The position numbers were made by a program, and so were the translations under genes. The notes beneath the pieces are model-generated. The model made no database searches. It saw only the letters and a program-made list of their open reading frames with translations, and was not told the DNA's origin. Positions 1 through 29,960 of a DNA stretch of 29,960 bases are shown here, piece by piece (within the stretch, counting starts at the first letter, position 1; every line of letters begins with the position of its first letter). Source of the DNA: a virus; the IMG/VR virus record IMGVR_UViG_3300044712_000210, positions 1 to 29,960 of that record. One strand, written 5' to 3'.

Positions 1-153
1 CACGGAGGACTCCTCTGATAGTGTGCTTGGGTGTGGGTGGTTGCCTGTAACCTCAAAGTATTCAACTACTTCGGACTCAGACCATTCGTTGCCTACCTCG
101 TCAAGGTAGCCGATGATTTCGTTGCTTTCGCCAAAGAGGGGTTCAAAGTTCAT
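1..153 (-). CDS. Small acidic phage protein, C-terminus cut by window edge
   Basis: An open leftward frame of 51 codons runs from ATG at 153 to the window edge without a stop. The product begins MNFEPLFGESNEIIGYLDEV and is acidic, with no recognised domain. An AAAGGAAA ribosome site lies about 9 nt before the ATG, and a promoter-like pair (ATGTCC, 17 nt, TATAGT) lies at 172-200. The same promoter type and ribosome site recur before neighbouring genes, which supports it as a real gene. Function unknown. Confidence 0.7.
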   Translation of the reverse strand, partial: MNFEPLFGESNEIIGYLDEVGNEWSESEVVEYFEVTGNHPHPSTLSEESSV

Positions 154-171
154 TAGAGTTTTCCTTTCGTT

Positions 172-200
172 ACTATAAACTTACCAGAGGGTACGGACAT
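172..200 (-). promoter_or_regulatory. Early leftward promoter, TGTC(A/C)GT family
   Basis: On the minus strand ATGTCC (195-200) is followed after 17 nt by TATAGT (172-177), placing the start of transcription about 10-15 nt before the ribosome site of the gene at 153. A TTGACA directly precedes the ATGTCC. The motif matches those at 695, 906 and 1633. Activity is inferred. Confidence 0.5.
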
Positions 201-257
201 TGTCAACTTAATACGTAAAGTATTTTATAACAGTTTGATAACGAGGGGGGCCGGACT

Positions 258-295
258 TGTGGATAACTTATACACATGTACAGAGGTTATCCACA
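258..295. repeat. DnaA-type boxes, inverted pair
   Basis: TGTGGATAA at 258-266 and TTATCCACA at 287-295 are perfect matches, in opposite orientation, to the bacterial DnaA box. They lie in the 150-nt gap upstream of the promoter at 172-200; the first is 59 nt from its GACA end (199). Equivalent clusters are at 993-1013 and 1720-1768. They could bind host DnaA or a phage protein. Confidence 0.6.
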
Positions 296-301
296 GATCG
301 C

Positions 302-487
302 CTACTTCTCATAGACTCCGCAAGCATTTAGGAAACGGGTACGGTCGAAACGCTCATTATCTGCCTTGAACATTTCAGCGAATTCGTCAATAGCGTCAAG
401 GATAAAGGGCATACTTTCATCAGTAGCGGTTGCCACGAGGGTATCGAGAATTTCAGCGGTAGCAACATAGTCTTTACGAGTCATCAT
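302..487 (-). CDS. Small conserved phage protein (MTRKDYV... family)
   Basis: This is a 61-residue protein starting MMTRKDYVATAEIL and containing the segment ADNERFDRTRFLNACG near its C-terminus. From memory, very similar short proteins are widespread in actinobacterial phages, where they have no assigned function. It is predicted to be mainly helical, with no membrane segment. The start at 487 has AGGAAA 7 nt upstream; the second ATG at 484 is also possible. It is the downstream gene of the pair read from the promoter at 695-723, 17 nt after its neighbour. Confidence 0.85.
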   Translation of the reverse strand: MMTRKDYVATAEILDTLVATATDESMPFILDAIDEFAEMFKADNERFDRTRFLNACGVYEK

Positions 488-504
488 TTTATTATTTCCT
501 ATTC

Positions 505-675
505 TTAGTTATTGTTTTCATATGTACCGTAGATAACCATAGGGAATACCCCTGGAATATCACGGACATTATCGATAATTCTCTGAGCTTCCTCACGAGT
601 GAAGACAACCTGAGACATTATTTCGTCAAACGACTTTTCGTCTAACATTGTGATTTCATATCCTAGTTCTAGCAT
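505..675 (-). CDS. Small phage protein of unknown function
   Basis: A 56-residue protein (MLELGYEITMLDEKSFDEIM...) is encoded from ATG 675 to TAA 505. It has a helical centre (FTREEAQRIIDNV) and ends in a hydrophobic strand (FPMVIYG) and an Asn-rich tail. AAAGGA lies 7 nt before the ATG, and the promoter pair ATGTCC/TAGAAT at 695-723 lies directly upstream. No family recognised. It probably shares a transcript with the gene at 302-487. Confidence 0.75.
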   Translation of the reverse strand: MLELGYEITMLDEKSFDEIMSQVVFTREEAQRIIDNVRDIPGVFPMVIYGTYENNN

Positions 676-694
676 TTTGCTATCCTTTCTTTAT

Positions 695-723
695 ATTCTA
701 ATTCTATATCAAGCCACGGACAT
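695..723 (-). promoter_or_regulatory. Early leftward promoter, TGTC(A/C)GTGG family
   Basis: On the minus strand ATGTCC (718-723) is followed after exactly 17 nt by TAGAAT (695-700). The conserved TGTCCGTGGCTT continues past the hexamer. The motif sits directly against the stop codon of the gene at 724-867, so the two genes are close but separately started. Confidence 0.5.
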
Positions 724-867
724 TTAGCAATATTCGCAACCGTAGGCAGATAAGTCATTTTCACATTGACCTACGCCACACTTAGGACATTCAACTTCCT
801 TAGTGTAGTTATCGCAGATATCGCAGAATGCGATTCCTAATTCTGATAGACTTTCAATTCGAGACAT
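724..867 (-). CDS. Small cysteine-rich (probable zinc-binding) protein
   Basis: A 47-residue protein is read from ATG 867 to TAA 724. It carries CDIC (residues 15-18), CPKC (27-30), a single C35, and CEYC at the extreme C-terminus (44-47). Three spaced Cys pairs/singles suggest one or two zinc sites, as in zinc-ribbon proteins. AAAGGAG lies 6-7 nt upstream of the ATG. Binding of zinc or nucleic acid is inferred from the cysteine pattern only; function is unknown. Confidence 0.8.
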   Translation of the reverse strand: MSRIESLSELGIAFCDICDNYTKEVECPKCGVGQCENDLSAYGCEYC

Positions 868-905
868 TATGTCTCCTTTCTCTTAGATTCTTTATCTTTC
901 TTTAT

Positions 906-934
906 ATCTAAAGTCTATACCCAGCCACGGACAA
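906..934 (-). promoter_or_regulatory. Early leftward promoter, TGTC(A/C)GTGG family
   Basis: TTGTCC (929-934) and a weak TTAGAT (906-911) are 17 nt apart on the minus strand, upstream of the cysteine-rich gene at 867. The flanking 140 nt, including ribosome site and DnaA-type boxes, resemble the module at 1590-1740. Confidence 0.45.
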
Positions 935-992
935 ATAGCAAGCTTTTTTCCTACAAATTTTGAAGAAGTTTTTTGTATATCGTAGACAAAAG

Positions 993-1013
993 TTATCCAC
1001 ATAGTTATCCACA
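993..1013 (+). repeat. DnaA-type boxes, direct pair
   Basis: TTATCCACA occurs perfectly at 993-1001 and 1005-1013, 12 nt apart. The distances from the promoter GACA end (933) are 60 and 72 nt, identical to those of the first two boxes in the 1720-1768 cluster relative to 1660. Confidence 0.65.
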
Positions 1014-1044
1014 ACCCGGCACAGGCTGCCTCATTTGTCAAGCC

Positions 1045-1054
1045 GACACGCCGT
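1045..1054 (-). promoter_or_regulatory. GACACGCCGT decamer, copy 1
   Basis: The decamer (ACGGCGTGTC on the minus strand) lies 3 nt before TTGACA (1036-1041, minus strand). No good -10 follows at 17-18 nt here. Its last base overlaps the stop codon of the gene at 1054-1149. Other copies are at 2145, 2369 and 4264. Confidence 0.5.
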
Positions 1055-1149
1055 TAGTCCCAATAACTACGGTGTGATCGACCATATGAGTTTTGCCACC
1101 ACTCTGGCACAGTGTATCCATCTTCTTTAGTTTCGTTTTCATTTTCCAT
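1054..1149 (-). CDS. Very small phage protein (31 aa)
   Basis: ATG 1149 to TAA 1054 encodes MENENETKEDGYTVPEWWQN and 11 further residues. The first half is acidic and polar; the second is rich in Trp and Tyr. It starts within 1 nt of the stop of the preceding gene (1150), with GAGGTAAAG as ribosome site inside that gene, so translation is probably coupled. No family recognised; a real gene is likely from the coupling and compact layout. Confidence 0.6.
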   Translation of the reverse strand: MENENETKEDGYTVPEWWQNSYGRSHRSYWD

Positions 1150-1299
1150 TTACTTTACCTCAAATACTTTAGTGTAAGTTAGTTTGCTATCCCCTACGGA
1201 ATATATCTTTTCTAGTTCCTGGGCACGCTCTAGAGTCTCGACGGTATCCCAGAGGATAACTACGTTAGTACCTTTGGCTAAACACTCTACTCTATACAC
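1150..1299 (-). CDS. Small phage protein, GTG start
   Basis: A 49-residue protein (VYRVECLAKGTNVVILWDTV...) starts at GTG 1299, whose G is the last base of the preceding TAG stop. It has a beta-helix-beta look, ending TYTKVFEVK. The 1-nt overlap suggests translational coupling with the gene at 1299-1400; the sequence GAAAGAGAG upstream could serve as ribosome site. The fold resembles many small host-takeover proteins only in size. Function unknown. Confidence 0.65.
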   Translation of the reverse strand: MYRVECLAKGTNVVILWDTVETLERAQELEKIYSVGDSKLTYTKVFEVK

Positions 1300-1400
1300 T
1301 ACTTACTCTCTTTCATTAGTTCTACATATACGCCCATTAGTTCTTCCATAGACATATCTTCAATATCGGTTACGCCCTCTGGGGTAATTATCTTGAACAT
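1299..1400 (-). CDS. Very small acidic phage protein (33 aa)
   Basis: ATG 1400 to TAG 1299 encodes MFKIITPEGVTDIEDMSMEE and 13 further residues; methionine-rich and acidic, with a helical C-terminus. AAAGGT lies 8 nt upstream, and a TGTCAGTGG motif plus TAGAAT lie at about 1424-1443. It is the first gene of a three-gene cluster (1400, 1299, 1149). Function unknown. Confidence 0.65.
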   Translation of the reverse strand: MFKIITPEGVTDIEDMSMEELMGVYVELMKESK

Positions 1401-1443
1401 TAGTTTACCTTTCTTTCTTTTATTCTAACCTAAGCCACTGACA

Positions 1444-1590
1444 TTATGAGTTATAGTCTAAGCAGACATTAGCGTTAGGAAACTTTACTTTCATTTCTTT
1501 AGCAACAGATTCCATTTTGTCACGATCGCGTGACCAATCTTCTGCTAGTACCTTACCAGTACCTCTTTCAATTACTTGAACTAACCACAT
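1444..1590 (-). CDS. Small phage protein of unknown function
   Basis: A 48-residue protein (MWLVQVIERGTGKVLAEDWS...) runs from ATG 1590 to TAA 1444. The N-terminal strand is followed by a charged helix (RDRDKMESVAKEMKVKF). The ribosome site AAAGGAG is 8 nt from the ATG and the promoter at 1633-1661 lies upstream. The stop codon abuts the promoter motif of the next gene (GACA end at 1443). No family recognised. Confidence 0.75.
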   Translation of the reverse strand: MWLVQVIERGTGKVLAEDWSRDRDKMESVAKEMKVKFPNANVCLDYNS

Positions 1591-1595
1591 GGTAG

Positions 1596-1747
1596 TTCTC
1601 CTTTCTCTTAGATTCTTACTTTCTTTCTTTATATTATCAGTCTATATCTAACCACTGACAAATAGCAAGCCCATTTACCACAAATTTTAGGGGGATTTTT
1701 TGTATGTCATATACAAGAGTTATGCACAGAGTTATCCACAGGCCGGG
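1596..1747 (-). repeat. Intergenic promoter/DnaA-box module, copy 2
   Basis: This is the second copy of the module at 880-1020, with the same order of elements and identical spacing from promoter to the first two boxes. It extends further right with two additional boxes. Confidence 0.7.
1633..1661 (-). promoter_or_regulatory. Early leftward promoter, best member of the family
   Basis: TTGTCA (1656-1661) and GATAAT (1633-1638) are 17 nt apart on the minus strand. These are one mismatch each from the sigma70 consensus hexamers. GTGGTT follows the -35 as in the other copies. Confidence 0.6.
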
Positions 1748-1768
1748 TTATCCACAGGGTTATCCACA
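1720..1768 (+). repeat. Cluster of four DnaA-type boxes
   Basis: TTATGCACA (1720-1728, one mismatch) is followed by three perfect TTATCCACA boxes at 1732-1740, 1748-1756 and 1760-1768. Spacings are 12, 16 and 12 nt. An AT-rich tract (ACAAATTTTAGGGGGATTTTTTG) lies 10-40 nt to the left. This is the densest cluster in the window and a candidate replication-initiation or regulatory site. Confidence 0.65.
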
Positions 1769-1786
1769 GCCTATGGATCGGGGTAG

Positions 1787-1909
1787 CTAGAACTGTAGTG
1801 ACCACACAGCAACAATAAACAACTGTATAGCAACAAGACTAAGCCCTGCCACACATGCCCAGAAGATACCACGAACAATTGAACGAATGGTGTAGTATGC
1901 GTTAGACAT
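1787..1909 (-). CDS. Small single-span membrane protein (40 aa)
   Basis: ATG 1909 to TAG 1787 encodes a 40-residue protein starting MSNAYYTIRSIVRGIFWACV. Residues 14-38 form one hydrophobic segment and basic residues (R9, R13) precede it, so an N-in orientation is likely. AAGGAT lies 7 nt upstream. It starts 10 nt after the gene at 1919-2077, so the two probably share a transcript. Function unknown. Confidence 0.7.
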   Translation of the reverse strand: MSNAYYTIRSIVRGIFWACVAGLSLVAIQLFIVAVWSLQF

Positions 1910-1918
1910 TAGTTATCC

Positions 1919-2077
1919 TTACTTTACAGGAAAGGCAGACATAGCAACTACCTTACGACCATTTACCTTACACTTTTCAGCGATAGTCATTGCTGAGAAT
2001 GGGTTAGTTACTTTGGTAACTACTACAGAGAACTTCTCTCCGTTCTCAAACTTACCTGTTACTTTGTAGTCTTTCAT
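1919..2077 (-). CDS. Small basic phage protein
   Basis: A 52-residue basic protein (MKDYKVTGKFENGEKFSVVV...) runs from ATG 2077 to TAA 1919. It looks like a short beta-strand protein with a helix at TIAEKCKVNG. The pattern KVTGKFENG..F.VVV.. resembles small conserved phage proteins but I cannot name a family. AAAGGAAA lies 7 nt upstream; a promoter with TTGACT at 2136-2141 precedes it. Confidence 0.75.
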   Translation of the reverse strand: MKDYKVTGKFENGEKFSVVVTKVTNPFSAMTIAEKCKVNGRKVVAMSAFPVK

Positions 2078-2112
2078 TTTATTTCCTTTACTCTTAGTTT
2101 CTTTATATTATT

Positions 2113-2141
2113 ATTCAATCACACTTTGTTAGAAAAGTCAA
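2113..2141 (-). promoter_or_regulatory. Leftward promoter with upstream ACGGCGTGTC
   Basis: TTGACT (2136-2141) and TTGAAT (2113-2118) lie 17 nt apart on the minus strand; AATAATAAT follows. The decamer ACGGCGTGTC sits 3 nt before the -35. Confidence 0.5.
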
Positions 2142-2308
2142 GACGACACGCCGTGTTTTGGCAAATTAGTTACAAACTTTTTTCCTGCTGGGTGCAGAGC
2201 AATAGCACGCTCTAAAGCACGGTGCTTGCGTAGCTGAGCATAGGCAGTGTTGATGTGAACAAACTCTGTCTTGTAGTTGCAGTCTGGGCAGTGTAGTTGA
2301 GATGACAT
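2138..2308 (-). CDS. Small CxxC protein
   Basis: The most likely start is ATG 2308 (AAGGAAAAG 5-6 nt upstream), giving a 56-residue protein MSSQLHCPDCNYKTEFVHIN.... CPDC at residues 7-10 is half of a zinc-ribbon; no second CxxC follows, so either a dimeric site or a different role is possible. The rest is basic and helical (AQLRKHRALERAIALHPAGK). An upstream start at 2338 would add ten residues but lacks a ribosome site. Function unknown. Confidence 0.75.
   Translation of the reverse strand: MSSQLHCPDCNYKTEFVHINTAYAQLRKHRALERAIALHPAGKKFVTNLPKHGVSS
2145..2154 (-). promoter_or_regulatory. GACACGCCGT decamer, copy 2
   Basis: Here the decamer extends to the perfect inverted repeat ACACG-C-CGTGT (2147-2157). 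It is 3 nt from the -35 of the promoter at 2113-2141 and lies inside the 3' end of the gene at 2138-2308. Confidence 0.55.
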
Positions 2309-2368
2309 TTCTTTTCCTTTTCTTTGGTATATATCCATCTAACCACAACCCACTGACATTACCAAAGC

Positions 2369-2378
2369 GACACGCCGT
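2369..2378 (-). promoter_or_regulatory. GACACGCCGT decamer, copy 3
   Basis: The decamer, again part of ACACG-C-CGTGT (2371-2381), is 3 nt from TTGGTA on the minus strand; TTAGAT follows 17 nt later. A TGTCAGTGGG motif (GACA end 2358) lies between them. Together they form the upstream region of the gene at 2308. Confidence 0.5.
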
Positions 2379-2477
2379 GTGCTCACTAAAAATTTTGAGG
2401 TCGCACCAGTGGATCGTGTATCGTACATCTTTACAAAATATTCAGATTTTCTCAAATTTGAAAAATTTTTCAGATTT
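2379..2477. other. A-tract-rich intergenic DNA
   Basis: The stretch contains a perfect palindrome GAAAAATTTTTC (about 2460-2471) and repeated AGATTTTC. Phased A/T tracts suggest bent DNA. I see no gene here on either strand. Confidence 0.35.
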
Positions 2478-2567
2478 TCAGATTACAGCGGTAAGGATCA
2501 AAACCATCAAACCCCAAACCACACAAACCGCAATAGCTCCACTAAAGATAATAGCTACTTTCCGCAT
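2478..2567 (-). CDS. Possible 29-aa hydrophobic membrane peptide
   Basis: ATG 2567 to TGA 2478 encodes MRKVAIIFSGAIAVCVVWGL and nine further residues, nearly all hydrophobic after two basic residues. It overlaps the last 13 nt of the gene at 2555-2680 in another frame, a layout typical of translational coupling. The ribosome site is weak (GGAAAC, 5 nt). It may instead be chance; the clean K/R-then-hydrophobic pattern and the overlap favour a gene. Confidence 0.45.
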   Translation of the reverse strand: MRKVAIIFSGAIAVCVVWGLMVLILTAVI

Positions 2568-2680
2568 TGACAGTTTCCACAGCAGCTCTGGTTTAAAAGG
2601 TTTGGACGTTCTTCGGGGGTATCATCAAAAATCATCGGGGTATCAGAGTCTTCCTCAATAAAAGTACATTCAGCACACAT
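2555..2680 (-). CDS. Small cysteine-rich acidic protein
   Basis: The chosen start is ATG 2680, 4 nt after the preceding stop, with GGAAAG about 11 nt upstream; the product has 41 residues (MCAECTFIEEDSDTPMIFDD...). It begins with CAEC and ends with CCGNCQCGK, so two Cys clusters flank an acidic linker, which would suit one zinc site. A longer frame back to 2749 overlaps the preceding gene entirely and is unlikely. It forms a pair with the gene at 2685-2885, also cysteine-rich. Confidence 0.65.
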   Translation of the reverse strand: MCAECTFIEEDSDTPMIFDDTPEERPNLLNQSCCGNCQCGK

Positions 2681-2684
2681 AGTG

Positions 2685-2885
2685 TCACCACTTTCCAATA
2701 GGACAGGTAGCTTGACGTAATGTGGTTTTAAGAGCCATAAAACATCCACACTTACGACAACGCTTTCCTGTAAAGAAAGGACAGGTTTGGCAGATAGCCA
2801 TTCTCTCTTCGACTAGCTCTTTCTCTGATCTCTCCATGGATGGTTTGAAAAGATCTAGAAATTCTACGTCACCACTATCCTTCAT
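2685..2885 (-). CDS. Zinc-ribbon phage protein ending CPxGKW
   Basis: A 66-residue protein with CQTCPFF (residues 32-38), CRKCGCFM (44-51) and a C-terminal CPIGKW. This CxxCP...CxxCGC...CPxGKW arrangement is, from memory, a recurrent small family in tailed phages (including marine T4-like phages) with no firm function. The cysteines would hold one or two zinc ions. The start at 2885 has no clear ribosome site, unlike its neighbours, but is preceded by a long structured leader (2886-3042), which suggests control of translation. Confidence 0.85.
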   Translation of the reverse strand: MKDSGDVEFLDLFKPSMERSEKELVEERMAICQTCPFFTGKRCRKCGCFMALKTTLRQATCPIGKW

Positions 2886-3042
2886 ATAACCAGTTTAGCA
2901 GGTTTCAAGGTTTGAAAACTTCGGCGGTATCAAGATCATTCCTGATCTGCTGTTGGCGAAGCCAACTCCTAAATAAATAACCCCTTATAAGCGATCATAG
3001 CTGAACTACGTTGTTTGATGTCCTATGTCGTATAAGAGGTTA
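2886..3042 (-). promoter_or_regulatory. Structured 5' leader, candidate cis-regulatory RNA
   Basis: Transcription from the promoter at 3050-3078 would begin near 3043 and read about 157 nt before the ATG at 2885. In the minus-strand RNA four hairpins follow each other: a 12-bp stem pairing 3031-3042 with 2978-2989 (one G-U), a GTTGGC/GCCAAC stem (2952-2966), AGATCA-GGAA-TGATCT with a GNRA-type loop (2933-2948), and TTTCAA/TTGAAA (2903-2917). The C:A mismatch in the first stem on the plus strand becomes G-U on the minus strand, which supports function in leftward RNA. Confidence 0.5.
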
Positions 3043-3049
3043 TAAAACC

Positions 3050-3078
3050 ATTGTACACCCACTATGAAGGTTTGTCAA
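3050..3078 (-). promoter_or_regulatory. Strong leftward sigma70-type promoter
   Basis: TTGACA (3073-3078) and TACAAT (3050-3055) are 17 nt apart on the minus strand. The -35 continues as TTGACAAACCTT, identical to the tRNA promoter at 3599-3628. It should drive the zinc-ribbon pair at 2885-2555. Confidence 0.75.
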
Positions 3079-3082
3079 CTAT

Positions 3083-3157
3083 GTACGTTCGTTCCGAAAA
3101 TACCCCAAACACGTCAATGAAAGCTCCATTTTTACGGTAATCGGTACGTTCGTTCCC
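3083..3157. repeat. Direct repeats GTACGTTCGTTCC upstream of promoter
   Basis: The 13-mer occurs at 3083-3095 and 3145-3157, 62 nt apart; the first copy begins 5 nt from the -35 of the promoter at 3050-3078. The position suggests binding sites for a regulator. Confidence 0.45.
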
Positions 3158-3197
3158 AAAAGTGGGAAAAGACTCATAGCCCGTCCCAAACCTGGGA
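3154..3197. repeat. Two inverted repeats TCCCA-N4-TGGGA
   Basis: TTCCCA-AAAG-TGGGAA (3154-3169) and TCCCA-AACC-TGGGA (3184-3197) have the same arms and are centred 29 nt apart. They lie between a leftward terminator and the next leftward promoter, so they may be operators rather than RNA elements. Confidence 0.4.
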
Positions 3198-3206
3198 ATA
3201 AGAAAA

Positions 3207-3236
3207 CCCCCTACCTGCCGCAGCCTCAATAGGGGG
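3207..3236 (-). terminator. Leftward intrinsic terminator
   Basis: CCCCCTA (3207-3213) pairs with TAGGGGG (3230-3236) around a 16-nt loop; on the minus strand TTTTCTTATT follows. No T-run follows on the plus strand, so it acts leftward. Confidence 0.6.
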
Positions 3237-3370
3237 TCCAATGGTTTGTAGTCTGTAATGATATAGAAACCACTGTTACTCTTTTGGGAAGGACTTCCTT
3301 CACCGTGATGTGGCCTTACCGTCGTAACGCCTAAAAAGCTAACCATTCCCGTAGGAAGACTAGCAGTAAT
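3207..3370 (-). ncRNA. Candidate small RNA of about 165 nt
   Basis: An extended -10 promoter (3377-3385) would start transcription near 3370, and the terminator at 3207-3236 would end it. The interval between contains the inverted repeat TGGTTT/AAACCA and the arms GGAA/TTCC. An open frame (3346 to 3062) crosses the interval but also runs through the terminator and the next promoter, so an untranslated RNA or short leader seems more likely. Function unknown. Confidence 0.35.
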
Positions 3371-3376
3371 ATAAAT

Positions 3377-3385
3377 ATTATATCA
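3377..3385 (-). promoter_or_regulatory. Leftward extended -10 promoter
   Basis: TGATATAAT on the minus strand is a perfect extended -10 element. No good -35 precedes it; the terminator of the tRNA transcript ends only 10 nt upstream. Confidence 0.5.
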
Positions 3386-3405
3386 GTTTTATCCGCAAAA
3401 AGAAA

Positions 3406-3427
3406 TACCCCCACAAAAGTGAGGGTA
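3406..3427 (-). terminator. Terminator of the tRNA transcript
   Basis: A 9-bp stem with loop TTTT forms in minus-strand RNA between 3419-3427 and 3406-3414; the single C:A mismatch of the plus strand is a G-U pair here. TTTCTTTTT follows on the minus strand. Confidence 0.7.
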
Positions 3428-3468
3428 AATCTATGTGTAAAAAAGAAGAGACCTTGTTCTTCTATTCG

Positions 3469-3539
3469 CACATCCTCTAGGAGTCGAACCCAGGCCTGCA
3501 GGTTTGGAATCTGCCGTGCTACCGTAACACTTAGGACAT
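3469..3539 (-). tRNA. tRNA-Trp (anticodon CCA)
   Basis: A 71-nt cloverleaf can be folded on the minus strand: acceptor ATGTCCT/AGGATGT (with G-U pairs), D stem GTGT/GCAC with GG in the loop, anticodon stem GCAGA/CCTGC with loop TTCCAAA (anticodon CCA), a 4-nt variable loop, and T arm CTGGG-TTCGACT-CCTAG. The last anticodon-stem pair is A-C. No CCA end is encoded; the genome continues CGA after a G discriminator. It has its own promoter (3599-3628) and terminator (3406-3427). Confidence 0.9.
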
Positions 3540-3598
3540 AAATAACCTAGCCACCGTAGATCCTAAGATTTCCTGCGTAACTAGGTGTTAATATATAA

Positions 3599-3628
3599 AT
3601 TATATCAAAGGTTTTAAAGGTTTGTCAA
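3599..3628 (-). promoter_or_regulatory. Promoter of tRNA-Trp
   Basis: TTGACA (3623-3628) and TATAAT (3599-3604) are both perfect consensus, 18 nt apart on the minus strand, with TG before the -10. The start would lie about 53 nt before the tRNA. Confidence 0.85.
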
Positions 3629-3630
3629 AC

Positions 3631-3649
3631 GTATAGTTTTTAGCTATAC
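3631..3649. repeat. Inverted repeat upstream of tRNA promoter
   Basis: GTATAG-N7-CTATAC lies 2 nt upstream of the -35 of the tRNA promoter. It may be an operator or simply a small hairpin. Confidence 0.35.
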
Positions 3650-3810
3650 ACCCCATACTCAAACATACCCTCGGTTCGTGGGAGGTAAAGGTTTGTGGTT
3701 TGGGTATATATTTCTCGCCCGAAACTTGGACCCCGAACTTTACCGCCGTGCTTTATGTGCGTAACTAATTAAGTTATCTACATGTTGTGGATAAGTTTTA
3801 AAACGGCTAC

Positions 3811-3816
3811 TATAAT
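3811..3816 (+). promoter_or_regulatory. -10 element of first rightward gene
   Basis: TATAAT ends 9 nt before the ATG at 3826, so the transcript would be leaderless or have a leader of 2-3 nt. There is no ribosome site and only a weak -35. The DnaA-type box at 3786 lies just upstream. Confidence 0.6.
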
Positions 3817-3825
3817 TGAAATATC

Positions 3826-4149
3826 ATGACATGGCAAGACTGGGTTCCACTAACAGTAGGTATTATCGCAATTCTGTCAGCGGCAGCAGCATTCTTACGC
3901 TATATCATCAAAAACTTTTTACGTCAAGAATTAGAAATCATCAAGCACGAGCTACAGCCTAATAGTGGTAAATCCCTCAAGGATCAAGTTACCAGGCTAG
4001 AATCAACACAGAAGCAGATGCAAGCAGAACAAACAGCTCATATCAAAGTGCAGAAGGATGAAGAAGATCGCATTGAGTCTCGAATCGATAAGCTAGACGA
4101 AAAGATTGATCGTCTATATAAAATTATTATTGACAAACTAGGTAACTAA
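3826..4149 (+). CDS. Membrane-anchored coiled-coil protein, possibly lysis-related
   Basis: The 107-residue product has one N-terminal membrane segment (about residues 8-27, VPLTVGIIAILSAAAAF), a basic/acidic linker with the segment ELQPNSGKSLKDQVTRLE (41-58), and a charged coiled coil to the C-terminus (DRIESRIDKLDEKIDRLYK). From memory, small actinophage proteins with a similar PNSG..LKD segment lie next to lysis genes. It could be a holin partner, antiholin or a spanin-like protein. It opens the rightward arm, about 250 nt from the next gene, and is preceded by its own TATAAT. Confidence 0.85.
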   Translation: MTWQDWVPLTVGIIAILSAAAAFLRYIIKNFLRQELEIIKHELQPNSGKSLKDQVTRLESTQKQMQAEQTAHIKVQKDEEDRIESRIDKLDEKIDRLYKIIIDKLGN

Positions 4150-4220
4150 TATATATAATTTATATATCTTATATATCTATATCTTACTTGCTGTTATATC
4201 TTAATATCTTATAAATAATA

Positions 4221-4250
4221 ATTATACACATACAATTCTTGATTTGTCAA
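4221..4250 (-). promoter_or_regulatory. Leftward promoter antisense to the 3826 gene
   Basis: TTGACA (4245-4250) and TATAAT (4221-4226) are perfect hexamers, 18 nt apart, on the minus strand. Transcription would start near 4214 and run antisense through 3826-4149. ACGGCGTGTC lies 13 nt upstream of the -35, ten more than in the other copies (one helical turn). Confidence 0.7.
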
Positions 4251-4263
4251 ACCAGATTATCTT

Positions 4264-4273
4264 GACACGCCGT
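4264..4273 (-). promoter_or_regulatory. GACACGCCGT decamer, copy 4
   Basis: This copy lies between the leftward promoter at 4221-4250 and the direct repeats at 4276-4313. Confidence 0.55.
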
Positions 4274-4275
4274 AT

Positions 4276-4313
4276 GTTATCAAATCGTTATAATATTGTT
4301 ATTAAATCGTTAT
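4276..4313 (+). repeat. Direct repeats, 22-bp period
   Basis: GTTATCAAATCGTTAT (4276-4291) and GTTATTAAATCGTTAT (4298-4313) differ at one base and are 22 bp apart, two turns of the helix. They lie in the AT-rich switch region and look like a pair of protein-binding sites. Confidence 0.55.
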
Positions 4314-4333
4314 CTTTATGTTATACTTTTATT

Positions 4334-4389
4334 GACTAGTGCTTGGGTTCTCTCTCTCAAATCCCACTTTCCTGAGCACTAGTCTTTTT
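4334..4389 (+). terminator. Strong rightward terminator, possibly a self-contained small RNA
   Basis: GACTAGTGCT (4334-4343) pairs perfectly with AGCACTAGTC (4375-4384), followed by TTTTT. The 31-nt loop is pyrimidine-rich. TATACT at 4322-4327 ends 6 nt before the stem, so the hairpin could be the whole transcript of a tiny promoter. It also isolates the gene at 4405 from upstream transcription. Confidence 0.8.
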
Positions 4390-4392
4390 GTA

Positions 4393-4398
4393 TATAAT
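4393..4398 (+). promoter_or_regulatory. -10 element, leaderless start of 4405 gene
   Basis: TATAAT is followed by GGACTT and the ATG at 4405 (6-nt spacer). It begins 3 nt after the T-run of the preceding terminator. Confidence 0.65.
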
Positions 4399-4404
4399 GG
4401 ACTT

Positions 4405-4800
4405 ATGACTAATTTAATTTTACCTAATACAGAATCTATGCACTTGAATGTTAATCGTGGAGAATCTTATTCTTTATCTTTTGATCTTTTTGAAAATACA
4501 GATTTAAAACCTCTTGACTTGTCTTCTTGGACATTCTTTTGTACTGTTTATAACAAGGCTGATCATCAGTTCTATGAGTTATCTTATACTGTTGATGGTA
4601 ATAGTGTTGTTTTTGATTTACCCTCTGAAATTACACAAGATCTTGGTTTACCAGATAACCTTCCAATCAATAGTCTTGATTTTGATATTCAGGGTTTTAG
4701 TCCTGAAGTAGATTTAGTATCTGATGATAATACTTTAGGTATGTGGAACATGATTATGGGTACAATCAAGTCTTTTGGCATAAAATCAACTGAGTCATAA
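4405..4800 (+). CDS. BppU-like beta-rich phage structural protein
   Basis: From ATG 4405 the product is 131 residues (MTNLILPNTESMHLNVNRGE...). The pattern of an RGES/RGD turn, then a strand ending in a DL-S-W/T-F element, resembles the N-terminal domain of siphophage baseplate upper proteins; the same pattern opens the 6982 gene. A start at 4339 would place translation inside a terminator hairpin; TATAAT exactly 6 nt before 4405 decides for the shorter form. Third codon positions are strikingly T-rich (TCT, GAT, CTT) compared with the neighbouring endolysin, suggesting separate acquisition. Role in the tail is inferred. Confidence 0.75.
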   Translation: MTNLILPNTESMHLNVNRGESYSLSFDLFENTDLKPLDLSSWTFFCTVYNKADHQFYELSYTVDGNSVVFDLPSEITQDLGLPDNLPINSLDFDIQGFSPEVDLVSDDNTLGMWNMIMGTIKSFGIKSTES

Positions 4801-4831
4801 TGATGGTATAATTAGGCTTGGAGGATTTATT

Positions 4832-5626
4832 ATGAGTCAATTTCAAAACTGGCTGAATAGTGTCAATGGCAAAGCCATCGAGATGGATAAGTCGTGGGGT
4901 GCCCAATGCTGGGACCTCTGGTCACACTATGCAGTTAATATGCTCGGCGTTACATACTGGAAAACTGGTACTAACGCTGGTGGAGGATGTCCACAACACT
5001 CAGGTTACACATGTGGCCTTTGGAAAACATTCGATCGATCTGGTCTAGGCGAATGGCTTACACCAGTACAGGGTCCACCTCAGCGTGGAGACGTAGCTAT
5101 TTGGGAGTGGGGTTCCCCTGCAGGTCCTAATAGCCACGTTGCCATTGTTGTAGAAGACCGTGGAAACAACGTATATTGCATGACCCAGAACCCTGGCCCT
5201 GCACACTACGCAAACCTTTCAAAGGCTGGTATTCTTGGCTACCTACGTCCAGACAACCAGTCATACTTCGGAGGACCTGCTGCACCATCAGTATCTGTTG
5301 CAACTGGAAGCATTGCTGAACTAGCTGCTGCAGTTATCCGTGGTGAGTATGGTAACGGTCCAGACCGTGTAGCAGCTCTTGGTGCAAACTATGAAGCTGT
5401 ACAGGCAGAGGTTAACCGCATCCTTTCGGGTGGCGGATCTGCTCCTGCACCAGCACCATCAGGTGGTACACGTCAACACGTCGTAGTTCCAGGAGATACC
5501 CTCTGGGATATTAGTGCCGCTTACCTAGGCGACGGATCTCGCTACATGGAGATCTTCAACCTATCAAACTTCAGCTCAGGAAACCCAAGCTTGATTTATC
5601 CAGGCGAAGTTGCTATTATTCCATAA
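4832..5626 (+). CDS. Endolysin: CHAP + Cpl-7 + LysM
   Basis: The 264-residue protein has three parts. Residues about 15-135 form a CHAP amidase/endopeptidase domain with the nucleophile in QCWD (C26) and the histidine in NSHVAIVVED (H102). Residues about 160-197 form a Cpl-7 (CW_7) wall-binding repeat (IAELAAAVIRGEYGNGPDRV...). Residues about 215-264 form a LysM domain (VVVPGDTLWDISAAYLGDG). It would cut peptidoglycan at the end of infection once the holin opens the membrane. TATAAT (4807-4812) precedes a proper GGAGG ribosome site 8 nt before the ATG. It is followed 13 nt later by the holin. Confidence 0.95.
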   Translation: MSQFQNWLNSVNGKAIEMDKSWGAQCWDLWSHYAVNMLGVTYWKTGTNAGGGCPQHSGYTCGLWKTFDRSGLGEWLTPVQGPPQRGDVAIWEWGSPAGPNSHVAIVVEDRGNNVYCMTQNPGPAHYANLSKAGILGYLRPDNQSYFGGPAAPSVSVATGSIAELAAAVIRGEYGNGPDRVAALGANYEAVQAEVNRILSGGGSAPAPAPSGGTRQHVVVPGDTLWDISAAYLGDGSRYMEIFNLSNFSSGNPSLIYPGEVAIIP

Positions 5627-5639
5627 GGAGGAGAGAAAT

Positions 5640-6164
5640 ATGGCTAAAGAGAAAACACATTTCATTAGACAGGTATTTGATTACATGTACCCTGCCAAAA
5701 ACCGTGTTATTGCGGCTGTAGCGTTTGTTCGTACATTCAAGCAGACATTTACAGGTGCATTCACAGTTGGTGGTGCAGGTTTGATTACCATCAGTGCAAC
5801 CGATATTGCACAGCTGAACTGGGATATTGTACTTGCAACTGCAATTGCACTGTTCCTGTCTGCTATCCTTTCGGCAGCAGTAGCTTTTGACGATGTAAGT
5901 CGCAACGGTCTTAACAGCAAGTACATGGATGCAGCTAATCCACCTGCACCTGCTGTAACTGTAGACCCTGTTGCACTTAACGGAGTTATTAAGCAACTGC
6001 GTCCTTCGTTCTTTGTTCCTGCACCTGCAGAAGCACCGAAGGTAGAAGCTAAGAAAACAGCTCGTAAAACTGCAGCAAAGCCAAAGGCAACAGCAGCAGC
6101 TAACAAGGTTGTAGAAAACACTATGAAGGCAAACCAGGCTCCAGCAGTAGAAGAGCCAATGTAA
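5640..6164 (+). CDS. Holin
   Basis: The start at 5640 is fixed by GGAGGAG 6-7 nt upstream; the product has 174 residues. Two hydrophobic segments (about 42-60, GAFTVGGAGLITISA, and 66-90, IVLATAIALFLSAILSAAVAF) are joined by a short polar turn, as in class II holins of the r1t type common in actinophages. The C-terminal third is a Lys/Ala/Pro-rich tail (KKTARKTAAKPKATAAANK), probably cytoplasmic and able to bind the membrane or regulate timing. Position right after the endolysin and before a terminator supports the role. Confidence 0.88.
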   Translation: MAKEKTHFIRQVFDYMYPAKNRVIAAVAFVRTFKQTFTGAFTVGGAGLITISATDIAQLNWDIVLATAIALFLSAILSAAVAFDDVSRNGLNSKYMDAANPPAPAVTVDPVALNGVIKQLRPSFFVPAPAEAPKVEAKKTARKTAAKPKATAAANKVVENTMKANQAPAVEEPM

Positions 6165-6180
6165 TAAAAATAATACTGAG

Positions 6181-6217
6181 ATACCCCTCGTCTGAAATGT
6201 CGGGGGGTATTTCTTTT
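6181..6217 (+). terminator. Terminator after the lysis genes
   Basis: ATACCCCTCG (6181-6190) pairs with CGGGGGGTAT (6201-6210), ten pairs with one G-U, loop of 10 nt, followed by TTCTTTT. Confidence 0.9.
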
Positions 6218-6219
6218 GC

Positions 6220-6225
6220 TATACT
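6220..6225 (+). promoter_or_regulatory. -10 element, leaderless start of protease gene
   Basis: TATACT is 6 nt before the ATG at 6232 and directly follows the T-run of the terminator. Confidence 0.55.
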
Positions 6226-6231
6226 TAGACA

Positions 6232-6963
6232 ATGGAAAGAAAACTAGACTGGGTTCCAAGGTTTGACGAGGAATCAAAGAATTATCCTGTAAGAGGAATC
6301 CTTAGACGCAAAAAGCGTAAAGATGTTTTATGGGTACCAGGACCAATTTTGGATCAACTATCTGAAGGTGCGTGTGTTGGTTTTGGATGGACTGCACAAG
6401 CATTGGCTACACCATTTGTTGTAAACCTCAAAACACTTCCAGGTAGAGCACCAAAAACCCCACAACCTTTTGCTCGATACATTTATAAGCAAGCACAAAA
6501 GATTGACGAAACTCCTGGTGAGAACTACGAGGGTACATCAGTATTAGCAGGAGCTAAGGCAATGGCAAATCAGCAAGCATTAGCTTCATACTCATGGGCT
6601 TTTAATATTGATGACGTTATTGATGCACTAATTCAAAAAGGTCCAGTCGTTCTGGGTATTAACTGGTACGAAGGAATGTACAGTGCACCTAGCGGTGTTC
6701 TCAAGGTATCTGGAGAGCACGTTGGTGGTCACTGTATTTTAGCTATTGGCTATACTATGAGTTCTAAGGCACTGGGCGGAGTACCATCTATTACCCTGCA
6801 AAATTCTTGGGGTAGAGGATGGGGAAATAATGGTCTTGCAGAAATTGCAGTATCAGACTTATCTAAACTATTATTAGATAACGGAGAAGCTTGTATACCA
6901 TCTAAGACAGCTTATGTCAAAAAGGTTAGCCTTAAAGAAAAAGTGCTAAGCCTTTTTAGATAG
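6232..6963 (+). CDS. Papain-like (C1A) cysteine protease
   Basis: The 243-residue product carries the full papain set: Q42 and C48 in QLSEGACVGF with the normal 6-residue spacing, H167 in GEHVGGHCILAIGY, and N191 in LQNSWGRGWGNNG. There is no long propeptide or signal peptide; about 35 residues precede the oxyanion glutamine. It lacks the usual CGSCW motif, but the catalytic geometry is intact. Lying between the lysis genes and the fibre genes, it may act on host surface proteins, trim virion proteins, or act as a late host-directed protease. It has its own -10 and no ribosome site. Family assignment is firm; role is not. Confidence 0.9.
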   Translation: MERKLDWVPRFDEESKNYPVRGILRRKKRKDVLWVPGPILDQLSEGACVGFGWTAQALATPFVVNLKTLPGRAPKTPQPFARYIYKQAQKIDETPGENYEGTSVLAGAKAMANQQALASYSWAFNIDDVIDALIQKGPVVLGINWYEGMYSAPSGVLKVSGEHVGGHCILAIGYTMSSKALGGVPSITLQNSWGRGWGNNGLAEIAVSDLSKLLLDNGEACIPSKTAYVKKVSLKEKVLSLFR

Positions 6964-6969
6964 TCGTGA

Positions 6970-6975
6970 TATAAT
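6970..6975 (+). promoter_or_regulatory. -10 element, leaderless start of 6982 gene
   Basis: TATAAT, 6-nt spacer TTAATC, then ATG; no ribosome site. Confidence 0.65.
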
Positions 6976-6981
6976 TTAATC

Positions 6982-7650
6982 ATGGCGTTTCCAGGTACAT
7001 ACAACATTTCATACTATAAAGGTGATACCTTTGAGTTTCGTATCTACCCCAAAAACTCTGCTGGTGAGCAGTTCGTACTAAACGACTATACTCAGATTCG
7101 CTTTACAATTTCTAATGTTCTTGGAGACACTCCACCAGCTGGAGTGACAAAGACAACTATTAATGGTTTTGCTGAAAAGCGTGATAACCAGTATGTTCTT
7201 TGTGCAATTACACCAGAAAATGGTGCACAGATGGTTGCTGGAACAACTTATTACTACGATGTTGAAATTGGTAAGATTGCAAGCCCTTATGACTACGTTT
7301 ACACACTTTTGCAGGGTACCGTAGCTGTCGCAGAGCAAACAACACCACCTGCAACTGTACCAGGTCAGCCTACAAACCTCACAGTAAGTGGTCTTACGTT
7401 AAGTTCTGGAACATTGTCTTGGACAGCTCCAACAGGTACTGCACCAATTAGTGCTTACAATATTTACTACGTTATTGGCGGTGTTCCTGTTCTTAAGCTT
7501 GGAACCGTTGCTTCAACACAAACAACATTTGTTGCTACATTCGTACCACCATTAACACCAGATACTCCATACACTGTTGGTGTTAGGGCTGAAAACATTT
7601 CTGGTGAAGGTGCTATGGCAACATACTCTGGCACCACACCATCATCCTAG
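6982..7650 (+). CDS. Baseplate/tail protein: BppU-like N-domain + fibronectin III
   Basis: The 222-residue protein has an N-terminal domain (1-115, with YYKGDTFEFRIYPKNSAGEQ and a later YYYDVEIG strand) resembling BppU-type tail proteins. A fibronectin type III domain follows (about 127-222: PGQPTNLTVSGLTLSSGTLS, TPDTPYTVGVRAENISGEG). FN3 domains on phage tails commonly bind cell-surface carbohydrate weakly. The next gene begins 9 nt later, with TAGGAG overlapping this gene's stop. Confidence 0.8.
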   Translation: MAFPGTYNISYYKGDTFEFRIYPKNSAGEQFVLNDYTQIRFTISNVLGDTPPAGVTKTTINGFAEKRDNQYVLCAITPENGAQMVAGTTYYYDVEIGKIASPYDYVYTLLQGTVAVAEQTTPPATVPGQPTNLTVSGLTLSSGTLSWTAPTGTAPISAYNIYYVIGGVPVLKLGTVASTQTTFVATFVPPLTPDTPYTVGVRAENISGEGAMATYSGTTPSS

Positions 7651-7659
7651 GAGTTCTAG

Positions 7660-8481
7660 ATGGCAGATGATCTAGCAAAAGTTGAACAAATAGAGCTAAC
7701 AAACTCTCCAGACTCTATAGAGGTAGATGTTTATCGTGGTGCCGAGGGTAAAAGAGGTGCTTATATCATTCCAGGATCTGGCAATCCATCAAACTATTTT
7801 GATATTGCTACTCAGTCATACACGTTTCCAGATCCAACGGGGGCAGAGGAAGAGTTGGTAGCACAGCTTTACGACTGGTACATTGATCTTGAAACAACTA
7901 GTGAGACATATCTTTCTACATTTCAGCTAAAGAAGACAAATATTTGGGAACAGATATTTAAAGTTATCCCAAATACATACAATACAAATAGAGTTCTAGC
8001 ATTTACATCTGGAGCTACTTCAACAAATGTTATCGTTTCCGATAACACCCTGCTTCTATCTCAAAAGTTTGGTGATCAATCACAAATAGGTAATTTTAAT
8101 ATTTATAGAATACCAACAAGCTCAGATACAACATCTACTGTTTCATCTGAATCTGCAATGCTTGCACTTTCTGGACAATCTGTTGGAAATTATGCTTACA
8201 GAACAGATAAGTCACAATTTTTTAGATTAACTTCATTACCAGCATCAGACATTGGTAGTTGGCAGCCAGAATTGTCTATTAACGTAGATGTTGACATTGA
8301 AAATCCAATTCCCAACACTCCATACCCAGTAATATCATCTTTTGTACTAAGCAAACCAACGTATGATGGGACAAACTATACATTTCCAATTTCTATAGTT
8401 GGCAGTCAGCTTCATCCAGTTAACGGTTTAGAAGCTATCTCAGGTGCTAGAACAGCTCATATTACAGTCAGCGTGATATAA
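7660..8481 (+). CDS. Tail/baseplate protein, paralogue of next gene (copy 1)
   Basis: The 273-residue product has an N-terminal strand domain, a short collagen-like piece (RGAEGKRG), then a conserved core with DWYIDLE, WEQIFKVIPNTYNTN, SESAMLALSGQ, YRTD and a C-terminal AHITVSV. All these features recur in the following gene, so the two are tandem paralogues of about 35-40% identity by eye. TAGGAG is 7 nt before the ATG. The last codon ATA and stop TAA form the TATAAT of the next gene. A structural role is inferred from neighbours. Confidence 0.75.
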   Translation: MADDLAKVEQIELTNSPDSIEVDVYRGAEGKRGAYIIPGSGNPSNYFDIATQSYTFPDPTGAEEELVAQLYDWYIDLETTSETYLSTFQLKKTNIWEQIFKVIPNTYNTNRVLAFTSGATSTNVIVSDNTLLLSQKFGDQSQIGNFNIYRIPTSSDTTSTVSSESAMLALSGQSVGNYAYRTDKSQFFRLTSLPASDIGSWQPELSINVDVDIENPIPNTPYPVISSFVLSKPTYDGTNYTFPISIVGSQLHPVNGLEAISGARTAHITVSVI

Positions 8482-8495
8482 TTAACTGAGGAATC

Positions 8496-9254
8496 ATGGC
8501 AGACCAGATTGTAACTATTGCAGAAGATACCGTTGTTGTATCTGGAGGTGCGGCAACGCTTAATGTTGACGTTAACTATGGGTCACCTGGTTCGGATGGT
8601 AGTCTTATTCTTTATGGCCAGGGTAAGCCAACAGATCCAAACGTGGTATTCCCTGTAGAGCCAAGACTATTAGACTGGTATATTAACATCGACAACACCG
8701 ATGAAGAGTATCTTTATATTTATCAGTACATTTACAAGAATGCTGCTACTACTTGGAATCGTATTTTTAAGATTATTCCAAATACATATCAGGTAAACAA
8801 AACTGTAACATTTGATGCTAGTGGCGTTGGTCAGGCAAATATTGCTGTTTCCAACACTACCCTGCCACTAGTTCCACAGTATGCGTTCCCAGGTGTTGGA
8901 AGCACAATCTTTACAGTAAATAGCGAAGCAGAAATGCTTGCACTTTCTGGAAGTGTTGGTATTTACGCATACCGCACAGATCTTGCAAAATATTTTTATT
9001 TAAGTGCAACACCTGCTAATAACATTGTCAACTGGCAAGGTCTTATCGCTATTAATGCACACGTAGGAATTGAAAACCAGTACCCCGTTGCATCTACGTT
9101 CCAGGTCGGGGTACCAACAATTACAACAGATTCAACTGGTGCAGTATCCTATGTTTTACCACTTGTTTTAACAGCATACCAAGTTCATCCTACCCTTGGA
9201 ATTATCCCAGTGACAGGAGACAAGACAGCTCATATTAGCATTAACGTGGTATAA
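8496..9254 (+). CDS. Tail/baseplate protein, paralogue of previous gene (copy 2)
   Basis: The 252-residue product matches the preceding protein throughout (DWYINIDNTDEEYL, WNRIFKIIPNTYQVNK, SEAEMLALSGS, YRTDLAKYF, AHISINVV). It also has a short GSPGSDG collagen-like piece near residue 31. TATAAT at 8477-8482 lies 13 nt upstream and a weak GAGGA is 4-5 nt from the ATG. Its own terminal GTA TAA again makes a TATAAT (9250-9255) for the next gene. Confidence 0.75.
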   Translation: MADQIVTIAEDTVVVSGGAATLNVDVNYGSPGSDGSLILYGQGKPTDPNVVFPVEPRLLDWYINIDNTDEEYLYIYQYIYKNAATTWNRIFKIIPNTYQVNKTVTFDASGVGQANIAVSNTTLPLVPQYAFPGVGSTIFTVNSEAEMLALSGSVGIYAYRTDLAKYFYLSATPANNIVNWQGLIAINAHVGIENQYPVASTFQVGVPTITTDSTGAVSYVLPLVLTAYQVHPTLGIIPVTGDKTAHISINVV

Positions 9255-9272
9255 TGAGCTTGGTGAAACTTT

Positions 9273-10307
9273 ATGGCAACTGAGAATATAGGTACTAAGT
9301 ACAACACTCAAATCCCGTCACTAACAGAAAATGCTGACATTCAGACAGCGTTAAAGATTTATCATTACGGGCAATCAACAGAGCCAACAAACCTTGTTGC
9401 GAACTCTGTAGCTGGTCATTTAAAAAATCTGGAAGACACCAAGATTGACATTGTTCCCATTCCAGTAACCTCTGGAAACAACAACTTAAATACCAAAACT
9501 ACATCTGGCTACTATTCTGTGCCAACCGCTAACGATGTCACTGGCGGTACTGGTTTTCCGCCATCAGCCACACCTGGTATGCTTACCGTAATTAATGATG
9601 GTAGCGGAATTGTTTATCAAACATACATCATGAGTAGCGGATCTACCCCAAAGTTTTATTGGAGAGGTTATTATAGTGGTGCCTGGTCAAACTGGATGCA
9701 GGCTTCTGATACAACTCACTCTCACGCAGAATTTGCATCTCTTGCTGGAGATATTGCAACAAAGCAGGCAACCATTACTGGTGCTGCGACATCTGTAACT
9801 AGTGCAAACCTTGCAGTATCGGCTGCACTTGTTTCTGACGCTGCTGGAAAGATTGCAGCATCATCTACTGTAAGTGCTACAGAGCTGGGGTACCTTGATG
9901 GTGTTACCTCAGCAATTCAGACTCAACTAAACTCAAAGGCACCACTTGCATCTCCAGCATTAACTGGAACTGCTACAGCATTTAACTTAACAGTAACTGG
10001 AACAACGTCTTTGGCAGCAACAACTTTAGGTGGAACCGTAACTGCAACTGGAATTACCATTACTGGTACAAACTCAAGCTTAGATCTAAGTGGTACAGGA
10101 ACTGCAACCTTGCCAGCATCAACATCTATTGGAAACGTTACATCCACAGAAATCGGGTATATTGACGGCTTGACATCTTCTGCACAAACTCAGCTTAACA
10201 ATAAACCATCTACTTTTAATGCTTCTGGAGCTACCTCTGGTGTAAAAATTTATATTCAATCTACAACACCAACTGGTATGGCTGCTGGAGATCTCTGGTT
10301 CTGGTGA
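9273..10307 (+). CDS. Tail fibre protein with pyocin-knob-like domain
   Basis: The 344-residue product has an N-terminal part about 1-65, a knob-like domain about 70-145 (GYYSVPT..., FYWRGYYSGAWSNWMQ), then low-complexity Thr/Ala/Gly beta repeats including two copies of a LGYLDG(V/L)TSxxQTQLN unit (about 208 and 290). It ends abruptly in GMAAGDLWFW. TATAAT at 9250 and GGTGA about 9 nt from the ATG precede it. The next gene opens only 5 nt after the stop with a related GDRVYF element, so this may be one half of a formerly fused fibre. Confidence 0.82.
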   Translation: MATENIGTKYNTQIPSLTENADIQTALKIYHYGQSTEPTNLVANSVAGHLKNLEDTKIDIVPIPVTSGNNNLNTKTTSGYYSVPTANDVTGGTGFPPSATPGMLTVINDGSGIVYQTYIMSSGSTPKFYWRGYYSGAWSNWMQASDTTHSHAEFASLAGDIATKQATITGAATSVTSANLAVSAALVSDAAGKIAASSTVSATELGYLDGVTSAIQTQLNSKAPLASPALTGTATAFNLTVTGTTSLAATTLGGTVTATGITITGTNSSLDLSGTGTATLPASTSIGNVTSTEIGYIDGLTSSAQTQLNNKPSTFNASGATSGVKIYIQSTTPTGMAAGDLWFW

Positions 10308-10312
10308 TCTAA

Positions 10313-11629
10313 GTGGGAGATAGAGTATATTTTCACCCATCAGGTGCACCAGATAATGGTTCTAACCGTACTGTTAGTAACAATAATGCTAGACCATTCA
10401 TTCAGGTAACAACAGTTGCTAATAGACCTGGAGATCCAATTGGATTTAATGCTTTTTCGGTTAACGGTGGATCCTACGACGAATGGTGGTGGTCTGGAAC
10501 AACAGTTCGTATTACTGGTCAAAACTATGTTGCTATGCGTGGTGGTAACCCAGGTACAGCTAATAACATGCCTGCATACGGTTATCTTGGAAACGGTACG
10601 CTACTTTCCACATGGACTGGTGGTATGGGTGGATATCTTGACTGGTATTATGTGGCACCAACCGCACCTAATGCACCATCTGCTTCAAGATCATCTAATG
10701 GAACATCTCTTACTGCAACAACAAACGGTGGATCATCTAACCGTGTTACTGCTTACGATGTAGCGTTAAATGGTGTAACTGATTGGAGTGCTAATGGAAC
10801 AGCCTTTAGCGTAAATGCTCATACAACATATAGTGTTATTGCTCGTGCTAGAAATGAAGACGGTTCATCTGGAAATAGTGGAACCACAACCTCTTATGGT
10901 ATTCCAACTGCACCACAGTCACCATCTGCAACAAGAAGTACTTCTGTGGCTGGAAGAATCTCTGTTTCATGGACAGCTCCTTCATATACTGGTGCAGGAA
11001 TTAACTATTACCACGTATATAGAAACAGTGCATATCTTGGTCAATATACATCGACATCAATCAATGACGATGGACTCACTAGGGGAACAACGTACTCTTA
11101 TACCGTTTATGCAAATAACTCAACTGGTTGGAGTCCAATTAGCTCCACTGCCTCGGCAGTAGCACCAGGTGTACCAAGTGCTCCAGGTACCCCATCTGTA
11201 ACAAGCAAGGTAGGAAGAACATTAACCATTAATTCGGCTAGAACGTCTTCCGATTATGGTAATTCAATTTCTGAATACAGAATTCAGTTAAGTACTGATG
11301 ATGGTGCTACGTGGAAAGGTTGGGATAATACTTCAAAGACCTTTACCGCAAATAACACTTATAACACTTTAGATGCCAGTGGAAACTTTACTTATCAGCT
11401 ATTAACTCCAGCTTTAACCTATAAATGGAGAACGTATGCTGTAAATAGTATTGGTACTGGAGATCTTGCAATTACAGCAACAGGAACATTTGTAGGTGCA
11501 GGTGGAAAGCGTTACACTGGTACTGCTTGGGAGCCAACAGCAACCTCAAAACGTTTTGATGGAACTAACTGGGTAGACTTTACAACAGCTAAAAGATATG
11601 ATGGAACTACTTGGGTAGATCTTACCTAA
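10313..11629 (+). CDS. Tail protein with FN3 domains and C-terminal Trp repeats
   Basis: The 438-residue frame starts at GTG 10313, 5 nt after the previous stop, with GGTGA 5 nt upstream; the next in-frame ATG would remove about 73 residues of a well-formed domain. Residues about 1-118 form a beta domain (VYFHPSGAPDNGS, YDEWWWSGTTV). Three FN3-like domains follow (about 120-200, 200-285, 285-395). The last 40 residues are a repeat of KRxxGTxWVD (three copies), a kind of C-terminal unit seen in tail tips of actinophages. Probably a receptor-binding or host-adhesion protein. Confidence 0.78.
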   Translation: MGDRVYFHPSGAPDNGSNRTVSNNNARPFIQVTTVANRPGDPIGFNAFSVNGGSYDEWWWSGTTVRITGQNYVAMRGGNPGTANNMPAYGYLGNGTLLSTWTGGMGGYLDWYYVAPTAPNAPSASRSSNGTSLTATTNGGSSNRVTAYDVALNGVTDWSANGTAFSVNAHTTYSVIARARNEDGSSGNSGTTTSYGIPTAPQSPSATRSTSVAGRISVSWTAPSYTGAGINYYHVYRNSAYLGQYTSTSINDDGLTRGTTYSYTVYANNSTGWSPISSTASAVAPGVPSAPGTPSVTSKVGRTLTINSARTSSDYGNSISEYRIQLSTDDGATWKGWDNTSKTFTANNTYNTLDASGNFTYQLLTPALTYKWRTYAVNSIGTGDLAITATGTFVGAGGKRYTGTAWEPTATSKRFDGTNWVDFTTAKRYDGTTWVDLT

Positions 11630-11630
11630 T

Positions 11631-11659
11631 TTGACCTTTTTAAAAACACGTGCTATTCT
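11631..11659 (+). promoter_or_regulatory. Complete rightward promoter with -35 and -10
   Basis: TTGACC (11631-11636) and TATTCT (11654-11659) are 17 nt apart, immediately after the stop at 11629. This is the clearest two-box promoter on the right arm and would give a 25-nt leader for the 11693 gene. Confidence 0.65.
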
Positions 11660-11692
11660 AGAACTTCATATATTTTTGTGAGGTGATAGTAA

Positions 11693-12250
11693 ATGCTATC
11701 TTTTATAATTTCAAATGCAATCATTGTCGCTAATGCAGCGATGGGGGTATCACCCGTTACCACCGAAAAATTGACGGTAGACCTGCAAAACTCAAAAGGT
11801 ATTGTTCAGGCACAAGAATTAACAGTAACAGGAACGGCTTTGACGGTATCTAGAGACGCTGTAACCGTAAATTTGACACCCACGGTGCAAACCGCATCTT
11901 TAGGCTCTCAGATCGCAACACAGAGCCTCCCAGCTTCAAGTTCAGCATTGGTTAATTCTGCAATGAAGTATGTTGGTTATAGTTGGGACTGTACAATGCT
12001 AGTTGAGCAGGCACTTCGTGACCTAGGGTACAGCATTGGGGATGTTGGTCCTATGGGGTTTGGATCTGTTGGGACAGTATTCTACGATCCTTCTCAGGTT
12101 CAGCCTGGTGATATCATGATGCGTGGTGGCCATGTTGCTATTTGGGCAGGAGATGGGTATTCTGTTCAAGGTGGCTTTGGGTTTGGCGGAGTTGTTTACA
12201 ATTCTTGGGAAGGTCCAGGAAGCTATTCTGCATTTGTTCGATTAGGATAA
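11693..12250 (+). CDS. NlpC/P60-type peptidoglycan hydrolase, possibly exported
   Basis: The 185-residue product starts with a hydrophobic stretch (LSFIISNAIIVANAA, residues 2-16) that could be a signal or anchor without the usual basic residues. Its C-terminal half (about 85-185) looks like NlpC/P60: cysteine in SWDCTMLVEQAL (C100), then VQPGDIMMRGGHVAIWAGDG with the histidine (H147). The middle is a beta-rich linker. GAGGTGA is 6-8 nt before the ATG. Having its own promoter among fibre genes, it could be a virion-associated wall hydrolase used at entry, or a second lysis enzyme. Confidence 0.75.
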   Translation: MLSFIISNAIIVANAAMGVSPVTTEKLTVDLQNSKGIVQAQELTVTGTALTVSRDAVTVNLTPTVQTASLGSQIATQSLPASSSALVNSAMKYVGYSWDCTMLVEQALRDLGYSIGDVGPMGFGSVGTVFYDPSQVQPGDIMMRGGHVAIWAGDGYSVQGGFGFGGVVYNSWEGPGSYSAFVRLG

Positions 12251-12284
12251 TAACTAATTATGGTATTATTGTAGTTGGAGACTT

Positions 12285-14345
12285 ATGGCTACTTTAACTA
12301 GAATGTACCAACGCAGAGGTACTGCTGCACAATGGGCTGATGTAGCTACTACAGTACTGCTTCAGGCTGGTGAGATCGGTTTAGAGACCGATACTGGCAA
12401 GTTTAAGATTGGTAACGGTAGTGCTGTTTGGTCTGCACTTAGTTACTACCTCAAAGATTCTGACAACGCTGGCATCTATGTAAAGCTTGCACCAGTTGGT
12501 CCTAGCTATAGTCAAAACATTACAGGTATCAACGTTTTAACTCCACAATCAAATTCTCAAACCCCACTTGTAGTTAGCGGTCTGTCTGGACAGTCGGCGG
12601 TATTGACAAGATGGAGAAACAGCTCAGACACCACTTTGGCTTCTATCGATGCTAGTGGTAAGATTACAGCAGTAGGTGCACTCTTTAATGGTGTAGTAAA
12701 TGTAAACAACAATAAGATTACTAATCTTGCTACGCCTACTTCAGACGCAGATGCTGTTACAAAAGCCTATGTGGATGATGCTATTGCTGGTTTGGCATGG
12801 AAGGAAGCAGTCCACCTCATTGCAGTGTCTAACGTAGCACTTACTGGGAATACTGGAACTCTTGTTATTGATGGTCACAGTGCACTGGATGCTACCGACT
12901 CTGGATATAGAATTCTTCTCACCAATCAAACAACAAGTACACAAAAGGGTATTTATGTTTACAACGATAACGGAACAACATATACCCTAACACGCTCTAC
13001 AGATGCAGATAGCCCTGCAGAACTAATTGGTGCATCTGTTTATGTTCAGGAAGGTACTACATACGGAACATCTTCGTGGGTTCAGTCAAACCACTACATG
13101 GACTCATTTGACGATCAAGCTTGGGTACAGTTCTCTGGTGCAGCTCTGATTACTGCTGGTACTGGTATGACCAAAACTGGAAATACTCTAGACGTAGTTG
13201 GTACATCTAACCGTATTACAGCAAACGCAGACTCTATTGATATTGCATCTACCTATGTTGGTCAAACATCTATCACTACCCTCGGAACTATTGCAACTGG
13301 TACCTGGAGTGCCACAACAATTGCAGCTAACAAGGGTGGTACTGGACAGACATCTTACGCTGTTGGAGATATTCTTTATGCCGATACAGTTTCAACTCTT
13401 GCCAAAAGATCTGCAAGTGCTACAGTAGGATTGCCACTGCTTTCTGCAGGTGCAAACACTGCACCAAACTATGGAACGGTGCCAACCGCAGGTATTACAG
13501 ATGACGCTGTAACATATGCAAAACTTCAAAATGTAAGTGCACAGTACCGTGTTCTTGGACGTATTTCTGCTAGTGCTGGAAACGCTGAAGAACTCACTCC
13601 AGATAATGTTATTACCTTAATTGGCCAGGGTACAACAAGTATCTCAATCTCTCGTATTCCAACTGGTACAACATCTTCAACAGTTGCACTTGGAGATCAC
13701 ACTCACACAATTGATCAACTTTCCGATGTCGTTATTACTGGTACCCCACAGACTCGCCAGGTTATTAAGTACAACGGTACAAACTGGGTTAACGAAGTTC
13801 CCTCTGGTGGTATTTCTGTTGGAGCGACTCCACCATCTCAGCCAGCTGCTGGTGATGCTTGGTTTGACTCTACCGATGGTGCTTTGTATGTTTGGTATGA
13901 TGACGGTGTAGATAATGATGGTGCTGGTCCTGGTACCTCTGCACAATGGGTACAGGTAAAGTCTAACTCAGCTCTTGAAGCTTCTTTGCTTACCCGTGTT
14001 AGTGCTCTTGAGTCTACAAATACAAACAATTCTTTTAATGTGCAAACAGCAAAAACTGCTGCGTACACACTTGGCAACGGAGATCAAAATGATCTTATTC
14101 AAATGAATACTGCAACAGCCGTTACGCTTTCAGTGCCAACCGATGCAACATATAATTTCCCAATTGGGACAAAGATTGAAATTTTGCAGGTAGGTGCAGG
14201 ACAAGTAACAGTCGCAGCTGTAACACCAGGAACAACAACTGTTAACGGTACACCAGGACTCAAGCTTCGTGCTCAGTGGTCACACGCAGTTCTTATTAAG
14301 AGAGCAGCAAATACATGGGTGCTTACTGGAGATCTAGCAGCTTAA
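12285..14345 (+). CDS. Long tail fibre with Mtd-like N-terminal domain
   Basis: The 686-residue product opens with a domain of the Mtd/tail-fibre N-terminal type (RRGTAAQWADVATTVLLQAG, EIGLETDTGKFKIGNGSAVW; about residues 8-60). A spacer leads to ITNLATPTSDADAVTKAYVD (about 144-164), frequent in marine and actinobacterial phage fibres, then a long beta-helical region, a WFDSTDGALYVWYDDG segment (about 525) shared with the type-A fibres, and a C-terminal beta domain. Start: TATTAT at 12264 and GGAG 6-8 nt upstream. Probably a trimeric receptor-binding fibre. Confidence 0.88.
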   Translation: MATLTRMYQRRGTAAQWADVATTVLLQAGEIGLETDTGKFKIGNGSAVWSALSYYLKDSDNAGIYVKLAPVGPSYSQNITGINVLTPQSNSQTPLVVSGLSGQSAVLTRWRNSSDTTLASIDASGKITAVGALFNGVVNVNNNKITNLATPTSDADAVTKAYVDDAIAGLAWKEAVHLIAVSNVALTGNTGTLVIDGHSALDATDSGYRILLTNQTTSTQKGIYVYNDNGTTYTLTRSTDADSPAELIGASVYVQEGTTYGTSSWVQSNHYMDSFDDQAWVQFSGAALITAGTGMTKTGNTLDVVGTSNRITANADSIDIASTYVGQTSITTLGTIATGTWSATTIAANKGGTGQTSYAVGDILYADTVSTLAKRSASATVGLPLLSAGANTAPNYGTVPTAGITDDAVTYAKLQNVSAQYRVLGRISASAGNAEELTPDNVITLIGQGTTSISISRIPTGTTSSTVALGDHTHTIDQLSDVVITGTPQTRQVIKYNGTNWVNEVPSGGISVGATPPSQPAAGDAWFDSTDGALYVWYDDGVDNDGAGPGTSAQWVQVKSNSALEASLLTRVSALESTNTNNSFNVQTAKTAAYTLGNGDQNDLIQMNTATAVTLSVPTDATYNFPIGTKIEILQVGAGQVTVAAVTPGTTTVNGTPGLKLRAQWSHAVLIKRAANTWVLTGDLAA

Positions 14346-14371
14346 TATTGCCATTATGATAAACTAATTAT

Positions 14372-15574
14372 ATGGCTCTTGATTTTCCTGCTAATCCGAC
14401 CAATGGTCAGATCTATGGTAGCTATACCTATAATTCAACGGTAGGTGCATGGCAATCTCGTGAAGATTCTAGAACTGTTGCTATTCTTTCATCTACCGTT
14501 CCAGTTTCCGCTAATCCTGGAGATATTTGGGTAAATACTAACGATGGCATTTCATTTGTTTATTATGACGATGGAACAAGTGCTCAATGGATGGAGTTGT
14601 TGCCTTCTGGTGTACCGCTGCTAGATACTAAAGCAGACATCTCAGGAGATACGTTTACTGGAAACATAATTGCACCAATATTTATTTCAAATGTTGCCAC
14701 TGGAACTGCCCCACTTACCGTATCATCAACTACTGCTGTCACTAATTTAAATGCTGATCTTCTTGATGGAAACCATGCATCAGCATTTTCTTTAACAACG
14801 CACACACATGATGACGTTGTTAGCAAAGGTGCTTTAGCTGCTGAGACTGGAAGGTCTGTTCACGATACTGGAATCTATACTTTTAATACTAACAACTCAT
14901 CATTAGGTGATTCAACACCAACAGCATACTGGTCTACCCTGGCATGGGGTAGGGGTGCTGCAGGATCTGCTGAGTTAGCGGCAAGCTGGACAACAAATGG
15001 AACAGAGCTATGGTATAGATCACTTAGAGACGTTGTGGATAACTGGTGGCCATGGAAGAAGATCTACAACTCTGGAACAGGTGTTCCAGCTGGGGATATT
15101 ACTTCTGGAACGCTAGCTTCTGCACGACTACCGTCTGGAACAGTGTTACAGGTTGTTGAATCTGGAACTGGTGCAAATACAGCAACAGTTACTGGACAAT
15201 ATACCTGGGGTAGTACTGGAATATCTGCCACAATTACACCAAGATCAACATCTTCTAGAATAAAGGTAACTGCCAATATTACTGCTAGCTGTTCGGCAGC
15301 TGGATGGGTTTTTATGAGAGTGCTTAGAGGGTCTACGCCAGTAGGAAACGGTACAGCTGGTGGAACTTTTAACTTCAGCACCCTAACATATATAGCTGAC
15401 TACGGAAGATTAGAACCAATGAACGCATGTTTTGTTGATAGCCCAGCTACAACTGCTGCAACAACATATACAATTCAATTTGCGGTATATACAGGAACTG
15501 GTTATCTAAATAGAAGAGGTGCAGATGCATTATTTGGTTCTTATTCAAACATTATATTAGAAGAAATTGCCTAG
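14372..15574 (+). CDS. Tail fibre, array member A1
   Basis: The 400-residue product opens with the type-A docking sequence (MALDFPANPTNGQIYGSYTY ...GAWQSREDS) and the GDIWVNTNDGISFVYYDDGT segment. A shaft carries PLTVSSTTAVTNLNADLLDG. A knob-like region (ELWYRSLRDVVDNWWPWKKI) is followed by a C-terminal head (about 250-400) with STSSRIKVTANI and DSPATTAATTYTIQF, a common phage fibre-head type. TATGAT lies about 10 nt upstream and there is no ribosome site. No small partner gene follows it. Confidence 0.88.
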   Translation: MALDFPANPTNGQIYGSYTYNSTVGAWQSREDSRTVAILSSTVPVSANPGDIWVNTNDGISFVYYDDGTSAQWMELLPSGVPLLDTKADISGDTFTGNIIAPIFISNVATGTAPLTVSSTTAVTNLNADLLDGNHASAFSLTTHTHDDVVSKGALAAETGRSVHDTGIYTFNTNNSSLGDSTPTAYWSTLAWGRGAAGSAELAASWTTNGTELWYRSLRDVVDNWWPWKKIYNSGTGVPAGDITSGTLASARLPSGTVLQVVESGTGANTATVTGQYTWGSTGISATITPRSTSSRIKVTANITASCSAAGWVFMRVLRGSTPVGNGTAGGTFNFSTLTYIADYGRLEPMNACFVDSPATTAATTYTIQFAVYTGTGYLNRRGADALFGSYSNIILEEIA

Positions 15575-15576
15575 TG

Positions 15577-15590
15577 TATAATTAAATTAT
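15577..15590 (+). promoter_or_regulatory. -10 element and palindromic joint before fibre B1
   Basis: TATAAT (15577-15582) is 6 nt before the ATG at 15589. ATAATT-A-AATTAT (15578-15590) is a perfect inverted repeat ending in the AT of the start codon. The same 13-mer occurs before A3 and B3. Confidence 0.7.
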
Positions 15591-16968
15591 GGCACTAGAT
15601 TTTCCAAGCTCTCCGACTAATGGGCAAACATATGGCAACTATTATTATGACGCTACCGTAGGTGCTTGGAATTCATTTTCATCTACTACCAATACTATTC
15701 CTAGTACCCTGAAAAATTTATCAATCACAACAGATACAGCATCGACAATTCCATTAACTGTTAAGGGTGCAACAAGTCAGACTGCAGATTTACAGCAATG
15801 GCTAGATTCTACTGGTGCCATTAAAGCCGAAGTTGCTTCAGATGGAACTATAACAGCTACAAGTTTAACTCTTACTAATGATCTTACCGTTGCAAACGGG
15901 GGTACAGGAGCAGGAACATTTACAACAGGTGCATACCTTAAAGGCAATGGTACTAATGCTATTCAAGCACAGACAGGCATTCCGTTTGCCGATGTAACCA
16001 TGCAAGCTATTCCAGCAGCAGCAGACCTAAACACTTATACAACTCAGGGTATCTATCATCAGGGTAGCGATGCACAGGCATCTGGTGGAACAAATTATCC
16101 AATAGCTAGAGCTGGCTTGTTGGAAGTCTATCAGTCTGGTACCGACGGTTCTGGGTTTACATACCAACGGTACACTGTTTATCAATCATTCCATGCAGTA
16201 TATACAAGAGCAAAATATACAACGACTTGGGGTGCATGGGAAGAAATACCAACTGGAACAGTTACTGTTGCTCAAGGTGGTACTGGTGCAACTACTCTAA
16301 CTTCGGGGGCATATCTAAAAGGAGCAGGTACATCAACTATAACAGCACAAACAGGCATACCAGCAACAGATATCACTTCTGGAATACTTCCAATAGCAAG
16401 GGGTGGTACTGGGGTAGCTAATGGTACTGGTCTTATACCTATTGTTCCTACAAGCGTTACAATGGGGTCTGGAACAGCAACAAGAGATACTAACACAGGA
16501 AGAGTGACTTTTTCTGGTGGAGGGATCATTCTTAATGGAGTTTTTTCGAATACATACACAAACTATATAGTAAGAATTGAAATGACTGGAACTAGCCAAC
16601 CAAACGACTATGTGTACTGGAGGTTTACACAGGGTGGCTCATACACAACGGTAGCTGCTTATTATGGTGGATGTGCCTATAACCAGGGAACTACGTTGTC
16701 TACATTCCAGAGCAATCAGGCCACTGCATATGTAAGTATGGGTTATGCAGCTGCTTCTGGTGGCAATACTTATGCAATCAATGTATTTGCACCATATAAC
16801 TCAGCTGGTGGAAATAGACCAACTGTAAGTTTTCACTCTTCTTATGAAAACACTTCAGTTTGGGGAACATCTAAGTGGAATGGAGGAGCCACATTTGACG
16901 GATTCTGGTTTTATGCAGCTGGAAATGGAACTTTGACGGGGAATGTGACAGTTTATGGACTACAGTAA
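15589..16968 (+). CDS. Tail fibre, array member B1
   Basis: The 459-residue product opens with the type-B docking sequence (MALDFPSSPTNGQTYGNYYY ...GAWNSFSST) followed by IPSTLKNL. One unit PLTVKGATSQTADLQQW and two units VANGGTGAGTFTTGAYLKG / VAQGGTGATTLTSGAYLKG form the shaft. A knob-like motif (YTRAKYTTTWGAWEEI, about 205-220) precedes a C-terminal head starting at LIPIVPTSVTMGSG and ending TVYGLQ. The head resembles that of B2, including its end. Its last codons contain the ATG of the next gene (14-nt overlap). Confidence 0.88.
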   Translation: MALDFPSSPTNGQTYGNYYYDATVGAWNSFSSTTNTIPSTLKNLSITTDTASTIPLTVKGATSQTADLQQWLDSTGAIKAEVASDGTITATSLTLTNDLTVANGGTGAGTFTTGAYLKGNGTNAIQAQTGIPFADVTMQAIPAAADLNTYTTQGIYHQGSDAQASGGTNYPIARAGLLEVYQSGTDGSGFTYQRYTVYQSFHAVYTRAKYTTTWGAWEEIPTGTVTVAQGGTGATTLTSGAYLKGAGTSTITAQTGIPATDITSGILPIARGGTGVANGTGLIPIVPTSVTMGSGTATRDTNTGRVTFSGGGIILNGVFSNTYTNYIVRIEMTGTSQPNDYVYWRFTQGGSYTTVAAYYGGCAYNQGTTLSTFQSNQATAYVSMGYAAASGGNTYAINVFAPYNSAGGNRPTVSFHSSYENTSVWGTSKWNGGATFDGFWFYAAGNGTLTGNVTVYGLQ

Positions 16969-17152
16969 CAAAGAAGACTTTTTATCGATTGATCCATCAT
17001 TGTTTGATGTGGTAGATCAAGATCATCCAGAAAAATTGCCTTCACCAGATGAAATTTTTGCATCTCAGATAATTTTAAAGGAAAAAGCTTTAGCTAAACT
17101 AGAAAAGTTAGGACTTACGGAAGACGAAGCTAAGGCCGTAATTGGTATATAA
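16955..17152 (+). CDS. Small fibre-associated protein with GLTEDEA tail (1 of 3)
   Basis: The 65-residue acidic protein (MDYSNKEDFLSIDPSLFDVV...) overlaps the B1 fibre by 14 nt. The last 24 residues, KALAKLEKLGLTEDEAKAVIGI, are shared with the other two small proteins of the array while the rest differs. The position after the variable fibre head suggests a tail-fibre assembly chaperone or capping partner specific to that head. The C-terminal motif resembles a UBA-like helical hairpin. Its last codon and stop (ATA TAA) supply the TATAAT of the next fibre. Confidence 0.8.
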   Translation: MDYSNKEDFLSIDPSLFDVVDQDHPEKLPSPDEIFASQIILKEKALAKLEKLGLTEDEAKAVIGI

Positions 17153-17153
17153 T
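17148..17153 (+). promoter_or_regulatory. -10 element before fibre A2
   Basis: TATAAT is 6 nt before the ATG at 17160 and includes the preceding TAA stop. Confidence 0.7.
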
Positions 17154-17159
17154 TAAACT

Positions 17160-18227
17160 ATGGCTCTTGATTTTCCTGCAAATCCTACTAATGGACAAGT
17201 CTATGATTCGTACATATATAACTCAACCGTAGGTGCATGGCAAGCACGTGAGGATTCTGCCACGGTAGCAACAATATCTACAGTTCTACCAGCATCAGCT
17301 AATCCAGGTGATATATGGTATGATAATGATGATGGTACTTCTTATATTTATTATGACGATGGTACGTCTGCTCAATGGGTAGAGTTGCTCTCTTCTGGCC
17401 TACCGCTGCTAAACACCAAGGCTGATCTAGCTGGTGCAACTTTTACTGGAAATGTAACTGCACCAAGATTTATTTCTAATGTTGCAACAGGAACATCTCC
17501 ACTTACTGTAACTTCAACAACAGCTGTTGCTAATCTTAATGCCGACCTTCTTGACGGAAATCATTCTACAGCCTTTGCTCCAGCAGCTGGCTCTACAAAC
17601 ATTACAACTCTTGGAACAATCACATCTGGAACCTGGAATGGTTCTGTAGTTGGCGTTCAATATGGAGGAACTGGTGCAAATACACTGACTTCTGGTGGAT
17701 ACCTTAAGGGTGCTGGCACTGGTCCAATTACCTCACAAAGCGGTATTCCTGCAGGAGACATTACATCTGGAACTATTTCATACTCTAGACTACCAGCAGG
17801 AATAATTAGGCAAGTTGTTTACGGTTCTACAGGAACACAGGTTACAAGTTCTACAAATGCTTCATGGACAGATACTGGGCTTACCGCCACAATTACTCCA
17901 ACATCATCTACAAGTAAAATTTTAATAATTCTCAATCAAAATGGAATTACAAAACAAACAAGTGCAAACATTGAAAGTGCTTTACAGCTTAAACTTTTAA
18001 AAAATGGTGTAGAGTTTGCTACATGGCCAGGAAACTTGATTGGATATTCCCCCTCAGCTGGATACTTGGCAGAGCTTGGAGTGGGCTATACATTATTGGA
18101 TTCTCCTGCTACTACGTCTGCGTTAACTTATAAGACACAGTTCAAAAATTATGTCAACGCATCTTTTGTTTCTGTTCAACATTATGGAGGAACATCATCA
18201 ATAACATTAATGGAGATTTTACAATGA
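17160..18227 (+). CDS. Tail fibre, array member A2
   Basis: The 355-residue product has the type-A N-terminus (MALDFPANPTNGQVYDSYIY), GDIWYDNDDGTSYIYYDDGT, LLNTKADLAGATFTGNVTAP, NLNADLLDGNH, and one YGGTGANTLTSGGYLKGAG unit. The C-terminal head (about 225-355) is of the same class as A1 (TSSTSKILIIL, DSPATTSALTYKTQF) but clearly diverged, consistent with different receptor specificity. It overlaps the next small gene by 4 nt (ATGA). Confidence 0.88.
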   Translation: MALDFPANPTNGQVYDSYIYNSTVGAWQAREDSATVATISTVLPASANPGDIWYDNDDGTSYIYYDDGTSAQWVELLSSGLPLLNTKADLAGATFTGNVTAPRFISNVATGTSPLTVTSTTAVANLNADLLDGNHSTAFAPAAGSTNITTLGTITSGTWNGSVVGVQYGGTGANTLTSGGYLKGAGTGPITSQSGIPAGDITSGTISYSRLPAGIIRQVVYGSTGTQVTSSTNASWTDTGLTATITPTSSTSKILIILNQNGITKQTSANIESALQLKLLKNGVEFATWPGNLIGYSPSAGYLAELGVGYTLLDSPATTSALTYKTQFKNYVNASFVSVQHYGGTSSITLMEILQ

Positions 18228-18478
18228 GTCACGAAGATTTTATATTGGCTTTGAGTCATCTAGGATTTGATAATGGATTTTCTATATCTGGAAATGAAGA
18301 GATAGAAATAGTTGTTTGGGAACATGACCAGCCAAAACCTACCAATATAGAAGTGCAGAAAGCACTCAAAGAAGCACAAGAACAAATCATAGCACTGCCA
18401 CCAAAAGAATCTGCACTAATCAAATTGCAAAATCTAGGCCTTACAGAAGAAGAGGCCAGAGCAATTGCTGGTGTATAA
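18224..18478 (+). CDS. Small fibre-associated protein with GLTEEEA tail (2 of 3)
   Basis: This 84-residue protein starts in an ATGA overlap with fibre A2. Its N-terminal 55 residues (MSHEDFILALSHLGFDNGFS...) are unique; the C-terminus ALIKLQNLGLTEEEARAIAG matches the other two small proteins. Like them it is acidic and without membrane segments. A chaperone or adaptor role for the A2 head is inferred from coupling and context. Confidence 0.8.
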   Translation: MSHEDFILALSHLGFDNGFSISGNEEIEIVVWEHDQPKPTNIEVQKALKEAQEQIIALPPKESALIKLQNLGLTEEEARAIAGV

Positions 18479-18479
18479 T
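18474..18479 (+). promoter_or_regulatory. -10 element before fibre B2
   Basis: TATAAT (from GTA TAA T) is 6 nt before the ATG at 18486. Confidence 0.7.
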
Positions 18480-18485
18480 TGACTT

Positions 18486-20288
18486 ATGCCTTTAGATTTT
18501 CCAAGCTCCCCAACAAATGGCCAGGTATATGGTAATTACTACTATAACTCTGCTAGAGGTGCTTGGAATGCTCTGCTTCCTGCTGCTACCCCCAACTTTT
18601 TTACTAATGCCACTTTAAACACTTCTACCCTTGTAGATGCTACAGCAACTGGCTCATTAATGTCAACAACACCATTAACGGTGGTCGGACTTTCTGGTCA
18701 AACAGCTAATTTACAAGAATGGAAAAATAGTTCTGGTACTGTAGTTGCAGCAGTAACACCATCTGGAGCATTAACTGGATATGGTGCAAACTTAATGCAA
18801 AGCTTTGTAACTACAAGAGTTCCTCTTACAGTAAAGGGAAGTAGTGGTCAAACTGCTAACCTGCAAGAATGGCAAAATTCTTCTGGAACTGTTCAGTCAT
18901 ATGTTGATTCAGCAGGAAATATTAACTTTAGTGGTAGCGGATCTTTTGCTCAAGCAAGCACTGGTAGAGCAATTTTTGTGACTAATTCAGCATCAACAAT
19001 TCCTCTTACTGTAAAGGCAGCAGCCTCACAAATCGCAGACATTCAACAATGGCAATCCTCAACTGGGTCGGTATTGTCAGAAATCAACAGTGCTGGTGAA
19101 CTTCAAGTACCCAGAATTGGTGTAGGTTCTGTAATGCCTACTACAACAATGCTTCAATCAACTGCATCTGCAGCTACCAATGTTCCAATTGTTGCAAGAG
19201 GGGCAACATCTCAGTCGGCTAATCTTCAAGAATGGCAAAATACTGGCGGTACTGTATTGTCAAGCATTGATTCTTCTGGTGCATTGAATACAACAGCAAT
19301 AACAGATTCAGGATTTAACAGAGTGCTAAATCCTTCAGGCGGTGTGTTTACTACAGGAATAAACGTATACACTGGTGCAATTAGGATTACCCTTCCAGTT
19401 GGTTGGACAAGTCATATGCATAAGTTTAATGTCAGCGTATTTGACTATAATAATTTAAAGTCTTTTGATGTCTCTATAGCTGGTTACAATTTTACTGGTG
19501 GTACCTGGGTAAATCCAACTGCATACATATTGGGTAATCAAGATGTTTCTGTCAACTATACTGTAAGGTTTGGATATACAGCTGGAGGTAGAGCTTGTAT
19601 CTATATTGGTGAAACAAATTCTAGCTGGAATTATCCACAAATTGCTGTAAACAATGTATTAGTTGGATTCAGCACATCTTCTTCAGCGTGGTTGTCTGGA
19701 TGGACAGTTGATTTTGTTACAGGTTTTGAAAATATTACACAAACTGTATCTAATACACAAATTAGTGCTGGACTTGTACCGATTATTCCAACATCTGTAT
19801 CTGTAAACTCAGGCTCTGCTTCTGTGTCTGCAAACGGAACAATAAATTTTTCTGGTGGTGTAACAAACTTAAGAGTTAATGGTTGTTTTTCTTCGGCATA
19901 TCGATACTACAGGGTTATGTTTGAGATAGAGGCAACAAGTTCTGGTATGGACTTAATGTTTCAACTTATTAATCTTGGATCTGGATATACCTATGGAAGA
20001 ATTGGTACCTATAGTGGTCCTAATTTTACACAAACATTTGCTTCTGGTAATGCCGCAGCCATGATGTCAAGATCGAATCAGGGTAATGGTTCTGGCGGAT
20101 GGATGGATGTTATTAATCCAGCACATGCAGGAACTAAAAGATTTTTATCTCAATCTGTCGATAGTGGATTTTTGCTTTGGCTGGGATCTATCAATGGTAA
20201 TGGCGGTAGCTATTCAGATTTTCAGATTTACTCACTTCAGGGTGGAACTTTAACGAATGGGAGTTTAAAAGTTTATGGATATAGATAA
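18486..20288 (+). CDS. Tail fibre, array member B2, with four shaft repeats
   Basis: The 600-residue product opens with MPLDFPSSPTNGQVYGNYYY. The shaft (about 57-270) holds four copies of a roughly 34-residue repeat, PLTVxGxSGQTANLQEWxNS followed by SGTVxxxVxxSGxL. The third is most diverged. A middle domain (about 280-420) has GRACIYIGETNSSWNYPQI. The head begins LVPIIPTSVSVNSGS (about 433) and ends SLKVYGYR, like B1. The last codons contain the ATG of the next small gene (14-nt overlap, the same geometry as B1). Confidence 0.88.
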   Translation: MPLDFPSSPTNGQVYGNYYYNSARGAWNALLPAATPNFFTNATLNTSTLVDATATGSLMSTTPLTVVGLSGQTANLQEWKNSSGTVVAAVTPSGALTGYGANLMQSFVTTRVPLTVKGSSGQTANLQEWQNSSGTVQSYVDSAGNINFSGSGSFAQASTGRAIFVTNSASTIPLTVKAAASQIADIQQWQSSTGSVLSEINSAGELQVPRIGVGSVMPTTTMLQSTASAATNVPIVARGATSQSANLQEWQNTGGTVLSSIDSSGALNTTAITDSGFNRVLNPSGGVFTTGINVYTGAIRITLPVGWTSHMHKFNVSVFDYNNLKSFDVSIAGYNFTGGTWVNPTAYILGNQDVSVNYTVRFGYTAGGRACIYIGETNSSWNYPQIAVNNVLVGFSTSSSAWLSGWTVDFVTGFENITQTVSNTQISAGLVPIIPTSVSVNSGSASVSANGTINFSGGVTNLRVNGCFSSAYRYYRVMFEIEATSSGMDLMFQLINLGSGYTYGRIGTYSGPNFTQTFASGNAAAMMSRSNQGNGSGGWMDVINPAHAGTKRFLSQSVDSGFLLWLGSINGNGGSYSDFQIYSLQGGTLTNGSLKVYGYR

Positions 20289-20514
20289 TGCACAAGATAT
20301 AACGCCAGAAGATTCTGTTGCACCAGTTTATCTGATACCGCTAACAGAAGAAGAGATTGTTCAAAGACAAGAAGAGTATGAAAAATTTTTAAAGCAAGAG
20401 CAAGCAGAAAAAGATCAGCAGGTTCAAAAAGAGCAAAACCTTAAGGCTGCCATAGAAAAACTTTCAAAACTTGGTTTAACTGAAGAAGAGGCCAAAGCTA
20501 TTGCTGGTGTATAA
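20275..20514 (+). CDS. Small fibre-associated protein with GLTEEEA tail (3 of 3)
   Basis: The 79-residue protein (MDIDNAQDITPEDSVAPVYL...) has a strongly charged central helix (EEIVQRQEEYEKFLKQEQAE) that could form a coiled coil, then the shared ending AIEKLSKLGLTEEEAKAIAG. It overlaps fibre B2 by 14 nt exactly as the first small protein overlaps B1. Its GTA TAA end makes the next TATAAT. Confidence 0.8.
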   Translation: MDIDNAQDITPEDSVAPVYLIPLTEEEIVQRQEEYEKFLKQEQAEKDQQVQKEQNLKAAIEKLSKLGLTEEEAKAIAGV

Positions 20515-20523
20515 TTAAATTAT
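20510..20523 (+). promoter_or_regulatory. -10 element and palindromic joint before fibre A3
   Basis: TATAAT (20510-20515), 6 nt, then ATG at 20522; the 13-mer ATAATT-A-AATTAT is identical to that before B1 and B3. Confidence 0.7.
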
Positions 20524-21724
20524 GGCTCTTGATTTTCCAGCAAACCCTACAAACGGACAAATATATGGTTCATATGTCTATAACTCAACTGTAGGTGCTT
20601 GGCAATCTAAGGAAGATCCTGCAACTGTGGCGGTAACGTCACCGACAGCACCATTGACTGCTAATAATGGAGATATTTGGTACAACACTAATACTGGAGT
20701 ATCTTATGTTTATTATGCTGACGGCACAAGTGCACAATGGGTTGAGATTATTTCTTCTGCTATACCTGCCTTAAGCTCAAAAGCTAATCTTATTGGAGAT
20801 AACTGGTTTAGTGGTGGCGTAAACTATTATGGTACTGGAGACCTTAATGGTACTTTTATTTCCTCAAATACTGGGCGTGCACAGTTTACAGTTAACAATG
20901 CAGCCGCCACTCCTTTAACTGTTAAGGGAACAACTTCACAAACTGCAGATTTGCAACAGTGGATAAACGTAAGCAATACAGTTCTTGCAGAAGTAGATTC
21001 TGCAGGAATAATTACAGCTCCAAGATTTGTTTCAACACAAGCAACAGGTACTGCTCCGTTTTCTGTTGCATCTACAACTGCTGTTGCAAACCTTAATGCC
21101 GATCTTCTTGATGGTCAACATGGAAGCGTATATTCGCCAGCAGGTATGGTAAGTCAGTTTGCAGGTGCAACAGCACCAACTGGTTGGTTATTGTGTGATG
21201 GCACTGCAGTATCCAGAACAACATATGCTGGATTATTTGCAGCTATTGGAACAAATTATGGAACTGGTGATGGATCTACCACATTTAACCTTCCCAATCT
21301 TAAGGGAAGAATTCCAGTAGGTTTAGATTCTGCACAAACCGAATTTAATACATTAAATGCACCTGGTGGAGTTAAGTCAACATCTTTGACAGTTAGCCAT
21401 ATACCACAGCACAATCACTCAATCGATCACGACCACGCAGCTTTTACTGCATCTGGTGGAGATCACAGCCACCTATTCTTCGGTGACGACGGTGCTTCAA
21501 GTCCAGGTGGTTATAGTAGAAGCGTTGCAATTGGCTATGATGCAACGAGTAACAATACTACTGGTAACGGTGGAGATTTTGTTACTAAGGGGTCTGGTGC
21601 TCACTCACACACAATTGATGTGCCAGCATTTAGTGGAACATCTGGAAATTATGGGTCAGCAACAGTTACTCCAGTATCTGCATTGCAGCCATATATCGTT
21701 ATGAACTATATCATTAAGGTATAA
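20522..21724 (+). CDS. Tail fibre, array member A3, with tail-collar head
   Basis: The 400-residue product has the type-A N-terminus (MALDFPANPTNGQIYGSYVY) and GDIWYNTNTGVSYVYYADGT. The shaft includes PLTVKGTTSQTADLQQW. The head is a phage tail-collar domain (about 208-265: GWLLCDGTAVSRTTYAGLFA, then TTFNLPNLKGRIPVG) followed by a His-rich segment (HIPQHNHSIDHDHAAF, and GAHSHTID), typical of metal-binding fibre tips. It ends LQPYIVMNYIIKV. No small partner follows. Confidence 0.9.
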   Translation: MALDFPANPTNGQIYGSYVYNSTVGAWQSKEDPATVAVTSPTAPLTANNGDIWYNTNTGVSYVYYADGTSAQWVEIISSAIPALSSKANLIGDNWFSGGVNYYGTGDLNGTFISSNTGRAQFTVNNAAATPLTVKGTTSQTADLQQWINVSNTVLAEVDSAGIITAPRFVSTQATGTAPFSVASTTAVANLNADLLDGQHGSVYSPAGMVSQFAGATAPTGWLLCDGTAVSRTTYAGLFAAIGTNYGTGDGSTTFNLPNLKGRIPVGLDSAQTEFNTLNAPGGVKSTSLTVSHIPQHNHSIDHDHAAFTASGGDHSHLFFGDDGASSPGGYSRSVAIGYDATSNNTTGNGGDFVTKGSGAHSHTIDVPAFSGTSGNYGSATVTPVSALQPYIVMNYIIKV

Positions 21725-21733
21725 TTAAATTAT
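21720..21733 (+). promoter_or_regulatory. -10 element and palindromic joint before fibre B3
   Basis: TATAAT (21720-21725) contains the preceding GTA TAA; ATG at 21732 after 6 nt. Confidence 0.7.
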
Positions 21734-22739
21734 GCCCATCGACTTTCCAAGTTCTCCAACAAACGGACAGGTATCTGGTAACTACTACTATGATGCCACT
21801 ACTGGTGCTTGGAGATCTTTTAGTTCTACTGTTAATCCAATTCCCAGTACCCTCAAAAATTTGACGGTATCTAGTAGTGAAACAACTGGAGTATCTTTAA
21901 AAGTAACACCATTCACTACATCATCAGTAAACCTACAAGAATGGTATAACACATCTTCTAATATTGTAGCTAGCATGAATGTGGCTGGAGATCTAACGGT
22001 TAACAGTATTACACTAACAACAGATCTTTCTGTTGCTAATGGCGGAACTGGTGCTAGTTCATTTACTTCTGGTGCATACATTAAGGGTGCAGGAACGGGT
22101 GCTTTAACAGCTCAGGTCGGTATTCCTGGAAGCGATATTAGTAGTGGTCAGGTTAGTTCAAGTTTTGGTGGTGCACCAACTGGTGGAATTATGCCATTTG
22201 CTGGAGCAGCTGCACCATCTGGATGGCTTTTGTGTGAAGGTCAAGAGTTGGCAATTTCATCTTTTACGGCTCTCTACAATGTATTAACTGCAACTGGAAC
22301 TGTTTTCCCTTATGGCACAAACACAAATGGTTCTGGTGCAGCAGGAACAACTCACTTTAGGTTGCCAGACCTTCGTGGTGATGTGCCAGTTGGAAAGACT
22401 GCATCGGGAACATTTGCAACACTTGGTTCTAGCGGCGGTGTTGAGTCAGTAACTCTAACAGCTGCTCAGTCTGGTGTTCCTGCCCACTCCCACCCTAATA
22501 CACTGTCTGACCCAGGTCACTCACACGTTATTCGTGGTCCTGTTTGGAGAGAGTCTGGCTTCAACGTCACAATGCGTACCGACGGTGGTGCAGGTCAATC
22601 TGTTGACCAGGGTGCAAGAACCAACACCGACTATACTGGTATGACTATTAGTAATGCAAACAACGTAGCAGCAAATGCCTCTCAAGCCCACACCAACCTT
22701 CAACCATATATCGTTCTTAACTACATTATCAAAACCTAG
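21732..22739 (+). CDS. Tail fibre, array member B3, with tail-collar head
   Basis: The 335-residue product has the type-B N-terminus (MPIDFPSSPTNGQVSGNYYY) and IPSTLKNL as in B1, a diverged NLQEWYNTSSN repeat, and VANGGTGASSFTSGAYIKG. The head is a tail-collar domain (GWLLCEGQELAISSFTALYN, HFRLPDLRGDVPVG, about 158-225) with a shorter His-containing tip (VPAHSHPNTLSDPGHSHVI) and the ending LQPYIVLNYIIKT, like A3. It closes the fibre array. Confidence 0.9.
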   Translation: MPIDFPSSPTNGQVSGNYYYDATTGAWRSFSSTVNPIPSTLKNLTVSSSETTGVSLKVTPFTTSSVNLQEWYNTSSNIVASMNVAGDLTVNSITLTTDLSVANGGTGASSFTSGAYIKGAGTGALTAQVGIPGSDISSGQVSSSFGGAPTGGIMPFAGAAAPSGWLLCEGQELAISSFTALYNVLTATGTVFPYGTNTNGSGAAGTTHFRLPDLRGDVPVGKTASGTFATLGSSGGVESVTLTAAQSGVPAHSHPNTLSDPGHSHVIRGPVWRESGFNVTMRTDGGAGQSVDQGARTNTDYTGMTISNANNVAANASQAHTNLQPYIVLNYIIKT

Positions 22740-22768
22740 CCCTATGATAAACTAGATTAGGAGATTAC

Positions 22769-25700
22769 ATGACTACCGCTTCTAATTCATACGCAGAAAA
22801 GGTTTTTGCCGAGCACCCAATCGCACTATGGTCTCTTGACGATCCAATTGATTATGTATCTCTAATTACAGAAGATGATCGCAATATGCGAAATGGCTGG
22901 GTATTTAAAAATGCCAGCAATACAACTCTTACACCTTCTACTGTTGCAACTTCATATGCTACAACATCTACGTGGTTACCAGCATTTCCAGAGCCAGCTT
23001 TCGAAAGCTATGCCAATCAACTTTTTGTGCCACCATCTGGTGACCAACTAAAATGCTTAAGTCCAGTAATAGCTCAGCAAGCAGATTTGGAAATCTCTAA
23101 AACAATATCTATTTCAACTTATATTGACACATTTAATAGAGCTATTGATCTTAGATTGGGTATTGAGTATACAGATTCGTCATCTCAAGTAATTAGAGAA
23201 ACAAAGAACATAGATCTTTTAAGTATTAGTAACTGGCAGTTCGTTTCACAGTCATTTGAGTTGCCAAACGCATTTACAGATTTAAAAATAGTTGTAGAGA
23301 TAACGTTCAACTCAGCACCTTCTGGTTATTATGTTTTGCTAAATGGTATTTCTTTTGGTCAAAGATCAGAACAGTTTAATGTCGAATCTCTTGGCGTTAA
23401 TCCGTCAACAATTCCTACAGCTATTGCGGTGTCTGGATATGGTGTAGGTACAAAGTCTTATGGTTTACAAGAGATTAACGGATATTATATGGCAAACACA
23501 AACAAGATGTTTGCTAACAACTCTAGCTTGCCAATGGTATTTGGTTCTGAAAGCTGTACCAAGATTACCCCAAACCCAGAGGGTCCATCTCTCATTTTGC
23601 CAGGGTATGGATTCATGAACGTCAATGGACAATACTCTGATTTAACATTTGAAACATGGTTAAAGATACAGTCATCTGCAACAGAGCCAAGACGTATTCT
23701 TGGGCCAATTGCATCTACAGATGGTCTCTATGTTAACGACTCATTCTTAGCACTAAAGGTTGGCAAATATAACGGTTCTTATTATGTTGGAGAATGGGAC
23801 AGACCAATGCTGGTTGCTATTCGACTTTCTGGTACCGTTGCTAGTTTGACAGTTAATGGCGAAGAAGTTATTACAATTAACATTGATCCAGACCAGGTTA
23901 ATTTTCCAGCCAAACTAAGTGGAACTGGAAAGGACCAAGACTGGATTGGTTTTTATGCTTATAACGATGTTCCAATTATTGAGATTGACTGTGTCGGAAT
24001 TTATCCATACGAGGTTCCAGCAATTGTTGAGAAGCGTCGTTGGGTATATGGGCAGGGTGTAGAAACATCTGAAAACATTAACGGTTCTAGCCTAGGAAAG
24101 ATCATGTCGGTTGACTATACTTTCTCTAAGTATGCCAAGAACTATATCTATCCAGATCTTGGTAAATGGAACCAGGGTATTACAGAAAACATTGTAGCTG
24201 ACAATCTAACGCTATCTCTGCCACAGTACGAACTGCCATCAATTGTGTTTAACAATAAAACACTAGATCAATGGTATACGGACAACTCTTCTCTTTCATC
24301 AATCTTTGGAACGTACTTATCATTAAAACCAAATTCTGGATGGAACTCAACAGATGGTTACATTCTTTTCTCTAGCCTTAATTTGCTACAGCAAGATGTA
24401 AAAGCTTTTTACGGTTTGTTCGAATCTAATGCATCAGTCTCAACTAAGCAAACATTGTTTATGCTTGAAAACACAACCACAGGAGAATCTCTTGAAATAA
24501 CCTTGCAGGGTGCTACTACTGCATACACGTATCGATACTTGTCACAGGTTAATGGCATAGTTACAACACAGGAAGAGCTTATCTATAGCGATACCCTGCA
24601 TGTTCCTGGAGACTTCCTGTTTGCTGGTTTAGATATTAATAAGTTTGCACAAAACTTTGGCGGTAGAGTTGCAAACTTCCTAGGATCAAAACAATCAATT
24701 AAGCTATATGTTGGTGGTAAGAAAGAGTTTACAAATACTTTTGCTGGAAACATTTATCGTATTGGGTTTAGCACAGCACGCAACCTAGAAAAGATCTCTA
24801 ATGTGTTTTCGTCAACTGGTCTTCCTGCAGGATTTAACGCCTTTGATGCCAACTTTGTCTCTGATGCTGGAAGCTCTATTTTTACTAACGACAATCCATC
24901 TCAAAGTCTTTACAACTGGAATGTTTATCTAGATGGTGGAGATGAATATTTTGGCAATGACTCTGGTATCTATGAGCAGGAAATTGATGGCGGTAGCGTA
25001 TACAGCCTCCTGGTCTCAAACATTCTTAATCACGTTGGAAGCTACACCCTGGTTCCCAAGATTTACCTAGAAAACTTTATGCTAGATATTGCGGTTAACA
25101 GCTATTGGCAGGACTACGTACCACTGACATACTTTAGTAAATATATTAATAGTGGTACACAGAATAGTGACGGTAGTGTGAACACATACCAAGATCTTGA
25201 CTTTATTCAATTTAATATTGACTACCCTGCTATTCAAAAATTCTTGACCAACTCGTTTGATACAACTAGTTCACTTGTTAGAACCTTTGTATCTTTTCAA
25301 GAATTAAAAAATGATGCAGCAATCAGTGTAAGCAGATTTAACAAGATAGTCTTTGCACCCAAGAATGGAGTGGTGGTACCAGGAGATGACTGGCAGACTA
25401 TCAATGACGATGGAACAATTGATTATGTAAAGTATGAGGTCGTAGATGACACTATTATTTATCCCCCATCAAATATGAGCTTTAAGCAGGTATCGATTGT
25501 TTTGCATGTTGAGCTTTTGTCAAACGGTATCATGGAGAACCCAGTTAAAATTAGATCTCTTCAGTTAGCCTCACAGGTACTAGATGGTGCACAGGCAAAC
25601 CCTGTAGGAACTAAGTTTGGTTTGGATGTTTTCCCATACAGAAAGTCTTCTGAGTTCTATGACTACAAGACAAGAAATCCGTACAGCATTTACAAGGGCA

Positions 25701-26527
25701 GCACCCCTTACATGTACCTGACCTCAACTAGTGGATTAAGATTAAGAGGTTTCTACGACGGTGATCTTGACCGTGGTATTGAAATTCCAATTAACACTAG
25801 TTCTACATCATTCTTTAAGATTGCTGCATGGCAGATACTTTTGAGATATGACGACGAAGCATTCCCTCAGTCTGTTACAGAAATAATGGAAATCTTTGCA
25901 AAGTCAAAAACTCTGGAAACATCTGGAGAAGACTATATTCGTCACATCAAGTTCTACCTTGTACCAGACGACGAACTCCAAGATAGAGGTCGTATTTATG
26001 CAATCGATGCTGACACTGGTCTTCAGCAAAGCGACATCACCTTCTATATTAATGGCAAGAAGGTTCTCAATCCAGTATTAGATAGAAAGACTTGGACAGC
26101 ACTGTCCTTCTCGTTTGATACCCCAGTAGACTTCTCTGGATATCCAGGGGCATTTAGAGTGACTGGTCCAATCATTTTTAACAATGTGTCCTACTACCAG
26201 TCATCTGAAGCTGACGAGGCATCTCGTTCTGTATATCGTCAGTGGGCAGATGTAAAGATTACGGATAACCTTGATAAAGACTGGGCTTATTGGAAGAACC
26301 TGGATGCAGACCCAGCGGTGGCAGGAACTCAGGCGTATACTTGGCGTAACTTGCTTGTTGTTTCATCACAAGGTTTTGCTGGTTTTGACACAAAGTCTGT
26401 TTACAAGAAGTACACTGGTACAGATCGTATCGTTATTGACAGTGACACACAATTTAGGTTTAAAAATTACGAATACGTGGTCTATAAAGACATCTCATGG
26501 CAGTCAAATATTATCACACCTGTATAA
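22769..26527 (+). CDS. Large minor tail protein with LamG-like domains
   Basis: The 1252-residue product is the largest in the window. AGGAG is 7 nt before the ATG. It starts AEKVFAEHPIALWSLDDPID, an element of actinophage minor tail proteins. A concanavalin/LamG-like jelly roll is visible about residues 275-425 (DLTFETWLKIQSS, GEWDRPMLVAIRLSGTVASL, TVNGEEV), and a second similar segment about 1065-1180 (DITFYINGKKVL). No transmembrane segment is seen. It is likely a structural tail-tip or central baseplate protein. Its terminal GTA TAA T again reads TATAAT. Confidence 0.8.
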   Translation: MTTASNSYAEKVFAEHPIALWSLDDPIDYVSLITEDDRNMRNGWVFKNASNTTLTPSTVATSYATTSTWLPAFPEPAFESYANQLFVPPSGDQLKCLSPVIAQQADLEISKTISISTYIDTFNRAIDLRLGIEYTDSSSQVIRETKNIDLLSISNWQFVSQSFELPNAFTDLKIVVEITFNSAPSGYYVLLNGISFGQRSEQFNVESLGVNPSTIPTAIAVSGYGVGTKSYGLQEINGYYMANTNKMFANNSSLPMVFGSESCTKITPNPEGPSLILPGYGFMNVNGQYSDLTFETWLKIQSSATEPRRILGPIASTDGLYVNDSFLALKVGKYNGSYYVGEWDRPMLVAIRLSGTVASLTVNGEEVITINIDPDQVNFPAKLSGTGKDQDWIGFYAYNDVPIIEIDCVGIYPYEVPAIVEKRRWVYGQGVETSENINGSSLGKIMSVDYTFSKYAKNYIYPDLGKWNQGITENIVADNLTLSLPQYELPSIVFNNKTLDQWYTDNSSLSSIFGTYLSLKPNSGWNSTDGYILFSSLNLLQQDVKAFYGLFESNASVSTKQTLFMLENTTTGESLEITLQGATTAYTYRYLSQVNGIVTTQEELIYSDTLHVPGDFLFAGLDINKFAQNFGGRVANFLGSKQSIKLYVGGKKEFTNTFAGNIYRIGFSTARNLEKISNVFSSTGLPAGFNAFDANFVSDAGSSIFTNDNPSQSLYNWNVYLDGGDEYFGNDSGIYEQEIDGGSVYSLLVSNILNHVGSYTLVPKIYLENFMLDIAVNSYWQDYVPLTYFSKYINSGTQNSDGSVNTYQDLDFIQFNIDYPAIQKFLTNSFDTTSSLVRTFVSFQELKNDAAISVSRFNKIVFAPKNGVVVPGDDWQTINDDGTIDYVKYEVVDDTIIYPPSNMSFKQVSIVLHVELLSNGIMENPVKIRSLQLASQVLDGAQANPVGTKFGLDVFPYRKSSEFYDYKTRNPYSIYKGSTPYMYLTSTSGLRLRGFYDGDLDRGIEIPINTSSTSFFKIAAWQILLRYDDEAFPQSVTEIMEIFAKSKTLETSGEDYIRHIKFYLVPDDELQDRGRIYAIDADTGLQQSDITFYINGKKVLNPVLDRKTWTALSFSFDTPVDFSGYPGAFRVTGPIIFNNVSYYQSSEADEASRSVYRQWADVKITDNLDKDWAYWKNLDADPAVAGTQAYTWRNLLVVSSQGFAGFDTKSVYKKYTGTDRIVIDSDTQFRFKNYEYVVYKDISWQSNIITPV

Positions 26528-26557
26528 TATGGTATACTTGTGGTTATGGAGAAGATT

Positions 26558-26917
26558 ATGAAGGGCCAAATTGGTAAAACCAAGGTCCAAATCGTTAACG
26601 ATAATATTACAAATGTGGGAGTTTATGTCTGGCAAAAGGCCAACGGTAAGTTTTTTACCGACGGAGACAACAATGTTCTAAACATTCCTGCACGTCGTGG
26701 TGACAAAGCAAAGATTGCAGAGCTTACAAAGGCAGCAGCTTACTACGGTGAGCCAGATGGCAAGGCTGTATTTTTCGAGGGTACAGCAAGAATTACAGAC
26801 GAAGAGTACTCAGTACAAAAAGACCGTATGGCACAGGGATACATCCCTAGCGAAAACGACCTAGGTGCGTTGATTGCTGCAAAGAAGACACAGGAGCTAT
26901 ACGGTAATGACGAATGA
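26558..26917 (+). CDS. Conserved-looking small protein upstream of portal
   Basis: I chose ATG 26558 because GGAGAAG lies 7 nt upstream; this gives 119 residues (MKGQIGKTKVQIVNDNITNV...). GTG 26540 and ATG 26546 are in frame too, and TATACT (26533-26538) lies 7 nt before 26546, so a leaderless start there is possible. The protein is soluble, with an N-terminal beta part (VGVYVWQKANGKFFTDGDNN) and a helical C-terminus. It overlaps the portal gene by 11 nt. Function unknown; a head-related role is likely from position. Confidence 0.75.
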   Translation: MKGQIGKTKVQIVNDNITNVGVYVWQKANGKFFTDGDNNVLNIPARRGDKAKIAELTKAAAYYGEPDGKAVFFEGTARITDEEYSVQKDRMAQGYIPSENDLGALIAAKKTQELYGNDE

Positions 26918-28520
26918 TGGTTTGACACGAGTACCAATTGTGGTAAAAGACGACAGCTTGTATGTCGATGAAACACCAGATCCACGTGCCAATGACCCAT
27001 TCATGAAGTCATGGGATGAAATCAAAGATTATCGTGGTTTAGATTTAAACTTTAAGCGTCGCACCAATCGCAATGTCGAAAAGGTAGCGATGACAGATGC
27101 ATACATGGATTCTGCTGGTGCTATTGACAGCGGTAGAGAAGATGCAAAGTCCAAGAAGCTTAACCCTGGTATTGTCTACCGTAATGCTTACGGACTCTTT
27201 GACATCATTACCCCACCTTATGACGTATACCAACTTGCTGGTTACTACGACACATCGTTTGCAAACCACGCAGCTATTGACGCTAAGGTGGAAAACATTG
27301 TAGGACTTGGCTACGACTTTGTGGTTTCTGATAGAACCACTCTAAAGCTTGAGCTGTCAGAAGACAAGGAAGCAGTTGCTCGTGCCCGTAACCGTATTGA
27401 GCGAGCAAAGCTACAGCTCCGTGACTGGCTTGAGAGTCTTAACTCAGATGAAAGTTTTACAGAAACCCTTGAGAAGGTTTACACAGATGTTGCTGCTACA
27501 GGTAATGGCTACATCGAAGTAGGTCGTACTATCAATGGCGAGATTGGTTATATTGGTCACATTCCATCAACCACTGTCCGTGTACGTCGTCTTCACGATG
27601 GCTTTGTTCAGATCATTGCTAACAAGGTTGTCTACTTCCGTAATTTCGGGGCAAAGAACAAGAACCCAATTACTGATGATCCACGTCCTAATGAGATTAT
27701 CCACATTAAGGAATACTCTCCACTAAACACTTTCTACGGTGTACCAGATGTAATTGCAGCTATGCCATCTCTGATCGGTGATGCTTTTGCTTCTCAGTAC
27801 AACGTTGACTACTTCCAGAACAAGGCTGTACCACGTTATGTTGTAACCCTTAAGGGTGCAAGCCTCTCTTCCGAGGCAGAGGACAAGCTCTTCCGCTTCT
27901 TGCAGACTGGATTGAAGAGTCAGAATCACCGTACACTCTACATTCCTCTTCCTGGTGATAATGACCAGCAAAAGGTTGAGTTTAAGATGGAACCAATTGA
28001 GAACGGCGTACAGGAAGGATCGTTCCACCAGTACCGTCAACAGGTCCGTGACGACATTCTTGTTGCTCACCAAGTACCACTGACTAAGCTTGGTGGTGGA
28101 GATACCTCTAACATTGCTGCTGCTCTTTCACAGGACCGTACATTTAAAGAGCAGGTCGCACGCCCAGCTCAGCGGAATTTGGAAAAGATCATTAACAAGA
28201 TCATTCGTGAAAAGACAGATGTTATTGAGTTTAAGTTTAATGAACTTACACTGACAGATGAAAACACTCAGGCACAAATCCTTGAACGTTACATCAAGAC
28301 TCAGGTTATGACACCCAATGAGGCACGTGAAAAGCTTGGTTTGCCACAGCGACCAGGTGGTGACGATGTATTCCAGATGACTCCACGTCAAGCAACAGAC
28401 ATGAGAGCTAATACTGCACAGAACCGTCAACGTGATGCTGAGCGTGCTAACAACCAGTCCGATGGGGAAGCCACTACAGAAGGTAGAAACCCACAGGGCG
28501 AGGGTAGATCCACTGAGTAA
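26907..28520 (+). CDS. Portal protein (PBSX/HK97-like family)
   Basis: The start is ATG 26907, with AGGAG 10 nt upstream; an alternative at 26874 lies inside the preceding gene. The 537-residue product has the portal pattern: DIITPPYDVYQLAGYYDTSF (about 103), a wing/clip region with GYIEVGRTINGEIGYIGHIP, KEYSPLNTFYGVPDVIAAM (about 269), then VAHQVPLTKLGGGDTSNIAA and NEAREKLGLPQRPGGD near the C-terminus. A charged, Gln/Asn-rich tail follows. It forms the dodecameric ring through which DNA enters the capsid. The protease gene follows after 65 nt. Confidence 0.92.
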   Translation: MTNDGLTRVPIVVKDDSLYVDETPDPRANDPFMKSWDEIKDYRGLDLNFKRRTNRNVEKVAMTDAYMDSAGAIDSGREDAKSKKLNPGIVYRNAYGLFDIITPPYDVYQLAGYYDTSFANHAAIDAKVENIVGLGYDFVVSDRTTLKLELSEDKEAVARARNRIERAKLQLRDWLESLNSDESFTETLEKVYTDVAATGNGYIEVGRTINGEIGYIGHIPSTTVRVRRLHDGFVQIIANKVVYFRNFGAKNKNPITDDPRPNEIIHIKEYSPLNTFYGVPDVIAAMPSLIGDAFASQYNVDYFQNKAVPRYVVTLKGASLSSEAEDKLFRFLQTGLKSQNHRTLYIPLPGDNDQQKVEFKMEPIENGVQEGSFHQYRQQVRDDILVAHQVPLTKLGGGDTSNIAAALSQDRTFKEQVARPAQRNLEKIINKIIREKTDVIEFKFNELTLTDENTQAQILERYIKTQVMTPNEAREKLGLPQRPGGDDVFQMTPRQATDMRANTAQNRQRDAERANNQSDGEATTEGRNPQGEGRSTE

Positions 28521-28571
28521 TCAAAAAATAGTGTATAATAACAATTAGATAACATTTTGTAAAAAAGGGAT

Positions 28572-28577
28572 TATAAT
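28572..28577 (+). promoter_or_regulatory. -10 element before prohead protease
   Basis: TATAAT ends 8 nt before the ATG at 28586. Another TATAAT at 28532-28537 lies just after the portal gene. AAAGGGA is too far (over 17 nt) to serve the 28586 start. Confidence 0.6.
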
Positions 28578-28585
28578 AAAGTAGT

Positions 28586-29854
28586 ATGACTATTTCAAAA
28601 GCACATTTCGACACCGAAGGCGAGAACATCCGCCTCTCAATGCCGTTCAGCAAAGTTAACGAAGAACGTCGCATTGTGTCAGGTTTTGCTACTCTGGACA
28701 ACGTAGACCGTCAGTCTGACATTGTTACTACAGAGGCATCACTTAAGGCTTTCTCTAAATTCCGTGGAAACATCCGTGAGATGCACCAGCCTATTTCTGT
28801 TGGCAAGATGATCTCATTCAAGGAAGACAAATACTTTGACCCAGAGTCAAAGAAGTTCTACACTGGCGTTTATGTTTCTGCATACGTTTCTAAGGGTGCA
28901 CAAGATACTTGGGAAAAGGTTCTTGACGGAACTCTTTCAGGTTTTTCCATTGGCGGTAAGATGAATAAGTGGGATGACGCTTATGACGAAAAGATGGATG
29001 CCCCTGTTCGCATTATCAAGGATTATGACTTAGTCGAGCTTTCTCTTGTAGACAGTCCTGCTAACCAATTCGCTAACGTTATTTCTATTGAAAAGGTAGA
29101 TGGCGTTGAGGTAGTTACAGGTATTGATGCAAATACCGAATTAGAAAATGTTTTTTGGGATGCAGACTCTGGTCTTGTTCTTCTTTCAGATAACGACTCT
29201 GAGTCTCACCCAGTTAATGGAACACCTATGAAGAACATTGGCTTTGTTGAAAAGGCTGATGCAGACAAGGTGGACATGGTAAAGTTCTTGGTTGATGATG
29301 CTAAAGGCATTAATACAATTGAGATAAACAAGGAGGATAACATGACAGATGAAATTCAAAATGAAGCTGTTGCAGAAGATGTAGCAGTTGAAGAAACTGT
29401 TGAGATCGCTCCAGAGGCAGATGCCGAAGTTGCTGCAGCTGCAGACGTAGAGAAGGCTGAAAAGCCTGAGATCGAAATCTCAGTTGAAAGCGAAGATGAA
29501 GAAGACGAAGAATCTTCTGAAGACGAAGAGGTATCGAAGTCAGACGAGGAAACTGTTAATGCAGTTACTGAACTTAAAGATGCCGTCACATCAGCCTTTA
29601 GCGAAATCACCGCAGTAGTCAAGTCACTTGCTGACGAAGTTGCTGCACTCAAGAAGTCCAACGAACTTGCAGAAGCAAAAATTGCAGATGCAGAGAGTGA
29701 CTTCAACAATCTTGGAAAGCGTATCGATGCAGTAGAAGCTGATACTGCTTTCCGTAAGTCTGGCGATCTGGGCGAGATCGTACAGGAACCAGCAATGGTT
29801 GAAAAATCAGTATGGGGCGGTCGTTTCCTCAACAATGCCGATCTACTGAAATAA
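28586..29854 (+). CDS. Prohead protease fused to scaffold domain
   Basis: The 422-residue product has an N-terminal HK97-type (U35/S78) prohead protease, about residues 15-180: RRIVSGFATLDNVDRQSDIV, H67 in REMHQP, and the nucleophile region LSGFSIGG (S121), then VELSLVDSPANQFANV. The C-terminal part (from about 253) is acidic and helical with an Asp/Glu/Ser run (SEDEEDEESSEDEE) and a coiled coil, as in scaffolding (delta) domains. The protease would remove scaffold during capsid maturation. An internal in-frame start at 29342 would make the scaffold separately. The capsid gene follows after 32 nt. Confidence 0.93.
   Translation: MTISKAHFDTEGENIRLSMPFSKVNEERRIVSGFATLDNVDRQSDIVTTEASLKAFSKFRGNIREMHQPISVGKMISFKEDKYFDPESKKFYTGVYVSAYVSKGAQDTWEKVLDGTLSGFSIGGKMNKWDDAYDEKMDAPVRIIKDYDLVELSLVDSPANQFANVISIEKVDGVEVVTGIDANTELENVFWDADSGLVLLSDNDSESHPVNGTPMKNIGFVEKADADKVDMVKFLVDDAKGINTIEINKEDNMTDEIQNEAVAEDVAVEETVEIAPEADAEVAAAADVEKAEKPEIEISVESEDEEDEESSEDEEVSKSDEETVNAVTELKDAVTSAFSEITAVVKSLADEVAALKKSNELAEAKIADAESDFNNLGKRIDAVEADTAFRKSGDLGEIVQEPAMVEKSVWGGRFLNNADLLK
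29342..29854 (+). CDS. Nested in-frame scaffold protein
   Basis: ATG 29342 is codon 253 of the protease gene and is preceded at 6 nt by a full AAGGAGG ribosome site, better than that of the protease itself. The product (170 residues, MTDEIQNEAVAEDVAVEETV...) is a highly acidic N-terminal half followed by a coiled coil (VTELKDAVTSAFSEITAVVK) and ends WGGRFLNNADLLK. This is the arrangement of lambda C/Nu3, where the short product is the scaffold. Existence is inferred from the ribosome site and domain boundary. Confidence 0.72.
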   Translation: MTDEIQNEAVAEDVAVEETVEIAPEADAEVAAAADVEKAEKPEIEISVESEDEEDEESSEDEEVSKSDEETVNAVTELKDAVTSAFSEITAVVKSLADEVAALKKSNELAEAKIADAESDFNNLGKRIDAVEADTAFRKSGDLGEIVQEPAMVEKSVWGGRFLNNADLLK

Positions 29855-29886
29855 ATTAAAATAAAAATCACTGGGAGGTGAAATAT

Positions 29887-29960
29887 ATGTCGGAAGAAAT
29901 CATTAAGAATATCCCTGGTCCAGGTAATGCTTTCCCTAACTCGGAGGGTATGTACGCTGC
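29887..29960 (+). CDS. Probable major capsid protein, 5' end only
   Basis: The frame opens at ATG 29887 with GGGAGGTG 7 nt upstream and continues to the window edge (MSEEIIKNIPGPGNAFPNSE...). Too little is present to recognise the fold. Position directly after the protease/scaffold gene and the strong ribosome site make the HK97-type major capsid protein the best guess. Confidence 0.65.
   Translation, partial: MSEEIIKNIPGPGNAFPNSEGMYA

Follow-up and report, generated by a model that had tools for sequence, protein, structure and literature searches.

A phage receptor-binding island with six fiber genes, probably assembled from self-contained cassettes of which some carry a small gene matched to the fiber head

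How six different fiber genes come to stand in one row, and whether they act as partners, as alternatives, or as independent units, is the question raised by the stretch of DNA analyzed here (the window), an IMG/VR record 29,960 bases long with a GC content of 41%. The whole window gave no match in a near search of GenBank phages. Its portal protein is 47% identical to those of Streptomyces phages belonging to the Stanwilliamsviridae (e.g., Yaboi), which makes an actinobacterial host likely; the best reading of the window is an uncultured phage distantly related to that family. Three sister phages (contigs L009, L011, and L145) have the same neighboring genes as the window, and their backbone genes are 48 to 76% identical to its own. 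The contigs are metagenomic. The window also encodes a tRNA-Trp (cca) at 3468-3539 on the minus strand, and its open reading frames 9273-10307 and 10313-11629 adjoin, divided at ...GDLWFW; the same split recurs in the relatives L091, L092, L105, and L022 and is possibly a frameshift or a conserved gene split. Upstream of the portal gene, the relative L093 (positions 3-2632) carries three tandem glycine-rich proteins, another kind of repeated adhesin-like gene.

The features of the locus are given below. Fibers are called A or B after their N-terminal anchor, and heads were named and assigned by C-terminal motif (LMEI, VYG, or tail collar).

12285-14345, plus strand: gene U, with an Mtd_N domain, the conserved upstream border of the slot (70% identical in L009, 61% in L011)
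directly before A1, plus strand: TAAACT-N6 start signal
14372-15574, plus strand: fiber A1, with A anchor, second domain, shaft, and LMEI-class head, without a small gene behind it; starts as TAAACT-N6-ATG
15577-15588, plus strand: TATAAT-N6 start signal of B1
15589-16968, plus strand: fiber B1, with B anchor, shaft, and VYG-class head (88 to 89% identical to a head in L009)
16955-17152, plus strand: x1, 65 amino acids, VYG type, sharing 14 nt with the end of B1; in L009, the gene that follows the matching head is 52% identical to it
17148, plus strand: TATAAT-N6 start signal of A2
17160-18227, plus strand: fiber A2, with A anchor, second domain, and LMEI-class head
18224-18478, plus strand: x2, 84 amino acids, Pfam XkdW (6.3e-6), overlapping A2 by ATGA (4 nt)
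18474, plus strand: TATAAT-N6 start signal of B2
18486-20288, plus strand: fiber B2, with B anchor, repeated PLTV..SGQTANLQEW shaft units, an extra domain, and VYG-class head
20275-20514, plus strand: x3, 79 amino acids, VYG type, overlapping the end of B2 by 14 nt
20510, plus strand: TATAAT-N6 start signal of A3
20522-21724, plus strand: fiber A3, with A anchor, second domain, and tail-collar head (73% identical to L009 fiber 6)
21720, plus strand: TATAAT-N6 start signal of B3
21732-22739, plus strand: fiber B3, with B anchor and tail-collar head (54% identical to the head of an A-type fiber in L009)
22769-26527, plus strand: gene D, 1,252 amino acids, the conserved downstream border of the slot (48 to 54% identical in L009, L011, and L145)

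All six open reading frames that a previous, sequence-only reading had described as fiber genes are intact and lie on the plus strand at the coordinates given there, and with their common N-terminal anchor and differing C-terminal heads they have the layout of a modular multifiber array; their function as fibers is presumed from this makeup. That reading had grouped the heads as A1 with A2, B1 with B2, and A3 with B3, and the C-termini within each pair are indeed homologous (32% identity, z = 18; 28%, z = 8.5; and 34%, z = 12.5, respectively), both members of the last pair matching the Pfam Collar domain (4.6e-23 and 1.9e-14). The LMEI heads match orf22 of PDB entry 9efk (4e-15). A model of the VYG head (pLDDT 85) resembled lectin/SPRY-like beta-sandwiches (Z of about 7 to 8.7), which are a common arrangement, and no fold is claimed. 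To these features the present analysis adds the three small genes x1 to x3, a TANNNT-N6-ATG sequence at all six starts, and the extra domain of B2. The latter (residues ~272 to 432, window 19299-19781) is 43% identical to distal subunits of the long tail fiber in Vibrio phages, phiKT1024 among them; B2 may have two binding domains. We consider it rather likely that the locus is a receptor-binding island of self-contained cassettes, each composed of a start signal, an anchor, a shaft, and a swappable head, and in some cases closed by a small gene matched to that head.

The start signals are the first element of the proposed cassettes. TATAAT-N6-ATG occurs seven times on the plus strand of the window, against 0.26 expected, and not at all on the minus strand; as a background, TANNNT stands 6 or 7 nt before 7% of ATGs. 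Across the four arrays, 17 of 23 fiber starts have a TANNNT separated from the ATG by six bases exactly; of the remaining starts, the majority run into or directly adjoin the gene before them, or else show a Shine-Dalgarno-like stretch. For the phage family, in a set that is not fully dereplicated, the spacing between TATAAT and ATG peaks at 6 to 7 nt (52 of 630 genes, against no more than 2 at each spacing from 0 to 5 nt), and further peaks at 9 and 17 nt are probably due to redundant orthologous genes. A TANNNT located some 12 bp before the start codon is a mark of leaderless genes, which are common in Actinobacteria (PMC3160421), and all six fiber genes of the window have it at that distance. 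Since this is the published leaderless geometry, each cassette may be transcribed as a unit of its own, with the overlapping small gene read along, and the fiber mRNAs would be leaderless. It is also possible, although in our view unlikely, that the hexamer and its six bases are an AT-rich spacer inherited with duplicated 5' ends, without promoter activity, and that the array is a single operon. In favor of this, the copies are paralogous and the junctions short, and scans of the array for sigma-70 promoters and terminators returned nothing convincing, two-hexamer sigma-70-like sites not being in excess. However, the hexamer has been kept while silent sites just downstream have strongly diverged, the sister phages have the same geometry, also ahead of unrelated small genes, and the spacing peak at 6 to 7 nt extends across the family.

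The small genes x1, x2, and x3 share the C-terminal end KL.xLGLTE.EAkAixG. A scan of IMG/VR with the C-terminal end of the small proteins only yielded 80 loci, and nearly all of the small genes in them lie directly behind a fiber-like gene. Fifty-six nonredundant fiber/small-gene pairs with an LMEI or VYG head (among them L235, which ends in IIAMEILA and was placed in LMEI by hand) were used for a nearest-neighbor test of class. The N-terminal region of the small protein gave the correct class of the upstream head in 54 of 56 pairs, and in 55 of 56 when neighbors were limited to heads less than 40% identical, a result reached in none of 5,000 label permutations; the first 60 residues of the fiber itself were right in 36 of 56, close to the 33 of 56 that the majority class alone would give. 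This test by class is far clearer than a Mantel correlation, which was modest between this N-region and the head (r = 0.24; 0 of 2,000 permutations) and 0.08 between N-region and anchor. Identical or near-identical anchors also occur with different heads, each followed by its matching small gene (L172/L185, L185/L200, and L199/L215), and pairs with the same anchor and different head classes have different small genes. Among loci collected by anchor or protease and not by the small gene, every one of the eight complete VYG heads has a small gene behind it. Behind LMEI heads there is often a small gene with the N-region W...D.Y..l.W, some of these proteins ending otherwise (..AVKEKYPKP), with an end that resembles the one encoded after the LMEI-like head of P-SSP7. 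The LMEI head of A1 and some elsewhere lack a small gene, as do most collar heads. In the cultured pelagiphage Kolga EXVC016S, an A1-like head has an x homolog directly behind it (gp20-gp21), and searches of GenBank phages with x3 and another VYG-type small protein gave no matches. No description of head-to-small-gene matching was found in the literature searched, which was covered in part.

Two further small proteins were observed at these loci. PSSP7_040 of P-SSP7 (L248:2502-2792), encoded behind a head gene, has a C-terminus (..KDKYPKP) like that of the small proteins whose genes follow LMEI heads in L011, L022, and L145. A 90-amino-acid protein beginning LTEAETKALAYVAYDPQEW, 74 to 81% identical across the sisters (L009:8175-8447, L011:9751-10023, and L145:16-285), overlaps the start of the next A-type fiber and not the end of the preceding one; it was not seen in the window.

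A small gene that directly follows a fiber gene and is matched to its head instead of its anchor has the arrangement of a fiber chaperone, and we infer that the small proteins are head-matched fiber chaperones. One of them, x2, passes the Pfam cutoff for XkdW (PF09636; 26.3 bits against 24.6), a family whose function is given as unknown (PMC8190038). Neither x1 nor x3 matches XkdW up to an E value of 0.1, and XkdW matches are limited to LMEI-type small proteins, most of them being weak. In the model of x2, which is of middling confidence (pLDDT 72), a helix and two short strands precede three helices; the top structural match of this model is itself XkdW (2HG7; Z of 4.9, rmsd of 3.1 over 55 residues), which is a weak one. 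The alignment of the x proteins gave no credible match in the PDB and no sequence homology with Pam3 gp25 or with any other chaperone of known structure. The structure of Pam3 gp25, determined together with its fiber, has a variable N-domain that holds the distal fiber and a conserved helical C-domain that trimerizes (PMC9608196); the layout is the same, and with no homology detected the likeness is one of analogy.

It is improbable, but conceivable, that the small proteins are instead parts of the virion, such as adhesins at the tip or caps that remain on the fiber. Tfa of Mu remains bound and perhaps contacts the receptor, and a role as transient caps has been proposed for A5-like chaperones (PMC10579305); a permanent subunit would explain the matching to head classes equally well. 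However, the small proteins are short (mostly 62 to 86 amino acids) and showed no adhesin-like domain. For the chaperone reading, we hypothesize more broadly that XkdW and the LGLTE-tailed proteins, very small phage proteins that are widespread, are head-class-specific chaperones with an exchangeable N-region on a common helical end, and that this lineage stacks autonomous promoter-anchor-head-chaperone cassettes in a single slot and changes its host range by cassette gain or swap. We regard this larger proposal as evenly poised.

The anchors tell how old the array may be. A-type N-termini are 68 to 74% identical to one another over about 85 amino acids, whereas A and B are 51 to 72% identical over a region confined to about the first 29 to 54. 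What truly distinguishes them is a second domain (GD[IVL]W..YYDDGTS.QW, residues ~35 to 85) that is present in A and not in B. The sequence-only reading had separated the two types by FPAN and FPSS motifs; the types are real in the window, but the tripeptide fails to mark them in the sister phages. In a tree of 23 anchors from the four phages, built on 34 columns and with finer branching beyond its resolution, all 11 B rows form one clade (87/86) and every A row, each carrying the second domain, falls outside it. The A/B types are far beyond chance, and the split is old. Silent sites between anchors are strongly diverged (pS of 0.5 to 0.9 in nearly all pairs), so the copies themselves are old, and the A anchors are under purifying selection (dN/dS of 0.09 to 0.13 over 34 codons); all six genes are probably still in use. 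A search of the PDB with the anchor alignment returned no match.

The strict A-B-A-B-A-B order of the window is present as had been described, and had been taken as a sign that an A-B pair was duplicated twice, with A and B as heteromeric or two-site partners and with new heads acquired by the last pair. For three genes of each type, however, strict alternation has a probability of 0.10 and is not beyond chance. The same slot holds 7, 6, and at least 4 fiber genes in the sisters, so that copy number varies between relatives, and order is not kept: the three sister arrays read AAABBAB, BABAAB, and ABAB, and alternation across them without the window is not significant (P = 0.28). In other relatives the slot is filled by quite different genes, or fiber genes lie elsewhere. 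Gene D had no relatives by direct search of IMG/VR and GenBank phages and is present in the sister phages, which were found through other genes. As fiber number, order, and slot content differ between relatives, the slot between genes U and D reads as a variable receptor-binding island, although four arrays are few for such a comparison.

The heads have a history different from that of the anchors. For five of the six, the nearest head is in another phage and not in the same array: B1 (88 to 89% to the head in L009 against ~27 to 28% at best within the array), A3 (73% against 32%), B3 (54% against 34%), A2 (49% against 32%), and A1 (35% against 32%; 68 against 55 bits); for B2 there is a tie. 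The value for B1 stands out against the backbone identity of the same phages. The B1 head recurs together with x1 behind a different shaft in L009, the DNA being 70 to 80% identical over most of the head and 46 to 70% over x1, with the shaft not alignable over ~360 nt. Heads also cross between anchor types, since the closest relative of the B3 head sits on an A-type fiber in L009, and in this the suggestion that heads are interchangeable was borne out. The closest anchors, on the other hand, lie within their own genome. This is what head exchange predicts, presumably by recombination, and it counts against a simple duplication of pairs, to which we give little credence. Alternation within the window, the separate A and B groups of the tree, and the supported clade formed by anchors A1, A2, and A3 (97/93) agree with such a duplication, and each of the four arrays has the two types in near-equal numbers (A:B of 3:3, 4:3, 3:3, and 2:2), which permits, but does not establish, partnership. 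Against it are the sister orders, the strong divergence of silent sites, and the A1/A2 and B1/B2 heads, which are no nearer to one another than to heads of other phages. That the fibers are alternatives made one at a time through inversion, a diversity-generating retroelement, or phase switching is very improbable: many heads on common anchors and the Mtd_N domain of gene U would suit it, but a scan of the array for long near-perfect inverted repeats found none, no reverse transcriptase was noticed among the window's open reading frames (without a dedicated search), the six genes run in one direction with intact starts, and the anchors are under purifying selection.

We therefore return to the reading of self-contained cassettes, which would operate as follows. 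Each cassette would be expressed from its own TANNNT-N6-ATG signal in leaderless-promoter geometry and would encode a conserved anchor of ~30 residues, of type A with the second domain or type B without it, followed by a repetitive shaft and an exchangeable head; the anchors would dock all fibers to the tail. In B1 and B2, with VYG heads, and in A2, one of the two with LMEI heads, the cassette would be closed by the overlapping small gene, whose product would bind its own head class through a class-specific N-region, while its conserved C-terminal segment, modeled as helices, would bring three chains together. A new LMEI or VYG head would in that case work best when its matched small gene came along, and head and small gene would be exchanged with other phages as a block.

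If this is true, a testable function would be available for XkdW and related tiny phage genes, which now carry annotations such as hypothetical or unknown, and a rule would state which small gene has to accompany a given fiber head. The island would also represent a natural way to stack receptor-binding proteins, with a two-type anchor, promoters of their own, and helpers matched to the heads. In annotation, sequence alone would suffice to pair heads with small genes in uncultured phages, and the array suggests how such viruses swap their host-recognizing parts.

Among known systems, the Stanwilliamsviridae (Yaboi) resemble the window in the portal protein; among sequenced phages, A1 and B2 have distant partial matches only, which are not in the Stanwilliamsviridae, and x3 has none. 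XkdW, a protein of PBSX, is like x2; x1 and x3 have a different N-region. Marine metaviromic islands (PMC3909814) similarly combine a hypervariable host-recognition region with fibers, C1q-like heads, and XkdW genes; in the parts of that account considered here, the XkdW genes are merely listed as unknown, and neither cassette structure nor matching is described. The tail spike proteins of the Ackermannviridae are alike in that several receptor-binding proteins per phage have conserved N-terminal parts and exchangeable ends, and recombination between neighboring genes has been seen there by experiment (PMC11414711). The window differs in having two N-terminal types in several copies together with small matched genes, in a copy number (4 to 7) and order that vary between sisters, and in that no enzymatic spikes were recognized. 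The closest parallels to the small genes are Pam3 gp24/gp25 (PMC9608196), where a chaperone with a variable fiber-binding N-part and a conserved helical C-part is paired with a fiber, and Alteromonas phages V22 and A5 (PMC10579305), in which a chaperone-fiber pair is common to unrelated phages. The chaperones of V22 and A5 have 195 to 240 amino acids, compared to 65 to 84 for the x proteins, and the window also differs from Pam3 and V22/A5 in having several different fiber/small-gene pairs in one array.
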